From positions 1,922,001-1,986,000 of the forward strand of contig NZ_CP102381.1 of the NCBI RefSeq assembly GCF_029201445.1: a stretch of 64,000 nucleotides of DNA, written 5' to 3'. Below, piece after piece: positions 1-64,000 of the stretch. The notes under the pieces are model-generated. The model saw only the letters and a program-made list of their open reading frames with translations. It had not been told where the DNA came from and did no database searches. The DNA comes from Thiomicrorhabdus lithotrophica. GTDB taxonomy: Bacteria > Pseudomonadota > Gammaproteobacteria > Thiomicrospirales > Thiomicrospiraceae. The position numbers were made by a program, and so were the translations under genes. The stretch's first letter is position 1. The number at the start of each line of letters is the position of its first letter.

Positions 1-835
1 CACGAGACCCTATACCTATTGGTCGGTTATCTAGTTCACGAATTGGGGTGACTTCAGCCGCTGTTCCAGTAAAGAAGGCTTCATCAGCAATATAGACTTC
101 ATCACGAGTAATTTTCTTTTCAATGACTTCAATACCCATGTCTTTCGCTAACTTCATAATGGTTTTACGAGTAATACCATCTAAACAACAAGTTAACTCA
201 GGGGTATATAAAACACCATCTTTAACCATAAAGAAGTTTTCACCAGACCCTTCTGCGACATAACCATCAACATCCAACAATAATGCTTCGTCACAACCGT
301 GGCTAATCGCCTCTTGCAAAGCTAACATTGAGTTCATGTATGAACCATTCGATTTCGCTTTAGTCATAGTCACGTTTACATGGTGACGCGTATAAGAAGA
401 AGTCGCAATTTTAATACCACGAGTCAAGTTCTCTTCACCCATATAAGCACCCCATTCCCAAGCTGCAACCATTACGTGAACTTTTAGGTTATCCGCACGT
501 AGCCCCATACCTTCTGAACCATAAAACGCCATTGGTCGGATATAAGCCGACTTTAAGTTATTCTCACGAACTGCAGCGCATTGAGCTTCATTAAGCGCTT
601 CTTTGTCGTAAGGCATCGGCATATTCATGATTTTTGAAGAATTAATTAAACGATCAGTATGCGCATCTAAACGAAAAATAGATGTTCCTTGTTCTGCTTC
701 GTAGGCTCTTACACCTTCAAACACACCCATTCCATAATGTAATGTATGCGTTAACACGTGTACCTTAGCATCGCGCCATGGAACCATTTCGCCATCTAAC
801 CAGATTACGCCATCTCTATCTGCCATCGTTTGCAT
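1..835 (-). CDS. ilvE: Branched-chain amino acid aminotransferase, C-terminus outside window
   Basis: PLP-dependent fold-type IV transaminase that makes or breaks down leucine, isoleucine and valine in the cytoplasm. My translation of the minus strand gives MQTMADRDGVIWLDGEMVPW, then THTLHYGMGVFEGVRAY, the substrate-loop signature of IlvE. The likely PLP lysine lies in the TKAKSNGSY block, and YVAEGSGENFF follows. About 278 codons are present; the end is cut by the window edge. I chose the ATG at 835 because GGAG lies 9 nt upstream; an ATG at 826 would give the start MADRDG seen in many relatives. The gene is divergent from argD. Family assignment is secure. Confidence 0.93.
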   Translation of the reverse strand, partial: MQTMADRDGVIWLDGEMVPWRDAKVHVLTHTLHYGMGVFEGVRAYEAEQGTSIFRLDAHTDRLINSSKIMNMPMPYDKEALNEAQCAAVRENNLKSAYIRPMAFYGSEGMGLRADNLKVHVMVAAWEWGAYMGEENLTRGIKIATSSYTRHHVNVTMTKAKSNGSYMNSMLALQEAISHGCDEALLLDVDGYVAEGSGENFFMVKDGVLYTPELTCCLDGITRKTIMKLAKDMGIEVIEKKITRDEVYIADEAFFTGTAAEVTPIRELDNRPIGIGSR

Positions 836-1070
836 TAACAAATTCTCCACAAAAATTTCATAAAATAATAAGAGGAATATTTTATCCTAAAATTAAGTGC
901 CTACCATTGAAGATTAACCGTTTTTCTATCAAAAATCGCATTTTAATGGATAATTTTGCTTCTTTTTGCTGCCAAAACTCGAATAAACTTGAAATATTAT
1001 AGAATTTAGCTAAAATTATTCGTTTGAAGCTGTACTACAAACTTAATTTTTAAAACTTGTTCGTACAATC

Positions 1071-1156
1071 AAAAAAGCAACCTTGCAGAAAGTATTTGTA
1101 AGCATCTAAATATTTAGATTAGATTTTTACAAATACTGCTCTCGGGTTGCTTTTTT
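1071..1156. other. Long imperfect hairpin with A and T tracts, possible bidirectional terminator or small RNA
   Basis: In the 395-bp gap between ilvE and argD. Outer arms AAAAAAGCAACC and GGTTGCTTTTTT enclose inner arms AGTATTTGTAA and TTACAAATACT. At the centre is the 16-bp perfect palindrome ATCTAAATATTTAGAT (1104-1119). The 3' T run fits an intrinsic terminator on either strand, but no gene ends here. It could be the end of a short untranslated RNA or an attenuator-like leader of argD. No ORF with a ribosome site is seen in the gap. Confidence 0.5.
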
Positions 1157-1230
1157 CGTTTATTCAAATCATTAATTTTTAAAGCGTGACTTTAGCCTTG
1201 TTTAAACCTAAGTCATAAATTGGAAGTGTT

Positions 1231-2403
1231 ATGTCAGATCATTTAATGAACACCTATGCAAGATTGCCAGTTACCTTTGAAAAAGGTGACGGTGCAACTC
1301 TGCAAGATACCAATGGCAAATCGTATCTTGATGCTATCAGCGGAATTGCTGTCTGCAGTCTTGGGCATGCTCACCCCGCAATCAGTGAAGCTATTTGCGA
1401 ACAGAGTCATAAGCTTATTCATACATCAAACCTCTATCAGATTGGCAATCAACAACTACTAGCCGATAAGTTAATTGAACACTCTAAAATGGATAGAGTG
1501 TTTTTCTGCAATTCTGGTGCAGAGGCAAATGAAACTGCCTTAAAAATAGCACGTAAATACGCTCATCAAAACAATATTGATAATCCTTGCGTGATTGTTA
1601 TGGAGAATAGCTTTCACGGACGTACTCTAGCCACCCTTTCCGCAACTGGTAATGACAAAGTTCATGAAGGCTTTGCGCCGTTAGTTCAAGGCTTCATTCG
1701 CGTTCCATTTGATGATATTGATGCTGTAAAAGCGCATTCAGAAAATAAAAACGTTGTGGCAATTTTAGTCGAACCCGTTCAAGGTGAAGGCGGTGTCCAC
1801 GTACCGCAAGAGGGTTACTTAAGTGCTTTACGTGAGATCTGCGACAGCAACCACTGGCTTTTAATGGTGGATGAAATCCAGACGGGGATGGGAAGAACGG
1901 GTCAATGGTTTGCCTTCCAGCATGAGAATATCAAACCTGATGTACTGACACTTGCAAAAGCATTAGGTAACGGTATGCCAATAGGAGCATGTTTAGCTGA
2001 TGGTAAAGCTGCAGACGTACTTGTACCTGGAAACCATGGTACGACCTTTGGTGGCAACCCGCTTGCTTGTGCAGCTGGCTTAGCCGTTATTGACACCATG
2101 GAAGTTCACAATCACATTCCTGCTGTTGCCAAAAAAGGCCAGCAGCTTGTTGAAAGCTTTAAAAACACCTTAAGCAATCAAGAAGGCATTGTTGAAATCC
2201 GTGGCAAAGGTTTTATGATCGGTATTCAACTAGACCGTCCTTGTGGTGAATTGGTCGCATCAGCGCTTGAAGCTGGGTTATTAATTAATGTTACCCGTGG
2301 CGATACTGTTAGATTATTACCAACATTTGTGATGAGTCATGAGCAAACAGATTTCTTAGTTTCAAAACTAAGTGAACTCATCCAAACTTTTTTAAACAAA
2401 TAA
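1231..2403 (+). CDS. argD: Acetylornithine aminotransferase
   Basis: Converts N-acetylglutamate semialdehyde and glutamate to N-acetylornithine in arginine synthesis; relatives also act on succinyl-diaminopimelate. At 390 aa it is the usual length for class-III PLP aminotransferases. Visible motifs are the phosphate-binding NSGAEANE (residues 94-101), [12 protein letters not shown] (D214 contacts the PLP ring) and the Schiff-base lysine K243 in LAKALGNG. The start has GGAAG close upstream; an internal ATG at 1246 (MNTYARLPV) is an alternative start. The next arginine gene, argF, begins 16 nt downstream, so the two are almost certainly one operon. Confidence 0.95.
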
Positions 2404-2419
2404 AATAAAGATTAGAAAG

Positions 2420-3328
2420 ATGACCGTAAGACACTTTTTAACCCTAAATGATTTAACACCAGCGGAACTTAAACAGGTTATGCAACGTGGTACAGAATTA
2501 AAAGCGATGCATAAAGCCGGTGAAATATTTGAGCCTTTAAAAAACCAAACATTAGCGATGATCTTTGAAAAATCTTCAACCCGCACACGCATCTCTTTTG
2601 AAGCAGGCATGACCCAACTAGGCGGTCATGCTCTGTTTTTATCCTCTAATGATACCCAATTAGGGCGTGGTGAACCTATAGAAGATAGTGCACGCGTTAT
2701 CTCAAGCATGGTAGATGGAATTATGATTCGTACATTTGGTCATGAGATTGTAGAAACCTTTGCTAAATATTCATCGGTTCCAATCATTAATGCTCTTACT
2801 GATGACTACCATCCATGTCAATTGCTTGCAGACATGCAAACCTACCAAGAACACCGCGGTAGCATTCAAGGCAAAACAGTAACTTGGGTGGGTGATGGAA
2901 ATAACATGTGTCATTCATACATCAACGCTGCAGCTCAGTACGATTTCAATCTGCGTATTGCGTGTCCAGAAGGCTACGATCCAAATATGGATTTAGTTAA
3001 TGCGCACAGCGATAGAGTCCAAATCGTTCGCAATACAATGGATGCATCTGAAAACTCAGACCTAATTGTCACAGATGTTTGGGCAAGCATGGGGCAAGAA
3101 GAAGAACAAAAGTTGCGTGAAATTGCGTTTGCTGATTACCAAGTCAATAAAGCAGTGATGACCAAAGCAGATAACGAAGCCCTATTCATGCACTGCCTCC
3201 CAGCTCACCGTGGTGAAGAAGTTACCGCAGACGTAATTGATGCTAAAGACAGCGTCGTTTGGGATGAAGCAGAAAATAGATTGCATGCTCAAAAAGCACT
3301 ACTGGAATTTTTAATGTCAAAAGCATAA
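2420..3328 (+). CDS. argF: Ornithine carbamoyltransferase
   Basis: Joins carbamoyl phosphate to ornithine to make citrulline. The 302-aa protein has the carbamoyl-phosphate loop STRTR (53-57), HPCQ (131-134), the ornithine-side DVWASMG (219-225) and the catalytic HCLP (258-261), so all hallmark residues of an active enzyme are present. It follows argD closely and ends at a strong bidirectional terminator. The anabolic role is inferred from the argD linkage. Confidence 0.96.
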
Positions 3329-3355
3329 TTAAACTACCTGTTTCATTTTTGCAAT

Positions 3356-3381
3356 AAAAAGCCCGCTTAAGCGGGCTTTTT
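3356..3381. terminator. Bidirectional intrinsic terminator between argF and recR
   Basis: Symmetrical hairpin with GCCCGCTTAAGCGGGC as its core, flanked by A5 on the left and T5 on the right. It serves argF (plus) and recR (minus), which converge here. Confidence 0.9.
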
Positions 3382-3396
3382 ATTAGTGCATATTTT

Positions 3397-3990
3397 TCAC
3401 ATCGCTTTTCTAGCTAAAAATGCCTGGGACAGAGTACCACTATCCAGATACTCAAGCTCACCGCCCATGGGAATTCCTTGAGCTAAACGAGAAACTTTTA
3501 CCTGATGCTTTAGTGCTATCTGTTGAATGTAATGTGCCGTTGCTTCACCTTCAACAGTAGGGTTTGTTGCAATAATAAGCTCATGAACTGAATCATCATT
3601 AAGCCTTTTTTCCAGTGTATCTAAACCTATCTGCTTAGGGCCTATTCCATCAATCGGTGACAGATGCCCCATCAAAACAAAGTACTGGCCTTGAAATATT
3701 CCTGACTGTTCAATCACGCTTACATCCGATGGCGACTCAACAATACACAACTCACCCGTTGCACGACGGCTTGACTGGCAAATACTACAGGTTTCTTCTT
3801 CGGTAAGTGTTCGACAAAGTGAACAATGACCAATTTCCTCTACCGCCTTTGCAAGGGTTTTAGCTAAAACTGAACCGCCATTTTTATTCTGCTCCAACAG
3901 GTAAAATGCCATACGCTGAGCGGACTTTGGGCCCACACCAGGCAAAACACGAAAAGCCTCAATAAGCTCTTGAATTAAGGGACTTTGCAA
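3397..3990 (-). CDS. recR: Recombination mediator protein RecR
   Basis: Works with RecO/RecF to load RecA at gaps. The 197-aa protein has an N-terminal helix-hairpin-helix ([17 protein letters not shown]), a zinc finger ([16 protein letters not shown]) and a TOPRIM domain ([14 protein letters not shown], then [13 protein letters not shown]), all in the usual order. It is last in the dnaX-ybaB-recR operon, a conserved gammaproteobacterial arrangement; the gap to ybaB is 14 nt. Confidence 0.95.
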
Positions 3991-4004
3991 ATTCTACACT
4001 CTAC

Positions 4005-4334
4005 TTAAAAAGGCATTTTCATGCCAGCAGGCATATCCATCCCGGCCGTTAAACCACCCATTCTTTCCTGGGTAACTTCTTCCACTCTACGAGCTGCACT
4101 GTTAACCGCTGCCGCAAAAAGATCTTCTAGCATCTCTTTATCATCCATAAGCGAGTCGTCGATATCTACTTTTACTAGCTCATGCTTACCGGTCATAACA
4201 ACTTTGACCATTCCGCCACCCGCTTCTCCAACCACTTCCATCTTTGCGATTTCAGCTTGAGCTTCCTGCATATTTTTTTGCATCTCTTGGGCTTGCTTCA
4301 TTAAATTGCCGATTCCGCCTTTACCACCAAACAT
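4005..4334 (-). CDS. ybaB: YbaB/EbfC nucleoid-associated protein
   Basis: Small DNA-binding dimer of the YbaB/EbfC family. At 109 aa it has the expected glycine-rich start, the coiled [18 protein letters not shown] helix and the core [20 protein letters not shown]. It sits between dnaX and recR as in most proteobacteria. The precise role is not settled in the family; nucleoid organisation is the common view. Confidence 0.93.
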
Positions 4335-4424
4335 AACTTTTCCTTTTTCTATCCAATAAATAAACAGACGTTTATTTAACGTTAATCTACATTTATGCTA
4401 TAAATCACTTCAATACGTTTCCCT

Positions 4425-6833
4425 TTAAACAGGTTTAATACTACCTTGAATAACTTCCATTCCTAATGTCGTTATCAACGAGTTTACAACACCGTCTTGC
4501 GCAATGGAATGCTGCGCGGCACTTTGTTTCTCATTAGCCAATTGTTGCTCATATTTTACAGGCGTAAAATGTTCTGCTGCTTGAACAACTTCAAAAACAA
4601 AGTCACTACCGAAACATTCCTTAGTTGCCGTTTCAATTTGTTGTAAAACCATTTCAGGCTTCGCATATTGTTGTTCTGGATCAATACTAATAATCAACTT
4701 GGAGTCATTAAACTCTACCAAAACACTATTCCTAGCCATGTCTTCAGCCATGCCCTTTAAACCAAGCTTTCCAATAACTTTTATCCAATCTTGAATATTA
4801 TCGCCCAACAGATCAAACGCTTCGCCATGAGATACATTGTGCTCTACAGCCAAAGTTTGCTCTACTGTTTGCATCGGTGCCGAAACCTCAGGAACGCTGA
4901 TGACTTCGGATTGACTAAAATCAGCTTGATTAGACTGTGGCATTACTTCTTCAAGACTTGATGAATCATCCATATGCCACGGAGGCGTATCATCCAAGAC
5001 TGGCGAAATATTCTGTTCACTCGATATAATCGTCTCTTTTTCTATAACTGGTTGATTGCTAACTTGATGATTAGCTTGCAATGAATCTAACCCAAAATCT
5101 GAGTGTGGTGATTCAATAAGGGAATCTTTAGCTGTATCAAAATGGTTTACAGGTTGTTCAAGAGTTTCTTTTGTTACATGAGAAGTAACAACTGAACTTT
5201 CATCAGCTGGTAAAGTTTGTTTAGCAAAAGGCTGCTTTAGACGTTCTCGAATTTGAGCTAAGTGATCAGTTGCTCCCGACGGAACCATTGTCTGCTCAGT
5301 GCTTTCTGTGACAGACGCATCAGGTACAGAAGAACCATAACTCTCACTGGTTTGCTGAATTATGTTTTGATGCTCGTGAATATGTTGTTCAGCATACTCT
5401 GGCACAGAAGGTTCTTCTTTAACTACTGGGTTATTCTCTGCCTGAGCATCAAAGGAACCTGTTTGATCAGTCTCATTAGAATAAAAAGCTGGATTAATTA
5501 CTTGATTCGGCTCATCTGTTGGAACTAAAGGTTTTTCAGCAGCCTCTGCTTGAACTAAATCTGCTTCTGAAGAAGCATTAGGCGTTATTGAAGTGTTTTT
5601 TTTTCCTACAAGAGAACGCGCAGTCGCCAAACTTGAAAGCGCATCCATTGGAGATAACTCTGTGTTTTCTGAACTAGCAACTTGATCCGTTTGTGTAACC
5701 TTGGAAGAATTAGATTTTGATGGATTCACTTCTACGGCATACTGAGTTTGAGCTGGCTGAAAAGCTAACATTCTCATCAACGCCATTTCAAATCCAATTC
5801 GAATATCTGGTGCTAATTGCATATCTTGCTTGGTTAATAAGGCTATTTGATAAAGCAATTGTACTTTTTCAGGCGCAAAACTGGCTGCAAAACCTTGCAC
5901 AATATCAGCAGGTAACAAGGTAGTCGTTTCATTGTCAGCAAACACCTGAACATAAGAAATCGCATGCAAACTCTCAATTAACTGAGCTAATAACGCTTGG
6001 TAATCAACCCCCATTGTGGCCAACTGCTGTATCACTGTTTTAACTTGCTGTACATCGTCATTCGCCAATGCTTGCAATATCGCCACACCAAACTGCTGGT
6101 CAACCAAGCCCAGCATAGTTTGTACAGCCTCAAACATTACCTCGCCAGCACCATAAGCGATAGCTTGATCTAACAGACTTAAACTATCACGTGCCGAACC
6201 ATCCGCACTTTTTGCAATTAATGCTAAAGCGGCATCTTCAAAAGCAACATTCTCTTGAACCAAAATATGCGCTAAATGGTTTTGAATCTGCGTTTGTGTT
6301 AAACGCATTAAGTTAAACTGTAAACAGCGAGACAAAACCGTAATCGGTAGTTTATGAGGATCTGTTGTTGCTAATAGAAATTTGACATGTTCAGGTGGCT
6401 CTTCCAGCGTTTTTAACAGCGCATTAAAACTACTTTTAGACAACATATGAACTTCATCTATCAGATAAACTTTATAGCGACCTTGTGTGGGTGCAAACTG
6501 AACGTTATCTAAAATCTCACGCGTATCATCAACCTTAGTCTTTGAGGCCGCATCAACTTCTATTAAATCTATAAATCGACCTTCATCAATTGACTTACAC
6601 GTTTCACATACGCCACAAGGCGTAGAAGTAATGCCCTCTTGACAATTTAATGCTTTAGCAAAGATTCGAGCAATAGTGGTTTTACCCACTCCACGAGTAC
6701 CTGTAAACAGATAGGCGTGATGTAGACGTTGTTGATCCAGCGCATTAGATAATGCCTGCATGACGTGGGATTGACCGACTAACTCCGAAAAGTTTTTGGG
6801 ACGCCACTTTCTTGCTAAAACGGTATAACTCAT
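4425..6833 (-). CDS. dnaX: DNA polymerase III tau subunit (possible shorter gamma form)
   Basis: Clamp-loader ATPase that organises the replisome. Domains: AAA+ ATPase with Walker A GTRGVGKT (45-52), zinc-binding cysteines C64/C73/C76/C79, Walker B region LIDEVHML and SRC-type sensor TVLSRCLQFNL; the clamp-loader collar to about residue 370; a long acidic, low-complexity linker; and a C-terminal polymerase-binding domain. At 802 aa it is longer than E. coli tau (643 aa), the extra length lying in the linker. An A9 run at codons 410-413 could yield a gamma-like product (separate entry). It heads the dnaX-ybaB-recR operon. Confidence 0.95.
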   Translation of the reverse strand: MSYTVLARKWRPKNFSELVGQSHVMQALSNALDQQRLHHAYLFTGTRGVGKTTIARIFAKALNCQEGITSTPCGVCETCKSIDEGRFIDLIEVDAASKTKVDDTREILDNVQFAPTQGRYKVYLIDEVHMLSKSSFNALLKTLEEPPEHVKFLLATTDPHKLPITVLSRCLQFNLMRLTQTQIQNHLAHILVQENVAFEDAALALIAKSADGSARDSLSLLDQAIAYGAGEVMFEAVQTMLGLVDQQFGVAILQALANDDVQQVKTVIQQLATMGVDYQALLAQLIESLHAISYVQVFADNETTTLLPADIVQGFAASFAPEKVQLLYQIALLTKQDMQLAPDIRIGFEMALMRMLAFQPAQTQYAVEVNPSKSNSSKVTQTDQVASSENTELSPMDALSSLATARSLVGKKNTSITPNASSEADLVQAEAAEKPLVPTDEPNQVINPAFYSNETDQTGSFDAQAENNPVVKEEPSVPEYAEQHIHEHQNIIQQTSESYGSSVPDASVTESTEQTMVPSGATDHLAQIRERLKQPFAKQTLPADESSVVTSHVTKETLEQPVNHFDTAKDSLIESPHSDFGLDSLQANHQVSNQPVIEKETIISSEQNISPVLDDTPPWHMDDSSSLEEVMPQSNQADFSQSEVISVPEVSAPMQTVEQTLAVEHNVSHGEAFDLLGDNIQDWIKVIGKLGLKGMAEDMARNSVLVEFNDSKLIISIDPEQQYAKPEMVLQQIETATKECFGSDFVFEVVQAAEHFTPVKYEQQLANEKQSAAQHSIAQDGVVNSLITTLGMEVIQGSIKPV
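5562..5604 (-). promoter_or_regulatory. Candidate slippage or frameshift site in dnaX
   Basis: On the coding strand nine A residues (5604-5596) span G410-K411-K412-N413. The heptamer A_AAA_AAC is in frame 0 register. Slipping to the -1 frame gives K-H-F-N-N-A and TAA at 5580-5578 (about 418 aa); the +1 frame stops at TAA 5587-5585 (about 415 aa). An exact 6-bp stem with a 4-nt loop (5577-5562) follows 18 nt after the run. The E. coli gamma subunit arises by -1 frameshifting, and that of Thermus by slippage on an A9 run. The function here is inferred. Confidence 0.6.
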
Positions 6834-6930
6834 AACGAGGATAACAACTCTTTAAATTCGTAAAAATTGGAATTTATTTTAACGTGTATTAATCACAAAA
6901 TCAGAACTATTTAACAAAAGAAAATGGTAT

Positions 6931-6946
6931 TTACCAGGCCTGGTAA
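6931..6946. repeat. Palindromic repeat ACCAGGCCTGGT, copy 1
   Basis: 16-bp perfect palindrome TTACCAGGCCTGGTAA, lying between the dnaX start and the 4.5S RNA gene. Confidence 0.85.
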
Positions 6947-7000
6947 CATTTAAAATAAAAAGAAAAACTAATAGAAAAAGATAGGGTTGTACTAGAAAAT

Positions 7001-7114
7001 GGGTGGCAACCCTACCCGCCTTACCTCGGCGCACGCATCAGAAGGTACCGTTGCTTCCTTCCGGACCTGGCGGAGTTCCCAACTTAGCGTCGCGAGGGGA
7101 CGAATAGAGTCACC
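7001..7114 (-). ncRNA. ffs: 4.5S signal recognition particle RNA
   Basis: On the minus strand the conserved SRP domain IV reads GTCCGGAAGGAAGCAACGG, which matches the GGAAGGAAGCA tetraloop/Ffh-binding signature. The 5' GGTGACTCTATTC can pair with the 3' end GGGTAGGGTTGCCACC, closing a long hairpin of about 114 nt as in E. coli. The RNA pairs with Ffh to target nascent membrane proteins. It begins only 6 nt after tRNA-Gly, so both are probably cut from one transcript. Confidence 0.93.
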
Positions 7115-7120
7115 ATAATT

Positions 7121-7195
7121 TGGAGCGGGTAAGGAGAATCGAACTCCTCTCATCGGCTTGGAAGGCCGAGGTAATAGCCAATATACGATACCCGC
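7121..7195 (-). tRNA. tRNA-Gly(TCC)
   Basis: The minus strand folds into a cloverleaf: acceptor GCGGGTA/TACCCGC, anticodon loop CTTCCAA (anticodon TCC), T arm GAGGAGTTCGATTCTCC and an encoded CCA end. Length is 75 nt. Before prophage insertion it would have followed tRNA-Ser by 2 nt. Confidence 0.95.
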
Positions 7196-7197
7196 TT

Positions 7198-7216
7198 TGG
7201 CGGAGAGCGGGGGATT
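7198..7216. repeat. attL core of the prophage
   Basis: TGGCGGAGAGCGGGGGATT, identical over 19 bp to 39293-39311, where it forms the 3' end (with CCA) of tRNA-Ser. This copy is a tRNA remnant next to tRNA-Gly; the match ends abruptly on both sides. Confidence 0.92.
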
Positions 7217-7506
7217 GTATAATCCCTTTAAATAGCGGCTTGATTATTAAAATCCGTTATTTGTACTCTCTTTTGTACTCACTTTTGATTTTGTGTAAAT
7301 CATGAGTGAGTACGTTTGATGTGCGGATTATACACAGCATTGATATTATTATCTAGCTTTGAATAAATTTACAGGATAGGTTGAACTTTGCACACTACAT
7401 TAGATATAGATAAATAGAAAACTAAACACCGATTGATTTTTCACAGTGATCTTTATCTAATTTATTGAATACATAGAAAAACTGGCAAGCCCACCAAGTA
7501 TTGCGT
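7217..7506. promoter_or_regulatory. Left prophage end: integrase arm-type sites and a possible outward promoter
   Basis: No gene is seen in these 290 bp. TTGTACTC occurs at 7261-7268 and TTGTACTCAC at 7273-7282, with an inverted GTGAGTAC at 7306-7313. The same words flank int at the other end, so these are likely arm-type integrase sites. On the minus strand a perfect -10 TATAAT (7332-7327) without a good -35 could drive tRNA-Gly and ffs; a second AT-rich TATACAAT lies at 7220-7213. Promoter calls are weak. Confidence 0.5.
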
Positions 7507-7737
7507 TTATCTGTATTCTTTTGGAGCATTAACATCATTTAATCTATTCTCGTAAGCACCTTTGCAATGATTATCCTGCCAGAAAAACAGGAGATTAATT
7601 ATTTTATAACCATTAGAATCATGGCGTAATCTCCAAGCTCTAGCAGACAGTGTCTCTGTAGCCATACCAAAGCCTTCCGACTTAAGCCACACCAGTGTAT
7701 TAAAACCTTGGTCAATAGCAATTAGAAACTGTTTCAT
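7507..7737 (-). CDS. Small conserved phage protein
   Basis: 76 aa when started at the ATG at 7737, which has AGGTGG just upstream; a further ATG at 7752 is possible. The pattern MKQFLIAIDQGFNTL, ETLSARAWR, FFWQDNHCKGAY and PKEYR is one I recall in small proteins downstream of tail genes in other prophages, but I know no function. No signal peptide or clear membrane span. It is last in the late operon. Confidence 0.65.
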   Translation of the reverse strand: MKQFLIAIDQGFNTLVWLKSEGFGMATETLSARAWRLRHDSNGYKIINLLFFWQDNHCKGAYENRLNDVNAPKEYR

Positions 7738-7744
7738 AAACCAC

Positions 7745-8167
7745 CTATGCAAAGAAAGAATTTCGCTTAGTCCAAAACCATGCAGAAAATTGCATGATTG
7801 TAGCAGGTGTTAAATGCAACTTAACATCCTCACTAATCTCTAGGTTAGCACTTAAAGCATCATACTCTTGCTGAGTCATTTCACCTTGAGCAACCAACTG
7901 TAAAGCTGTATTAAACCCACTCTGAACCTGCATTACTCCACCTGCAACTTCATTTGTGAAAGGTACAATAATCCCTGTTGCCAGGTACTCTTCACCTGTT
8001 TGCTTGGCTAAAGATTTTGCCGCCTGTTCTTGTTCTTCAGGGGTTAGTGCATTATTAATAGCTAACTGCTCATTATATTCTTGCTCTGTAATCTCAACTA
8101 AACCAACATGATCCTTTAATATTGGGTCAACAAATAGCTTATTGTTTTCATTTCTATAATATTTCAT
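7745..8167 (-). CDS. Hypothetical phage tail-region protein
   Basis: 140 aa, mainly acidic and helical (ITEQEYNEQLAINNALTPEEQEQAAKSL), with a second similar helical stretch MTQQEYDALSAN. The N-terminus MKYYRNENNKLFVDP resembles starts of tail-fibre accessory proteins, but no family is recognised. It lies 13 nt after the putative fibre gene, so a fibre-assembly role is a positional guess. Confidence 0.65.
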   Translation of the reverse strand: MKYYRNENNKLFVDPILKDHVGLVEITEQEYNEQLAINNALTPEEQEQAAKSLAKQTGEEYLATGIIVPFTNEVAGGVMQVQSGFNTALQLVAQGEMTQQEYDALSANLEISEDVKLHLTPATIMQFSAWFWTKRNSFFA

Positions 8168-8180
8168 ATTTATTTAACCT

Positions 8181-9053
8181 TTATCTTAGTTCTACCCAGT
8201 TTAGTAGGCTTACACCGCTTGATGCAGAATACACAATACTTGATGGTATTTTGGCACACTGCTCGTACGTTTGTGTTTGCGAGCTTGTCACTCTAGAACT
8301 CATGAAAGCAATACTATCTATAGTAAGTGTTAATGCGACTCCAGTCGAAAAGTTAGTTATAACTTTAACCTCAATTGCTCTTTTTGTATTATTTGTGTAC
8401 CCAACTGAATAACTTCTATTAGCAGTAACATCAACCCATCCCTGACCTAATCCAACAGGTGCTAAATACCATTTACAGAGTAAACTCACTGTAACCGTAG
8501 CCGTTTCATCTACTAGAGATTTTGATGTTGTTCCATTTGCATGAGCCTGGTTTACAATTACATTGTTATCATCTGTGATAACTTCAATGGTGAACTCTTT
8601 GTCATTACTTGTTGAACCTGTAACCGTAATTACATCACCAACTTCAACACCAATTCCAACTCCTGTTAAGGCAATATTGTTTGTCAAGTTTGTGAAAGTT
8701 GCTGAACCAGTTGCAATGGTTTTTCCTGTCAATGCATCTACATGGCTTTTTGTTGCGAAAGTAGAATCTGATTCCGTTTTTGTATAAGCCTCATTAGGTA
8801 ATCCACTGCCGACTTTATGGAGAGCAGCGTTCTCAACGTTGGTAATTGACTGACTAAGATTGTCAGCAATTGCATCCACCTCAATTTTTAAATAATGTGC
8901 AGCGGGATCATTTAATTGTGTTGCGTACCAGTGGCGTGTGTTGATTGTGCTGCCGTCACGTATAACTATTGTGTCTGCTATGCTTGTCATCCAGGTTGCA
9001 AAGTCTTCTGCATCTTGTTTTACTTGGTCAAATGTTTGTGAAAGTGTACTCAC
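8181..9053 (-). CDS. Putative tail fibre or other distal tail protein
   Basis: 290 aa. The N-terminal 90 residues look helical and include RHWYATQLNDPAAHYLKIEVDAIADNL, typical of phage tail-fibre attachment regions. The YTKTESDSTFATKSHVDAL stretch resembles the short repeats of coiled fibre stems. The C-terminal 180 residues are rich in T, V, N and S, as in beta-sheet tip domains. It follows the J-like operon as side-fibre genes do. Host-receptor contact is inferred from position. Confidence 0.7.
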   Translation of the reverse strand: MSTLSQTFDQVKQDAEDFATWMTSIADTIVIRDGSTINTRHWYATQLNDPAAHYLKIEVDAIADNLSQSITNVENAALHKVGSGLPNEAYTKTESDSTFATKSHVDALTGKTIATGSATFTNLTNNIALTGVGIGVEVGDVITVTGSTSNDKEFTIEVITDDNNVIVNQAHANGTTSKSLVDETATVTVSLLCKWYLAPVGLGQGWVDVTANRSYSVGYTNNTKRAIEVKVITNFSTGVALTLTIDSIAFMSSRVTSSQTQTYEQCAKIPSSIVYSASSGVSLLNWVELR

Positions 9054-9055
9054 TT

Positions 9056-9541
9056 TTATACCCCTACTAGAACTGATAATGGATTAACTGTGGCCGCTTG
9101 CTGCACCTCTGTTAATCCGTGTGTGTATAGTGCTTCCATGTATTCAGCGGTTAAATCTGCGTCCTCGGCAACGGCATTTGTGTTTTTTAATTCTAGCGTT
9201 AAACCAACCTGGTAAAAACTTTTGCCGTCTTGCACTTTACCTATAAGCTGAGAGGTAATTGACCCTTCTAAGATTCGACACTCTACCTGCCGATACCCCT
9301 CACCCGTTTCGATATTGGCGTTAAACCAATCCCATGCCGATTTGAGTATGAATATTTCAAACACGGCCATTTGGTCAACGGTTAGCTTTTGCGTAACACT
9401 AACCCTTGTGCGCTGATTGGCTTTACGTCTTTGAATTGCATTACCTGAGCTTAGCTGTGTACGCCTAATACCTGGATTAAGCTGATAGGCATAACCTTCT
9501 TGCAAAAAGCCGCCTAGAATTTGTGGATAATCTATTGCCAT
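9056..9541 (-). CDS. Hypothetical phage tail protein
   Basis: 161 aa. Features include RRTQLSSGNAIQRRKANQRTRVSVTQKLTVDQMAVF and a central W-rich segment FILKSAWDWFNANIETGEGYRQVECRIL. It starts in a TAATG overlap with the stop of the J-like gene, so it is translationally coupled to it. I recognise the type as a small distal tail protein but not a named family. Confidence 0.7.
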   Translation of the reverse strand: MAIDYPQILGGFLQEGYAYQLNPGIRRTQLSSGNAIQRRKANQRTRVSVTQKLTVDQMAVFEIFILKSAWDWFNANIETGEGYRQVECRILEGSITSQLIGKVQDGKSFYQVGLTLELKNTNAVAEDADLTAEYMEALYTHGLTEVQQAATVNPLSVLVGV

Positions 9542-11217
9542 TAGGCATACACCCTTTCGTCGTAATTTATAGCGGTTAAAGAAACCTGCTCGCCACTTGG
9601 TTCAATACTGACAATCGCCACAGTTTCATTTAGATTTCTAAAGCTATCCGAAACCGTGACCACATCACCAACATTTACCGTGTTACCAACTAACTCTGTT
9701 TGCCATGAGATGGTTTTATTACGGTATTGTTGCTGGTTGTATAAATAAACAGCGTGATTAAGCGCCACCGCACCATCAGTACAGCCAAACAATTCAACTT
9801 GTCTTGGATTTACCGCATTAGAGGGATGGGTTGCGAACTGCTCAACCATTGTATCTGGATGAAACCAGCGCACTTTAATGCCGTCGCTATCCGTGTCTTG
9901 AATAAAGCGCATTTGTATTTGAATTGAGTCTTGAACAATATTATTGTCATCAAACACGTAACTTACCGCCCTTGCTCGATCAACAAAGAATGTGACATTG
10001 CCATCGGCATCACGCACTGGGTAGGCTCTTGCAATGGCCGCTATACGTTTTAAGGTGTCGTGAATACCTGCTTGAGTGTCTAAAATGCCGTTTATGACTG
10101 TGACATCTGCCGTGTCTAAAATAGCAGCATTTAATTGTGCAGCATCTAGACCTGCTTGTTGCCAAACATATTCAACCGCTTGGCGAACCGTTGCAGCTTG
10201 CGGGTTCGAAGCTTTAGCCATAATTTTAGTTTCTGCCGCTTTTGATAGCTCGGCATTGGCCTCTATTCGCATAGGTACTCGCCAAAGATTATTGCTTTGA
10301 ACCTTAAGGCTATCCATCCAAATTTCACCAAAATGACAGGCATTGACACCACCCGTCGTTAAGTTGTTTTGCTGGCGCGTTAACGTGACTGCTACCACAT
10401 CACCTGCCACTACAGCCATTGAGAAATCTTTATTGCTATAAATAGGCTCTACAGAAGCCGAACCATTAATGGTATGAACAGCATCATTAACCACTGTCTC
10501 GGTTAAGTCTGCATGCTTAATCACCACTTTGATATTAATACCTAATGAGGTGGCAACGGGATCACCATTGCTTAACGTGTACAAACCACGCTGACACAGA
10601 AAGTTAAAATACAAACTGGTTGTGCCGGCTAATGTCATGGCAGGGAAAAGGTATTCACCATAAACACCATCGTTATCTGCATCTTTGGCAATTTCAGCAC
10701 CCGCTACACCGTCTATTTTTAAAACGTTGTGATAAACAGGATCTAAAATCAAACCCGAATCACTTACCGAAACCAACTCTTTTGATTGGCCTGAAGCAAC
10801 CCCTGGCGCTAACACTTCCGAATAAATACCTTTAAAATTTGCAATAGGGCTTTGACCCACAAAGAATTCAACATTAGAATCTAAATTGCCATTACCTAGC
10901 GACAAAATGTAATAGGTATACTCTTTGCCAGCTTTGTAAATTTTGTATGGGTTATTCACAATGTCTGGGTAAAATTTGACCGTACCCACCACCACTGGAA
11001 TAGCACCACCCACACGCGCTTGGTTTTGCCGTATACCATTTGAATACGTGGGGCTTTGACTGGTTGGCAAACGATTGTAATCAACGGATGGAATATCAAC
11101 ATTTACCATATCCATAACGGCTTGAGAGGCAAAACCAATGGCCGCACCAATCGCAATGGCCGCCGCACCACCCCAACCAATACCACCAATAACTGCACCA
11201 ACAACTGCTAACGCCAT
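9541..11217 (-). CDS. Tail tip protein of the J/TipJ type
   Basis: 558 aa. An N-terminal glycine/alanine-rich hydrophobic stretch (about 1-35, VVGAVIGGIGWGGAAAIAIG) is followed by PVVVGTVKFYPDIVNNPYKIY and EYTYYILSLGNGNLDSN, the pattern of TipJ/J N-terminal domains. Later beta-rich domains resemble baseplate-hub folds (DTQAGIHDTLKRIAAIARAYPVRDADGNVTFF). Lambda J is about 1130 aa, so this is a short form lacking much of the receptor-binding part. Its neighbours (NlpC-like, DUF1833-like, tape measure) fit the lambda order. Confidence 0.82.
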   Translation of the reverse strand: MALAVVGAVIGGIGWGGAAAIAIGAAIGFASQAVMDMVNVDIPSVDYNRLPTSQSPTYSNGIRQNQARVGGAIPVVVGTVKFYPDIVNNPYKIYKAGKEYTYYILSLGNGNLDSNVEFFVGQSPIANFKGIYSEVLAPGVASGQSKELVSVSDSGLILDPVYHNVLKIDGVAGAEIAKDADNDGVYGEYLFPAMTLAGTTSLYFNFLCQRGLYTLSNGDPVATSLGINIKVVIKHADLTETVVNDAVHTINGSASVEPIYSNKDFSMAVVAGDVVAVTLTRQQNNLTTGGVNACHFGEIWMDSLKVQSNNLWRVPMRIEANAELSKAAETKIMAKASNPQAATVRQAVEYVWQQAGLDAAQLNAAILDTADVTVINGILDTQAGIHDTLKRIAAIARAYPVRDADGNVTFFVDRARAVSYVFDDNNIVQDSIQIQMRFIQDTDSDGIKVRWFHPDTMVEQFATHPSNAVNPRQVELFGCTDGAVALNHAVYLYNQQQYRNKTISWQTELVGNTVNVGDVVTVSDSFRNLNETVAIVSIEPSGEQVSLTAINYDERVYA

Positions 11218-11561
11218 TACACAACCTCTGTATTTAAGTATTTAATAACACCCAACCCAAACTCTTTGGCCTGCTGTTCATTAAGTGAATAATCGCCACG
11301 CTCAGTAGAGATATGAATTAACCCATTTTGATAAAACCCAAAATGATGAATGATTGTCTTTGCACTCATTAACACAATACACCCATCTCTTGGACGATCA
11401 GCTAAACCAAAGTGCTTAACTAAACGCAAAGCCCCCCGATGAATTTGGACCGGCTCCATTGGGTTTTCGCCTTGTTGCTGAACAGGGCAATCGTGACCCC
11501 AATACGCCTTGTAGCAACGCAACACGGCATGCCAACAATTGTTTGTTTTTCTGTTGTACAT
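11217..11561 (-). CDS. NlpC/P60-like cysteine peptidase of the tail tip
   Basis: 114 aa. The start NNCWHAVLRCYKAYWG places a cysteine at the head of a helix, as in NlpC/P60 enzymes. The second half has HHFGFYQNGLIHIS, giving the catalytic histidine region. It corresponds to lambda K, which is thought to cut peptidoglycan during DNA entry or help tail assembly. Start and stop overlap its neighbours (TAATG type). Confidence 0.75.
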   Translation of the reverse strand: MYNRKTNNCWHAVLRCYKAYWGHDCPVQQQGENPMEPVQIHRGALRLVKHFGLADRPRDGCIVLMSAKTIIHHFGFYQNGLIHISTERGDYSLNEQQAKEFGLGVIKYLNTEVV

Positions 11562-12046
11562 TACACCGCTTCCAGGCCAGGGTATTTATCCGGCTCATAT
11601 AAATCGACTGGGTATTTTTTATTAATAATATCCGGGCGTTTACAGCTAAAGTTAGCAATAGACCCATCCGCAGACAGTGACTCAGCCCTAAACGGCATAA
11701 CCAAAACAGGCTGCATTAACGAACCTAACGCAAGTTTGTGGCTCTCTAAAAACAGATACAAATCCACATTCACTTCTGAGAAGCCGTGGTTTGTTAACAA
11801 ACCACTAATTTCATCATCTACATCGTCAATTTGCACACTGGTAGAAAAATCGCCATTACCCATACGCTTAGGCCACATAGCCAAACACGCACGCGCTTCT
11901 AGTGTTTTAACTACCCCGCCAACCGTTACTGACATATCTTCAAGCTGATCGCAAAACCAACGATTATGCACGCCAGCTTGTAGATTTATGCCAAGCATGA
12001 GAATGTCATCAGACCCTTCTAAATAGGCTTGTAAATCTGCATTCAT
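11561..12046 (-). CDS. DUF1833-like minor tail protein
   Basis: 161 aa. The C-terminal KRPDIINKKYPVDLYEPDKYPGLE resembles the conserved end of DUF1833/minor tail proteins found next to NlpC-type tail genes. It begins in a 4-nt overlap with the tape-measure stop. In the lambda order it would occupy the M/L position. The family assignment is from memory and moderate. Confidence 0.68.
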   Translation of the reverse strand: MNADLQAYLEGSDDILMLGINLQAGVHNRWFCDQLEDMSVTVGGVVKTLEARACLAMWPKRMGNGDFSTSVQIDDVDDEISGLLTNHGFSEVNVDLYLFLESHKLALGSLMQPVLVMPFRAESLSADGSIANFSCKRPDIINKKYPVDLYEPDKYPGLEAV

Positions 12047-14076
12047 CGGTATGTTCCGTATGTCTGTTCAAACGCGGTATTCATTGGGCTGACACCCTTA
12101 ACAATATCTTTAGCCATCACACCTGAGACTTGATCTGTTAAGAATCGAATATCAATTTGACCGTCTTTTTCTGTTACCTCTGCCGCACCTGGAGCATTGT
12201 GAATATTTACCACCACACCGCCAGCACCATTGCCATTGGCATTGGCAAGATTACGGATTACCTCAGCTTGCGCTTTAGGTAAGACCATTTCTTTTTCATG
12301 CAACTGGGTAACTGGGTTAACACCCGCAGGAATATCAAAACCACCTTCTGCTGAAGGTGTGAATTGCTGAGAACTAATAGAGGAAACTTGCGCCAAACCA
12401 AACGCCACGGCAGAAGCCGCCGCCGCAGCACCTAACGCTGGGCCAATAAACGGAATACCAACCATGGCTTTATAAGCACTGGTTGCCATTTGATAGGTGT
12501 CAATTGTGGTTTGTACAATGGCCGCTTTTTTACCAATCTCAAACATTTCTTTTGAGTTGGTATTCATCAAATTGGCAATCATGCCAAAACCTTCACTAGC
12601 CGTAGCAAGTTGAGAGCGCTGGTAATCTTCTTCAATTTGATTTTTAATGCGTGCCGCTTGCTCTACCGATACCGCTTCTTGATCCAAAGCGTTTTGCACC
12701 ATCGCCAAACGCTCATCACGAAACATTTGCTCACGGTCTAACCCTTCGGCATAAAGTGAACTAAGCGTTTGCATTTGGTTTTGTGCTGCGGCAATATCAG
12801 AATCAAACAGGCCTGTTTGCTCATCGAGCATGCCAGACCAATCACTAGTAGCGGATGGCGTAGCAAACGGATTGTCACCAAAATCAGAAGTTTGGGAATC
12901 CAGCATTTGCCGCCAGTCATCACCTTTAACCACTGCTGGCTTTTTAGGTGGTGTTGCACCAATGTTTACTGGTGGCAATACCGTTGGCTTATTACTTGGT
13001 TTGGCACTATTTCGGCCAGATAATAGAGTATCTATCTCTTTTAAAATTTCTTTTCTACGTTTCGTCAATGCCTTTAATTGCGTAACGTCTTCATCAACAT
13101 CATAACCAATGCCAAAAATCCAACTTTGCTTTGGATTAAGCAAAGGTTCACGCTGTCTATCTAATTTATCTAACTGCAAATAAAGCGACGTTAGCGGGTC
13201 AGCCGCAGCAGCCGCGGTTTCTCGCTGAATTTTTAGCGTTTCATTTATTGATTTAAATTTATTATTTAAGGTATCTAAAATGCCTGACTCGTTAACAAAC
13301 GTAACCATCGTGCCTTTAAATGAAGCCTGTAAATCGGTCAACTCATCATTAAATCTTTCAGCCCCTTTTGCCGCTTTATCATCAAATGCAATCCCCATAG
13401 AAATGGCATTTTTTTGCAAACGATTAATCTCGGCTGAGCCTTCTGATAAGGTATTAACAAGGTTTACACCCTCAGTATCGAACAACTTAAAGGCTAAGCG
13501 CACACGGTCTGATTGCGAATCAACTTGAGCCATTTGGTCAGCAATAGCTTTAAAGGCTTGTTCTGGTGACATCGCATTTAGTGCTTGTGCATCTAAACCC
13601 AGCTCAGCTATTGCGTTACGTGCTTCACCTGTACCTTGAGCGGCTTCGGCTAATCTACGTGTCATACGTTGCAACGCTACATCAAATTGCGCTCCTGTCA
13701 TTTCTGACGTTTGCTCAACCGCATAACGTAAACTGGTTAATTCTTGCGTTGTAAGCCCAAGTTTATCGGCTGTTTTGCCTGCACGGTCCATTTCGTCTGT
13801 TAGTGACGTTAACCAAACAAACCCCGCACCACCTGCTGCACCCGCTATTGCAAAAGCGGCACCCATACCACGCGCTATTAAAACCGCAGAGTTCTGCAAC
13901 TTGTTCATTTTTACCAGGCGATTTTCTACCAGGCTTAATGCACGTGAAGACTCTGAACCCGCTTTTTTATTTGCGCTTTCAAATTGCTTAGCACCTTTAG
14001 TAGCAGAACCAACGGCTGAATTAAAAGGTTTTGCATCGGCATCAAGTATATATTTTAATCTTTCACCCATGAGCAA
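12043..14076 (-). CDS. Tail tape measure protein
   Basis: 677 aa, the longest tail gene, as expected for the protein that sets tail length. An N-terminal helical part has RGMGAAFAIAGAAGGAGFVWL and AEAAQGTGEARNAIAELGLDAQALNAM, typical of TMP domains. A charged proline-rich linker lies around 370-410. The C-terminal hydrophobic region GIPFIGPALGAAAAASAVAFGLAQV is followed by GGFDIPAGVNPVTQLHEKEMVLPKAQAEVI, a common tape-measure ending. It is preceded by the G/GT chaperone genes. Confidence 0.92.
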   Translation of the reverse strand: MLMGERLKYILDADAKPFNSAVGSATKGAKQFESANKKAGSESSRALSLVENRLVKMNKLQNSAVLIARGMGAAFAIAGAAGGAGFVWLTSLTDEMDRAGKTADKLGLTTQELTSLRYAVEQTSEMTGAQFDVALQRMTRRLAEAAQGTGEARNAIAELGLDAQALNAMSPEQAFKAIADQMAQVDSQSDRVRLAFKLFDTEGVNLVNTLSEGSAEINRLQKNAISMGIAFDDKAAKGAERFNDELTDLQASFKGTMVTFVNESGILDTLNNKFKSINETLKIQRETAAAAADPLTSLYLQLDKLDRQREPLLNPKQSWIFGIGYDVDEDVTQLKALTKRRKEILKEIDTLLSGRNSAKPSNKPTVLPPVNIGATPPKKPAVVKGDDWRQMLDSQTSDFGDNPFATPSATSDWSGMLDEQTGLFDSDIAAAQNQMQTLSSLYAEGLDREQMFRDERLAMVQNALDQEAVSVEQAARIKNQIEEDYQRSQLATASEGFGMIANLMNTNSKEMFEIGKKAAIVQTTIDTYQMATSAYKAMVGIPFIGPALGAAAAASAVAFGLAQVSSISSQQFTPSAEGGFDIPAGVNPVTQLHEKEMVLPKAQAEVIRNLANANGNGAGGVVVNIHNAPGAAEVTEKDGQIDIRFLTDQVSGVMAKDIVKGVSPMNTAFEQTYGTYR

Positions 14077-14079
14077 CCC

Positions 14080-14681
14080 TTATTTCATCATTGATTCAAA
14101 TACTTCTTCAGTAAGCTTTTGTTTTGGTGGTTTTAGATGATCTGGCAAGAAGTCGGACGGCTTTGTTTTATTGCCAGCCATGTTTGCAGTTAAAGACATT
14201 ATTTCGGCATGTTGAATAGCCTGATGAACATACCCAAACGGCTCAATCGAAAAATAAGCCATTTGTTCAGTTAGTTCCTGATGGCTTATGTTTTGCCTAA
14301 TCCACGATTTAGGTACGCCCCATTGTGTGGAAAGCCTATGTAACATTAGCTCAGATTGGTCTTTCTTTAGGCTTTCAACGTCTTTCCCTGTGCGTTCTGG
14401 TACTCCCAAAATGCGGTAATAATAGGCTTTAATGACGAATCAATGGCACCCGTAATAAGACTATCATCTGAGTCTGTAAAATAGGGGTTACCAGACTCAT
14501 CAAGCACCGCTGTCTTTAATAAAAACAGCGTTGCTTTTATAGGGTCGTTTTCAGCAACCGAATAATAAGTTGCTGTTTCTGACATTGAAAAACGGCGTAA
14601 CTTTAATGCTAAGCCGTCTTTTTTATATGGCACAGAATCCGTAATAGCCTGATTCTTTTTTAATAGCTCTCGTAAATCCAT
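14080..14681 (-). CDS. Tail assembly chaperone GT fusion made by -1 frameshift
   Basis: The zero-frame gene (14367-14681) is followed by an overlapping -1-frame ORF ending at 14080. In the overlap the coding strand reads GGGAAAG (14388-14382), with codons GGA AAG in frame, which is the same slippery heptamer and register as lambda G/T. A -1 slip gives about 200 aa: 100 residues of G, then DVESLKKDQSELM and the T domain ending KLTEEVFESMMK. The downstream ORF has no ATG near its beginning, which supports expression only by frameshift. The fusion guides tail-tube assembly on the tape measure. Confidence 0.85.
14367..14681 (-). CDS. Tail assembly chaperone, G-type
   Basis: 104 aa, non-frameshifted product. 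Helical, with KKDGLALKLRRFSMSETATYYSV near the start, and ends FWEYQNAQGKTLKA. It lies between the tube protein and tape measure, as lambda gpG does. The slippery heptamer lies 15 nt before its stop codon. Confidence 0.82.
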   Translation of the reverse strand: MDLRELLKKNQAITDSVPYKKDGLALKLRRFSMSETATYYSVAENDPIKATLFLLKTAVLDESGNPYFTDSDDSLITGAIDSSLKPIITAFWEYQNAQGKTLKA

Positions 14682-14686
14682 TCAAA

Positions 14687-15085
14687 CTATCCTTTTACTG
14701 GCTTTCCAGACTGTTTAGCATTAATCACATGCTCTAATACATCACCTGAAGGGTCTGACTTATAACCAGACAATGCATACGTTACCGTGAAAACAGTCGT
14801 TGACGGCAGGGTGTAACGAATATCAATCGTTTTTCGTAAGTCTGCTGCGGCCAACAGATCTTGCTCAGCAGTTACACCCGTATCTATAATGCGTAATGAA
14901 GCATCTGGCGTATCCATTCGCCCGCCAGTGTACTCATTTACCGTGTCTTTTAGACCTGTCACATCAATGAATGAGCCATCCACACCAAACTCAGGCACTT
15001 CTTTCAATTTTGGAAGTTCTTTCCATGTAGTGCCGCCGTCTTCTGTAAACTCAGTGATCGTACCCGCCATTAGTTCATAAGCCAT
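14687..15085 (-). CDS. Major tail tube protein
   Basis: 132 aa. The pattern GTITEFTEDGGTTWKELPKL, FIDVTGLKDTVNEYTGGRMDTPDASL and FTVTYALSGYKSDPSGDV is typical of siphophage tube proteins (lambda V-like fold). It sits between the tail terminator and the G/GT chaperone, the conserved position, and follows the upstream stop by 15 nt. Confidence 0.85.
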   Translation of the reverse strand: MAYELMAGTITEFTEDGGTTWKELPKLKEVPEFGVDGSFIDVTGLKDTVNEYTGGRMDTPDASLRIIDTGVTAEQDLLAAADLRKTIDIRYTLPSTTVFTVTYALSGYKSDPSGDVLEHVINAKQSGKPVKG

Positions 15086-15100
15086 TACATTTCTCCTGTA

Positions 15101-15487
15101 TTAAGCTATGGTTTTAAAAGTGTAAATATCACGCCAATAGATTGTGCTTTTATTCACGTCTACGACTTGACCTTCTGTAAATTCAACCCCTGAAATTACG
15201 GAGTCGTTGATTATTAATCCCGTTAAGGCAGTTTTAATTTTTTTACGCAGCGCATCAATTTGATCGTTTTTTGCACCCACTCTTAGGGCAAATGAAACGG
15301 CTGTTTCTTGCTCATGACCTCTTACATTTGCGCGGCCAAGAGCTCGTTCACCAGCCGGATGATAAAACACCGCTGGGAGCTTTGAGTTTTCGACACTAAA
15401 GCCTACATAATCCATATCTGTGGCATGCTCTAGCGTTTTAATCTCTACAATTGTTTGAAGTGCTGCAACAACTAAATCAAAGTTCAA
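15101..15487 (-). CDS. Tail terminator protein, TTG start
   Basis: 128 aa. GGAGG lies 6 nt before the TTG at 15487, giving MNFDLVVAALQTIVEIKTLEHATD; the frame is open further upstream but without a ribosome site. The SVENSKLPAVFYHPAGERALG and VSFALRVGAKNDQIDALRKKIKTAL pattern fits Gp37/lambda U-type proteins that cap the tail tube. It overlaps the end of the FII-like gene. Confidence 0.75.
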   Translation of the reverse strand: MNFDLVVAALQTIVEIKTLEHATDMDYVGFSVENSKLPAVFYHPAGERALGRANVRGHEQETAVSFALRVGAKNDQIDALRKKIKTALTGLIINDSVISGVEFTEGQVVDVNKSTIYWRDIYTFKTIA

Positions 15488-15749
15488 GGTACACCTCCAC
15501 AATGCCATCTAAACCAATTACTGGTTCTTTAAATACATTCAATGTATTACCATTGATAACGACTTGCGAATCCGTTAAAAATTTATCTTTATCTTCAGGC
15601 TTTACCGTTAAATAAATAGTTGAATCCATATGTCCAAATTCTGCACCTTCAGTATCTGATTGCTCTTCAACAATGACTGTTACTTCAACACCATCTACGG
15701 TAACAATCTCTCCAAAAACCTCAAAGAACGGAGCTTGCTCTATATCCAT
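15477..15749 (-). CDS. Head-tail joining protein, lambda FII-like
   Basis: 90 aa. MDIEQAPFFEVFGEIVTVDGVEVTVIV followed by short beta strands and ending GIVEVYLEL matches the small FII/attachment fold that completes the neck. It lies directly upstream of the tail terminator. The family call rests on length, start pattern and position. Confidence 0.72.
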   Translation of the reverse strand: MDIEQAPFFEVFGEIVTVDGVEVTVIVEEQSDTEGAEFGHMDSTIYLTVKPEDKDKFLTDSQVVINGNTLNVFKEPVIGLDGIVEVYLEL

Positions 15750-15751
15750 TG

Positions 15752-16468
15752 TTATCTCGCTGTTTTCATTGCACGTTTAATCCACCTGGCATGCAACATG
15801 TCAAAATTTGCATTCACACTTGCATCTATAGTTTCAAAATATCTCAAACGAGGTTTATAAACCGCTCTAGGTGCTTCGTAAAAATAGAGCTTTGGCTTTC
15901 TTTTGCTTACATCCCATATACCCGTCACCCCTCTTATGGTTGTGTAAGCCCACCGATCACTATTACCTTTTGAGCGTGAATTCTTATGACTGTTTGAATA
16001 AGGGTCTAATTGCGCCCTTAAACCGGACAGAATCTTATTCATCATGCCACCTGTAATGTTGCCGTTTATATTCTTACGAATACCAAAGCGAGCAATAATT
16101 AGGTTTTTTGATTGAGGCAAAAGCCCTCTTTGTTTTAATTGAGATTCTGAACGCTTATCTTTACGCTGACCGCCAAACACATGCAGCATATAAATTCGCT
16201 CTGCACTGTCTGAACCTGTCCAAAACTTATCTTTTGGGGCGATATAAGCCTGCGGGTTTGTTTTACTCGCATAACCTACTCGCGTTGAATTAATAAACCA
16301 GCGTGTTGGTTTATCAAATTCTCTTGCCACCTCTGCTTTTAAATCTTTATGAGCAATATTCATGGTTTCATTCACGGCTTTCATTTGCGCGAATGCTTGT
16401 TGTTTTGGCAAGCTTTGTATACGCTTTAGCAGGGCTTTTTCTTCAACCGATATAATTTGAATTTTCAT
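15752..16468 (-). CDS. Putative neck or tail-completion protein (Z position)
   Basis: 238 aa from the ATG at 16468, with AGGG upstream; the open frame extends to 16540 but that part includes a terminator hairpin. Basic, with REFDKPTRWFINSTRVGYASKTN, then RIYMLHVFGGQRKDKRSESQLKQRGLL. Proteins of this look lie between capsid and tail genes in many siphophages. Lambda Z is the positional counterpart, though here it precedes the FII-like gene. No firm family. Confidence 0.68.
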   Translation of the reverse strand: MKIQIISVEEKALLKRIQSLPKQQAFAQMKAVNETMNIAHKDLKAEVAREFDKPTRWFINSTRVGYASKTNPQAYIAPKDKFWTGSDSAERIYMLHVFGGQRKDKRSESQLKQRGLLPQSKNLIIARFGIRKNINGNITGGMMNKILSGLRAQLDPYSNSHKNSRSKGNSDRWAYTTIRGVTGIWDVSKRKPKLYFYEAPRAVYKPRLRYFETIDASVNANFDMLHARWIKRAMKTAR

Positions 16469-16494
16469 CGGCTTACCCTTTGATTTTTGCAGGC

Positions 16495-16520
16495 ATAAAA
16501 AAACCCGAATAAACGGGCTC
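16495..16520 (-). terminator. Intrinsic terminator inside the head-gene cluster
   Basis: On the minus strand AGCCCG, a short loop and CGGGTTTTTTT lie just before the Z-position gene. It probably tunes expression of capsid versus tail genes or is read through with the Q-type protein. Confidence 0.7.
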
Positions 16521-16585
16521 TTAAGTAAGCTTTTTAACAAAAGCCACTGTGAACAATGGCTTTTAGTAAAAGACTTGTTTTGACT

Positions 16586-16915
16586 TTATTCTGCTGGATT
16601 AACAGCTTCTAGTTGTTCACTTAGGTCTTTAATTTGTGCGTTGGCCGCTTCTAACTGTTCGGTTAAATCGGCAACGGATTTTTCTGAATCTGCCAACGAG
16701 CTTTGCACTTTTTTAAGTTCTTTGGCGCATTCTGAATTACTTGCAGGCGCAACACTTTTTGCCTTTAATTTGATTTTTTTGAGTGCCGCTTCGGTTTTCT
16801 CTGCACGTTTAGCCGCAACCAATCGCTTACCGTCACGATCAGACACTTCAACTACCGAATTAACATCCAGTGCTTCGCCTGCAATCCCACGAGCCTTTAA
16901 TAATTTCACTTTCAT
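16586..16915 (-). CDS. Phage head-region protein with C-terminal coiled coil
   Basis: 109 aa. The first 45 residues (MKVKLLKARGIAGEALDVNS, then VVEVSDRDGKRLVAAKRAE) form a small beta domain common in proteins next to capsid genes. Residues 65-105 are heptad-rich (SSLADSEKSVADLTEQLEAA). It sits just after the capsid gene, where lambda has FI. The function is unknown. Confidence 0.72.
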   Translation of the reverse strand: MKVKLLKARGIAGEALDVNSVVEVSDRDGKRLVAAKRAEKTEAALKKIKLKAKSVAPASNSECAKELKKVQSSLADSEKSVADLTEQLEAANAQIKDLSEQLEAVNPAE

Positions 16916-16934
16916 AATCTTTTTCCTTTAACTT

Positions 16935-16960
16935 AAAAGCTACCAGGCCTGGTAGCTTTT
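16935..16960. repeat. Palindromic repeat ACCAGGCCTGGT, copy 2, extended to 26 bp
   Basis: The core at 16942-16953 is flanked by AAAAGCT and AGCTTTT, so the whole 26 bp is a perfect palindrome ending in T runs. It probably works as a hairpin terminator between the capsid gene and the coiled-coil gene. Confidence 0.8.
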
Positions 16961-16982
16961 ATTTAGATGATTAACAGAGTTA

Positions 16983-18770
16983 TTAACCTGTCACACAGAA
17001 GGATTCAGCATGACGCACGGCAACATCAGCATCTTGAAATGCACGCAATACAACCCCACCAGATGCAGCAAGCTTTGCTGTATCAACCGTGACATCAAGA
17101 ACACCCCACATACCAACGACAACATCATTAAAGTTTCCAAGCATGGTTTTCTTTGCAGGCATTAGAGTTGTGGCATGAACGTCATAGCCATTCATTTGAC
17201 GGTCATGAATCAACTTAATTCCTGAACCTGCTTCAATTGAAGTTGTTTTACCAGCTCCATTAATAGCTGGCGTTGTAATATAAGCCAAACTACCTGAAAG
17301 TGCGTTGTCTTCTGAAATCGCAGTTTCAAATGCTACCGCCTCTTCATGAGTCAACTTACCAATACCAGTAGCTGCGTCAGCAACAGCAACAGTATTTACT
17401 CCAGTTGTATTCAGAATACCTAAAGGCTGTGGCCCAGTTCCAGTTCCATTCAAAACAGCCATATCAATCGCTAAAGCCGCCCCTTTCATAAGGTCTTCGC
17501 GAATCATAGCTTCAACAGATGGACTAGATTGCTTTAATAGCTTACGAGTAATAGGAACTGCACCAGCAATAGTTTTTGGAGACATCAATACAGTGCTTAA
17601 AGAACCATCAGTCTCAGAACCGTCAGCACCTTCTTCAATCCAACTAAAAGTTGCGCCTGAATCAAGGCGTGGAATATCCAAATCTCCTTGAAGGCCGCCA
17701 AGAATACGAACTCCCAACTGCCCCATTAGAGACTGTGAACGCAGGGCATCAATAAACATATCATCCATATGTTCAGTGGCTACTAATGCGCCAGCATCAA
17801 CAACACCTGTACCCGTAGCCGTACCCATTGCACGTTGCACTTCCATAGGTATAAACAAACCACGCGCATCACGCCCTAACTTATCAGCAACAGCCATAGA
17901 GCAATCACGCTCAAAACCTGCTCCATCCCAATTTCCTGTTTGCAAAGCACGTACAGCTTTCAGCAAGCTAAATCTCTGAACCTCTTGCCCTGTCATACCA
18001 ATCTCAGTCTGAACATCTGTTTCTTTTGACACGCCACGCTCTCCCATTGCTTGTAACACAGCATCTTTCATATCATTTACGCTACGACCTTCTGAGACGA
18101 ACTTTCCTGCAAGCTCTGTCATGTTGTGTCGAGCACCTAATGCTAAAATATTTTGTGTACGCTGTTGCTCTCCTGCCACCGCTGTTTTACGGATTTCTTC
18201 TGCGTTCACTTCGGGTTTTTTCACTTCTTTACTCATTTTATTTTCCTTTTCTGGATTTTCTTTGCTTCTGCCTACGCCCACTGTTGAATCAGCTGGAACC
18301 GAGACAATTGAGATTTCATATGGTGTCCATTGAGTGGCGCGATAAGTTTCCTCATCTCCTTCCATCTCGACCAACTCCATTTTTTGGATGCTGTATCCCA
18401 CACTCACGTTTTTGCGAATGCCGTCTTTTACATCCTGATAGATTTCTTCAGCTCGTTGACTTTTCCCAAAGCGAACTACAGCGCGACCTTTACGCTGTTC
18501 TGAATCTATTACTGCATTTTCGACCGTTCCCACCAAATCTCGGTGGTTATGATCCACAAGGACGGCACCGCCATCATTCAATCGACCAAGATTGATGTTG
18601 TCAGCGTCGTGTCCTAACACTTCGTTACCAAACCAGCGTGCAACTGGCTCTTCACTTGAAAATGAAAGTTCTACTGTGCGTTCATCTTCATTGACTGAAG
18701 CACGTTCAAAAACAGCGGTACGCTCAAAGCTTTCATTTTGAATTTTGTTAATCTTGTTCTTCTGACTCAT
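16983..18770 (-). CDS. Fused prohead protease and HK97-type major capsid protein
   Basis: 595 aa from the ATG at 18770, with GGAG 6 nt upstream; another ATG lies at 18782. Residues 1-175 are an S78 prohead protease with VDH (D73-H74) and NVSVGYSI (S123) motifs. Residues from about 179 are a helical scaffold-like region then the HK97 coat fold (LGVRILGGLQGDLDIPRL, GAVPITRKLLKQSSPSVEAMI, GTGTGPQPLGILN). An in-frame ATG at 18236 has AAGGA 7-8 nt upstream, so a 417-aa capsid protein may be made separately. It overlaps the portal gene. Confidence 0.9.
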   Translation of the reverse strand: MSQKNKINKIQNESFERTAVFERASVNEDERTVELSFSSEEPVARWFGNEVLGHDADNINLGRLNDGGAVLVDHNHRDLVGTVENAVIDSEQRKGRAVVRFGKSQRAEEIYQDVKDGIRKNVSVGYSIQKMELVEMEGDEETYRATQWTPYEISIVSVPADSTVGVGRSKENPEKENKMSKEVKKPEVNAEEIRKTAVAGEQQRTQNILALGARHNMTELAGKFVSEGRSVNDMKDAVLQAMGERGVSKETDVQTEIGMTGQEVQRFSLLKAVRALQTGNWDGAGFERDCSMAVADKLGRDARGLFIPMEVQRAMGTATGTGVVDAGALVATEHMDDMFIDALRSQSLMGQLGVRILGGLQGDLDIPRLDSGATFSWIEEGADGSETDGSLSTVLMSPKTIAGAVPITRKLLKQSSPSVEAMIREDLMKGAALAIDMAVLNGTGTGPQPLGILNTTGVNTVAVADAATGIGKLTHEEAVAFETAISEDNALSGSLAYITTPAINGAGKTTSIEAGSGIKLIHDRQMNGYDVHATTLMPAKKTMLGNFNDVVVGMWGVLDVTVDTAKLAASGGVVLRAFQDADVAVRHAESFCVTG

Positions 18771-20229
18771 CACCTTCTCCATTAGACGAAAAAGCCGCTG
18801 TATTAGCGGCTATTCCAAGTTCTTTTAGTAAGTCGTTTTCACGCTTTAGCTCGTTCCAAACATCGTTAGGGTCTCGACCCATTTCTCGGATGATTTCAGA
18901 ACGCGTTTTGACACCTAGCTCAATACCTTTAGCGTGTGCGTCCATTTCTTTTTTAGGGTCAACCCACTGCCAACGACGTGGTTGCCATACTGCGGCATTG
19001 AACTTGTCAAACTTTGCCAATGGCAAGGCTGAACCGTTTGGCATCTTTAGGTTTCCTGCCAACAATTCTGAACGCAACCAAAACTCAAAAACACGTTGCA
19101 TGAAGTTTTCTACAAACCAATCTTGCAGGCCTTTCCAAATTTCTCTGTCTGCTAGTTCTCCCAAGCGACCACTTGAATAATTCACCCCTTCTAAATCATT
19201 TGCCAAGGTGTGATGCGACACACCTAGACCAGCCGACATACCTTTTAACTGAGACTTTACAAATACACCAAACTCACCCGATGGATAAGCAGGGTCATAA
19301 CCATGAATTGTTGTACCATGCGGAACCGTATGCCAATCGCCAGGACTGGCCTCGTCGATTTGAATGCCATCATCAGTGACTTCATCATCCATGCCTGTAT
19401 TGCCATCTTCAGGCTCTTCGATAAAGCCCATCTTGGTTGCACCCGCACGCGCATTGACCAGTGCCGCTTCTTCAAAACCGTTTAGCATGTTCATACGCAT
19501 TAACGATGCTGAACCCTGTGGAACACCACGAACCTGTTCTATAAACTCTGGAATAAACAAATGGATAATACGAGAAGAATCTACCTTGTCGTGCTTACCA
19601 TTCGCGCGCTTAAAGTAGTAATACTGAGCACGTCCATTGGCATCAAACTCAATACCTAAACGGATGCGGTTACCGTTTTTAAGTTCAACATTCAAGTTAA
19701 TATCTAATGATTCAGGCTGACGCATCAAAATACTGGTTGCAAAGTCTGCTGCGCTTGGATCTGAAACCAATTGTGCAATCATCTCACCATCCATAAATAC
19801 AGAGGATAGCAATAGGTTTTTCATATCAACCAAACGATGGCGTTGCTGGTAATCACAGAACTGTTTGTTTTGCCAACGCTTCCAGGCCTGTTCAATGGCT
19901 GTATTGGCTAATTCGTCTAACTGACCACCGTTGTCTTTACTATGCACCTGCAAAACAACACCTTTTGGACCAATCACATTGGTTTTAACCAGGCTAATAT
20001 AGCGATGCATGTAATCGTTATTGCGATACTGCTCACGACTGCGAGCTCTTAATGCGGGCAAATTGGCTTTTAAGATTTGATCTATATTGCCTTCTGAGGT
20101 TGTCCAACCAAAAGTTATCTCTGAGCTTTTAGCGCCTGCATAGTTTCTGCGAGCCCCTTTTTTGGCTTGCCGCTCTACGACTTTTTTTGGCTGTTCTGGC
20201 TGTTCTTGTTTTCTTGAAAACCATCTCAT
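18748..20229 (-). CDS. Portal protein, lambda B family
   Basis: 493 aa. Twelvefold ring through which DNA enters the head. Typical features are NNDYMHRYISLVKTNVIGPKGVVLQ, FCDYQQRHRLVDMKNLLLSSVFMDGE, HLFIPEFIEQVRGVPQGSASL and GLGVSHHTLANDLEGVNYSSGRLG, all characteristic of lambda-type portals. The start overlaps the gpW stop (TAATG). It ends in an acidic tail. Confidence 0.93.
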   Translation of the reverse strand: MRWFSRKQEQPEQPKKVVERQAKKGARRNYAGAKSSEITFGWTTSEGNIDQILKANLPALRARSREQYRNNDYMHRYISLVKTNVIGPKGVVLQVHSKDNGGQLDELANTAIEQAWKRWQNKQFCDYQQRHRLVDMKNLLLSSVFMDGEMIAQLVSDPSAADFATSILMRQPESLDINLNVELKNGNRIRLGIEFDANGRAQYYYFKRANGKHDKVDSSRIIHLFIPEFIEQVRGVPQGSASLMRMNMLNGFEEAALVNARAGATKMGFIEEPEDGNTGMDDEVTDDGIQIDEASPGDWHTVPHGTTIHGYDPAYPSGEFGVFVKSQLKGMSAGLGVSHHTLANDLEGVNYSSGRLGELADREIWKGLQDWFVENFMQRVFEFWLRSELLAGNLKMPNGSALPLAKFDKFNAAVWQPRRWQWVDPKKEMDAHAKGIELGVKTRSEIIREMGRDPNDVWNELKRENDLLKELGIAANTAAFSSNGEGDESEEQD

Positions 20230-20474
20230 TAGACAAACCTTGTTTTAATTTTATTTGAACGCGGCAAATGACCTGCTTCAACTAGGTCTTGACGATATTC
20301 ACGTAAATACTTTGAACGTAAACTTCTAAGCTCTTCATGTGAGAAATGCGAAATCTTTCGACCATTCATTTCTAACATTTGAATATCTTTACTGGCTTTG
20401 CCTTCTAGCACTAATTCAATTGCTTTTAGCATGCGACTAGCATGAGTATTTTCTAAGTCATAATCTAACGCCAT
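20229..20474 (-). CDS. gpW-type head-tail joining protein
   Basis: 81 aa. Two-helix protein with FSHEELRSLRSKYLREYRQDL and the C-terminal RSNKIKTRFV. It lies between terminase and portal, exactly the lambda W position, and overlaps both. gpW seals the head before tail attachment. Confidence 0.85.
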   Translation of the reverse strand: MALDYDLENTHASRMLKAIELVLEGKASKDIQMLEMNGRKISHFSHEELRSLRSKYLREYRQDLVEAGHLPRSNKIKTRFV

Positions 20475-22468
20475 GATGTTGCAAAGCTCCCTTTTTTACG
20501 TTTTCTGGTATTGCGTTTTTCTGACGCTTGTTCTGCATCATCCTCATTGGAACTAAATAGATCCACTTGAGAGAGTTTTTGCTCAATTTGGTTCCATGTT
20601 TGAGGCTTCCAAAGATGAACGCCTAAAGCACGAGCCGCATGTAGTGAATAGACTTCACAATCTAGCCCTTCTTCTGCCACCCCTGCTTTTGGTTGCCAGA
20701 TTTTTTTATTACGAATACTTCTATGCGGTGCTTTAACATTACTAGTGATTTGCTCATAGTAATCGGCACGCACATCAATATAGTTATGCATTCGTCCTGG
20801 ACCATTGCCTGACAATTGCATACGTGCATAAATCAAATCTTTGGCTTTATGTGTACCAACAATATAAGGACGCAAGCCGTATTTATCGGCCTTTGTATGC
20901 TTTCTACCTTTAGCATCTATTGAAGTTTTTGGTCGGCTAAAAATCTCACGGTTACCGTAATCATTTGAGGACCCTTTAATTGCCATCAATAACTGGAATT
21001 TCTTTTGGCGACGACGTACAAAGTCGTAAACTGCGTCTGACGTTGTTCCATCCGAACTATCAATTGAAACGGCTTGAATGCGAAACGACCAATCTTGAGC
21101 ATTGGTATAAACTTGAGTTAATAATGACTCTAAGCCATCCCAAACTTTGTCTGTTTTATCTACTGTATTGCCGTAAATCTCACCCCACCAAACCAGCCAA
21201 CTTTGCTCTTCACGACCCCATGCACGAATAATGATTGCCAGGCGATCATGCTGAACATCGACACCAGCCGTTAAAACCAAACCGCCTGCATGCACTATTT
21301 TCTCTGGATAATCGAGCGCTTTATCTTGCAGCACTTCTACATCCAAACGCTCACCTTCAAACTCATAAGGCAAACCTAGACACGAATTAGTAAAAACGAT
21401 TTGTTCGCTTTGGTCTCCACGGTCTGCCAGTGCTTGCGCTTTTAAGTAACGCTCCATCAGGCGTGCCATTCGGCTACCCTTCCAAGGAGCGTACAGTTCA
21501 TTGATGTAAAAACTGGCTACACCACAAAACTGTTTAGTCGCAACCCATTCGGCTTTTTGGACGTTTTGATTCTTTTGGTAATCATCCCAAACCGAACCAC
21601 ATGAAGGGCAAGCGTAGAATGTTCCGGCTGTATCAAAATGGCCGTAAAATTCATGCAATTCTTTATCAGGGTCTTCATTACAGAAAACGTTATCCCAACT
21701 TAGGGCATGACTTTCGCCACAATCGTGACATGGCACCATGAAATAGCGTTGGTCCCCGTCTAAAAAAGCCTTTTCAATATTGGATAAGCCTTTAATTGAT
21801 GGAGTACCACCAAATACAATCTTTGGATCGTCATAGGTTTTTAAACGCTCTTCTAAAAGCGTGATTGCATCACCTTGACCTGAAACGTTATCGCTTGCAT
21901 CGTCGGGCTCTTCAACAAAGGCTCTAGGTGATGGCGTAGATTTAACGTTAGATGGACTATTTGAACCCACGATTTTTAAAAAACCACCAGGGAAAGGAAC
22001 TCTATCCCAAGTTTGGCCGTTTTTTCTTGTGCTTAAGTTAACTAGACCACTTAGGGCGCGAGTTGCCCTAATCATTGGTGTTAGCTTTTCTTCTCTAAAT
22101 TCTTTTGCAGCTTTCTCTTTTGAGAACAACCCTATTACTGGTGATGGGTCTGTGTGGATGATTTTGCCAAGCCAGTTAAGAACGATAGTGGTCCATGCAA
22201 CCTGTGCTGGCTTCATCATGACGACCTTCCAACATGCTGGGTCGTCCATAGCATCTTGAATACCACGAATCCACGGAGTGAGTTCATCACTGAACTTACC
22301 AGGCCTGGCAGATTCTTCTTTTGATAGAACACGGTATTTTGTGGCCCATAATTTGGTTGCTACTGATTCGGATTGCTTCCATGCTGACAGAATGACAGAC
22401 TTAACTTTGTTCGTTGTCTTCTGAACCGTATCTTTCCAAATTGGATAATGTTCCTCGAATGAGTCCAT
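20465..22468 (-). CDS. Terminase large subunit, GpA family
   Basis: 667 aa. DNA-packaging motor. It has the GpA-type start of the ATPase (PWIRGIQDAMDDPACWKVV, MKPAQVAWTT), the acidic FVEEPDDASDNVSGQGD, paired cysteines in VPCHDCGESHALSW and YACPSCGSVWDD that look like a zinc site, and the nuclease part beginning LTAGVDVQHDRLAIIIRAWG. It overlaps the small subunit by 68 nt and gpW by 10 nt. Use of this family implies cos-type packaging. Confidence 0.95.
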   Translation of the reverse strand: MDSFEEHYPIWKDTVQKTTNKVKSVILSAWKQSESVATKLWATKYRVLSKEESARPGKFSDELTPWIRGIQDAMDDPACWKVVMMKPAQVAWTTIVLNWLGKIIHTDPSPVIGLFSKEKAAKEFREEKLTPMIRATRALSGLVNLSTRKNGQTWDRVPFPGGFLKIVGSNSPSNVKSTPSPRAFVEEPDDASDNVSGQGDAITLLEERLKTYDDPKIVFGGTPSIKGLSNIEKAFLDGDQRYFMVPCHDCGESHALSWDNVFCNEDPDKELHEFYGHFDTAGTFYACPSCGSVWDDYQKNQNVQKAEWVATKQFCGVASFYINELYAPWKGSRMARLMERYLKAQALADRGDQSEQIVFTNSCLGLPYEFEGERLDVEVLQDKALDYPEKIVHAGGLVLTAGVDVQHDRLAIIIRAWGREEQSWLVWWGEIYGNTVDKTDKVWDGLESLLTQVYTNAQDWSFRIQAVSIDSSDGTTSDAVYDFVRRRQKKFQLLMAIKGSSNDYGNREIFSRPKTSIDAKGRKHTKADKYGLRPYIVGTHKAKDLIYARMQLSGNGPGRMHNYIDVRADYYEQITSNVKAPHRSIRNKKIWQPKAGVAEEGLDCEVYSLHAARALGVHLWKPQTWNQIEQKLSQVDLFSSNEDDAEQASEKRNTRKRKKGSFATSWR
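22298..22309. repeat. Variant of the palindromic repeat (ACCAGGCCTGGC)
   Basis: One mismatch from the exact word, inside the terminase large-subunit gene. Confidence 0.6.
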
Positions 22469-22874
22469 TTATAAAACCTTTGTCTACCTCAATGTTATGC
22501 TCGGCTTGCATGTGATCTACAATCTTTGCCGTAAGAGACATCAACTCACTACGAGTAGATAACACCATTGCTGAAAAGAACTGAGACATCTCTTCTGCAT
22601 CCACTAGCGTTTCTGCTGTTTGTGCTAACTCAAGTTCTAACTTGTCACCTTTTAATTCTGTTTCACGAATACGGGCGGCAGCCAATCGACCCTGTTCTTC
22701 ACCACCACGGCCTGAAGCCATTTCACGCAGATACTTAATGTACTCAACTCGCACTCGGTCTACTTCAAGCGGATTACCTACATCAACACCAACAAGACCA
22801 AGCCTCTTAAGCACATCGCGCAAATTACGGTCTGACATATCAAGATATTCAGCCAAGTCTTTCAATGTATTCAT
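22401..22874 (-). CDS. Terminase small subunit, Nu1-like
   Basis: 157 aa from the ATG at 22874, with GAGG 6 nt upstream. An N-terminal winged helix-turn-helix (MNTLKDLAEYLDMSDRNLRDVLKRLG) is followed by a long helix EEQGRLAAARIRETELKGDKLELELAQ and a C-terminal segment that would bind the large subunit. It recognises the packaging site; the gap just upstream (22875-23053) is where a lambda-like phage has cos. Confidence 0.82.
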   Translation of the reverse strand: MNTLKDLAEYLDMSDRNLRDVLKRLGLVGVDVGNPLEVDRVRVEYIKYLREMASGRGGEEQGRLAAARIRETELKGDKLELELAQTAETLVDAEEMSQFFSAMVLSTRSELMSLTAKIVDHMQAEHNIEVDKGFINGLIRGTLSNLERYGSEDNEQS

Positions 22875-23053
22875 AACTAACCTCAAACAACCAAGAAGCG
22901 GAACCCCCTCTGTAAATGATATATCTGCAAACAAATCGGGGTACTAATCACCCGTAAGCGTAAGTTCTGGAAAGAACCTACTTTTATTCTTGTCGATTGT
23001 TAACCCAGCTGACCACTGGAAGATAACCACCTCATTCAAGGCGTGTTAATCAT
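22875..23053. other. Gap between lysis and terminase genes, probable cos region
   Basis: 179 bp without a convincing gene. In lambda-like genomes the cohesive-end site and terminase-binding sites lie in this position. I see a G-rich AGAGGGGGTTCCGC on the minus strand near 22900 but cannot identify the nick sites. Confidence 0.4.
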
Positions 23054-23461
23054 TCACTTAATATCTTTTGCTAGAAGGCTATCGACCTTTCTCTGAGTAA
23101 AGCTGTTTACCCCTAGCTCTTTCATTTCTTTTTGAAGCACGTAAAGGTATTTCCCCTCGTCCTCTGATAATGAATCGCTATCCTTGTGGCACTTGTAATA
23201 CCTATCCACTTCAGCTTTTAGTATTGACACTCTTAAAGTGTGTAAGCCACTATCAAGCTTTACCTCTACCGTTTTGACCTTTGACGAAAATGAGAAGTGT
23301 GTTGCCGCCCAAGTAATAAGAAGCAATGCAACAATACCCACCTCAACAGGGTGTGTTGTTACAAAGTCGCTATACTCATTGATATAAAAGATAGAGCCTG
23401 AAATAAAACTGACTAGCAACGACCAAAGGAAGACAGCGTTTTTAAGAAATTGAATCATCAC
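23054..23461 (-). CDS. Two-span membrane protein of the lysis cassette
   Basis: 135 aa. Membrane spans at about 7-25 and 39-57, then a long charged helical C-terminus ending in KVDSLLAKDIK. It starts inside the stop of the 3TM holin (4-nt overlap). By position it could be a second holin, an antiholin or an inner-membrane spanin; no lipobox partner was found next to it. Confidence 0.7.
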   Translation of the reverse strand: MMIQFLKNAVFLWSLLVSFISGSIFYINEYSDFVTTHPVEVGIVALLLITWAATHFSFSSKVKTVEVKLDSGLHTLRVSILKAEVDRYYKCHKDSDSLSEDEGKYLYVLQKEMKELGVNSFTQRKVDSLLAKDIK

Positions 23462-23862
23462 TTACTGCCTATCTTTTCCATCACAGCAGGGGCAATCTTT
23501 TCTGCTGATCGTCCGACTACGTAACCACCAAGCCCAATCTGTAACAACGTCCACGCTTCAGGTGCAAGCGGGTTAGCCAACCAACCGAATGAGTCACACA
23601 CAACCAATACTAAGAAAGTAAGCATTGTAATAGGCCGCCAACTTCTCTGAATCCAGCTTTGGCCTTGTGCTTCTGCTTTGATAATATCGGCTTGCGCTTG
23701 TAACTGTGCTTTCTCGTAATCTAACGCTTGAGTGTATGCCTGAGCTTGTAACGTCATTACACGCTCTTTAATCAAAAGCTTTTCTTCATCAGAAGTATGC
23801 AGGTCATCAATTAGCTTAGTGACTGGCTCAATGATTGAGCCGACAATAGATAAAAAACTCAT
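23458..23862 (-). CDS. Holin of the GTA/3TM type
   Basis: 134 aa. An amphipathic N-terminus (IIEPVTKLIDDLHTSDEEKL) and a long helix rich in A and Q are followed by WIQRSWRPITMLTFLVLVVCDSFGW and a second hydrophobic pair around LLQIGLGGYVVGRSAEK. WIQRSWRPITML is a hallmark of this holin family. It makes the lesion that releases endolysin. Confidence 0.88.
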   Translation of the reverse strand: MSFLSIVGSIIEPVTKLIDDLHTSDEEKLLIKERVMTLQAQAYTQALDYEKAQLQAQADIIKAEAQGQSWIQRSWRPITMLTFLVLVVCDSFGWLANPLAPEAWTLLQIGLGGYVVGRSAEKIAPAVMEKIGSK

Positions 23863-24314
23863 ACCCCGTAAACCTCTAAGATAAAACTTGAACGCCCAAC
23901 CGCTTCGTGAATGGCTTGCATTGCTGTTGCTGAGTCATAACCCATTAACTGGCGATTCTCGTCTACTGTGTAACCCATGCAAGGCAACTGGCAAGCTTCT
24001 GAATCGCTCTTATACCCGAGTGAAACATCACCAGCCCAATTACCCTTGTGAATCAGAACTCCATCACGGCTAACAATAGCTTTAACATGCTGCATAGCAT
24101 CTTTAATGTAGTAAACATCTTTGTATTTTCCGCTTGCTGATACTGCTAGATACTCAACCTCGTACCTGCCCGGGGGAATACAACTAATATTTGTTACGTT
24201 ATCTCGCCAAGGCGGTTCAAGCATCTTGCAGACAACCTTATCACCAAGCATTAAATCGCCTTTCGTTCCCATATCGGTTGACGGCTCACGGTAAAGTTCT
24301 AAAGTCTTCATCAC
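23859..24314 (-). CDS. DUF5675 protein, possible endolysin
   Basis: 151 aa. LYREPSTDMGTKGDLMLGDKVVCKMLEPPWRDN, SCIPPGRYEVEY and DGVLIHKGNWAGD are the conserved blocks of DUF5675. The family sits next to holins in many prophages and is suspected of cutting or remodelling peptidoglycan; that function is inferred from context. It is the first gene of the late transcript and there is no other endolysin candidate in the phage. Confidence 0.82.
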   Translation of the reverse strand: MMKTLELYREPSTDMGTKGDLMLGDKVVCKMLEPPWRDNVTNISCIPPGRYEVEYLAVSASGKYKDVYYIKDAMQHVKAIVSRDGVLIHKGNWAGDVSLGYKSDSEACQLPCMGYTVDENRQLMGYDSATAMQAIHEAVGRSSFILEVYGV

Positions 24315-24327
24315 AAAATCCTAGGCA

Positions 24328-24354
24328 TAAAAAAACCCGCACAAAGGCGGGCTA
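24328..24354 (-). terminator. Second late-leader terminator
   Basis: On the minus strand AGCCCGCC, a TTTGT loop and GCGGGTTTTTTT, immediately before the lysis genes. Confidence 0.85.
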
Positions 24355-24381
24355 TTGATTGCTCTCACACGAAAGCGGGCA

Positions 24382-24421
24382 TAAAAAAACCCCTGCTAAC
24401 ATTGCTGCTAAAGTCAGGGGT
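24382..24421 (-). terminator. First late-leader terminator (tR'-like)
   Basis: On the minus strand ACCCCTGACTTTAGCAGC and GTTAGCAGGGGTTTTTTT form a hairpin with a T run, about 65-105 nt after the late promoter start. A Q-type antiterminator would be needed to pass this and the next terminator. Confidence 0.85.
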
Positions 24422-24494
24422 CATGAGCCCGAATCCGTTACCGAAATCGAGCCTTTACAATTCTTTTGCTTGAAGTTAACCAAGCTTGGAAAAA

Positions 24495-24524
24495 ACTATA
24501 TCAGAAGTGTCACCCTAGATGCAA
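24495..24524 (-). promoter_or_regulatory. Late promoter (pR'-like)
   Basis: Minus-strand TTGCAT (24524-24519), an 18-bp spacer and TATAGT (24500-24495), preceded by TG as an extended -10. It lies between the Q-position gene and the tandem terminators, the lambda pR'-tR' layout. Strength is judged by eye. Confidence 0.72.
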
Positions 24525-24569
24525 ACTTATTTTTCAATATTTTTATTAAAAAAACCAAATACACCAAAA

Positions 24570-25073
24570 TTAAGCCGCTTCAAATCTGTCTGAAAGCCTT
24601 GAATACAAAGCTCTATCACCATCTATTGACCATTGATAAATTAACTGAAAAATATTTCGCTCTCGCACATCCCAAGTCTTGTAATAGCTTTGTCTCGCAA
24701 TACCAACCTCACACGCCTTAGCCGCCTTAGCCATCTCCACACCCAAAACCAACTGAGAGATAGCACAACGAGAAACCCTATCCAACTTCAAACGATAACT
24801 ACTTTTTTGCATACTCTCTTTGCAAAACCAATCAAACACCACCAAGTTTTGGCGAATTGTTTGCAACAAAAGCATAATTTCTTTTTCATCCCCGAGGCCT
24901 GCTCTCACCTCCAAAGCCAACCTATGGCGATTATCCTCAACCATACCCAAAGCTGCAGCAACATCACCCGGGCGCATCTTATCTCTAACCGTAGAAGAGG
25001 CCGAGCCATCACCACCAACCGAGCTAACACGCAACATATTCAACCAATGCTCACACTTCAATTCAATTTCCAT
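24570..25073 (-). CDS. Probable late antiterminator (Q position)
   Basis: 167 aa from the ATG at 25073, with AGGGG 7 nt upstream. An N-terminal WLNMLRVSSVGGDGSASSTVRDKMRPGDVAAALGMV stretch is followed by a helical domain and a C-terminal helix-turn-helix-like AKACEVGIARQSYYKTWDVRERNIFQL. I do not recognise a named Q family with certainty. Its place between replication genes and the late promoter plus terminators makes a Q-like role likely. Confidence 0.65.
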   Translation of the reverse strand: MEIELKCEHWLNMLRVSSVGGDGSASSTVRDKMRPGDVAAALGMVEDNRHRLALEVRAGLGDEKEIMLLLQTIRQNLVVFDWFCKESMQKSSYRLKLDRVSRCAISQLVLGVEMAKAAKACEVGIARQSYYKTWDVRERNIFQLIYQWSIDGDRALYSRLSDRFEAA

Positions 25074-25083
25074 CACCATTCCC

Positions 25084-25656
25084 CTAAGCCGCTTCTACTT
25101 TATCAACCAAACCCAATGCCTGCCATATTGCGCTAACATACTTAGCCTGATGCTTAGCATCATCCAAAGCACTATGCTTAACCCCAACAAACTCAATTGT
25201 TTTCTTTGGATCAATATCATTAGCACGCCCAAGTTCCACTAAAGTCCTAACACAACGCTCACCCCTAAAACCCCAAGGCAACTCATAATCCATACGATCA
25301 AAGTGATAAATCAACAACGCCAAATCAAAAGTAGGACCATTACCCCAAACCCTTAAATCATCCTTATCACACAAACCATTCAACCAAGCCATAAACTGCA
25401 AAATAGCAGAGCGAACCAACACATCACCATCCAACTGCTTACGCGCCTCATCAGACTGCCCCTGCCACCAAGCCACCGTATCACAATCCATCTTAAACCC
25501 AAGCTTGCAGCCATCCTCAACCGACAACAAAGCCTCAAACCCATTCTTAGCCACATGGCCAGTTTTAGGATTAAACTGCACCGCCCCAATACTCGCAATT
25601 ACAGAATCCACCCCAGTTCCCAAAGTTTCAATATCAATCATTACATGTGTTGCCAT
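25084..25656 (-). CDS. 3'-5' exonuclease of the DnaQ superfamily
   Basis: 190 aa. The start HVMIDIETLGTG holds the Exo I DxE pair; VWGNGPTFDLALL gives Exo II; the HSALDDAKHQAKYV block gives Exo III with H and D. The layout matches phage Rv2179c-like/exonuclease VIII-type nucleases. It begins one base after the P-like gene ends and is likely to act in phage replication or recombination. Confidence 0.88.
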   Translation of the reverse strand: MATHVMIDIETLGTGVDSVIASIGAVQFNPKTGHVAKNGFEALLSVEDGCKLGFKMDCDTVAWWQGQSDEARKQLDGDVLVRSAILQFMAWLNGLCDKDDLRVWGNGPTFDLALLIYHFDRMDYELPWGFRGERCVRTLVELGRANDIDPKKTIEFVGVKHSALDDAKHQAKYVSAIWQALGLVDKVEAA

Positions 25657-26442
25657 TTATGCCACTCCATTTTTTTCGGTAATTCCATTAGACTCAACAT
25701 CACTCAACCCAGAAGTATCAACCATTCCTAAACGCTCTTTGATCTTAAGCATGTTATGACGATAAGAACTCAACCTCTGCTGATCTGAATCCGCTTTGCT
25801 CATGGTTTGCTCAAGTGCCAATTGATTCTTTTCAATTTTCTCTCTAATCCGCTTAGGTGGCTCAAACTGCACACCAAAAAGCATCTCTTTTTTGCATTCA
25901 TCGTAAAAACGTCTAACCGAATTCATAGAATTCTTTTTGCTCCACATACGCATCTCAGCAATAGGCGTACGCTCGTTTGCTTTAGCAATAACACCCCAAT
26001 AAATCATGTTCGATTTCTCGTTATAACGACCCATCATCAAATCTTCATACACCAAATCAAAATCAGGAATCCCCAACGCCTCAGCAAACTTACCCTGGCA
26101 TAACAAACCAAACTCAGCACTCGTAGGCGGCCAAGTCGGATGCGTATCCTTCATCTTGTAAAACGCCTTCTCAACTGCATCACGAGAAGTCTTACCAACA
26201 TCAATCGACCAAATACGCTTAGCCGCCGCAACCTCATCATCCGTACGCCATTGGCTCATCCACTTACTGCCATAACGCGCCGTCATAGCCTGCCAAATGT
26301 ACTCAATACCCTCGTTAGAAGTGGTCATCGGTTGATTTTGTTCCATGCTTGAGTGCATACGCTGTTGACTCTGCGTTGATTCGTCTAATGCGCTGAGATT
26401 CTGTCTCACCTGCATAGCCGCCTGATTGATTGCCATTGCCAT
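25657..26442 (-). CDS. Replication protein P-like helicase loader
   Basis: 261 aa from the ATG at 26442, which has an excellent GGAGG 5 nt upstream. The gene overlaps the O-like gene by 128 nt. The central IEYIWQAMTARYGSKWMSQW, VGKTSRDAVEKAFYKMKDTHPTWPPTSAEFGLLC is the lambda-P family pattern. A helical C-terminus follows. It would recruit the host DnaB helicase to the phage origin. Confidence 0.85.
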   Translation of the reverse strand: MAMAINQAAMQVRQNLSALDESTQSQQRMHSSMEQNQPMTTSNEGIEYIWQAMTARYGSKWMSQWRTDDEVAAAKRIWSIDVGKTSRDAVEKAFYKMKDTHPTWPPTSAEFGLLCQGKFAEALGIPDFDLVYEDLMMGRYNEKSNMIYWGVIAKANERTPIAEMRMWSKKNSMNSVRRFYDECKKEMLFGVQFEPPKRIREKIEKNQLALEQTMSKADSDQQRLSSYRHNMLKIKERLGMVDTSGLSDVESNGITEKNGVA

Positions 26443-27070
26443 AACCACCTCCATTCTGCTGATTAGGGTTACTGTTTTCCCAAGTGATAAACTTTTGTTT
26501 CCAATTCCTTACCGCCTTACCAGCGGCATCTTTCCAACTACCCGTGTCGTAGTAATCAAAAAATTTCTTAGCTAAATCCTGTCGATTACGCTCAGTGGCA
26601 TATTCCAAAACTTGCTCTAAAGTTGGAGCAACAAACTTGGCTTTAGCAACTGGCTTTTTTTGTTTATTTTTTTTATAACAATCTTTCTTACTAGTACAAT
26701 CTTTCTTACTAATACGATTGGGTTTTCCCACGTTGGGATTTTCCGTATTTGGATTTTCCGTATTTGGCTCATCATGCAAGTGCTCAAAAGCAACCCAATT
26801 AAGCGTATATACACCCGAACCATTAGCGTATTTTTTATAGTCAATCCAGCCATAATTCTTCAACTCATCAAGCGCAGTTCTTATTGAATCAACCCCGTCT
26901 TTAAGCTGACTAGCCATACTACGAATGGTGAAATTCCAACCATCAGGCTTACTAACCATAAACCCGTACAACCCTTTAGCCTTAAGACTGATATTCTGAC
27001 TAATCAACAAGTCCATTGGCGTTTGTGCAAAAGGAGAAACCCGCTTACGAAGACAACCTTGCTCACTCAT
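26315..27070 (-). CDS. Replication initiator, O-like with winged helix and internal origin
   Basis: 251 aa from the ATG at 27070, coupled (TAATGA) to the stop of the gene before. The N-terminal winged helix SLKAKGLYGFMVSKPDGWNFTIRSMASQL and DSIRTALDELKNYGWIDYKK would bind DNA. Residues 108-122 are repetitive (PNTENPNTENPNVGKPN) because the DNA there is a set of iterons. A basic lysine-rich stretch follows, then a C-terminal domain likely to contact the P-like loader. Confidence 0.85.
   Translation of the reverse strand: MSEQGCLRKRVSPFAQTPMDLLISQNISLKAKGLYGFMVSKPDGWNFTIRSMASQLKDGVDSIRTALDELKNYGWIDYKKYANGSGVYTLNWVAFEHLHDEPNTENPNTENPNVGKPNRISKKDCTSKKDCYKKNKQKKPVAKAKFVAPTLEQVLEYATERNRQDLAKKFFDYYDTGSWKDAAGKAVRNWKQKFITWENSNPNQQNGGGYGNGNQSGGYAGETESQRIRRINAESTAYALKHGTKSTDDHF
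26652..26765. other. Probable phage replication origin inside the O-like gene
   Basis: Two exact 15-bp repeats GGATTTTCCGTATTT (26736-26750, 26751-26765) plus a degenerate copy at 26721-26735. Next come two 18-bp tandem units (26678-26695, 26696-26713) differing at one base, then a very AT-rich tract at 26652-26677. Iterons followed by an AT-rich unwinding region within the initiator gene is the lambda ori layout. Confidence 0.75.
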
Positions 27071-27276
27071 TACACCACCACCCCACACTCAGAACGCATA
27101 GGACTACACACCTCAAGCACTCGCTCACCCAAACTTTGAGCCACGTTATAACGCTTCACCAAATACTGATTGCCCCAGGCCACAATACAAAACTTTTCAC
27201 CCATTAAATTCGCACTCTTCTCAGCACGTTTAACCGCATCAAGCGCACTGCCATAACTTAAATTCACTTTAGCCAT
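27070..27276 (-). CDS. Small hypothetical phage protein
   Basis: 68 aa: a lysine/serine helix (SALDAVKRAEKSANLMG) then a beta segment (FCIVAWGNQYLVKRY). Start and stop overlap both neighbours, so it belongs to the early lytic operon. No family recognised. Confidence 0.68.
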   Translation of the reverse strand: MAKVNLSYGSALDAVKRAEKSANLMGEKFCIVAWGNQYLVKRYNVAQSLGERVLEVCSPMRSECGVVV

Positions 27277-27781
27277 TACCGTTCAACTCCCTTGCATGCT
27301 GCTTAACCTCAATCAACTTAGCAATCGCCTCATCTGCCTCTTTATGAATACGAATCAAGTCATTATCAGACACATTGCCATCCGCCATAGACTGAGCCAC
27401 CTCAACCACCACATCAGAAGACTCTTTGATTGCACTTGCCGCATTTTCAACCAAAGAACAACTCACATTCACAGCATTTGACTGCAAATCACTACGCCCA
27501 ACAAACTCATCCACTTCATCAAGCAAGGCAAAATTTTGCGTCTCTCTCACCCATAAAATCACATCCAAAAACCCAGGTTTAGCACGAGACTCACCAAACG
27601 GATTCACCTCATTAATAATGTCCTGACCACTGCCATAACCAAGCTTACGAGCCAAACGCTCAACCCCACCACGGCAGTTGTGCGTTAACCGATGAATGTG
27701 ATTCACCATAATCTTTAAATCTGCCAATGAATGCGGATCAATCTTTTCAGCCACCGACTTACGCAAATAACGAATAGACAT
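27269..27781 (-). CDS. Phage regulatory CII-family protein (CP76-like)
   Basis: 170 aa from the ATG at 27781, with AGAGG upstream. DLKIMVNHIHRLTHNCRGGVERLARKLGYGSGQDIINEVNPF is a helix-turn-helix start typical of the phage_CP76/CII family. The C-terminal half is helical with a hydrophilic end. It is early and rightly placed to activate lysogeny genes, but whether it binds DNA as CII does is unknown. Confidence 0.78.
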   Translation of the reverse strand: MSIRYLRKSVAEKIDPHSLADLKIMVNHIHRLTHNCRGGVERLARKLGYGSGQDIINEVNPFGESRAKPGFLDVILWVRETQNFALLDEVDEFVGRSDLQSNAVNVSCSLVENAASAIKESSDVVVEVAQSMADGNVSDNDLIRIHKEADEAIAKLIEVKQHARELNGNG

Positions 27782-27815
27782 GTATTTACCTCTCAATTTT
27801 TAAATATTTATAAAC

Positions 27816-27950
27816 CTACCAGGCCTGGTTAAACTGACTGACAAACGCAACCAAAAGGGCAATGCCAATGCTTACCGCAACCAAACCAAAACCAGCCAAA
27901 AACGTAAAAGTCACAGCCTTACGTTCACGCTTAAATTGTTTAGGCCGCAT
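27816..27950 (-). CDS. Small single-span membrane peptide between cro and cII
   Basis: 44 aa: MRPKQFKRERKAVTFTFLAG, then GFGLVAVSIGIALLVAFVS. A basic N-terminus precedes one membrane helix (about 13-38). Its ATG overlaps the cro stop, and TAGGT lies upstream. The last codons and stop fall inside a copy of the ACCAGGCCTGGT palindrome. Small, so only moderately certain. Confidence 0.55.
   Translation of the reverse strand: MRPKQFKRERKAVTFTFLAGFGLVAVSIGIALLVAFVSQFNQAW
27818..27829. repeat. Palindromic repeat ACCAGGCCTGGT, copy 3
   Basis: Exact copy at the end of the small membrane-peptide gene, upstream of the CII-family gene. Confidence 0.85.
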
Positions 27951-28134
27951 TGCTTTTACCTACCCATTCTTGTGGAAACGGAATTCCCTTATCAGTAGCA
28001 GCACCAACAACTCTGTGAAAAATCCTGTCACTCAGTTCATCAGGCCACTTACTAACAGCTGCATGAGAAGTCCCAAGCAAATCAGCGACGTTTTGAACAC
28101 TACCGAAATAATCAATAATGACTTTCTTATTCAT
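27940..28134 (-). CDS. Cro-like repressor
   Basis: 64 aa from the ATG at 28134, with AAGGAG 5 nt upstream. IIDYFGSVQNVADLLGTSHAAVSKWPDEL is a helix-turn-helix of the P22 Cro/YdaS kind. It is divergent from the cI-like gene across three operators, and first gene of the lytic transcript. Confidence 0.85.
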   Translation of the reverse strand: MNKKVIIDYFGSVQNVADLLGTSHAAVSKWPDELSDRIFHRVVGAATDKGIPFPQEWVGKSNAA

Positions 28135-28153
28135 AACCACTCCTTTTTAACGA

Positions 28154-28182
28154 AGTATAACTTTAGTTACAGATAGATGCAA
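28154..28182 (-). promoter_or_regulatory. Early lytic promoter (pR-like) for cro
   Basis: Minus-strand TTGCAT (28182-28177), a 17-bp spacer and TATACT (28159-28154). Operators 1 and 2 overlap the -10 and -35, so bound repressor would block it. Confidence 0.82.
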
Positions 28183-28217
28183 ACTTTAGTTACAATAAAA
28201 AGGTGTAACATTAGTTA
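28158..28217. promoter_or_regulatory. Triple operator between cI and cro
   Basis: TAACTTTAGTTA (28158-28169), AAACTTTAGTTA (28181-28192) and TAACATTAGTTA (28206-28217): near-palindromic sites spaced 23 and 25 bp. The third lies between the likely cI start point (-10 TACAAT at 28191-28196) and its ATG at 28219, which suits self-repression. cI has no clear ribosome site and may be leaderless or nearly so. Confidence 0.85.
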
Positions 28218-28218
28218 C

Positions 28219-28674
28219 ATGAAAACGATTACAGACAGAATCAATGAGATAATTGCTGACAGCGGGTTAAACCAATCTGAAGTAGCAAGAAAAGTTGGAA
28301 CAACACCGCAAGCCATAAGAAAATGGCAGAGTGGCGAATCCACTGGTATTAAAGGCGAGAACCTAATCAACCTGGCAAGGCTAGGCAATACCACAATGGA
28401 ATGGATTCAAACAGGCAAAGAACCCACCAAAACAAACGAACCTCAAGCCGAATACAACTCAGACCCATTTCAAGCCTTATCACCAACCTCACAAGCCATC
28501 ACCGGCTTAATACAGGAATATGAAGACCAAGGCATTGTTATACCAAAAGAGATCCTGGAAGAATTTAAGGCTTATTTAAAAATAAGGCTTTCTGGCCTGG
28601 TGGCAAACAACCAACAAAAAAACACCGTTTCAAATAGAATAAAAGAACTCGCAAATGGCTCTAAAAAACCTTGA
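28219..28674 (+). CDS. CI-like repressor lacking a peptidase domain
   Basis: 151 aa from the ATG at 28219; the frame is open further upstream but runs through the operators. RINEIIADSGLNQSEVARKVGTTPQAIRKWQSGE is an Xre-type helix-turn-helix. The C-terminal 80 residues are helical and lack the S24/LexA serine-lysine cleavage domain. Induction by RecA-driven self-cleavage is therefore unlikely. The stop overlaps the next gene by 20 nt, so repressor and kinase-like gene form one operon. Confidence 0.82.
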   Translation: MKTITDRINEIIADSGLNQSEVARKVGTTPQAIRKWQSGESTGIKGENLINLARLGNTTMEWIQTGKEPTKTNEPQAEYNSDPFQALSPTSQAITGLIQEYEDQGIVIPKEILEEFKAYLKIRLSGLVANNQQKNTVSNRIKELANGSKKP

Positions 28675-29524
28675 ACACGTAGAAGTCTGCCAAATTGTCA
28701 ACTATTGGGAGATTAACCAAAAAGTTGAGAAAAACGTCAACCCTGTTTATAAAGCCAGCATAAAAGTTCAGACCAAAGACCAGCAACCAACCCAACCCTA
28801 TACAGAAATGGCTTACATTAAATTTATTGATCCCTGGAAGATTTACGCAGAGTGCGTGTCTGCCATTGTTGGCAGAGCACTTGGATTACCTATACCACAA
28901 CCAATGATAGGCTTGCTTAAAACAGGCGTAACACCGCCACCAGGCCTGCCAGAAAACTCAGGAATAGAAACCCCTGTCTTTGTATCCATTGACATGAAAC
29001 ACCCATCAGTCAGAAACCTTATTACCAACCACAGTACAGCCATACAAGACAATAAGCTTGGCAAGCAATATGCCGCTAAACTCAGAAAATGGTCAAAATT
29101 ACTTGAAGCAGGGAGCTTTGATGAATTCATTGCCAATAATGACCGTCAATTTGGCAACCTGCTTTATGAAAAAGATAACAGCTTTTTCCTAATCGACCAT
29201 GAACTCGCCATACCAAAAAACCTAGTTCAAGACGAAAAAAACCAAGCCAACCACCTCTACACACTCTATACGGACAACGAAATTGGCAAAAAGCTCGCCA
29301 TCAAAAAAACACCCGCCATCTGCAAGCCATACCAAAGCTTTACAGCAGCAGAAGTAAAGAGCAAAACGCTCTGCACAGAATACATAAGTGATATTAAGCA
29401 CATAGACCAAAGTTTAATCGCCCTGTATAATAGAGCACAACAATTAACATCAATCCTGCTTGAGTACACTGCACAAGCCAAAGACGGCCAATTATCACTA
29501 AGCTACCATGAAACGACTACATGA
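28655..29524 (+). CDS. HipA-like kinase-fold protein
   Basis: 289 aa. The pattern fits a small protein-kinase fold of the HipA type: AYIKFID (K56), a helix IYAECVSAIVGRALGLPIP (E66), the catalytic loop FIANNDRQFGNLL (D163, N168) and the metal-binding FFLIDHELAIP (D181). All expected catalytic residues are present. HipA toxins phosphorylate translation factors, but the substrate here is unknown. It overlaps cI upstream and the DUF3037-like gene downstream, so it is expressed in the lysogen. Prophage defence or host control is a guess. Confidence 0.75.
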   Translation: MALKNLEHVEVCQIVNYWEINQKVEKNVNPVYKASIKVQTKDQQPTQPYTEMAYIKFIDPWKIYAECVSAIVGRALGLPIPQPMIGLLKTGVTPPPGLPENSGIETPVFVSIDMKHPSVRNLITNHSTAIQDNKLGKQYAAKLRKWSKLLEAGSFDEFIANNDRQFGNLLYEKDNSFFLIDHELAIPKNLVQDEKNQANHLYTLYTDNEIGKKLAIKKTPAICKPYQSFTAAEVKSKTLCTEYISDIKHIDQSLIALYNRAQQLTSILLEYTAQAKDGQLSLSYHETTT

Positions 29525-30365
29525 CCTCATACAAGACGAAGCAACCACATACAAAGGCACATGGATGCCTGTGCGTTACGAGCCTATTGCAGGATCAGGA
29601 GAAAGTTACACCGTAGCCATAGCCGCCTATTCCGATACCGACACCGATCACCGTGTCATAAAAACCATTTCAGACAAAATGCTTAAATGTCTATTTAACA
29701 ACATTCATGCAACTGAAATGCACGACCAAATAAACTGGGTATTAGAAACGCTAGAGACCGCAAGTGAAGAACACAACCTGCAAGAATGGCAATCACCACT
29801 AGCAAACTTCACGCATGGCAATATCCAAACAACATTTGATGAAGACATGCTCGGCATCATCAACCAAGCCATCAGACAAAGCACAGCACTTAGCCCACTG
29901 TTAGACACCTTAAAACAGCCAGAACACCAATCCAAACACCGCTGGGGTGTAAAAGTGCGTCAAAGCCTACTGCAAGCAAACCCAGACCTAAGACCGTACA
30001 TTGCACGCAAAGTACCGTATAAAAACGGTAATTCAACCATGTTAATTGATTTTTTTGACGATTATTACTGTGCAAACCTAGCAAATATTGGCAGCACCCT
30101 ATCAACCGATAGTGCTCTAGCAAAAGTATTAAAACTAGATACCCTTGTCAACCAAGCGGAAAAACCAATTGAAGCCGAAATAATCCTACACACATTTGCA
30201 CAGCCAAATGACCTAGATTTAAGTGTGAAGAAAGCGCAAAAACTCCAGGATGCCAAGCAAATGATTATTGACCAAGTGCAAGCCAGACCACACCTAAAAA
30301 TCATAGAAATACAGTCTGACCAAAAAACCACACAACACATTTTGCAAAAAGCAAAAACAGCTTAA
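29508..30365 (+). CDS. DUF3037-like protein, partner of the kinase-like gene
   Basis: 285 aa, overlapping the kinase-like gene by 17 nt. The N-terminal MPVRYEPIAGSGESYTVAIAAYSD, followed by a helical HDQINWVLETLETASEEH region, resembles DUF3037 proteins. I recall these next to HipA-like kinases in bacterial genomes, though I cannot verify it here. Mixed alpha/beta, no membrane span or signal peptide. It may be a substrate, activator or antidote of the kinase-like protein. It ends the cI operon. Confidence 0.65.
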   Translation: MKRLHDLIQDEATTYKGTWMPVRYEPIAGSGESYTVAIAAYSDTDTDHRVIKTISDKMLKCLFNNIHATEMHDQINWVLETLETASEEHNLQEWQSPLANFTHGNIQTTFDEDMLGIINQAIRQSTALSPLLDTLKQPEHQSKHRWGVKVRQSLLQANPDLRPYIARKVPYKNGNSTMLIDFFDDYYCANLANIGSTLSTDSALAKVLKLDTLVNQAEKPIEAEIILHTFAQPNDLDLSVKKAQKLQDAKQMIIDQVQARPHLKIIEIQSDQKTTQHILQKAKTA

Positions 30366-30502
30366 CCCAGCGTCCGTCCACATGACACTAACAGCACAAG
30401 AAACCAGCCACATACAAATAATAGGCCGGGTCGTGCAAACATCATCAATGGGTGATCTATAAGCATCTTAAAAGCACAAGCCGAACAAGCTCGACAACAT
30501 TC

Positions 30503-30522
30503 AACCACAACATGTTGTGGTT
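30503..30522. repeat. 20-bp perfect palindrome after the cI operon
   Basis: AACCACAACATGTTGTGGTT in a 248-bp gap (30366-30613) that holds no convincing gene. There is no following T run, so an operator is as likely as a terminator. Confidence 0.6.
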
Positions 30523-30557
30523 TATAAAATATGTAAAAACTAAACCACACTTTAAAC

Positions 30558-30585
30558 TTTACATTGCAACAATTACATGTAATAT
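30558..30585 (+). promoter_or_regulatory. Promoter of the membrane-protein cassette
   Basis: TTTACA (30558-30563), 16-bp spacer, TAATAT (30580-30585). It lies 29 nt before the first cassette gene and has no cI operator, so it could be active in the lysogen. Confidence 0.55.
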
Positions 30586-30613
30586 TCTCATTCAGATTAA
30601 CAGATAAATTTAT

Positions 30614-30865
30614 ATGAACGATACATTAACTATAGAGCAAAGTGCTTCACAAAACGGAAAGACCTTTTTTGACATCGCTCTATCTCTATACGATAAGAAT
30701 CCAGCTTTAACTGGCACTATACTCGTTCTTATTTTTATATCACCTATTGTAATTGCATGGTTTAGCTTCTTAAAAAAGAAAGAAGAAACCAAGATGGCTA
30801 AATACCAACATTTGGCAAATAAACGTAAATCACGAAAAAACAGAAAGGGGAAGAAACATGCTTGA
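30614..30865 (+). CDS. Small membrane protein with basic C-terminus
   Basis: 83 aa. One span at about 32-53 (ALTGTILVLIFISPIVIAWFSFL) is followed by a strongly basic tail HLANKRKSRKNRKGKKHA, which would lie in the cytoplasm. It overlaps the next gene by 8 nt. No family recognised; with its partner it forms a two-gene cassette with its own promoter and terminator, like a prophage moron. Confidence 0.68.
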   Translation: MNDTLTIEQSASQNGKTFFDIALSLYDKNPALTGTILVLIFISPIVIAWFSFLKKKEETKMAKYQHLANKRKSRKNRKGKKHA

Positions 30866-31346
30866 AACACTAGTTCCATTACTTGCCTTACTAATACCGA
30901 TTTACTGGATGTGGCGCACACATATAGCAGCCAACGCTAGAGTCAAGCTAATGAAGGAAGTTGATGCCTTTCTAAATCCAGAAAAGCAAAACAGCGAAAT
31001 GACCAAAGACATGGTCTACAACGCTTATGAAGACTCTAAAAACCATTTTTTAATTCTAGAGATGTTACATTTTGCATTTTTTAAAATTGATGCTGAATCA
31101 TTCACAGCTCGTAGAGAAGAATTTAAGCAAATAGATACTGCTGAACGTAAAAAAATGGCGGAGATTGTCACAAAACTAATGCTTACTAATATCAAGCTAT
31201 CACCCATTACTTATTTTGTAGTGGGTGTAGTATTTTTATTCATCGTATTGCTTGTGACACTTGCCAACCATTTATCTCCAAAAAAGATAAAACAAAATCT
31301 TCAAACACTCAAAGAAAAGACGTTATACAGCATTTATTGCTTCTAA
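30858..31346 (+). CDS. Two-span membrane protein, cassette partner
   Basis: 162 aa. Spans at about 4-20 (TLVPLLALLIPIYWMW) and 117-138 (PITYFVVGVVFLFIVLLVTL) enclose a helical soluble loop of about 95 residues. No homology recognised. With the preceding small basic membrane protein it could serve superinfection exclusion or lysogenic conversion; this is inferred only from arrangement. Confidence 0.68.
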   Translation: MLETLVPLLALLIPIYWMWRTHIAANARVKLMKEVDAFLNPEKQNSEMTKDMVYNAYEDSKNHFLILEMLHFAFFKIDAESFTARREEFKQIDTAERKKMAEIVTKLMLTNIKLSPITYFVVGVVFLFIVLLVTLANHLSPKKIKQNLQTLKEKTLYSIYCF

Positions 31347-31351
31347 CAAAC

Positions 31352-31378
31352 AAACCCACCAAGCGTGGGTTTTTTATT
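31352..31378 (+). terminator. Terminator of the membrane cassette
   Basis: ACCCACCAAGCGTGGGTTTTTT: a 6-bp GC stem with a T run, 5-30 nt after the second cassette gene. Confidence 0.85.
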
Positions 31379-31390
31379 ACCTAAACAACC

Positions 31391-31759
31391 CTACCCCTTA
31401 AACGCCACCAACTTCTTAACCTGCCTAGGCGTACAATCCAAACTCACCTTATTACCATCTTTAAACGCAATATCAACCAGATCAACTTTACTTGTATACT
31501 TTGAAAAAACAAACGTTAACACCAACCCGACTATAAAACCAACCAGGTTAAAAAACAAAGTTAACAACGGGGTAATCAACAACAAGCCACCCAGCAAGCT
31601 CAATACCGACCAACGCTTTTCAGAATCCACCCGCGCATCAATCAAAGATAAATCACCAGGCTGATAATTCTCCATTTTAGCCCCATCCACCACCAAGTAA
31701 CCATCACTAGAAAAATAAGCACTGCCACTTGTGCCAAACGTACCGCCAATAATTTTCAT
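31391..31759 (-). CDS. Membrane protein with two adjacent spans
   Basis: 122 aa. A soluble start (MKIIGGTFGTSGSAYFSSDG, YLVVDGAKMENYQPGDLSLI), two spans at about 51-66 and 68-86, and a C-terminal soluble KVDLVDIAFKDGNKVSLDCTPRQVKKL. Its start overlaps the stop of the lipoprotein gene (TAATG), so the two are coupled. Function unknown. Confidence 0.7.
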   Translation of the reverse strand: MKIIGGTFGTSGSAYFSSDGYLVVDGAKMENYQPGDLSLIDARVDSEKRWSVLSLLGGLLLITPLLTLFFNLVGFIVGLVLTFVFSKYTSKVDLVDIAFKDGNKVSLDCTPRQVKKLVAFKG

Positions 31760-32202
31760 TATTCAACCCAACTCAACACTTCACGCTCAATTAACCCTTT
31801 GCTTACACACTTCATTCTTTTGCCGTGCAAACCATCACCCACCAAATACTTTGCATAAATATCCGTTACCACCTTAATTTTCCCAGACTCAGCCATAACA
31901 TTAATAGACACATATTCCTCAGTACGGGAATCCTTTAAATAATCTATCCCCATTGTTGTACCACAATCTGCCTGCTCAGGTGTTAACTCAGAAAACTTGT
32001 GCGCTGTTCTAATACTCACCTCATCACTGGTGAGAGCATACATACGCATAAACAGTTTATTCTTAATCAACTGCAAAGCCTTATCAGAATCCACCACCGC
32101 AACCTCATATACCTGGCCCGTTATCACAGGCTTTTCATAAGAAGTGGCACACCCAACCAAAGAACCAGCCAAAACAACACCAACCACCAATCTACCCAAC
32201 AT
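31759..32202 (-). CDS. Prophage lipoprotein
   Basis: 147 aa. Signal sequence MLGRLVVGVVLAGSLVGCATS with a lipobox LVGC (cysteine 18). The mature part is small and mixed; residues after the cysteine (ATS) do not show an inner-membrane retention aspartate. It may reach the outer membrane, where phage lipoproteins can mask receptors. Its promoter is divergent from the methylase operon and overlaps two cI-type operators. Confidence 0.78.
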   Translation of the reverse strand: MLGRLVVGVVLAGSLVGCATSYEKPVITGQVYEVAVVDSDKALQLIKNKLFMRMYALTSDEVSIRTAHKFSELTPEQADCGTTMGIDYLKDSRTEEYVSINVMAESGKIKVVTDIYAKYLVGDGLHGKRMKCVSKGLIEREVLSWVE

Positions 32203-32251
32203 AACACTACGCCTTAAATAAGTAAAAACATCACTCTAACAAAAATAAATG

Positions 32252-32302
32252 TAACTTTAGTTATATTTTAACTTGACCGCTATGTGTAACTTTAGTTATA
32301 GT
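32252..32302. promoter_or_regulatory. Second operator pair with divergent promoters
   Basis: TAACTTTAGTTA at 32252-32263 and again at 32287-32298, identical to the best cI/cro operator 4 kb away. The plus-strand promoter TTGACC (32273-32278), 18 bp, TATAGT (32297-32302) serves the accessory operon. The minus-strand TTACAC (32289-32284), 18 bp, TATAAC (32265-32260) serves the lipoprotein pair. Operators cover both -10 boxes. Confidence 0.82.
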
Positions 32303-32318
32303 TAACACAACACAAACA

Positions 32319-32330
32319 ACCAGGCCTGGT
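32319..32330. repeat. Palindromic repeat ACCAGGCCTGGT, copy 4
   Basis: Exact copy in the 5' untranslated leader of the accessory operon, about 10 nt after the predicted start point. Confidence 0.85.
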
Positions 32331-32356
32331 CAAACCAAGTCAAAGAGAGGCAAAAA

Positions 32357-32554
32357 GTGAGACAAGTTACCTTTAAAACAACACAAGAACTAATCTCAGC
32401 ACTTGAGCAAGGCCAGGTGTACCAAACAACACAAGGTAGCTCACTCTTTAAATGCCAAACCAAAGGCCTATGCCTTCACGGTGCATTTGGAACAAAACCC
32501 CTTACACCCCAACTATGGACAAACACACCACTTTTTGAAGTACCCGTAATTTAA
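32357..32554 (+). CDS. Small hypothetical phage protein, GTG start
   Basis: 65 aa. The GTG at 32357 has GAGAGG 6 nt upstream. MRQVTFKTTQELISALEQGQ, then QTTQGSSLFKCQTKGLCLHG. First gene of the accessory operon. No family recognised. Confidence 0.62.
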   Translation: MRQVTFKTTQELISALEQGQVYQTTQGSSLFKCQTKGLCLHGAFGTKPLTPQLWTNTPLFEVPVI

Positions 32555-32564
32555 GGAGCACACT

Positions 32565-32807
32565 ATGAGCGCAACAAGAGAGCAATGGGCCGCCATCATC
32601 ATGCAAGTAATGCAACTGCTGCATAAACAAAACCCACGCTATAACCCATACACATTTGAGCAAGCCAAACCCAGCATTGTTGAAGAGCTAGACACCTGGA
32701 CCATTGGCGAACTTAACTACTTCATTATGGAGAATCTAAGCCATGACACTCAACCAAACACTGGGATTTGTGACTGTGCTCGGCTTGCTTGTGCTTGCAT
32801 CGTCTGA
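32565..32807 (+). CDS. Small hypothetical phage protein
   Basis: 80 aa, with AAGGAG upstream. Helical N-terminus (REQWAAIIMQVMQLLHKQNPRYNPYTFEQAK) and a cysteine-rich C-terminus (CDCARLACAC). No family recognised; 10 nt after the previous gene. Confidence 0.62.
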   Translation: MSATREQWAAIIMQVMQLLHKQNPRYNPYTFEQAKPSIVEELDTWTIGELNYFIMENLSHDTQPNTGICDCARLACACIV

Positions 32808-32838
32808 CCTAGAACCACTTTTTAACTTTTTACTGTAA
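32743..32838 (+). CDS. Possible 31-aa membrane peptide overlapping the previous gene
   Basis: MTLNQTLGFVTVLGLLVLAS, then SDLEPLFNFLL, in another frame, with GGAG 10 nt upstream of its ATG. One membrane span (about 7-20). Too short to be sure. Confidence 0.4.
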   Translation: MTLNQTLGFVTVLGLLVLASSDLEPLFNFLL

Positions 32839-32851
32839 CAAGGAACACCCC

Positions 32852-33256
32852 ATGAACATTGAACAACTACCACCAACCGTAAAAGCGTTTATTGGCTACA
32901 GACCTTACACCCAACCAGGCTTTGACTACATAGCCGCCTATAAAAACGGCATGGCTATGGAAAAAATCGCAGTAGGCATGGGCGAAACCACACAAGACGC
33001 ACACAAAGCCATCAACAAACTGATAGAAACCAACGTGATTACCAAACGTGAATCACCCAAACACCTTAAGGCCGAGATAAAAGCCAAAGCCATACTAAAA
33101 ATAAACAACGGCGCAAGCCAAGCGCAAGCCGTTGAATGGATAAAACAACAAACAGGCCACAAACCAAGCACAGACCTCATTAGAAAATGGAGGTCTCAAC
33201 AAGCCGTAATTAATGCCCTACAAACACTAGAGCAACAACAAGAAACCCAACACTAA
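32852..33256 (+). CDS. Putative DNA-binding phage protein
   Basis: 134 aa. Two segments look like helix-turn-helix motifs: AMEKIAVGMGETTQDAHKAINKLIE (about 35-60) and ASQAQAVEWIKQQTGHKPSTDLIRKWRSQ (about 89-117). AAGGA precedes the start. It may regulate the accessory operon; no named family. Confidence 0.62.
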   Translation: MNIEQLPPTVKAFIGYRPYTQPGFDYIAAYKNGMAMEKIAVGMGETTQDAHKAINKLIETNVITKRESPKHLKAEIKAKAILKINNGASQAQAVEWIKQQTGHKPSTDLIRKWRSQQAVINALQTLEQQQETQH

Positions 33257-33454
33257 AACAGCGAAGCAGACCCAAGCAAACCGTGGGGATATAACGGAAG
33301 CAGCTAGAGCTATCACCTCCTTGTTAAAGAAAACCGATAGTGATCTAACCGCCTAACCGCGTCAAAAGTGAATTACCAGGCCTGGTAACAGGCCGTTTTA
33401 ACCAACCCACTCGAGAGTGGCGTGATTAAAGCGAAATAACTTAAAGGATATGTT
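33257..33454 (+). other. Untranslated 198-bp stretch within the accessory operon
   Basis: No ORF with a ribosome site. It contains ATCACCTCCTT (33312-33322), identical to the 16S rRNA anti-Shine-Dalgarno tail, an exact copy of the ACCAGGCCTGGT palindrome, and CCACTC/GAGTGG as a small stem. It may be an untranslated leader or small RNA. Confidence 0.35.
33373..33388. repeat. Palindromic repeat ACCAGGCCTGGT, copy 5
   Basis: 16-bp palindrome TTACCAGGCCTGGTAA in the intergenic gap of the accessory operon. Confidence 0.85.
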
Positions 33455-33700
33455 ATGCCAATTATTTATAAAGAAGTTGAAGTTGAAGTTGAAGCAGAAC
33501 TAGACGACTTTGAAACCGAAGACTTAATAGAAGAACTTAGATCAAGAAAAACATACAACCAAGAAGATAGCGTACCAGCTGCCTGGTTTGATTTAAATAC
33601 AACTGGAATACCAGTTGATGTTGTTTTACATGACCTATTCAAAGATTGCACAGGCTATGACTATTTTAAGCTCCAGCAATTAATTGAAACCAAAAAATAA
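33455..33700 (+). CDS. Small acidic hypothetical phage protein
   Basis: 81 aa with a VEVEVEAELDDFETEDLIEEL acidic start, followed by SVPAAWFDLNTTGIPVDVVLHDLFKDCTGYDYFKL. AAGGA lies upstream. Many anti-restriction proteins are similarly acidic, but there is no direct evidence of that role. Confidence 0.62.
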   Translation: MPIIYKEVEVEVEAELDDFETEDLIEELRSRKTYNQEDSVPAAWFDLNTTGIPVDVVLHDLFKDCTGYDYFKLQQLIETKK

Positions 33701-33713
33701 CAAGGAAAACACC

Positions 33714-33929
33714 ATGAGCACTCAACTGTACGCAAGAATTAAACGCACTAGCAAATACGCTTATCAAAACGACTGGGAAGGCTATCCAAGCCACTTTCCT
33801 GTGGATATTGCTTCACCAGCAAAAGATGACTACATCGTAAAAGGTGGCGTGGGTGGTCAATACCGCCTGGCAGACGTATCGCTATACGTTAAAACACACC
33901 AAGACGAACTTATCCGCATTAGCAAATAA
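33714..33929 (+). CDS. Small hypothetical phage protein
   Basis: 71 aa from the ATG at 33714, with AAGGAA upstream; the frame is open further upstream without support. YARIKRTSKYAYQNDWEGYPSHFPVDIASP is followed by a short beta-rich C-terminus. No family recognised. Confidence 0.62.
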   Translation: MSTQLYARIKRTSKYAYQNDWEGYPSHFPVDIASPAKDDYIVKGGVGGQYRLADVSLYVKTHQDELIRISK

Positions 33930-33941
33930 GGAGGCCTAGCC

Positions 33942-34265
33942 ATGCAATCAGTAACCATGCTACAAAGCGACCTGCAAACCCTGCTAATTCAAGCCGCTAA
34001 CATTGGCGCACAACAAGGCATCGAGGCCGCTTTAAAAAACACTCAAACACAACCAGTCGTACCGCTGAATGTGCGTAAAAAAATACGCCTAAAACAAGTG
34101 CAAGAAATAACAGGCCTAAGCGAATCCTCTATTAGAAGACGCAACAACCCACAGCACCACCTATACGATGACACATTTCCAAAACCCTGCAACAACGGCA
34201 AAACCGTCATGTACTGGTTAGACGAAATCACCACCTGGAACGAACCACAAGCCCAAGAAGCATAA
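33942..34265 (+). CDS. AlpA-like DNA-binding regulator
   Basis: 107 aa, with AGGAGG upstream. The C-terminal half has RLKQVQEITGLSESSIRRRN, then FPKPCNNGKTVMYWLDEITTW, the excisionase/AlpA winged-helix pattern. It could act as excisionase or as a regulator of neighbouring genes; it is far from int, so excisionase is not certain. Confidence 0.75.
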   Translation: MQSVTMLQSDLQTLLIQAANIGAQQGIEAALKNTQTQPVVPLNVRKKIRLKQVQEITGLSESSIRRRNNPQHHLYDDTFPKPCNNGKTVMYWLDEITTWNEPQAQEA

Positions 34266-34286
34266 CAGGACCGGCATAAATGAAAT
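34263..34286 (+). repeat. 24-bp direct repeat, left copy
   Basis: Runs from TAACAGGACCGGCATAA through the methyltransferase ATG to GAAAT. It is identical to 35450-35473, which carries the start of the next gene. Confidence 0.85.
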
Positions 34287-35452
34287 ACCTAAGTCTATTC
34301 AGCGGAATTGAGGCCGTAAGCCAAGCATGGGAATCTTTAGGCTTTGAAGCACTCGCATTCTCACAATTTGACCCAGACCATAACTACAAAAACAGTCAAG
34401 ACTTTGCCAGCGCCGTACTCGCACACCATTACCCAAGCGTACCAAACCTGGGTGACGTAACTAAATTTAAAGAATGGGATGATTATGAACCAGACATCAT
34501 TGTGGGAGGAAGCCCCTGCCAAGCTTTCAGTATCGCAGGAATGCGAAAAGGAATGGATGACCCGCGTGGCAACCTCACACTTACGTATCTTGCCACTATT
34601 GAACGATATAAGCCACGCTGGTTTGTTTGGGAAAACGTGCCTGGAGTCTTGTCATCTAACGAAGGACGGGATTTTGGAAGCTTCCTTGCAGGGATTCAAA
34701 AACTCGGGTATGGGTTCGCCTACCGAGTGCTTGACGCTCAATACTTCGGAGTACCACAACGTCGAAGAAGAGTCTTTGTTGTCGGACATATTACAGACTA
34801 CAGACGTGCCGCAGCGGTACTATTTGACTCAAAAAGCTTGTCTGGGAATCATAAAAAGAGCAGAGGTCAGAGGCCGAAAGATACCAGCCAACTTGCTAAC
34901 TGCCTTACAGCGTCAAGCGGAAACCGTCAAGACCCCAGCACAGAAACCTACGTTATTGCCGGCAACACCATTGATCGAGAACCAGAGCACGGCGGCAATG
35001 GCTTAGGAATAGACAACAGCAGCATAACACCCACATTAACAGCCAATGACAAGCACGCAATATGCGCCAATACATCGCCAACCTTAACTTGCGAACCACC
35101 ATTCTCAAGAACAGGAAGCAGCAATGTAGAAACAGAAGCCATTGTCGCATTCAAAGTACGCGGAGGCTGTGAAGGCGGAGGCAAAGGCTATTTAGGTGAC
35201 AATAAAACAGCATTTACGCTATCAACACACCAAGACCAACACCTATACGACAACTACGCCACTAGAAGGTTAACACCAATAGAGTGCGAAAGACTGCAAG
35301 GCTTTCCAGACAACTACACGCAAATTACCTGGAATAATAAACCCGCTCAAGAATGCCCTGACGGACTTAGATACAAAGTAATAGGCAACTCAATGGCCGT
35401 ACCCGTTATGAAATGGATAGGCGAAAGAATCAAAATGGCAGACGAACTTTAA
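34280..35452 (+). CDS. C5-cytosine DNA methyltransferase
   Basis: 390 aa. Motif I SLFSGIEA (5-12), the catalytic GGSPCQAFS with C80, ENV (118-120) and VPQRRRRVF (158-166) are all intact. The target-recognition region is 180-330, and the final RRLTPIECERLQGFP and VIGNSMAVPV motifs IX-X are near the end. Probably protects phage DNA from host restriction. No restriction enzyme is nearby. A second long ORF in the +1 frame overlaps residues 67-242 (separate entry). The gene is bounded by 24-bp direct repeats. Confidence 0.94.
   Translation: MKYLSLFSGIEAVSQAWESLGFEALAFSQFDPDHNYKNSQDFASAVLAHHYPSVPNLGDVTKFKEWDDYEPDIIVGGSPCQAFSIAGMRKGMDDPRGNLTLTYLATIERYKPRWFVWENVPGVLSSNEGRDFGSFLAGIQKLGYGFAYRVLDAQYFGVPQRRRRVFVVGHITDYRRAAAVLFDSKSLSGNHKKSRGQRPKDTSQLANCLTASSGNRQDPSTETYVIAGNTIDREPEHGGNGLGIDNSSITPTLTANDKHAICANTSPTLTCEPPFSRTGSSNVETEAIVAFKVRGGCEGGGKGYLGDNKTAFTLSTHQDQHLYDNYATRRLTPIECERLQGFPDNYTQITWNNKPAQECPDGLRYKVIGNSMAVPVMKWIGERIKMADEL
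34479..35006 (+). CDS. Overprinted ORF inside the methyltransferase gene
   Basis: 175 codons without a stop in the +1 frame; ATGs at 34479 and 34485. The stretch HAGLFGKTCLESCHLTKDGI, GMGSPTECLTLNTSEY, SLLSDILQTTDVPQRYYLTQKACLGIIKRAEVRGRK resembles proteins I recall being annotated separately in phages beside or within C5 methyltransferase genes. It overlaps motifs IV, VI and VIII of the enzyme. A weak GGGATG precedes the second ATG. A real product is plausible but unproven. Confidence 0.5.
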   Translation: MIMNQTSLWEEAPAKLSVSQECEKEWMTRVATSHLRILPLLNDISHAGLFGKTCLESCHLTKDGILEASLQGFKNSGMGSPTECLTLNTSEYHNVEEESLLSDILQTTDVPQRYYLTQKACLGIIKRAEVRGRKIPANLLTALQRQAETVKTPAQKPTLLPATPLIENQSTAAMA

Positions 35453-35473
35453 CAGGACCGGCATAAATGAAAT
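35450..35473 (+). repeat. 24-bp direct repeat, right copy
   Basis: Identical to 34263-34286. It supplies the ribosome-site region and ATG of the small basic protein gene. Confidence 0.85.
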
Positions 35474-35682
35474 CATCAATAATCGCACTAGCAATGGCAT
35501 CTTTAGGAATCCAAAACACCGCTATGAACTTTCTTTTAACCAACCCGTTAACCGAAAACGATTACAGCTTTATTGCCAAAACCACGCCAAGGTTCACAAA
35601 AGCCAAGAGATCAACCAAACACAAACCAAAAAGCCGCCCTTCTCGCAGACAGAGAACCAAGCTAAATAGGAGAAAAGCATGA
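35467..35682 (+). CDS. Small basic hypothetical protein
   Basis: 71 aa. A hydrophobic start (MKSSIIALAMASLGIQNTAM) is followed by a very basic end (KAKRSTKHKPKSRPSRRQRT). Its translation start is the repeat shared with the methyltransferase. The stop overlaps the DUF3310 start (ATGA). Nucleic-acid binding is a guess from charge. Confidence 0.55.
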   Translation: MKSSIIALAMASLGIQNTAMNFLLTNPLTENDYSFIAKTTPRFTKAKRSTKHKPKSRPSRRQRTKLNRRKA

Positions 35683-35918
35683 GCAACAATACCGATGCAA
35701 TCAACCCAGACCACTACAAAGTAGGTGGAATTGAAACCATTGAATACATGAAAGCCAAAGCAACACCAGAAGAATTCAAAGGACACCTAAGACTCACAGC
35801 CATTAAATACCTCAGTCGAGCAGGCCACAAAGATGACGCCCTCCAAGAATTTAAAAAGGCGCAATGGTATCTCAACAAACTCATTCAAGAAATGGAGAAC
35901 CCAGAGGCACAGCAATGA
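35679..35918 (+). CDS. DUF3310 protein
   Basis: 79 aa. NPDHYKVGGIETIEYMKAKATPEEFKGHLRLTAIKYLSRAGHKDDALQEFKKAQWYLNKL contains the full DUF3310 pattern. The family, related to a T7 gp1.7 domain, is common in phages and has been linked with nucleotide metabolism. It overlaps both neighbours. Confidence 0.88.
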   Translation: MSNNTDAINPDHYKVGGIETIEYMKAKATPEEFKGHLRLTAIKYLSRAGHKDDALQEFKKAQWYLNKLIQEMENPEAQQ

Positions 35919-36274
35919 TTGAACGAGCCCTAATCATAAAACAACCGTGGATAGACCTAATCTTAAGCGGAAAAAAGACATGGGAAATGCGCTCACGCCC
36001 TACCCATATTCGCGGCAAGATTGGCTTAATAGAACAAGGCACTGGCTTGATTGTCGGTGAGGCTGACCTATTTGGAGTAGTAGAATTTCAAGATATTGAT
36101 TTACTAGCATCACTCAGCCATAACCACTGTATTTATGACGAGGAAACTTTAGAAAAATGGAACACCGCATGGATGTTAAAAAACGCAAAACGCTACGACA
36201 AACCAACCCCATACAACCACCCACAAGGCGCAGTGGTTTGGGTAAAACTGGATAAGGAATCTAACAATGAGTAA
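35915..36274 (+). CDS. ASCH-domain protein
   Basis: 119 aa from the ATG at 35915 (ATGA overlap with DUF3310). ALIIKQPWIDLILSGKKTWEMRSRPTHIRGKIGLIEQGTGLIVGEADL is the ASCH/PUA-like beta-barrel pattern, ending PQGAVVWVKL. ASCH proteins bind RNA or modified nucleotides; some are amidohydrolases. Role in the phage unknown. Confidence 0.83.
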   Translation: MIERALIIKQPWIDLILSGKKTWEMRSRPTHIRGKIGLIEQGTGLIVGEADLFGVVEFQDIDLLASLSHNHCIYDEETLEKWNTAWMLKNAKRYDKPTPYNHPQGAVVWVKLDKESNNE

Positions 36275-36638
36275 AGAATGCAAATGCTCTTTAAGAACAA
36301 AATCATTAGGTGATGGGTGTTCTGTTTGCAACCCTGGCCTGGTTGAAGAAATGAGGCAAGAAGAAATCGAAGAAGCTAAAACCTTACTTGAATCAGAAGG
36401 CTACTTAGTATCTGTAAGCATTAAGAAGTTAACGCTAACAATTAGCCAGGTTAAAACCCTTGCTGAACTTTGTGGATTATCAGTTGAAGATAAACAATTG
36501 GACGCTGATGAATTAGATACCGAAATTACTATTGCTGATGGTATTCGCTTGATTGACGAAGATACGAAAAAGAAGGGTAAACCAGTTACAGCGTTTTGGT
36601 TCACAGACATACCAGACGAGGGAGCGATGGAATTATGA
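36267..36638 (+). CDS. Hypothetical protein with N-terminal cysteine cluster
   Basis: 123 aa. CKCSLRTKSLGDGCSVC may bind zinc. The rest is acidic and helical (EEAKTLLESEGYLVSVSIKKL). It overlaps the ASCH gene by 8 nt. No family recognised. Confidence 0.62.
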   Translation: MSKECKCSLRTKSLGDGCSVCNPGLVEEMRQEEIEEAKTLLESEGYLVSVSIKKLTLTISQVKTLAELCGLSVEDKQLDADELDTEITIADGIRLIDEDTKKKGKPVTAFWFTDIPDEGAMEL

Positions 36639-36751
36639 CCTACACACCAGAACAACTTAAAAAAATGAGTATTAAAATGGAAATACAAATAAATGAGAAC
36701 TACCTAAATTTAAGAAGAAGTGATTATGAAGAAATATTTATTGGTAACTAA
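36635..36751 (+). CDS. Possible 38-aa phage peptide
   Basis: MTYTPEQLKKMSIKMEIQIN and so on, beginning in an ATGA overlap with the gene before. Spacing and coupling suggest translation. Function unknown. Confidence 0.45.
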   Translation: MTYTPEQLKKMSIKMEIQINENYLNLRRSDYEEIFIGN

Positions 36752-36905
36752 TACTTTCAACGGAAAAGTTTTAGGTGTTTACAGTGATAAAAATATCGCT
36801 TTGGAAGACCGTAATCGCCTACGTTCAGACCCATCATACGTAGGGCAATTTGAGAAACACCCAAATGCGACAGTTTTAAAAGTTAAATGTGAGGTGGTGG
36901 AATGA
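36726..36905 (+). CDS. Small hypothetical phage protein
   Basis: 59 aa: MKKYLLVTNTFNGKVLGVYS, then a charged helix and KHPNATVLKVKCEVVE. Overlaps the preceding and following short genes. Ribosome site is weak (AAGAAG). Confidence 0.55.
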   Translation: MKKYLLVTNTFNGKVLGVYSDKNIALEDRNRLRSDPSYVGQFEKHPNATVLKVKCEVVE

Positions 36906-37081
36906 GTAAAGAAATTAAATGCTCTAAAAACGGTACTTTTTTTAACGGTCTGGCAATGTGCGGCAAATTTATCAACAGTAATAAAACATGTGGAGATAAA
37001 AAAGGTACGTGCGAACACCAGACCATCAACGGTATACCGATTTTAACTGTAAAAAAGAATAACTATAATGCAACCAATTAA
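36902..37081 (+). CDS. Small cysteine-containing protein
   Basis: 59 aa, starting in an ATGA overlap. Four cysteines (KCSKNG, MCGKF, KTCGD, GTCEH) could form a zinc site. Its end overlaps the adenine methylase start by 14 nt, suggesting coupling. Confidence 0.55.
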   Translation: MSKEIKCSKNGTFFNGLAMCGKFINSNKTCGDKKGTCEHQTINGIPILTVKKNNYNATN

Positions 37082-37907
37082 ATCACCAGTTTTGCGGTAC
37101 CACGGCGGTAAATTCAGAATTGCAGACTGGATCCAATCTTTTTTTCCTCCACATACTATTTATGTAGAGCCATTTGGTGGTGCAGCATCCGTTCTAATGA
37201 CAAAGAAACCATCAGACCGTGAGGTTTACAATGACCTAGATAGTGAAATCGTAAATGTATTTGAAGTGCTAAGAAACAATCCAAGCGAACTTGCAAGACT
37301 AATCAACCTTACGCCTTACGCTCGTGATGAGTGGAAACAATCTTATGAAAAGACAGATAACAAAATTGAACTGGCCAGAAGAACAATTTTAAGAGCCTAT
37401 GCATCGTTTGGCTCTGGAGGCGCAACTAAAGGTACCAGTGGTTTCCGTTGTTATTCAAAACCAGATAGCACATTTTCACCAAAGGAATGGAATAACTATG
37501 CCAATAAGATTGAGGCATTTACCGATCGCTTAAGAAGCGTAATCATTGAAAACAAAAATGCGATTAATGTAATAAAAGATCATGACCATGAGAAAACACT
37601 ATTTTTTATAGACCCTCCTTATATTACTGAAACAAGAACAATGACTCCAGGTACCAAGTATTACCGTCATGAAATGGACAATGAAGCACACCAGGAATTA
37701 ATCAATACACTACTGGAGTTAAAAGGTGCAGTTGTTTTATCTGGTTATGACCATCACATTTATGATGTATTAATTGATAACGGATGGGAAAAACATCATA
37801 AAAAATCTAGAGCACAAGGACATAAAGGCACAACATCAAGAGTTGAAACCGTATGGCTAAATCCTAAATGTGCCAACCATCAATCTCAGCAACAGCTATT
37901 CAGCTAA
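37068..37907 (+). CDS. N6-adenine DNA methyltransferase, Dam/D12 class
   Basis: 279 aa. LRYHGGKFRIADWIQSFFPP and VEPFGGAAS (FGG 36-38) form the AdoMet site; FIDPPY (DPPY 182-185) is the catalytic motif. The length fits Dam-type enzymes, whose usual target is GATC, though the target here cannot be read. It overlaps the integrase end by 4 nt on the opposite strand. A second phage methylase beside the C5 enzyme suggests broad protection against restriction. Confidence 0.92.
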   Translation: MQPIKSPVLRYHGGKFRIADWIQSFFPPHTIYVEPFGGAASVLMTKKPSDREVYNDLDSEIVNVFEVLRNNPSELARLINLTPYARDEWKQSYEKTDNKIELARRTILRAYASFGSGGATKGTSGFRCYSKPDSTFSPKEWNNYANKIEAFTDRLRSVIIENKNAINVIKDHDHEKTLFFIDPPYITETRTMTPGTKYYRHEMDNEAHQELINTLLELKGAVVLSGYDHHIYDVLIDNGWEKHHKKSRAQGHKGTTSRVETVWLNPKCANHQSQQQLFS

Positions 37908-39085
37908 ACCAACGAATCCAAATAATCTGCCCAGGCCTGCATCATTTCTTTTCGCACATCCAAATGCAAGGCCTTGTTATACGCACCCTTCACCTTATTA
38001 TCTTCCACATGCGAAAGCTGACGCTCTATTGCATCACTTAACCACCCTTGCTCATGCAATAAGGTACTGGCCATGTGCCTAAAACCATGCGTAGTTAACT
38101 CATCTTTTGAGATACCTAATCGACGTAATGCCCCTCTTAATGATTCTGCAGTAATATGATTATGCACTGATCGAGCACCAGGGAACACATACTCACTTCC
38201 CACATCAAGCCCTTTAACCTCAAGCAACAACGCTTTAACCTGCTTACTCATTGGCACTAAGTGCTCACGCTTCATTTTCATCTTAGAGGCCGCAATCGTA
38301 ATCATGTCACTAGCAAAATCCACCTCACGCCAACGTAAGCCGGCTAATTCATGTGGGCGTAAAAACACATAAGGCGCAATCTTCAACGCCATCACCACCG
38401 AGTAATGACCACCATACACACTAATCTTGCGTAAAATCCTACCTATCTCTTCAGGCACAATGGTTGTGGCGTAACTCTTTGGCTTTTCTTTTTTAAACAC
38501 ATCACTTGGCAAATCACGCGTTGGATCAATCGCACACTTACCCACCCCAACCGAATACCGAAAAACACGGCTGGCATAACCCCGCACTTTTTTAAGCATA
38601 TTCAAAGTGCCACGCGCCTCAATCTTTTTAAACACCGCCAACATATCCATCGCGGCAATATCATCAATAGGCACGTCTTTTAAGTGAATAAGCAAATGAT
38701 TCTCACACCGCTCATTCAAATCTTTGGCGTACTCATAAGTCCAAGAATCATAATTGTGCTCATACCACTCGGTATACATCTCACCAAACGTAGGCTTATG
38801 CACCACCTCAACACCTTGAGCAACACTAGCCGCTTTAGCCTCTTTGGGATTAATACCCTGATCGAGCAACAAACGCACCTCATCACGCAACCGACGCGCC
38901 TCTAATAATGTCACTTTAGGGTAATTACCCAACGCCAACATAGTGGCCTTACCATCAAATCGATAACGATAACGCCACGCCTTAACACCAGACGGCTTAA
39001 CCTCAATGACCAGGCCATTAGTATCCGTTACACGGTAAAGCTTAGGCTCAGGCTTTAAATTTTTGACTTGAGTATTGTTCAACAT
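37904..39085 (-). CDS. Tyrosine recombinase integrase
   Basis: 393 aa. The N-terminal part (GLVIEVKPSGVKAWRYRYRFDGKATMLALGNYP) is the DUF4102 arm-binding domain of P4-type integrases. A middle SAM-like domain follows, then the catalytic domain with LAGLRWREV, THGFRHMASTLLHE (H-x-x-R) and a tyrosine in KGAYNKAL. The protein is intact. The gene starts 208 bp from the attR core, and repeats of TGTACTCAC lie just upstream. It inserts the phage into tRNA-Ser. Confidence 0.95.
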   Translation of the reverse strand: MLNNTQVKNLKPEPKLYRVTDTNGLVIEVKPSGVKAWRYRYRFDGKATMLALGNYPKVTLLEARRLRDEVRLLLDQGINPKEAKAASVAQGVEVVHKPTFGEMYTEWYEHNYDSWTYEYAKDLNERCENHLLIHLKDVPIDDIAAMDMLAVFKKIEARGTLNMLKKVRGYASRVFRYSVGVGKCAIDPTRDLPSDVFKKEKPKSYATTIVPEEIGRILRKISVYGGHYSVVMALKIAPYVFLRPHELAGLRWREVDFASDMITIAASKMKMKREHLVPMSKQVKALLLEVKGLDVGSEYVFPGARSVHNHITAESLRGALRRLGISKDELTTHGFRHMASTLLHEQGWLSDAIERQLSHVEDNKVKGAYNKALHLDVRKEMMQAWADYLDSLV

Positions 39086-39088
39086 TAT

Positions 39089-39165
39089 TGAGTACGAATC
39101 CCGTTTTTGTACTCACACCATGAGTACAGAGCAAATTTGTACTCACATTTATACTCACATTTTTG
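39089..39165. promoter_or_regulatory. Integrase arm-type sites near attR
   Basis: TGAGTAC (39089-39095), TTGTACTCAC (39107-39116), TGAGTAC (39121-39127), TTGTACTCAC (39137-39146) and ATACTCAC (39151-39158) between int and the core. The same words occur at the left end (7261-7313). They may also regulate int. Confidence 0.65.
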
Positions 39166-39292
39166 TGACTTGTAAAGAAATGATATGAAAAGATAAGAAA
39201 GAATAGAAAACAGAAAAACAGCTTGAAAGATAGATAAACAAAGGGAATGAAGAAGAATTTGAAAGGATAAGAAAGGGTAATAAAAGATTAAA

Positions 39293-39311
39293 TGGCGGAG
39301 AGCGGGGGATT
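39293..39311. repeat. attR core of the prophage
   Basis: The same 19 bp as attL; here they complete the 3' end and CCA of tRNA-Ser, so insertion leaves the tRNA whole. Confidence 0.92.
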
Positions 39312-39382
39312 CGAACCCCCGATAGGTTTAACCCTATACTCACTTTCCAGGCGAGCTCCTTCAGCCACTCAGACAGCTCTCC
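39293..39382 (-). tRNA. tRNA-Ser(GGA)
   Basis: 90 nt on the minus strand: acceptor GGAGAGC/GCTCTCC, anticodon GGA in CTGGAAA, a long variable arm typical of tRNA-Ser, T loop GTTCGAATC and an encoded CCA. Its 3' end is the phage integration site. Confidence 0.95.
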
Positions 39383-39489
39383 TGAAGAAGCAGCGAATTA
39401 TACTTGGTATATTGCCGCTTGTCTAATAAAAAGCCAATCTAAATTAAGGGTAGAGCTCGCCACTTTATTTCATTTTTGATGGCTATCTA

Positions 39490-39999
39490 TTACTGCATTT
39501 CCAAGTCATCAGCAACGGACTCTAAACCTGCAATCGCACAAGCTTCATCATCCATACCATCTGGAGCACCACTCACACCAATAGCACCATACATTTTGCC
39601 ACCAGCTGTAATTGGAGTTGAACCAGCCATAAATGCTAAACCTTCACCTAATGTAGGTAATGGCCCTTTTGCACGACCTTCAAGCTGAGAACCTTTTACA
39701 TTAAACATAACGGCTGTATAAGCTTTTTTCTCACTGATATTCAGTGAAACCGGTGGTGCAATCGTATCTCTCATCTGCACCTGAACAATTCCGTTTCTAT
39801 CTACAACCGTCACACTAATCGGAATACCTTTTTCTCGACAGGCTTTAATCGCATTCACTGCAATAGTATTCGCCGTGTCTGCTGTAATACGTGATACGTT
39901 AACAGTCATTGGCTCTTCTGCATACACAGGCATTGTCAAACTCATTCCTAAACCAATACCCGCTACTGATTTCAGTGTATTTTTGATGATTTTTTTCAT
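39490..39999 (-). CDS. GlcG/HbpS-family (DUF336) periplasmic protein
   Basis: 169 aa. A signal peptide MKKIIKNTLKSVAGIGLGMSLTMPVYAEE is followed by the DUF336 fold (ISVTVVDRNGIVQVQMRDTI, KKAYTAVMFNV, GKMYGAIGVSGAPDGMDDEACA). Relatives include haem- or corrinoid-binding HbpS and GlcG; ligand unknown. It follows the efflux operon after a terminator, so it is probably separately transcribed. Confidence 0.85.
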   Translation of the reverse strand: MKKIIKNTLKSVAGIGLGMSLTMPVYAEEPMTVNVSRITADTANTIAVNAIKACREKGIPISVTVVDRNGIVQVQMRDTIAPPVSLNISEKKAYTAVMFNVKGSQLEGRAKGPLPTLGEGLAFMAGSTPITAGGKMYGAIGVSGAPDGMDDEACAIAGLESVADDLEMQ

Positions 40000-40122
40000 T
40001 TTAAAACTCCAACTTAGTTAATAAAAAACGTACATACTGAGTATAACTTATGTACAAAAAAACTTAAACAAACTTACATTATCTATAAATAATTTTTATT
40101 AATAGCTATAAGTGATAAAAAC

Positions 40123-40140
40123 CTTACCAGGCCTGGTAAG
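40123..40140. repeat. Palindromic repeat ACCAGGCCTGGT, copy 6
   Basis: 18-bp palindrome CTTACCAGGCCTGGTAAG, between the RND operon and the GlcG-like gene. Confidence 0.85.
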
Positions 40141-40152
40141 TTAATTTAAGAC

Positions 40153-40182
40153 ATAAAAAAGCCAAGCAAATCGCCTGGCTTT
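40153..40182. terminator. Terminator after the RND efflux operon
   Basis: AAAAAGCCA...TGGCTTTTT, a hairpin with A and T tracts that can work on either strand; it ends the minus-strand efflux operon. Confidence 0.82.
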
Positions 40183-40199
40183 TTAATATTGCTCGCGTT

Positions 40200-43100
40200 T
40201 TAAGCTTGGGCTTGTCTTTCTAAAGCCTCTTGTTGCTTAACTCCGCCATGCCATTGCCATATATAGTAAAGCAATGGAATAACCAGCAAGGTCAATACGG
40301 TTGACGACAGTGTTCCAAAAATTAATGATACAGCTAACCCACCAAATACAGGGTCAGTAATCATAATCATTGAACCAAACATAATTGCTAATGCTGTCAA
40401 TAATATTGGACGGAAACGAACTTTACCTGCCTCGATAACAGATTCTTTAAGCGATTTGCCTTCAGCACGATACTCAAGAATAAAGTCAATTAACAGTAAG
40501 GAATTTCGTACCACTATCCCTGCTAACGCTATGACTCCAATCATGGATGTTGCGGTAAAGGCTTGATCCGTTAACCAATGACCTGGAAAAACACCTATCA
40601 TTGTTAGAGGGATCGCCCCCATTACTATAACAGGCATCATAAAGGACTTATAGTAGCCGACCAAAATCAGGTAGATGAAGATTAATGCCACAATAAACGC
40701 ACTTCCCATATCTCGGAATACATCTAATGTTAATCGCATCTCACCACCCCACAATAATGTGTAGTTCATTACATCATCAGGCTGAGCTTCTACAAAACCT
40801 AAGTTTGCAGTATGAAAAGTCACACCAGATTCAGGTAACTTAATACCATCTAGCATTTTGTCTAAAGACAGCACCGCGTATACTGGGCTTGATTGAAGTA
40901 ACTCACCTCCCATCATCACCATTTGATGCTGATCACGACCTAAAATAGGTTTGGCGTATAACACCTCTTCGATTTTAGCTACCGCCGACAATGGGACCGA
41001 GCTACCTGAACGAGACTGAACCTGTAATGCCAACATTTGTTCAGCGACGGTTCTTTCAGAACGAGGTAGGCGGACAATAATATCTACTGGCTCACGAACA
41101 CTGTCCAAGTGCATATAACCAAGCTCAAAACCGTTAATGTAATCACGCAACATTTTGCTAACTTGCGCAGGTGCAACACCTAACAAATTAGCCTGTTCAC
41201 GATCAATATTAATCTGGTAACTCATGTTGTCAGCAGTGACAGAGTCATCCACATTTACTAAGCCATAAATTTGGTTGAAAGCTTTACCCACTTCGATAGA
41301 AGCCTCACGCAACTTCTCATAATCCGGCCCATAAAGCTCAGCCATAATCTGAGTCGTTACTGGAGGCCCTGGAGGTGTCTCATATAATTTTATATTTGCC
41401 TCTGGGAAAGTTTTACGCAACTCGTTTAAATCCAGATTAAGCTGCTCTACAATTTCATGTGAAGACAGATTACGGTCATGCTTATTCACTAAATTCACGC
41501 GAATTTGTGCAAAATTAGCCCCCTCTTTAATTAAGTCTCCTCGAACTAAAGCCGCAAAATCGATGGGTGCATGATCACCAAGATAAACACTGTAATCAGT
41601 CACAAACTGAGTTTGTGATAGACGCTCACCCACATGACGCACTACACGATCCGTAGCTTCTAATGCTGTACCCTCAGGCATATCAACCTGAACTAGAAAG
41701 GTGCTCGTATTATCATAAGGTAACATTTTGACTTCAACACCAGCCGCGTGAAGTGGATTATTCATACCATCATCACGCATAAACTGTAACGCTGGCTGAA
41801 TCATCGCTCCAATTAGAGACAACAGAACAACAAATAAAAACACATTACGCTTAGTTCGACTTTCAATCATAGGATTTATGGCTTTTACATAAATCTTCTG
41901 CATCCAATCTTCTTTGACTACATGATGCGTTTCTAAACTTACACGTGTCTGCATCTCTTTTATGGCTTTTTTACCTAACAATCTATATGCGGCATAAGGA
42001 ACGAGAATATACGCTACAACAAGAGAAGCAATCATTGCAACAGGCACATTAAATGGAATTGGTGCCATAAATGGCCCCATCATTCCTGTTACAAATAACA
42101 TCGGGATAAACGCCAAAATAACCGCTATGGTAGCGACGTTAGTTGGGTTACCAATCTCATTGGTGGCTTTTATTAAAACCTCATCAAACTTTTCAGGATC
42201 AAAACCATCATGAATATGCCGGTGAATATTCTCTATTACAACTATGGCGGCATCCACCAGCAGCCCCAATGAAAGAATTAACGCAAAAAGTGTAATACGG
42301 TTAATGGTTTGTTCTGCAACCATGCCAATAAACAAGACCACAAATAAAATAAGCGGCACAGTTAACGTCACAATCCCCGCTTCACGCCAACCTAAAAACA
42401 GAACTAAAATAATAACAACGGAACCGACCGCAATTGCTAAATGTTCCATTAACAGGTTTACTGCAGCATTCGCTTTTTCACCATCGTTACGTGTTACAAC
42501 AATTTCAACATTTGCTGGAATGACTGACTTTTTGAGTTCATTTAGTTGGTTAATAACGGCATTGGCTACATCGACTGCATTGGTACCCGGTTTTTTAGCC
42601 AAAGTTATGGTAACTGCTTGCTGTTCACCAGTACCTGCTAGAGAAGAGTTTGGACCAAAACCAATTCTGGTATAACTATCAGTTTCTTTAGGTCCATCAG
42701 TAATTTCAGCGATATCTTTTAGATAAATTGGACGACCATTGTTAGCACCAATAACAATCTCACCCACCTCTTTAGCGTTTCCTAAATAGCCATTTACTCT
42801 AATCATTCGTTCACGGTTGTTATTCACTACCGTACCTACAGGTAATGAAACATTACTACCTTGCAACATCTCACTAATTGTTTCTAAAGAAAGTCCTGTT
42901 AAAGCAATTTTTTGCGCATCCAGCCAAACATTAATTGCACGCTGCTTACCTCCCACAACATCAGAGAATGAAACTCCTGGGATATTACGCAAATTCTCAA
43001 CTAGCTTTAATGAAATATCACGTAAATCATATCCTGATAACGCTTGCGATGTGACCGCCAAAGTCATAACTGGCACATCATCAACATTAATCGGTTTAAT

Positions 43101-43535
43101 CAATGGCTCTTGAGTATCCGGTGGCATCTTGTCCATGTTTTGCATAATCTGGTTATAAACCTTAACCAAACTATCTACCTGGTTTTCACCCACATCAAAT
43201 TGAACTGTTACCACACCAAAATCGTTCGATGCATAACCAAAGGTATGCTTAACCCCAGGTAAAGAGCTCAAAATGGTTTCAAGTGGCTTCACCACCATAT
43301 TATTAACTTCTTCAGGCGTCGCCCCCGCCTTCGGTACAATAATATTGGCAGCAGGAACAACAATCTGAGGATTATATTCACGCGGAGTAATCAAGTAAGC
43401 CATAATTCCAGCTAAGGTCACGGCAATAACCATCATCATCGTGATTTTTGAATGAATAAAGGCTTTGGCTAACTTACCGGCTATGTTTAGCTCAGCCTCA
43501 GGCTTTACGCTGTCTGGCATTTGATTCTCAGCCAT
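40200..43535 (-). CDS. RND efflux transporter, inner-membrane pump
   Basis: 1111 aa, the usual length for AcrB-type proton-driven pumps. A first span follows FIHSKITMMMVIAVTLAG, then two large periplasmic loops and two blocks of spans; IRVNLVNKHDRNLSSHEIVEQ and GPPVTTQIMAELYGPDYEKL mark the second loop. The acidic motif in the fourth-span region (LILSLGLLVDAAIVVIENIHRHI) is kept. It begins 2 nt after the adaptor stop. The substrate cannot be told; the set is close to the uncharacterised hydrophobe/solvent efflux group. Confidence 0.93.
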   Translation of the reverse strand: MAENQMPDSVKPEAELNIAGKLAKAFIHSKITMMMVIAVTLAGIMAYLITPREYNPQIVVPAANIIVPKAGATPEEVNNMVVKPLETILSSLPGVKHTFGYASNDFGVVTVQFDVGENQVDSLVKVYNQIMQNMDKMPPDTQEPLIKPINVDDVPVMTLAVTSQALSGYDLRDISLKLVENLRNIPGVSFSDVVGGKQRAINVWLDAQKIALTGLSLETISEMLQGSNVSLPVGTVVNNNRERMIRVNGYLGNAKEVGEIVIGANNGRPIYLKDIAEITDGPKETDSYTRIGFGPNSSLAGTGEQQAVTITLAKKPGTNAVDVANAVINQLNELKKSVIPANVEIVVTRNDGEKANAAVNLLMEHLAIAVGSVVIILVLFLGWREAGIVTLTVPLILFVVLFIGMVAEQTINRITLFALILSLGLLVDAAIVVIENIHRHIHDGFDPEKFDEVLIKATNEIGNPTNVATIAVILAFIPMLFVTGMMGPFMAPIPFNVPVAMIASLVVAYILVPYAAYRLLGKKAIKEMQTRVSLETHHVVKEDWMQKIYVKAINPMIESRTKRNVFLFVVLLSLIGAMIQPALQFMRDDGMNNPLHAAGVEVKMLPYDNTSTFLVQVDMPEGTALEATDRVVRHVGERLSQTQFVTDYSVYLGDHAPIDFAALVRGDLIKEGANFAQIRVNLVNKHDRNLSSHEIVEQLNLDLNELRKTFPEANIKLYETPPGPPVTTQIMAELYGPDYEKLREASIEVGKAFNQIYGLVNVDDSVTADNMSYQINIDREQANLLGVAPAQVSKMLRDYINGFELGYMHLDSVREPVDIIVRLPRSERTVAEQMLALQVQSRSGSSVPLSAVAKIEEVLYAKPILGRDQHQMVMMGGELLQSSPVYAVLSLDKMLDGIKLPESGVTFHTANLGFVEAQPDDVMNYTLLWGGEMRLTLDVFRDMGSAFIVALIFIYLILVGYYKSFMMPVIVMGAIPLTMIGVFPGHWLTDQAFTATSMIGVIALAGIVVRNSLLLIDFILEYRAEGKSLKESVIEAGKVRFRPILLTALAIMFGSMIMITDPVFGGLAVSLIFGTLSSTVLTLLVIPLLYYIWQWHGGVKQQEALERQAQA

Positions 43536-43537
43536 AA

Positions 43538-44635
43538 TTAAGCTCCTTCAGCCGCATTTTTTGTATTCGCTGATTCAATAAGATCACCATTTAACATTTC
43601 TTGGTTATTATTGACCACAACTTGCTCACCTAAAGCTAGACCTGATTGAATCTCAACCATATCACCTATTACTATACCTGTACGCACCATATTGAAGAAA
43701 GCTCGTCCGTTTTCAACGACAAAAACGCCTTCAATTCCCGCACGATTTAACACTGCAGAAACTGGAAGCATCATTGTCTGGCGTTCACCTCGTTTAAAAC
43801 TAACTCGTGCAAACGTTCCACTATTCACATCATTAACATTTGGCAAACTTAACTTAACAGTATGAGTGCGTGTTTTAGGATCTGCAGCACTCACTAAAGT
43901 ATAAATCGTACCAACAAAGGGTGTTGAAATACCATCTACCAATACCTCAGCAGAATCACCAAGTCTAAGCACTGCATATAAGTCTGCAGACACCTGTGTT
44001 TGTACACTTAAAGACTTTAAATTCTCAATAATAACAATAGGATTACCTGGCGCTGCTAGAGAGCCTGCAACCGCCATCTTTTCAACAATAACCCCATCAA
44101 AAGGCGCTTTAACGTTTGCATAGTTCAACTGAGCTTTAGCTTGGTCTAAACCAGATTTAGCAGAAGCTAAATTCTCTTGAGCAACACTAAACTGTAACTT
44201 AATTTTGTCATATTGCTGTTTAGAAACAGAATCTTCTTTATAAAGTTTAGTAAAACGGTTGTAATCCAAACGCGCATCTTTTAAAGCTGCTAATGCTTGC
44301 TGATAACCAGAATTTGCTTGTGAAATCTGACTTTTAATATCTCCCGAATCTATCGAGAATAGTAAATCACCACTTTTAACTTCCTGACCAACCTTCACAT
44401 CTAAATTTTTAATGTACCCCATTAAACGAGAGGCTATTTGAGCTTTCTGATCGGGTACAACTGCTCCTGGTACAACAGCGGTTAAAGGAACAGAGCCTAG
44501 TGTTACGGTAAAAACGTCAGCCTTGACGATTTTTGCTGTATCGACCTCTATCGTTTGCTCTTCCTGGCCACAGCCTGCTAGTCCCAATGTTGCTGCCAAT
44601 AATGACAAGCCAATTACTTTAGAGATTTGTTTCAT
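43538..44635 (-). CDS. RND efflux adaptor (membrane fusion) lipoprotein
   Basis: 365 aa from the ATG at 44635, with GAGG 7 nt upstream; the frame extends a little further. The lipobox LAGC gives an inner-membrane-anchored lipoprotein. MGYIKNLDVKVGQEVKSGDLLFSID is the lipoyl-like half-motif; the helical hairpin spans about 100-165; LNYANVKAPFDGVIVEKMAVAGSLAAPG is the second half. It links pump and TolC-like channel. Confidence 0.92.
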   Translation of the reverse strand: MKQISKVIGLSLLAATLGLAGCGQEEQTIEVDTAKIVKADVFTVTLGSVPLTAVVPGAVVPDQKAQIASRLMGYIKNLDVKVGQEVKSGDLLFSIDSGDIKSQISQANSGYQQALAALKDARLDYNRFTKLYKEDSVSKQQYDKIKLQFSVAQENLASAKSGLDQAKAQLNYANVKAPFDGVIVEKMAVAGSLAAPGNPIVIIENLKSLSVQTQVSADLYAVLRLGDSAEVLVDGISTPFVGTIYTLVSAADPKTRTHTVKLSLPNVNDVNSGTFARVSFKRGERQTMMLPVSAVLNRAGIEGVFVVENGRAFFNMVRTGIVIGDMVEIQSGLALGEQVVVNNNQEMLNGDLIESANTKNAAEGA

Positions 44636-44714
44636 TTTGAACCTCAATTCCATATAAATTCTTAATTAATTATTTCAATTTATGTAAGTTTGTTTTAATG
44701 ACAAAACATGTCGA

Positions 44715-46118
44715 TTAAATGCGCTGAACATCCATACGTCCTGTCAGTAAAAGCAACCTGGCTTTTAACACATTCACATCATATTGAGCCGATACTAAAT
44801 CCGCTCGTGCCTTACCTAACTGAGTTTCACCTGCAAGTACTTCAGTAATGGTTGAAACACCATTTTTGTAACGCTTCATAATCAGATTTTGTGCTTCATC
44901 AGCTTGCTGTACAGCCAACACACTGGAACCAACTTGTTTTTTAGCTATTTCCAACTTTCTCCAAGTTGATAACACTTCTAAACGTAGTTTATTTTCATGA
45001 GATTTTAGCGCTGCTTTTTTTTGCGCCGCAGACGCATTCGCCATATCGACGGCACCACCTTTCACGCCAAAATCGGTAATTTTCCAGGAAACGACCCCTG
45101 CAACAGTATAAGAACCGTTACTTAAAGCGAGCGACTCATCATTCCAATCCTGTCTTAACATAAGATTAAAGCTTGGATAGTAATCAGCTTTAGCGGCATC
45201 GACTGAAAAGGTCGATGAAGCTGCCTCTTTGCGTTTAGCATCCAATTCGTGGTTGCTATTAAGCGCCATCGATAGCAGCTCTTCAACATTATCCACAGGC
45301 AATTCCAAGTCAACACGGTTCGCCACGTCAATCTCTGCAGAAGCGTCTAGCCCCATTAGCATCTTTAGGGTATCTAATGCAATTTGCTCTTGCCCTTGCG
45401 CTTTCAACAAAGCAACATCTGCTGCTGACTGGTTCACCTTAGCACTTAAAAACTCTGAACGAACCACCACCCCTTGCTCAACTAAATTATTGGTTGTTTT
45501 AACGTAAGACTTAGCGGTTTCTTTGGCTTGATTGGCAACATTAATAAAAGACCGAGCAGCATGCACCGCTTCATAAGCTTGGTAAACATTAAAGGTTAAA
45601 AATTGCTGAACCGCTAAATCCCCTTTTCTAGCCGCTTCAATCATGGCGGTAGCTTGATCTTCATAACTACCGATTTTGCCACCATTCCAAACAGGAACCA
45701 GCATCTCAATGCGGGTATTAAAGTCGGTATGAGCATCAGGATTATTTAAACCATCTGGCTCATAAGCATAATTGCCAGACATAAATTCATTAGTAGTTGC
45801 TGTGTCAAAACCAAAATCGCCTAGACTCGCCTGACGTTGCTGCAGTTTCATTCCAAAAACATTTAAGGCGTTATCAGAGTTACTTCCCGTAACAGAAAGC
45901 GTAATTTGCGGTAAGCGGCTAGATTCTGCTTTTTTTAATGCACCTTTGGCCTGATCAATTCTTGCCGAACTCACACTCATTTCAGGGTTTTGATTTAAAG
46001 CACTATTTACGCAGGCTTTAAAATCAAATTTTTCTGCATTAGCAGTTAAAGGCATCGCCGCTGCAAGTGATAGCAGTAAAGCCGGTAATTTACGTTTAAG
46101 CATTGTTCTTTGTTCCAT
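44715..46118 (-). CDS. TolC-family outer-membrane efflux channel
   Basis: 467 aa from the ATG at 46118 with GGAG 6 nt upstream; the frame is open to 46211, but that stretch contains a terminator hairpin, so I reject the longer form. A signal peptide (LPALLLSLAAAMPLTANAEKF) and two repeats of the long-helix OEP domain are seen (ending RYKNGVSTITEVLAGETQLGKARADL). It is first gene of the efflux operon. Confidence 0.9.
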   Translation of the reverse strand: MEQRTMLKRKLPALLLSLAAAMPLTANAEKFDFKACVNSALNQNPEMSVSSARIDQAKGALKKAESSRLPQITLSVTGSNSDNALNVFGMKLQQRQASLGDFGFDTATTNEFMSGNYAYEPDGLNNPDAHTDFNTRIEMLVPVWNGGKIGSYEDQATAMIEAARKGDLAVQQFLTFNVYQAYEAVHAARSFINVANQAKETAKSYVKTTNNLVEQGVVVRSEFLSAKVNQSAADVALLKAQGQEQIALDTLKMLMGLDASAEIDVANRVDLELPVDNVEELLSMALNSNHELDAKRKEAASSTFSVDAAKADYYPSFNLMLRQDWNDESLALSNGSYTVAGVVSWKITDFGVKGGAVDMANASAAQKKAALKSHENKLRLEVLSTWRKLEIAKKQVGSSVLAVQQADEAQNLIMKRYKNGVSTITEVLAGETQLGKARADLVSAQYDVNVLKARLLLLTGRMDVQRI

Positions 46119-46171
46119 TTTATCTCCAGCTGCTTGAATCTTATTAACGTAAAGTAAATTGAATAAAAACC

Positions 46172-46199
46172 AAAAAAGGATGGTAAACCATCCTTTTTT
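46172..46199. terminator. Terminator ahead of the efflux operon
   Basis: A perfect hairpin with AAGGATGGT/ACCATCCTT stems and A/T tracts. It probably ends the upstream hydrolase transcript; if the efflux promoter is farther upstream it would attenuate the operon. Confidence 0.8.
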
Positions 46200-46298
46200 A
46201 CTTACTTTCACTTCACATCAATAATTAACGCCCATATATGAATGATTTAATATGGCATAACCTTATCGATAATTAAGTCATAACTCAAGCTTATTAAC

Positions 46299-46354
46299 AT
46301 ATAAGCAAATTCTGATATTATAAGCATTTATACCATATTAGCAATTGCTTATAT
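46299..46354. promoter_or_regulatory. Possible operator for the efflux operon
   Basis: ATATAAGCAA (46299-46308) and its exact inverse TTGCTTATAT (46345-46354), with ATTATAAGCA (46317-46326) between. AT-rich DNA upstream of the TolC-like gene; no regulator gene is adjacent. Confidence 0.35.
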
Positions 46355-46393
46355 TTATTTTTTTATAAGTCAATATACTAAAATCAAACTAGA

Positions 46394-47017
46394 CTAATAA
46401 CTTAGCTCAATAACTTTTCTTAACCAAACTAACTCACCATGAAAAAAGTGGCTTGCATCTTCTCGCCAATAAATATCAGGCTTACTCTTCTGCTTCATCG
46501 CCCAATCCAAAATCTCTTGTGCAGAAACCACTTCATCCTGACCTCCTTGAATAAGAGACCAAGATACATCGACATCATTAATAACTGAAAAATCATAAAG
46601 CCCAACAGGAGGCGCAACGGTACAAATCGCATCGATCTTACATTTTGCTAAAGCACTTAAAGAGACATAGCTACCAAAAGAAAATCCTGCTAATACAGTA
46701 TGACTAATCTCATACTTTGCTCTCAACCAATCCAACACGGCCTTTAAGTCAGCTTGTTCACCAATACCATTATCATATTCACCCTCACTGCCACCCACAC
46801 CTCTAAAGTTATAAGCAACGGTTGTATAACCTAAACTTGAAAACGCTCGCTCCATAGTTGTTACCACTTTATTATTCATGGTTCCGCCATATAAAGGATG
46901 TGGATGACTAATGACAACCGCTTTACTACTATCTACGTCATGAACACATGGTTTTATTCTAATTTCTAGGTTTCCAACGGGCCCTGAGATTAATAAGGTT
47001 TCTGATCTCTTTTTCAA
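46394..47017 (-). CDS. Alpha/beta hydrolase
   Basis: 207 aa. The HPHPLYGGTMNNKVV and VAYNFRGVGGSEGEYDNG start, the nucleophile elbow AGFSFGSYVS (serine in GFSFG) and late histidine in EDASHFFHGEL match the YfhR/dienelactone-hydrolase-like group of small cytoplasmic hydrolases. The aspartate of the triad is likely in GGQDEVV. Substrate unknown. A single gene, divergent from pdxB. Confidence 0.85.
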   Translation of the reverse strand: MKKRSETLLISGPVGNLEIRIKPCVHDVDSSKAVVISHPHPLYGGTMNNKVVTTMERAFSSLGYTTVAYNFRGVGGSEGEYDNGIGEQADLKAVLDWLRAKYEISHTVLAGFSFGSYVSLSALAKCKIDAICTVAPPVGLYDFSVINDVDVSWSLIQGGQDEVVSAQEILDWAMKQKSKPDIYWREDASHFFHGELVWLRKVIELSY

Positions 47018-47148
47018 AACGACTCTCTTTTATGCTCTTTTACTTTGACAACATCTTTGACATTGATTCAATCTACACTCATACCATAATCATGGCAAAA
47101 TAGGCTGTATCCACAATCTTTAATAAATACCAAATAAGACACTACACT

Positions 47149-48291
47149 ATGACCAATCATTCAAAAACCATCGTTATTGACGATGCCGTACCTTATGCCG
47201 AAGCCATCTTCTCACATCTCGGCAAGGTCATCACCCTACCAGGTAAATCGATTAATGCCCAAACAGTCAAAAATGCAGACGCCTTAATTGTACGTTCAAG
47301 AACCCAAGTTAATGCTGACCTACTCGATGGTAGCACCATATCTTTTGTTGGTAGCACCGTTGTAGGTCTGGACCACATAGATCAAGAATATTTAACAAAC
47401 AATAATATCCATTTTTATTCTGCTCAGGGCTGCAACTCTAATTCAGTAGCAGAATACATTATTACTGTTTTATTCGAACTAGCTGAAAAGTTTGATTTTA
47501 ACCTAACTGATAAAACACTCGGGATTATAGGCGTAGGCAATGTCGGTCAAAAAATTTACAACAAAGCAAAATTACTCGGTATAACCTGTTTATTAAATGA
47601 TCCACCAAGATTAGAAAAAGAACCAGGCCTGGTAGCTTCTGATAATTACGTTGATTTAAATCAATGCCTAACCGCAGACATTATTACTGTACACACACCT
47701 TTAACACGCAATGGCAAACACCCCTCTTATAATTTAATCTCAGCAGATAAACTCAAGCAGATAAAACCCCATCAAATTCTTATCAACGCCGCTCGCGGTG
47801 GTGTAATTAATGAAGAAGCCTGGGTAAATACTAACACTAAAGCTAACATTATCGACTGTTGGAAAAACGAACCTGAAATTAATGAATCACTCTATCAGTC
47901 GGCCTACTTGGCAACTCCGCATATTGCAGGGCACTCATTAGAAGCAAAAGTAGCTGGTAGCACTATGGTGTATGAAGAGTTATGTAAAACATGGAATATC
48001 AGCACACAAAACGACTGGATGAAGGAGTTACCCGAACAACCGAATATCATTACTGTCTCACAAACCAATTCTATCCAAAAAGCTCTAAATGAAATTTTTA
48101 ATAAAACCCATGACATTAATAGGGATGATGCCGCAATTCGTTCAGACGACATTCAAAAATTACATAATAAATACGAAAAATACCGAAGAAATTTTCCAAT
48201 TTATCGAGAATGGGACCAACAAAGAATCAAAAAAACAAACAGCCAAAAATTAAATAACCTACTGAAAAAACTAGGATTTACACTAGTTTAA
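47149..48291 (+). CDS. pdxB: 4-phosphoerythronate dehydrogenase
   Basis: 380 aa. Second step of pyridoxal phosphate synthesis from erythrose 4-phosphate. The D-2-hydroxyacid dehydrogenase fold shows LIVRSRTQVN, the Rossmann motif GVGNVGQK, and the catalytic ARGGVI, EPEI and HIAGHS (R, E, H). The PdxB-specific C-terminal dimerisation domain follows. A copy of the ACCAGGCCTGGT palindrome lies in the coding region (EPGLVASD). Confidence 0.92.
   Translation: MTNHSKTIVIDDAVPYAEAIFSHLGKVITLPGKSINAQTVKNADALIVRSRTQVNADLLDGSTISFVGSTVVGLDHIDQEYLTNNNIHFYSAQGCNSNSVAEYIITVLFELAEKFDFNLTDKTLGIIGVGNVGQKIYNKAKLLGITCLLNDPPRLEKEPGLVASDNYVDLNQCLTADIITVHTPLTRNGKHPSYNLISADKLKQIKPHQILINAARGGVINEEAWVNTNTKANIIDCWKNEPEINESLYQSAYLATPHIAGHSLEAKVAGSTMVYEELCKTWNISTQNDWMKELPEQPNIITVSQTNSIQKALNEIFNKTHDINRDDAAIRSDDIQKLHNKYEKYRRNFPIYREWDQQRIKKTNSQKLNNLLKKLGFTLV
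47632..47643. repeat. Palindromic repeat ACCAGGCCTGGT, copy 7, inside pdxB
   Basis: The only exact copy that lies well within a host coding region; it encodes part of EPGLVA. Confidence 0.85.
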
Positions 48292-48455
48292 ATAGAAACA
48301 TATTAGAGTATTAGCAAATCTTAATAAAATAATGTTATCAAACCAACAAAATTTTTAGGTTTGCTTTTGGTTGATTAGTGAGTAACCTAGGTCATGACAA
48401 AAATAGAGCAGGAAAAAATCCTCCTCAAATCATCTAATTGCAACGGAGAGAATTA

Positions 48456-49025
48456 ATGAAATTAGTTAACCTATTCAAAGCAGCAATCTTAGCTGTAACA
48501 GTAACAGCCCTTTCAGGTTGTGGAACAATCAACGGTATCAGCAACCTAAACGACGGTGCTGGTGAAACTTTTATGGAAATCTGGGACAAGTGGGTTGAAG
48601 CAGAAGGCGATATTGCTGACGCAACCATGTGGGAAGTTAAGGTAGATGAAGGCGTTACTTTAGAAGACGTAATTGATGCAATTAATGCCGTTGGTGTTAA
48701 CCGCAACATTAAAAACGTGGGTGAACTACCACTTTCTGAAGAACTAAAAGCACGCGGAATCGAATCAGGCGTTATCCACGTAATGTCTTTCTGTAACCCA
48801 GAAACAGCACGTAAAATGACTGACTTCTCTCCTGCAATGGCTGGATTCCTACCTTGTCGTGTAAACATCGTTGAAGAAGAAGATGGTCTTCATATCTATA
48901 CAATGAACATGGACATGGCTATCAAAATGGGTAAAAAAATGCCTCCTGAATTGTTAGAAGCTACTATGGATGTTCGTAACACTATGTGGGAAATGCTTGA
49001 AAAAGGTAAAACTGGAGAGTTCTAA
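48456..49025 (+). CDS. DUF302 lipoprotein
   Basis: 189 aa from the ATG at 48456 with GGAG upstream. A lipobox LSGC follows a short signal sequence. The FCNPETARKMTDFSPAMAGFLPCRVNIVEEEDGLHIYTMN block is the DUF302 signature. DUF302 proteins occur widely in sulfur and iron bacteria; function unknown. Transcribed alone, with a terminator downstream. Confidence 0.82.
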   Translation: MKLVNLFKAAILAVTVTALSGCGTINGISNLNDGAGETFMEIWDKWVEAEGDIADATMWEVKVDEGVTLEDVIDAINAVGVNRNIKNVGELPLSEELKARGIESGVIHVMSFCNPETARKMTDFSPAMAGFLPCRVNIVEEEDGLHIYTMNMDMAIKMGKKMPPELLEATMDVRNTMWEMLEKGKTGEF

Positions 49026-49043
49026 TCTCTGACTTTTACAAGC

Positions 49044-49061
49044 TTTACCAGGCCTGGTAAA
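49044..49061. repeat. Palindromic repeat ACCAGGCCTGGT, copy 8
   Basis: 18-bp palindrome TTTACCAGGCCTGGTAAA, immediately after the DUF302 gene. Confidence 0.85.
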
Positions 49062-49080
49062 TCCAGGCTGCAAAATTTAA

Positions 49081-49117
49081 GACCGTAATTTACATTAGTA
49101 ACTTACGGTTTTTTTGT
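49081..49117 (+). terminator. Terminator after the DUF302 gene
   Basis: ACCGTAA...TTACGGTTTTTTT. The remaining gap to 49598 (about 480 bp, AT-rich) has no gene; a truncated repeat GCAGGCCTGGT lies at 49534-49544, upstream of the porin gene. Confidence 0.8.
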
Positions 49118-49598
49118 GCCTAATACTTTTAGCAAAAACCAACAACACCCATATAAAAATTTGACTGACAAACTCTGACTGATTCAACCAAAAAGTCGCA
49201 TCATTTATACAGCAAACCACATTTGACTCTACTAAAAACCCCACAAACAACTCAAACTTAAAGAGCAATAAATACCATACAACCTGTTGCAAAATTACAA
49301 CAAATCAAACTATAAACCAACTCCCTCTAACGTCAGTAAGAACAAACCTAGCTAATTTACGCATAAAACTTACTTTTAACTTTTAAAATCAACAAGTTAA
49401 AAGGCACAAAAAAACTTATAAGCCCATTCATTAACATACTCTTATTTACTTATATATTTTTTAATACACCCTAAAGTTTTTTTAATTACCATTCTTATTT
49501 CATTTATTGCATAGTAACTTTCGACAGAGATAAGCAGGCCTGGTAAAAACCAACAACCTACTTAAATAAAACTAAAATATAAAGAGATAGAAGAAACA

Positions 49599-50870
49599 AT
49601 GAAAAAGACTAAATTAGCTCTAGCCATTGCAACTGCTGCAATGGTTTCAACATCAACGCCAGTTTTAGCAACAAATGGTGACGTTCTTATCGGATTAGGT
49701 GCTCAAGCACGTGCTTTAGGTGGTACAGGTACAGCCGCTTTCTTCGGTTCAGAAAACGCATTAACTAACCCAGCTTTACTTGGTAAGTCACAAGGTTCTG
49801 AATTTGCAATTGGTGGAACTGCGTTTATGCCTAATGTTGAAGCGACTTCTGACGTTTCTGCTCCTGGATCTGCATCTAGCGAAAAAAGTGGCAATGACAT
49901 GAACGTTATTCCTGAGGTTTCAATGTCAACACGCATTAATGAAAACTGGACTTTTGGACTAGGCATGTTTGGTTCTGCCGGAATGGGTGTTGATTATCGT
50001 GATAACGCAGCACTTTTCGAAGGTTACAGCAATCTACAACTTATGAAATTTGCTCCATCAATTGCTTATAATGATGATAACTTTGGTCTTGGTTTTGCAC
50101 CAGTAATTCAATATGGTGCCCTAGATATTAGCTATGAACAAAACTCTAACCCAGAAAAAACTGGTAACGGTATGTCTACAGACCTAGGTTATGGATTCAA
50201 CCTTGGTGGCTACATGGATATTAATGATAAACTTACAATTGGCCTTGCTTACCAATCAGCAATTTCAATGGAATACAAAGATCAAATTAGCGTTGCAGCA
50301 ACAGGCTTTGGTTTAACAATGGCTGATAAACTAGAGCAACCAGCTGAAATTAAAATTGGAGCGGCATATAATACTGGAAACTGGATGGTTACAGCAGATG
50401 CAAAACAAATCAAATGGGGTGATGCTGCTGGTTATAAAGAATTCAATTGGGAAGATCAAAACGTATTCGCTTTAGGTGCTAAATACACTGCTAATGACTA
50501 CTGGTTAGGAGCGGGTTATAACTTTGGTTCAGATCCAATCAAGGAAGTAGGCGTTGGCTCTACAGGAGCTACTCCAGGTGCAGGTGGTATGGATGGATAC
50601 TACGCTCAAGCATCTGATTTATTCAATAACCACTTCTTCCCAGGTGTTGTAGAAAGCCACATTACATTTGGTGGTGGTTATAGCTTAGGTAAAAACACAA
50701 TGATTGAAGGTGCTGTAACGTATGCTGCTGAAGTTGAGAAAACAGTTGATACTGGTGTCATTAGCTCTGCATTGGGTAGCAGCTTTGCAAGTACTGCTGA
50801 TGCAGGAACTTCGCACACCGTAAAACACTCTCAGCTAGGCTACACTGTTAGCTTAAAAATGAACTTCTAA
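49599..50870 (+). CDS. FadL/OmpP1-type outer-membrane channel
   Basis: 423 aa. The signal peptide MKKTKLALAIATAAMVSTSTPVLA is followed by NGDVLIGLGAQARALGGTGTAAFFGSENALTNPALL, the plug-domain pattern of FadL/TodX proteins. A 14-strand barrel with the ending SLKMNF (C-terminal phenylalanine) is expected. Carries long-chain fatty acids or other hydrophobes across the outer membrane; exact substrate unknown. Confidence 0.88.
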   Translation: MKKTKLALAIATAAMVSTSTPVLATNGDVLIGLGAQARALGGTGTAAFFGSENALTNPALLGKSQGSEFAIGGTAFMPNVEATSDVSAPGSASSEKSGNDMNVIPEVSMSTRINENWTFGLGMFGSAGMGVDYRDNAALFEGYSNLQLMKFAPSIAYNDDNFGLGFAPVIQYGALDISYEQNSNPEKTGNGMSTDLGYGFNLGGYMDINDKLTIGLAYQSAISMEYKDQISVAATGFGLTMADKLEQPAEIKIGAAYNTGNWMVTADAKQIKWGDAAGYKEFNWEDQNVFALGAKYTANDYWLGAGYNFGSDPIKEVGVGSTGATPGAGGMDGYYAQASDLFNNHFFPGVVESHITFGGGYSLGKNTMIEGAVTYAAEVEKTVDTGVISSALGSSFASTADAGTSHTVKHSQLGYTVSLKMNF

Positions 50871-50904
50871 TTCTTAACTGAATAATTAGTTTTAAACATT
50901 ATAT

Positions 50905-50938
50905 AACCGCGTTAAATTTCGATTTAACGCGGTTTTTT
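50905..50938 (+). terminator. Terminator after the FadL-type gene
   Basis: AACCGCGTTAAAT, a TTCG tetraloop, ATTTAACGCGGTTTTTT: a perfect 13-bp stem. Confidence 0.92.
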
Positions 50939-50964
50939 ATTGCCTAAAATCCTCTTCAAACGAC

Positions 50965-50980
50965 CTACCAGGCCTGGTAG
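50965..50980. repeat. Palindromic repeat ACCAGGCCTGGT, copy 9
   Basis: 16-bp palindrome CTACCAGGCCTGGTAG, between the FadL-type gene and the epimerase gene. Confidence 0.85.
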
Positions 50981-51077
50981 TTATTTATTCATACTATTTC
51001 ATCTATTCTAAAGTTGTAATTCTGTTCATTTATGCATACTATTCACTTAACGACATTACCGTTTTGGAAGCATTTAC

Positions 51078-51926
51078 ATGGCAAAGATATTAATAGCAGG
51101 TTGTGGTGACATTGGTTGCCAATTAGGTTCTTTATTTTCTGAACAAGGTCACACTACTTACGGATTGCGCCGAAACATTGAGCCTATTCCCGACACCATT
51201 ACTCCTATTCAAGCGGACTTATCAACCAGTCTTCCCGAACTTCCTAAAGATTTAGATTATGTTTTCTATATTGCCTCAGCAGGTAAATATAAAGATTCTG
51301 CTTATTACCAGGCCTATGTTTCAGGTGTAAAACATACGCTTCAGGCGCTAAAAGGCCAAACGATTAAACGCATCTTTTTTATCTCTAGCAGCTCGGTATT
51401 TGGTCAAAGCGAAGGTGAAAAAGTAGATGAGAATAGCCCAACTACGGATTCAAACTTTTCTACCAAACGCTTATTAGAAGGGGAAGAGCTTATTTTAAAT
51501 AGCGACTTCAATTCAACCGTGATTCGTTTTGGCGGTATTTATGGTCCTGGAAGGACGCATTTGATTGATTTAGTTCAAGATGGAAAAGCGCATTGCATGG
51601 AAGATGTTTGGAGCAACCGCATTCATTCTGAAGATTGTGCGGGGATGCTAGCGCATTTAATGAATTTAGACATTCAACAGCCAAATACGTTAGATTCACT
51701 CTATATTGGCGTGGATAACCAGCCTTCTCCTTCTTGTGAAGTTTACGACTGGTTAGCAGAACAGCTTTGTGTTCCAGATGTTGAACATATCGAACCTAAA
51801 GAGTCTTCCCGTCAAATGCGTAGCAACAAGCGGTTATCTAATGCAAGAATTAGAGGAACAGGCTATGAGTTTATTTATCCAAGCTATCAAGATGGCTACC
51901 AAAAAATATTGGATGCACTTGAGTAG
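51078..51926 (+). CDS. NAD(P)-dependent epimerase/dehydratase, YeeZ-like
   Basis: 282 aa. An N-terminal Rossmann motif IAGCGDIGCQLG, then FYIASAGKYKDSAYYQAYVSGVKHTL and FISSSSVFGQSEGEKVDENSPT, mark an extended SDR. Its place in pathways is not clear; YeeZ relatives are uncharacterised. Solitary gene. Confidence 0.82.
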   Translation: MAKILIAGCGDIGCQLGSLFSEQGHTTYGLRRNIEPIPDTITPIQADLSTSLPELPKDLDYVFYIASAGKYKDSAYYQAYVSGVKHTLQALKGQTIKRIFFISSSSVFGQSEGEKVDENSPTTDSNFSTKRLLEGEELILNSDFNSTVIRFGGIYGPGRTHLIDLVQDGKAHCMEDVWSNRIHSEDCAGMLAHLMNLDIQQPNTLDSLYIGVDNQPSPSCEVYDWLAEQLCVPDVEHIEPKESSRQMRSNKRLSNARIRGTGYEFIYPSYQDGYQKILDALE

Positions 51927-51975
51927 AACACTAAAAAGATGACTTATTACTTTAGAAAAGTAAAAAAACAAAACT

Positions 51976-52473
51976 TTAGTTGTCTTTTTTATCAACAACC
52001 TCGCCTTCTAATACATTGTCCTTAATCGTATTGCCCTTAATCGATTTATGCGGTTGCGGGCTTTTCTCAGACCATTCTCCTTCATAAACCGAATCATCTC
52101 TTTGGTAACGATAATGCCCTGAACTCTTCATTCCTTTTACGCTCTGTTTAATTAAAAAACGACGTATAAAAGGAACTAGGAATAAAAGACCTATTGAGTC
52201 TGAGATAAGCCCAGGAAAAAACAGAAACACACCACCTAAAAAGATAAATACCCCTTCTAACATACTTCCCTGTGGCGACTTACCTGAGGCCATCTCCATT
52301 TGCGCATTTTGCATCGTCGCAACCCCTTGACTGCGCATCAGCATTATGCCGACAACAGCGGTAAAAACAGTGAGTAAAACCGTTGGTAAAGCACCAATGA
52401 CATCACCTAATTGAATCAAAAAATAGAGTTCAATTAACGGTACTACAAATAAAAGCAGGAACAAAATTCGCAT
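51976..52473 (-). CDS. fxsA: FxsA-family membrane protein
   Basis: 165 aa. Four hydrophobic segments (LLLFVVPLIELYFLIQLGDVIG, VLLTVFTAVVGIMLM, GVFIFLGGVFLFFPGLISDSIGLLFLVPF) fit FxsA, a small inner-membrane protein known for suppressing phage T7 exclusion in F-plasmid strains. The C-terminal 50 residues are hydrophilic. Solitary, convergent with the epimerase. Confidence 0.9.
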   Translation of the reverse strand: MRILFLLLFVVPLIELYFLIQLGDVIGALPTVLLTVFTAVVGIMLMRSQGVATMQNAQMEMASGKSPQGSMLEGVFIFLGGVFLFFPGLISDSIGLLFLVPFIRRFLIKQSVKGMKSSGHYRYQRDDSVYEGEWSEKSPQPHKSIKGNTIKDNVLEGEVVDKKDN

Positions 52474-52720
52474 TTATGGGTCTCTTATATAGTTTGTGAG
52501 TTAAATCAAATTTACAGCAAACACTGAAACAAAAGTATTGAGGTAAAGTTAATCTTTGTATTTAGGCATTAAGCTTACTTTATTAAAAGTCATAAAAGAC
52601 TATAATTGTGAAATTATTTAGTTGAATAGATTCACCCAACAATCTTTACTAAACGTTTACTCAACTCTCTTATATAAGATTGAATAACCGTTTTTTCAAG
52701 AACTAACGCATGAGAAAATT

Positions 52721-54988
52721 ATGAACTTAGAAAATTTTGAATTAAAAGCAATACGTCTGAGTAAAATGAAAAGCTTCATTACTTCTATTTTTATGACTTT
52801 ATTAATGGCAACTTCAGCCAGCCTTTATGCGAGTGATGAATTACTTGAAGTGGATCAGGCTTTTGTTCTGCAAACTCCTACAGTTGTAAATCAATCTATT
52901 GAAGTTAAATGGAATATTGAAGACGACTATAAGCTTTATAAAGACAAAATCTCTGTTAATGCCAGCAACATTACATTAGGTGCTCCAGAGTTTTCTAAAT
53001 CTAAAACGGTAGACGATGCACTTTTTGGGAAGACTGAAGTTTTTTCAAAATCTGCCACCGTCACTATTCCATATAGCGGTGAATCTCAAACAACTGAATT
53101 AACCGTAAAATATCAAGGTTGCGCTGATAAGCTAGGCGTTTGTTACCCACCACAAACACGTACTTTCACATTAGACTTACCAGCAACTCAAACCACTACC
53201 GCTGAGAAAAGCGGCACTTTTGGCTCCTTATCTGCTTTAAACAACTTCTTAAAACAGGATTCTGAGCAACCAGAACTACTTGATGCTGAAGAGGCTTTTG
53301 CTTTCTCTCATAGCATTGATGACAACGGACAATTAGTACTTAACTGGAAAGTAGCTAAAGATTATCACTTGTACCAAGACAAACTGAAAACATCGGTTGT
53401 AAATGGCGATGCTACCCTGGGGCAAATCGACCTTCCACAAGCAGAACTGATTGACGATGAATTGTTTGGTAAAACCATGGTTTACCATGGTGAGTTTTCT
53501 GGCACGCTTCCTATAAAAAGCATTACAGGCAATGCAACTGTTCAAATTGAATATCAAGGGTGTTCAGCCGCATCGGGTGTTTGCTATCCTCCTGTAAAAA
53601 AACAAATTTCAATTGATGCGACAAGCATCAAAGTTGATTCATCTGCAACAGCTCCAGCTTTAACAGTAAGCGCTCCAATTAACTCAGGTGAGCTCTCTGA
53701 AACCGATCAAATTACTGACACATTGAAAAACAGTAGTCTTTGGATTGTTATTGCCACCTTCTTTATCTTTGGCTTATTGCTAGCGTTTACCCCTTGCGTA
53801 TTCCCAATGATTCCAATCCTATCCAGCATTATTGTCGGTCAAGGTGATCAGTTAACCACTAGACGAGCCTTTACTATGTCGCTAGTTTACGTATTGGCAA
53901 TGTCTGTTACCTATACTGTTGCAGGTGTTTTAGCGGGTATGTTTGGTGAAAACTTACAAGCCGCCTTCCAAAACCCTTGGATTATTGGTAGTTTCTCAGT
54001 CATCTTCCTTCTATTGGCATTATCGATGTTTGGATTCTACGAACTGCAACTCCCAAGTTCATTACAAACCAAACTAACCAGTATCTCAAACAACCAACAA
54101 GGTGGTACTTTAACGGGTGTTGCTGTTATGGGCTTTTTGTCAGCCTTAATCGTTGGGCCTTGTATGGCACCTCCATTAGCAGGGGCATTGATTTACATTG
54201 GCCAAACCGGCGATGCCTTACTCGGTGGTACTGCTCTCTTCGCCATGAGTATGGGTATGGGATTACCACTACTTCTCCTAGGTACTTCGGCTGGTAAGTT
54301 ATTACCTAAAGCTGGCGGCTGGATGGATAATGTCAAAGCAGTCTTCGGTGTTATGCTGATTGCAGTCGCAATTTGGATGGCAGAACGTGTTGTGCCAGCA
54401 GAAATTACTATGCTAAGTTGGGCGCTGCTATTCATCATGTCTGCCGTTTATCTTGGCACATTTGAAAGCACTGCTGAAAAATCAGGCTGGTTAAAACTTG
54501 TAAAAGGATTTGGTATCGCCTTATTCCTATACGGAACCATGTTGCTAGTTGGTTTAATGGGCGGAAGCACGAGTGTTTTCCAACCGTTAAAAGTATTCCA
54601 AGGTGGTGGCAATGCGAGCTCAGTTCAGTCTGAGAAATTGGTTTTTAAAATCATCAAATCTCAAGCAGATTTAGATACTGAATTAGCCAAAGGTCAACCT
54701 GTGATGCTCGACTTTTATGCTGATTGGTGTGTAAGCTGTAAAGAGATGGAAGCGTTCACCTTTACAGATCAAGGTGTTCATTCTGCATTAAAAGGCGTTA
54801 CCTTATTGAAAGCAGACGTAACAGCTAATGACGATATTGATAAAGCCTTAATGAAAAACTTTGGCATCATTGGTCCACCAGCGATTCTATTTTTCAACAC
54901 CGAAGGCATAGAGCAAAAGTCACAACGTGTTGTAGGCTTTAAAAAACCTGAACTCTTTATTAATAACATTAACAGTGCTTTCAAATAA
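52721..54988 (+). CDS. dsbD: Thiol:disulfide interchange protein DsbD with two alpha domains
   Basis: 755 aa, against 565 in E. coli. After the signal sequence come two tandem DsbD-alpha (N-terminal) domains, each ending with a paired-cysteine YQGC...GVCYPP block (C134/C141 and C281/C288). Then the membrane beta domain with FTPCVFPM (C359) and VGPCMAPP (C481), and a thioredoxin gamma domain with DWCVSCKEM (C670/C673). It passes electrons from cytoplasmic thioredoxin to the periplasm. The start is uncertain: the ATG at 52766 (MKSFITSIFMTLLMA) would give a cleaner signal peptide. Confidence 0.92.
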   Translation: MNLENFELKAIRLSKMKSFITSIFMTLLMATSASLYASDELLEVDQAFVLQTPTVVNQSIEVKWNIEDDYKLYKDKISVNASNITLGAPEFSKSKTVDDALFGKTEVFSKSATVTIPYSGESQTTELTVKYQGCADKLGVCYPPQTRTFTLDLPATQTTTAEKSGTFGSLSALNNFLKQDSEQPELLDAEEAFAFSHSIDDNGQLVLNWKVAKDYHLYQDKLKTSVVNGDATLGQIDLPQAELIDDELFGKTMVYHGEFSGTLPIKSITGNATVQIEYQGCSAASGVCYPPVKKQISIDATSIKVDSSATAPALTVSAPINSGELSETDQITDTLKNSSLWIVIATFFIFGLLLAFTPCVFPMIPILSSIIVGQGDQLTTRRAFTMSLVYVLAMSVTYTVAGVLAGMFGENLQAAFQNPWIIGSFSVIFLLLALSMFGFYELQLPSSLQTKLTSISNNQQGGTLTGVAVMGFLSALIVGPCMAPPLAGALIYIGQTGDALLGGTALFAMSMGMGLPLLLLGTSAGKLLPKAGGWMDNVKAVFGVMLIAVAIWMAERVVPAEITMLSWALLFIMSAVYLGTFESTAEKSGWLKLVKGFGIALFLYGTMLLVGLMGGSTSVFQPLKVFQGGGNASSVQSEKLVFKIIKSQADLDTELAKGQPVMLDFYADWCVSCKEMEAFTFTDQGVHSALKGVTLLKADVTANDDIDKALMKNFGIIGPPAILFFNTEGIEQKSQRVVGFKKPELFINNINSAFK

Positions 54989-55024
54989 CAGAATATTTAG
55001 TCGACTATTACCCCTTTCACATAA

Positions 55025-55069
55025 AGCAGTTAAATCAATTTAGAAAGCTCTATTTTCGATTTAACTGCT
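55025..55069. other. Perfect 12-bp inverted repeat after dsbD
   Basis: AGCAGTTAAATC and GATTTAACTGCT separated by 21 nt, without a T run. It may be a weak terminator or RNA-processing hairpin between dsbD and aroQ. Confidence 0.5.
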
Positions 55070-55236
55070 CTCTTCAAAACTGAAACTTTCAATTAATTTC
55101 TCTCACTTTCAAAACAGAACGCATCATTTCATGCAAAAACCTTTCCGTTTTATTGTTATTTACGTAGAGATATCAACGCAGTTACGTTATAATTCAGCCA
55201 TAATTTTTCTTGTTTAAAGAGCTAAAAAGGCACCTT

Positions 55237-55677
55237 ATGGCAACTATCCTGGTAATTAATGGACCAAACCTCAATATGTTGGGGCGCAGAGAACCTGAAA
55301 TTTATGGAACTGAAACATTAAGTGATGTCATTGAAGGCCTTCTGGAACTCGCTGACGAATACAATGTTCGTCTATTTGACTTTCAAAGCAATGCCGAGCA
55401 TGAAATTGTTGAACGCATTCATCAAGCCATGGATGATGGTACAAACTACATTATCATCAATCCAGCCGCCTTTACTCATACCAGCGTAGCGATTCGCGAT
55501 GCACTTGCAACGATTAATGTGCCTTTTATCGAAGTTCACTTGTCTAATATTCATAAACGTGAAGCGTTCCGAAGCCACTCCTATTTTTCAGACCTGGCAG
55601 ATGGCGTCATTGCCGGGTTAGGAACTAAAGGTTACCAACTCGCTTTTGAAGCAGCGATTGATAAATTAGAAGACTAG
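55237..55677 (+). CDS. aroQ: 3-dehydroquinate dehydratase, type II
   Basis: 146 aa from the ATG at 55237, with AAGG upstream. [53 protein letters not shown] and [20 protein letters not shown] carry the catalytic Tyr, His and Arg of type II enzymes. Third step of the shikimate path. Just upstream of accB as in many gammaproteobacteria. Confidence 0.95.
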
Positions 55678-55775
55678 CTTAAAAAATCGTAATAACAAAT
55701 ACACATAGTAAATAGATTCAACCCAAGTATCTTTCAAAACATTAGATACATAAAAATAAGAACAAAGGATACAAC

Positions 55776-56231
55776 ATGGATATTCGTTCAATTCGCAAAT
55801 TAATTGAAATTGTAGAACAGTCTGATATTGCAGAGATTGAGATTAAAGAAGGTGAGCACAACATTCGCATCTCTCGTAGTAAAGAGCAAGTTGTAGTGGC
55901 TGCACCCGTTGCTGCTACGCCAGCTGCCGCCCCTGCTCCAGTTGCCGCGCCTGTTGCAGCTCCAACTACAGAATCTGCTGTATCATCAGAAGTTAACGGT
56001 CATAAAGTAACTTCTCCAATGGTGGGTACTTTCTATACTTCACCTTCTCCTGATGCGGGTCCGTTTGTTAAGGTAGGTGACAAGGTTTCTGAAGGCGATA
56101 CACTTTGCATTATTGAAGCGATGAAGATCATGAATCCAATCGAATCAGATAAAACTGGAACAGTAAAACAAGTCGTTGCAGTGAATGGTGAGCCAGTTGA
56201 ATTTGGTCAAACTCTATTCGTAATCGAATAA
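55776..56231 (+). CDS. accB: Biotin carboxyl carrier protein of acetyl-CoA carboxylase
   Basis: 151 aa. The helical N-terminal domain, an Ala/Pro-rich linker (about 40-68) and the biotinyl domain with EAMKIMN (biotin lysine K117) are in the normal order. It carries the carboxyl group between AccC and the carboxyltransferase in fatty acid synthesis. It is followed after 11 nt by accC. Confidence 0.96.
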
Positions 56232-56242
56232 GGAAGGCCTAT

Positions 56243-57592
56243 ATGATTGATAAAATTTTAATTGCAAACCGTGGTGAAATAGCCCTTCGAGTTTTAAGAG
56301 CCTGTAAAGAATTAGGTATTAAAACCGTTGCGGTACATTCCACTGCCGATGCAGATTTAAAACACGTATTATTAGCAGATGAGTCTGTTTGTATTGGACC
56401 TCCGTCGTCAACGGATAGTTACCTAAACGTACCTGCTATTATTGCCGCAGCTGAAGTCACTGATGCAGAAGCGATTCATCCCGGTTATGGTTTTTTATCT
56501 GAAAATGCGGACTTTGCTGAGCGTGTTGAAGAAAGTGGATTTGCCTTTATTGGCCCTAAAGCTGAAACCATTCGCATGATGGGTGACAAGGTTTGTGCTA
56601 TCCGAGCAATGAAATCAGCAGGTGTTCCTACCGTACCTGGTTCAGGTGGACCCTTAGGTGAAGATGACGCTGAAAACCATCGCATTGCAAAAGAGATTGG
56701 TTACCCAATTATCATTAAAGCCTCTGGTGGCGGAGGCGGACGCGGTATGCGTGTTGTGCACACTGAAGCCAATCTGCTTAAATCCATTCAGTTAACTAAA
56801 TCTGAAGCGGGTAGTTTCTTTGGAAATCCTGAAGTCTACATGGAAAAATTCCTTGAGAACCCTCGCCATGTAGAAGTACAAATTTTGGCTGATGGTCAAG
56901 GTAATGCGGTTCACCTAGGTGAGCGTGACTGTTCTATGCAACGCCGCCACCAAAAAGTAGTTGAAGAAGCCCCTGCGCCAGGCGTTACAGAAGAACAACG
57001 CGCTAAGATTGGGGCAGCTTGTGTTAACGCTTGTATTGAAATTAACTATCGTGGCGCTGGAACATTTGAATTTTTGTACGAAAATGGCGAGTTTTATTTC
57101 ATTGAGATGAACACACGTTTACAAGTTGAACACTGTGTGACAGAAATGGTTACTGGCATTGACTTAGTAAAAGCTCAAATTGAAATTGCCGCTGGCATTC
57201 CTTTGAGTATCAAGCAAGAAGATATTAAATTGACAGGTCACGCAATTGAGTGCCGAGTGAATGCTGAAAACCCTGCTAAAAACTTTATGCCTTCACCAGG
57301 TAAAATAGAACGACTGCATTTAGCAGGTGGATTAGGTGTTCGTTGGGAATCTCATATCTACACGGGTTACTCTATTCCCCCGCACTACGATTCAATGATT
57401 GGTAAACTCATCTGTCATGGAAGCTGTCGTGATACAGCGATTGCTCGTATGGACAGCGCTCTAAGTGAAATCGTTATTAAAGGTATTGATACGAATGTGC
57501 ACCTACAGCGGGAAATCATGAATGATGGTGGCTTTCAAAGTGGTGGACGAAATATCCATTACCTTGAAGAGCGTTTAGAGCATTTAGTTTAA
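56243..57592 (+). CDS. accC: Biotin carboxylase
   Basis: 449 aa. ATP-grasp enzyme that carboxylates biotin on Acc[16 protein letters not shown], the glycine-rich [14 protein letters not shown], and [18 protein letters not shown] are typical. GGAAGG lies upstream of the ATG. Operon with accB; followed by a strong terminator. Confidence 0.96.
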
Positions 57593-57636
57593 TTTAAACT
57601 TCCGTTCTAAGTGAACTCCTCGTTCACTGACAAGAG

Positions 57637-57668
57637 CCTCTAATACCTCGGGTATTGGAGGTTTTTTA
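57637..57668 (+). terminator. Terminator after accBC
   Basis: CCTCTAATACC, loop, GGTATTGGAGG and T6. prmA starts 32 nt later, so some readthrough or a local promoter is needed for it. Confidence 0.88.
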
Positions 57669-57699
57669 TTTTAGCAATAAATCAAAATTAGGAGTCATT

Positions 57700-58578
57700 G
57701 TGGCTTGGATTCAAATAAATACTACTGTTGAAGAAGCTCTTGCGGAACCCCTTTCCGATGCTTTTATGGAAGCAAATGCCGCCTCTGTTACCTTTGAAGA
57801 CGCCAAAGACCAGCCTATTTTTGAACCTGAATTAGGCACAACACCTATTTGGGGAGTGACTAAAATAGTTGGACTCTTTGATGCCGAAGTCGACAGTAAA
57901 TCAGTCATTGCACTTCTTACCCAAATTCTGCCACAAGTTAAAGCTAGCAAATACAAAGTGGAACAGCTGGAAGATAAAGACTGGATACGTGCCTGGATGG
58001 ACGAATTCAAGCCAATGCAGTTTGGTGATAATCTTTGGATAGTACCTAGCTGGTGTGAAGCGCCTCAACCCGATGCCGTCAACTTAATGCTAGACCCAGG
58101 GCTTGCATTTGGAACAGGAACTCACCCTACAACCTCTTTATGCCTGACTTGGTTAGACCAGAATACCCCAGAAAATTTAGCTGTGATCGACTATGGTTGC
58201 GGGTCCGGGGTATTAGCATTAGCAGCCCAAAAGTTAGGTGCAAAATCGGTTAAAGGAACAGATATTGACCCACAGGCAATTATTGCAAGCAAACAAAACG
58301 CTGAACGTAATAATGAAACCATTGAATTTGCCTTAGTTGAAGACTTTAATTCAGAACCTGCAGATTTAATCGTCGCCAATATTCTCGCGGGGCCTCTAAA
58401 GGAGCTTTCACCTGAATTTGATCGATTACTTAAGCCAGGTGGTACATTAGTTTTATCCGGGTTGCTAGCCAATCAAGCTGAAGAACTCATCAAACATTAT
58501 GAAAGTATTGGAATTACCTTAAACACATTTCAAACTTTAGATGAATGGGGTCTTTTAGCAGGACAGAAAACCCACTAA
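57700..58578 (+). CDS. prmA: Ribosomal protein L11 methyltransferase
   Basis: 292 aa from a GTG at 57700 with GGAG 5 nt upstream; the protein then begins MAWIQINTTVEEALAEPL like its relatives. LMLDPGLAFGTGTHPTTSLCL and VIDYGCGSGVLALAA form the AdoMet site; VANILAGPLKEL is the NI(L) motif. It trimethylates L11 at several residues. Confidence 0.94.
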   Translation: MAWIQINTTVEEALAEPLSDAFMEANAASVTFEDAKDQPIFEPELGTTPIWGVTKIVGLFDAEVDSKSVIALLTQILPQVKASKYKVEQLEDKDWIRAWMDEFKPMQFGDNLWIVPSWCEAPQPDAVNLMLDPGLAFGTGTHPTTSLCLTWLDQNTPENLAVIDYGCGSGVLALAAQKLGAKSVKGTDIDPQAIIASKQNAERNNETIEFALVEDFNSEPADLIVANILAGPLKELSPEFDRLLKPGGTLVLSGLLANQAEELIKHYESIGITLNTFQTLDEWGLLAGQKTH

Positions 58579-58587
58579 TTAAATGTT

Positions 58588-58599
58588 ACCAGGCCTGGC
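58588..58599. repeat. Variant palindromic repeat ACCAGGCCTGGC between prmA and dusB
   Basis: One base different from the exact word, 10 nt after prmA stops. Confidence 0.6.
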
Positions 58600-58673
58600 A
58601 TACCCTGTGGTCAACTGTGCCTTGTAAGCATAGGGTAACTTACCATTTGAATCAATAAAACACTGAATAAAAC

Positions 58674-59645
58674 ATGCTTACAATTGGCCCTTATCAATTT
58701 GAACACAATATTGTACTCGCCCCTATGGCGGGTATAACGGATGCTGTTTTTAGAGAAATTTGTCGTCAAAATGGTGCGGGCTATACACTCGCCGAGATGG
58801 TTGCTTCAAAAAAACAACTGTGGGAATCTAAAAAATCCTCTACTCGACATGTAAACCTTAAAGACCCTGAACCCAGAGCCATACAACTCATTGGAACAGA
58901 TCCCCAAGAACTCGCCGATGCTGCGGCTTGGCAAGTTTCTCAAGGTGCGCAGATTATTGACTTAAACATGGGCTGTCCGGCTAAAAAAGTCTGCAGTGTC
59001 GCCGCCGGTTCAGCATTAATGGCAACACCGGAAAAAGCCAGAGAGATATTTAAAGCGGTTGTTAATGCAGTAAATGTTCCTGTTACCGTCAAAACCCGGA
59101 CAGGAACTGACACTGAAAATAAAAACGCACTTCAAATGGCGCAAATTGCAGAAGAAGAAGGTCTGCAAGCCATCACAATTCATGGACGCACTCGTGAAGA
59201 AAAGTTTGCTGGTACAGCTGAATATGACACGATTAAACAGGTAAAACAGCAGGTTAATATTCCAGTAATTGCAAATGGTGACATTTGCACCCCCGAACAG
59301 GCTCATTTTGTATTAAAATATACGGTTGCTGATGGCATTATGATTGGACGAGCGTCGCAAGGAAACCCTTGGATATTTCGTGAATTAAATCATTACCTTA
59401 AGACTGGAGAGCACTTAGCCTCTCCTAGTATTACAGAATATCAACATACGATGCTACAACATATTCTTGGTTTGCATAATCTTTACGGAGAAACCTTAGG
59501 CGTTCGTATAGCAAGAAAACATATAGGCTGGTACGCACAAAATATTCCCAATGGAACTTTATTACGTAAAGAATTTAACCTGCTAAATTCAGCAACAGAA
59601 CAACTTAGATTACTTGAAGAGTACTTCAAACAACTTCTCAAATAA
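58674..59645 (+). CDS. dusB: tRNA-dihydrouridine synthase B
   Basis: 323 aa. FMN-binding barrel with APMAGITDAVFREIC, DLNMGCPAKKVCSVAAGSALM (catalytic Cys), TVKTRTGTD, ITIHGRTREEKFAG and GRASQGNPWIF. Reduces uridine in tRNA D loops. It precedes fis, an arrangement kept across gammaproteobacteria. Confidence 0.95.
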   Translation: MLTIGPYQFEHNIVLAPMAGITDAVFREICRQNGAGYTLAEMVASKKQLWESKKSSTRHVNLKDPEPRAIQLIGTDPQELADAAAWQVSQGAQIIDLNMGCPAKKVCSVAAGSALMATPEKAREIFKAVVNAVNVPVTVKTRTGTDTENKNALQMAQIAEEEGLQAITIHGRTREEKFAGTAEYDTIKQVKQQVNIPVIANGDICTPEQAHFVLKYTVADGIMIGRASQGNPWIFRELNHYLKTGEHLASPSITEYQHTMLQHILGLHNLYGETLGVRIARKHIGWYAQNIPNGTLLRKEFNLLNSATEQLRLLEEYFKQLLK

Positions 59646-59679
59646 TCAAACACACAATAAACAACTGGCTCTGTTACAA

Positions 59680-59946
59680 ATGACAAAACCTAAACCCGAA
59701 CTGATAGAGAGAAGAAAAGCCGCATCCTTAAGTGAACAAGTCACCGTTACTTTAGAAGCATACTTCAATACACTAGAAGACCAACAACCCAGTGATGTTT
59801 ATGAGATGGTGTTGCAGCAAATTGAGAAACCTTTAATTGAGTTCGTTTTACAGCAAACAGATAACAACCAAACACATGCTGCAAATGTTTTAGGAATAAA
59901 CCGCAACACCCTAAAAAAGAAAATGCAGAAGTACGACTTGGTGTAA
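59680..59946 (+). CDS. fis: Fis nucleoid-associated regulator
   Basis: 88 aa from the ATG at 59680. The C-terminal helix-turn-helix [22 protein letters not shown] is the Fis/NtrC-type DNA-binding motif. E. coli Fis is 98 aa. It bends DNA at rRNA promoters and recombination sites, and lambda-type phages use it in excision. 34 nt after dusB, so co-transcribed. Confidence 0.94.
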
Positions 59947-59992
59947 ACCTAGTCAACCCAATTTAATTTTAGTTTTATTTTTGGAGAAACCC

Positions 59993-61555
59993 ATGAAACC
60001 AGTACGTCGCGCCCTAATCAGCGTTTCTGATAAGACAGGCATTTTAGAATTTGCTGAATCGTTAACTGCAATGAACGTTGCTATTCTGTCTACAGGCGGA
60101 ACTTATAAAGTTCTTTCTGAAGCAGGTCTTCCTGTTACTGAAGTTTCAGAATATACAGGTTTTCCAGAGATGATGGACGGCCGTGTAAAAACCCTTCATC
60201 CTAAAATTCACGGTGGACTACTAGGACGCAGAGGAACCGATGATGCCATCATGGCAGAGCACGGTATTGATGCAATTGATATGGTTGTAGTTAACCTTTA
60301 TCCTTTTGAAGCAACGGTTGCTAACCCAGACTGCAAGCTTGAAGATGCTGTTGAAAACATCGATATCGGTGGACCAACCATGCTTCGTTCAGCCGCAAAA
60401 AACCATAAAGATGTTGCTGTGGTAACAGACCCAGCAGATTACGGTCGTATTCTTGAAGAAATGCAATCAAACGATGGGCAACTTGCACACGCAACACGCT
60501 TTGATTTAGCGATTAAAACATTCGAACAAACTTCACGCTACGACGGCGCTATCTCAAACTACTTCGGCAAGATGTTTAGCTCTGACGAAGCAGACAACTT
60601 CCCTCGCACGTACAACACGCAGTTTGTTAAAAAGCAGACGATGCGATACGGTGAAAACCCTCATCAGAATGCCGCATTCTATACAGAGCGTAATCCTTCT
60701 GAAGCGTCAATTTCAACAGCTACTCAGCTTCAAGGTAAAGAACTTTCTTTCAACAACATTGCTGACACTGATGCAGCATTAGAGTTAGTTAAGACCTTCT
60801 CTGAAACAGCTTGTGTCATTGTTAAACACGCAAACCCTTGTGGCGTATCAATCGGTGCGACTCAATTTGAAGCTTATGACCGAGCTTATAAAACAGATCC
60901 AACTTCTGCTTTTGGTGGCATCATTGCATTCAACACTGAGCTAGATGCTAAAACAGCTCAAGCAATTGTTGATCGTCAGTTTGTTGAAGTCATTATTGCT
61001 CCAACTGTTTCAGCTGAAGCGGTTGCCATTGTAGAAGCGAAGAAAAACGTACGTTTATTAGCATGTGGTGAATTAGGTGCACAACAAACGGCGCATGACT
61101 TTAAGCGTGTAACAGGTGGCCTACTTGTTCAAGACCGTGACCTGGGCATGGTAGAGGAAGCAGATCTTAAAGTCGTGACTAAAAAAGCCCCAACTGCAGA
61201 ACAGATGAAAGATCTCATGTTTGCATGGAAAGTGGCAAAGTTTGTTAAATCTAACGCGATTGTTTACGTTAAAGACGGTATGACAATCGGTGTAGGTGCA
61301 GGTCAAATGAGTCGTGTTTACTCTGCAAAAATTGCAGGGATTAAAGCAGCCGATGAAGGATTAGAAGTGCCAGGTTCCGTTATGGCATCGGATGCATTCT
61401 TCCCATTCCGTGACGGTATTGATGCGGCAGCTGAAGCAGGCATTACTGCGGTAATCCATCCTGGTGGTTCAATGCGCGATCAAGAAGTGATTGATGCAGC
61501 AGATGAGCATGGGATAGCAATGGTGTTCACAGGAATGAGACACTTCAAACACTAA
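59993..61555 (+). CDS. purH: Bifunctional AICAR transformylase / IMP cyclohydrolase
   Basis: 520 aa from the ATG at 59993 with TTGGAG upstream. N-terminal IMP cyclohydrolase ([39 protein letters not shown]) and C-terminal transformylase ([14 protein letters not shown] with the catalytic K-H-A-N-P-C-G). Last two steps of IMP synthesis. Ends FTGMRHFKH as in the family. Confidence 0.96.
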
Positions 61556-61563
61556 ACCTTTTC

Positions 61564-61680
61564 GGAAGGGCTTATTTACTTGATCTCTGTGTTGGTTTGA
61601 AACTTCCGATGCTCACGTACAAAAGTACGCTGCGCTTCGGCTTTTCAAACCACCTTGACCTCAAGCAAAGCGCTCCTTCC
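61564..61680. repeat. Long imperfect hairpin element 1 between purH and purD
   Basis: About 117 bp. GGAAGG...CCTTCC ends, inner arms GGTTTGAAA/TTTCAAACC and a core ACGTACAAAAGTACGC. Looks like a MITE or other mobile repeat rather than a simple terminator; purH and purD would be in one transcript otherwise. Confidence 0.65.
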
Positions 61681-61716
61681 TTTATCATTTTTAATAAATT
61701 TAATTTAAGATATCCA

Positions 61717-61836
61717 GTAGCTTTTCGGATAGCTTCTAAAAAAGCTCAAGTCAAGGCAAAAAATGTGAGCTTACACACTGTAAGTGACCATTTTTGAACG
61801 CAGGATTGATTTTTTTAGAAGTTATTCGATAGCTAC
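61717..61836. repeat. Long imperfect hairpin element 2 between purH and purD
   Basis: About 120 bp. The ends GTAGCTTTTCGGATA and TATTCGATAGCTAC pair, then CTTCTAAAAAA with TTTTTTTAGAAG. The centre has GAGCTTACACACTGTAAGT. It ends just before the purD ribosome site. Confidence 0.65.
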
Positions 61837-61852
61837 CCCTGAAGGAACAGAA

Positions 61853-63139
61853 ATGAAAGTATTGATTATTGGTGGCGGCGGTCGCGAACATGCCCTTGCT
61901 TGGAAAACAGCTCAAGCAGCTGATGTAACTGAAGTATTTGTTGCGCCTGGAAATGCAGGAACAGCGATTGAATCAAACCTAACGAATGTAAACATTGCTG
62001 TAGAAGACATAGCAGGCCTGGTAACTTTTGCGAAAGATAACCATATCGATTTAGCGATTGTAGGCCCTGAAGTACCTTTAGTTTTAGGAGTGGTTGACGC
62101 CTTCAATGAAGCAGGACTTAAATGTTTTGGGCCTACGGCTGGTGCAGCCCAGTTAGAAGGTTCTAAAGCCTTCTCTAAAGACTTCTTAGCAAAACATAAC
62201 ATTCCCACTGCTGCGTATGATGTATTTACTGAGATTGAACCGGCTCATGCCTACTTAGAAAAAGTAGGTGTTCCAATTGTTATCAAGGCTGATGGATTAG
62301 CGGCTGGTAAAGGCGTCATTCTCGCCGACACCATGCAAGAAGCAAAAGAGGCTGTTTCTGACATGTTGGCTGGAAACAAATTCGGGGACGCAGGTTCTCG
62401 TGTAGTTATAGAAGAGTTTTTAGTGGGTGAAGAAGCCAGCTTTATTGTGATGGCAGATGGTAAAAATGTTCTACCAATGGCCACTTCGCAAGATCATAAA
62501 GCTCGTAATAATGGTGACACTGGACCAAATACAGGTGGCATGGGGGCTTATACTCCTGCTCCAGTAGTGACACGTGAAATTCATAACCGTATTATGGAAA
62601 CCGTGATTTACCCAACTATCGAAGGTATGGCAAAAGATGGTCTTCCGTATACTGGCTTTTTATATGCAGGTGTTATGATTGATAGAAACGGTATTCCAAA
62701 GGTTTTAGAGTTCAACTGTCGTTTTGGTGATCCTGAAACTCAGCCAATTATGATGCGTTTGAAATCAGATTTAGCCGCCTTATGTCTCGCGGCTATTGAT
62801 GGTAAATTGGATACCGTTACCGCTAAATGGGACTCACGCGCGGCTTTAGGTGTAGTTATGGCCGCAGGCGGGTATCCTGATGCCTATCGTAAAGCAGACG
62901 TCATTTCTGGCATAAACGACGCAAATTCTGCTGACCTTAAGGTTTTTCATGCAGGTACAAGCCTGAATGAGAATAATGAAGTCATCACTTCTGGGGGTCG
63001 TGTACTTTGTGTTACCGCTTTAGGTGAAAACGTTACTGCTGCGCAGAAACGTGCCTATGAAGGTGTTGCCAAAGTTAACTGGGATGAAGTTTACTACCGT
63101 ACAGACATCGGTCATAGAGCTGTATCACGTGAAAAATAA
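61853..63139 (+). CDS. purD: Phosphoribosylamine-glycine ligase
   Basis: 428 aa from the ATG at 61853 with GAAGGA upstream; the frame is open upstream through the repeat element and is not used. MKVLIIGGGGREHALAWK, ATP-grasp IVIKADGLAAGKGV, MGAYTPAP and EFNCRFGDPETQ are all present. Second step of purine synthesis. Confidence 0.95.
   Translation: MKVLIIGGGGREHALAWKTAQAADVTEVFVAPGNAGTAIESNLTNVNIAVEDIAGLVTFAKDNHIDLAIVGPEVPLVLGVVDAFNEAGLKCFGPTAGAAQLEGSKAFSKDFLAKHNIPTAAYDVFTEIEPAHAYLEKVGVPIVIKADGLAAGKGVILADTMQEAKEAVSDMLAGNKFGDAGSRVVIEEFLVGEEASFIVMADGKNVLPMATSQDHKARNNGDTGPNTGGMGAYTPAPVVTREIHNRIMETVIYPTIEGMAKDGLPYTGFLYAGVMIDRNGIPKVLEFNCRFGDPETQPIMMRLKSDLAALCLAAIDGKLDTVTAKWDSRAALGVVMAAGGYPDAYRKADVISGINDANSADLKVFHAGTSLNENNEVITSGGRVLCVTALGENVTAAQKRAYEGVAKVNWDEVYYRTDIGHRAVSREK
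62012..62022. repeat. Partial palindromic repeat GCAGGCCTGGT inside purD
   Basis: One base different at the left end from the exact word; encodes AGLVT. Confidence 0.5.
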
Positions 63140-63170
63140 AGCTCAGTTACAACTTATGAGTCACTAAATT

Positions 63171-63194
63171 AAAGCACCCTTAGGTGCTTTTTTT
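63171..63194 (+). terminator. Terminator after purD
   Basis: AAAGCACC, loop CTTA, GGTGCTTTTTTT. Confidence 0.9.
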
Positions 63195-63296
63195 ATGTAC
63201 GGAAGTAAGGTATAGTTAAAAAAACGTAATTTTTAATGGATAAACGATAGGAACTGCTCAATGTATATCCCAGGAACCGTCCGTAAGGAGGCTATG

Positions 63297-63572
63297 ATGC
63301 CAATGGATAGCGTACATAATTATTTTGAACGATTAGTCTTTAATGAAATCAACGAAAATTATGCTGATAAATTTGAAGACAACAATGCCTTAGCAGATAT
63401 GGCTTGTATCGCCTTAAATCGCATTGCTCCACGCTACATTCGTTATGATATTGATATGTCTTTTTACATGTCGGCCGATGAACATATCGAAGTAGAACAA
63501 AAGGTTCAAAAAGCAGTTAAGAAAGCCTATAAAAAAGTAAAGCGATTTGAAAACAATCAAGAGAAAGATTAA
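63297..63572 (+). CDS. ComFB-domain protein
   Basis: 91 aa from the ATG at 63297 (AAGGAGG 5 nt upstream); the ATG at 63261 has no ribosome site. NYFERLVFNEINENYADKF and MACIALNRIAPRYIRYDIDMSFYMS are the late-competence ComFB pattern. Some ComFB-type proteins bind cyclic dinucleotides; role in this host unknown. Confidence 0.85.
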   Translation: MPMDSVHNYFERLVFNEINENYADKFEDNNALADMACIALNRIAPRYIRYDIDMSFYMSADEHIEVEQKVQKAVKKAYKKVKRFENNQEKD

Positions 63573-63881
63573 CCAACTGTTCTGATATCTTTTGTCCTTT
63601 ATTATTCTAGTTAGCTTAAATACCTTGTTGAGTTAACTAGTTAATCATTTCTTTTTTATGCTAACCCTCTTACGTTTCCAGACATTAGTAATTTCTTTAA
63701 TAAAACAAACTAATAGCATATAAAAATTATCACCCCCTTAACACTGATGACAGTCATCTATACCCATCTTATTTTTGATAAACTTCACTAGCTACTTTAC
63801 TTAGTGCACTCTTTAATTCTAGTCCCTATATAAGCAGCAAAAACAATAATAAATATAATAAAAAGAAACGTGCTACAGACC
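63573..63881. other. Gap before ccmA
   Basis: 309 bp, AT-rich, with no ORF of note and no clear hairpin. Presumed to hold the ccm promoter. Confidence 0.5.
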
Positions 63882-64000
63882 ATGCTGTTTTCAGCTCACC
63901 AACTTAGCTGTATACGCAGCCACAAGACACTATTTCAAAATGTCTCATTTGAACTATCTCCTGGCCAACTTTTACTAGTTGAGGGTAAGAATGGTGCGGG
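63882..64000 (+). CDS. ccmA: Cytochrome c biogenesis ATP-binding protein CcmA, partial
   Basis: The first 39 codons read LFSAHQLSCIRSHKTLFQNV, then LSPGQLLLVEGKNGAG, the start of a Walker A motif. The spacing and LSC(E)R-type start fit CcmA, the ATPase of the haem-handling CcmABCDE system. Cut off by the window end. Confidence 0.75.
   Translation, partial: MLFSAHQLSCIRSHKTLFQNVSFELSPGQLLLVEGKNGA

Follow-up and report, generated by a model that had tools for sequence, protein, structure and literature searches.

Within the gene for a C5 cytosine DNA methyltransferase of Thiomicrorhabdus lithotrophica, the +1 reading frame almost certainly encodes a second protein and is not a chance open reading frame (ORF), as judged from sequence comparison; the nested product is probably the small subunit of a two-chain methylase. 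The gene lies in the 64,000-nucleotide stretch analysed here (the window; positions 1,922,001 to 1,986,000 of contig NZ_CP102381.1), where its locus is a prophage-like region; a phage terminase large subunit match is found in the same window (gene 20468-22468). The two overlapping features are as follows:

34280 to 35452, plus strand: C5 cytosine DNA methyltransferase, main frame, 390 amino acids, motifs I-X (PF00145, TIGR00675).
34479 to 35006, plus strand: predicted nested +1-frame gene of 175 codons with a TAG stop, beginning at ATG 34479 or possibly at ATG 34485.

The main frame matches PF00145 over residues 1-385 (E=2.4e-61) and TIGR00675 (E=8.4e-60), and it carries motifs I, IV, VI, VIII, IX and X in the order that defines a C5 methyltransferase; motif IX (RRLTPIECERLQGFPD) is thus encoded in the main frame. 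A structure model of the methylase is confident at residues 1-186 and about 330-390, and residues ~187-322 are predicted to be unstructured, beginning where the conserved core of the +1 protein overlaps; the alignment is shallow there. A 23-bp perfect direct repeat (AACAGGACCGGCATAAATGAAAT) is present at 34264-34286 and 35451-35473, and its copies carry the translation starts of the methylase and of the next ORF (35467), just beyond the methylase stop; the repeat may delimit a gene cassette that was inserted or duplicated. Elsewhere in the host genome, beyond the window, there is another C5 methylase match (G000 C1:1636740-1637813).

An earlier note on this DNA had described a 175-codon +1 ORF across motifs IV, VI and VIII; the coordinates confirm it, and both peptides that it quoted are present. 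The ORF spans methylase codons 67-242, which include motifs IV (GGSPCQ), VI (ENVPG) and VIII (QRRRRVF). From stop to stop, the +1 frame of the window gene is 181 codons long, a length reached by 0 of 200 synonymous-codon shuffles of this methylase (mean 59, sd 17). A homologous +1 ORF with at least 151 open codons is present in all 80 viral contigs sampled by the main-frame protein; because the alignment was seeded with enzymes whose match was known beforehand, the sample represents their clade and not C5 methylases at large. In the sampled relatives, the longest +1 open frame averages 167 codons versus 96 with within-gene synonymous shuffling, and the same shuffle revealed no excess openness in their other alternative frame. 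The earlier note had proposed looking for randomly placed +1 stops in homologues: codons 68-205 contain none across 81 homologues, where synonymous resampling predicts 1.7-3.9% per codon. By tblastn, 120 phage records match the +1 protein at E<=1e-5, and in each of the annotated phage and plasmid loci inspected that have the core within an intact methylase coding sequence, its offset from the methylase frame is exactly +1.

Constraint on the overlap was measured in 81 genes as the fraction of pairs that use different synonymous codons for the same residue. This frame-0 synonymous difference is 0.64 outside the overlap (codons 1-60 and 325-385); inside it, the value is 0.46 for codons 68-145, 0.34 for 146-215, and 0.18 for 191-200. 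Unconstrained synonymous variation, which the earlier note had named as evidence against its idea, is therefore not what the overlap displays. In codons 181-205, frame-0 position 1 is more variable than position 3, a reversal of normal periodicity which argues that the +1 frame is dominant there:

34790 to 34894, plus strand: methylase codons 171-205, where +1 appears to be the dominant coding frame, with minimal synonymous variation and reversed codon periodicity.

Amino acid identity in the +1 frame is 0.42, 0.59, and 0.69 in three successive blocks of the overlap versus a resampled null of 0.23-0.28, and control blocks outside the overlap have values near the null. It reaches 0.71-0.73 and exceeds frame-0 identity in codons 181-190 (0.59) and 191-200 (0.37). 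When scored with a hidden Markov model (HMM) of the +1 protein, real genes obtain 192-272 bits and synonymous-resampled genes 36-117 bits; because the shadow of frame 0 alone accounts for scores in the latter range, +1 matches confined to the N-terminal part were dropped as evidence. In homologues, then, the alternative frame is both open and under protein-level selection. The extent of this selection differs between clades. In 22 distant relatives, which include P1, P7, Vibrio, Caulobacter, Brevundimonas, Morganella, Streptococcus, Mycobacterium, and Ruminococcus phages, synonymous difference is 0.26 in the core versus 0.64-0.67 outside, whereas the N-terminal part (codons 68-130) is unconstrained at 0.63. 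What all clades share is thus the core of the +1 protein; constraint on the N-terminal extension is seen in the window's clade.

The putative nested gene is preceded by a candidate ribosome-binding site:

34469 to 34478, plus strand: weak stretch resembling a Shine-Dalgarno site, AAAGAATGGG, ahead of the nested start (clade consensus AAGGAGTGG).

In relatives from the window's clade, AAGGAGTGG is kept about 7 nt upstream of the start codon, and the codon found ~7 nt after TTTAAGGAGTGG is ATG in 68 and TTG in 30 of 123 rows. A Shine-Dalgarno match of at least 5 bases precedes a +1 start in 95% of genes vs 15% in the null, and the Lys and Glu codons that form it show a bias towards AAG and GAG (p about 6e-6 and 8e-6, respectively). 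The window's clade thus has conserved initiation signals, which are weak in the window's own copy and less clear in distant clades. Since the window's own version (AAAGAATGGG-ATG) is weaker, the choice between 34479 and 34485 as the exact start is uncertain. Conservation of the +1 protein, synonymous constraint, reversed periodicity, and this conserved internal ribosome-binding site together strongly support the earlier suggestion of two proteins under double constraint.

Two regions of the +1 protein stand out:

34734 to 34913, plus strand: conserved core of the +1 protein, residues 86-145, present in all relatives and in the fusion described below.
34830 to 34931, plus strand: two-helix hairpin predicted by AlphaFold2, residues 118-151.

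Residues L101, L105, G123, and R127 are invariant in 150 non-identical aligned homologues, and the core follows the pattern LxDxLExxxVPxRYxLSxKAC. The AlphaFold2 model has pLDDT of about 92-98 in blocks 121-150 and mostly <70 elsewhere. Searches of Pfam and NCBIfam with the +1 protein returned no family, and sequence and fold searches of the PDB returned nothing significant; the sole match in a viral fold library was a weak one to gp104 of Mycobacterium phage Thibault. The phage family phrog_16143, labelled DNA methyltransferase, matches 118 of 125 +1 proteins, and phrog_1008, with the same label, also matches +1-frame proteins. Thus, both families may include nested-frame gene calls annotated as methylases.

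Members of the nested-gene family occur in P1/P7, T4-like, Vibrio, Caulobacter, mycobacterial, streptococcal, and gut phages. Scans of viral contigs with the +1 motif alone found 120 loci with KACxGILRRA and 120 with its AA-for-AC variant, and every one of the 240 overlaps a C5 methylase in the +1 frame. There are 534 plasmid matches, mostly in P1-like phage-plasmids; in phage P1 itself (AF234172), the +1 frame is open at 66710-67198, within dmt. Bacterial genomes rarely carry the nested gene: it was found in 4 of 369 from the window's class and 10 of 398 from its phylum, both counts including the window's own genome. In a catalytic-domain tree, 41 nested-gene methylases and one bacterial enzyme with a fused core (L173) form a single clade of 42 rows (SH-aLRT 99), and 22 ordinary C5 enzymes fall outside it. 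Three further loci (L452-L454, from Enterococcus phage 1_EF62phi, Streptococcus phage IPP48, and Clostridioides phage phiCD418) have a +1 ORF that is shorter, and whose core reads, for example, LSDILEEEVDERYFLS, in methylases on the ordinary-enzyme side of the tree; possibly these represent a second, independent frame switch.

A clue to function comes from ordinary C5 methylases that have no nested gene. These carry an in-frame segment after motif VIII (e.g., NTFEYPEPLTKQPTIADILEEQEVSVKYYLSNQ in L206 and LVDILEKDVDERYYLSEEKTRKL in L456) that resembles the +1 core. HMM-HMM comparison of the +1 core with the post-VIII segment gave P=1.5e-4, and 1.8e-5 against the segment alone, with hhalign probabilities of 52-78%; seven shuffled or reversed controls gave P of 0.01-0.7. 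The best single pair, the +1 protein of L453 and the L456 enzyme, shares 59% identity over 27 amino acids (E=1.1e-5 in a small set), and weak BLAST matches also arose from reversed queries (8 vs 23). Homology between the +1 core and the in-frame segment thus has moderate support from these comparisons. The +1 core overlaps the DNA of motif VIII, and the segment of ordinary enzymes lies about 20-30 residues past that motif; the mutational route from one to the other is unexplained. An origin by simple deletion was not adopted, since the start of the +1 core is encoded by motif VIII DNA itself.

The core also occurs outside the nested arrangement. In the bacterial C5 methylase L173 (1480-2709, minus strand), it is fused in frame at the C-terminus, which matches +1 HMM positions 86-145 (E=4.6e-10), and this enzyme is nested in the clade beside those of phages ZF40 and Mm5 (SH-aLRT 96). 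A search of viral contigs with the L173 C-terminus found no further in-cis copies, leaving L173 as the one fusion found; another candidate for a same-ORF fusion, L248, was rejected because it looks like a double frameshift in the record. In phage Thibault (L181 1342-2850), an HNH gene interrupts the methylase, and the +1 core is the annotated 82-residue gp104. The methylase gene of Gordonia phage Ailee (L455) is likewise interrupted by an HNH endonuclease gene. The earlier note had likened the +1 translation to stand-alone proteins of other phages; this likeness did not hold, as the core was nested in a C5 methylase in every viral contig retrieved by its motif; the exceptions seen, outside that set, are the L173 fusion and the Thibault ORF. 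Its further idea, that one fold was born from the other's alternative frame, survives in part: the N-terminal part of the +1 protein looks overprinted, whereas the core (codons ~171-205) behaves as if +1-dominant and resembles a segment that other enzymes carry in cis.

We propose the following mechanism. Between motif VIII and the target-recognition region, ordinary C5 enzymes carry an in-frame element of the form FxFP...LxDILExxVDEKYYLSxK; the main frame of the phage clade lacks that segment, and its counterpart would be read from the +1 frame. Translation of the nested gene would start at a ribosome-binding site of its own within the methylase gene; motifs I-X would come from the main frame, and the element would be provided in trans by the nested frame. 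The small protein may then dock where the catalytic and recognition regions join, completing the enzyme, and nested translation would keep both chains together. We infer here translation of the product, complex formation, and a need for it in methylation activity. The subunit reading is favored because the core resembles a methylase segment, is fused to a methylase in cis in L173, is linked to C5 methylases at all 240 motif loci, and marks a single clade. Counted against it are hhalign probabilities that reach only 52-78%, the weak BLAST matches of reversed queries, the single fusion, the offset of the core relative to motif VIII with its unexplained mutational route, the unconstrained N-terminal part and less clear starts in distant clades, and the weak Shine-Dalgarno sequence of the window. 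A wider proposal is tentative, and we lean slightly away from it: a large and ancient clade of phage C5 methylases, including P1 Dmt, would consist of obligate two-chain enzymes whose cis element moved to the +1 frame and was rejoined at the C-terminus in at least one bacterial enzyme.

On the one hand, a real nested gene could have a job of its own, for example, as a regulator, an anti-restriction factor, or a host-takeover protein, and the differences in the N-terminal part between clades, as well as the separate annotated ORF of phage Thibault, are in keeping with such a role. On the other hand, viral contigs have the +1 motif only within C5 methylases, and the core is both fused to one in cis and similar to a methylase segment, which makes an independent job rather unlikely. 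The product could also arise by programmed ribosomal frameshifting near codon 165-170, yielding a longer chain with motifs I-VIII followed by the +1 core: the dominant frame changes near codon 170, a shift there would connect motif VIII with the core, and distant clades have no clear conserved start. In the window's clade, however, openness and constraint of the +1 frame begin at codon 68, and the frame is equipped with a Shine-Dalgarno sequence and a start codon, none of which frameshifting needs; we consider this route improbable. The view that no second protein exists, and that the +1 similarity merely reflects conservation in frame 0, biased codon use, or a conserved element in the RNA or DNA, is almost certainly wrong: resampled genes do score with the +1 HMM, but real genes score well above them, +1 stops are absent, an in-frame copy exists elsewhere, conserved synonymous sites are confined to the overlap and show a periodicity that fits a +1 code, and variation mainly at the +1 wobble base is not expected of an RNA element.

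The small-subunit reading has practical consequences. If this reading holds, assays of such phage methylases in which a recoded gene expresses the main frame alone would lack a needed part. The hidden gene is present in P1, which ranks among the best-studied phages, and in hundreds of phage and phage-plasmid records, and it is unrecognised as nested in the annotations inspected; likewise, no description of a nested gene in a phage C5 methylase was found in the openly licensed PMC literature. In addition, the locus offers an unusual and densely sampled setting in which to study how a protein segment can move between reading frames.

Among known systems, the E gene within D of phiX174 is likewise nested on the same strand in another frame, with double constraint on the shared DNA; in contrast, the nested product described here probably serves the enzyme of its host gene, and its family is spread over many unrelated double-stranded DNA phages. 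The bifunctional methylase of phages P1 (Dmt) and P7 (Dam) belongs to the same enzyme clade and carries the nested ORF, but it is fused to a Dam domain, and its annotation does not mention the nested ORF. The small chain of M.EcoHK31I (YGGCCR) is reportedly encoded in another frame within the large one. As compared by description, that small chain holds motif IX, whereas the +1 protein matches the post-VIII segment; since motif IX is in the main frame here, we regard M.EcoHK31I as a system that works in a like manner and not as a member of the same class. M.EcoHK31I, which is naturally two-chained, and M.AquI are C5 methylases made of two polypeptides (PMC3404938), and when C5 methylases are cut between motif VIII and the recognition domain, the two parts complement one another (PMC3404938, PMC5944983). 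In M.AquI (CYCGRG), the division falls within the variable region that follows motif VIII (PMC3404938); its chains are split end to end, with motifs I-VIII and part of the variable region in one and the rest with motifs IX-X in the other, whereas in the phage clade the gene for the putative second chain is nested within the first.
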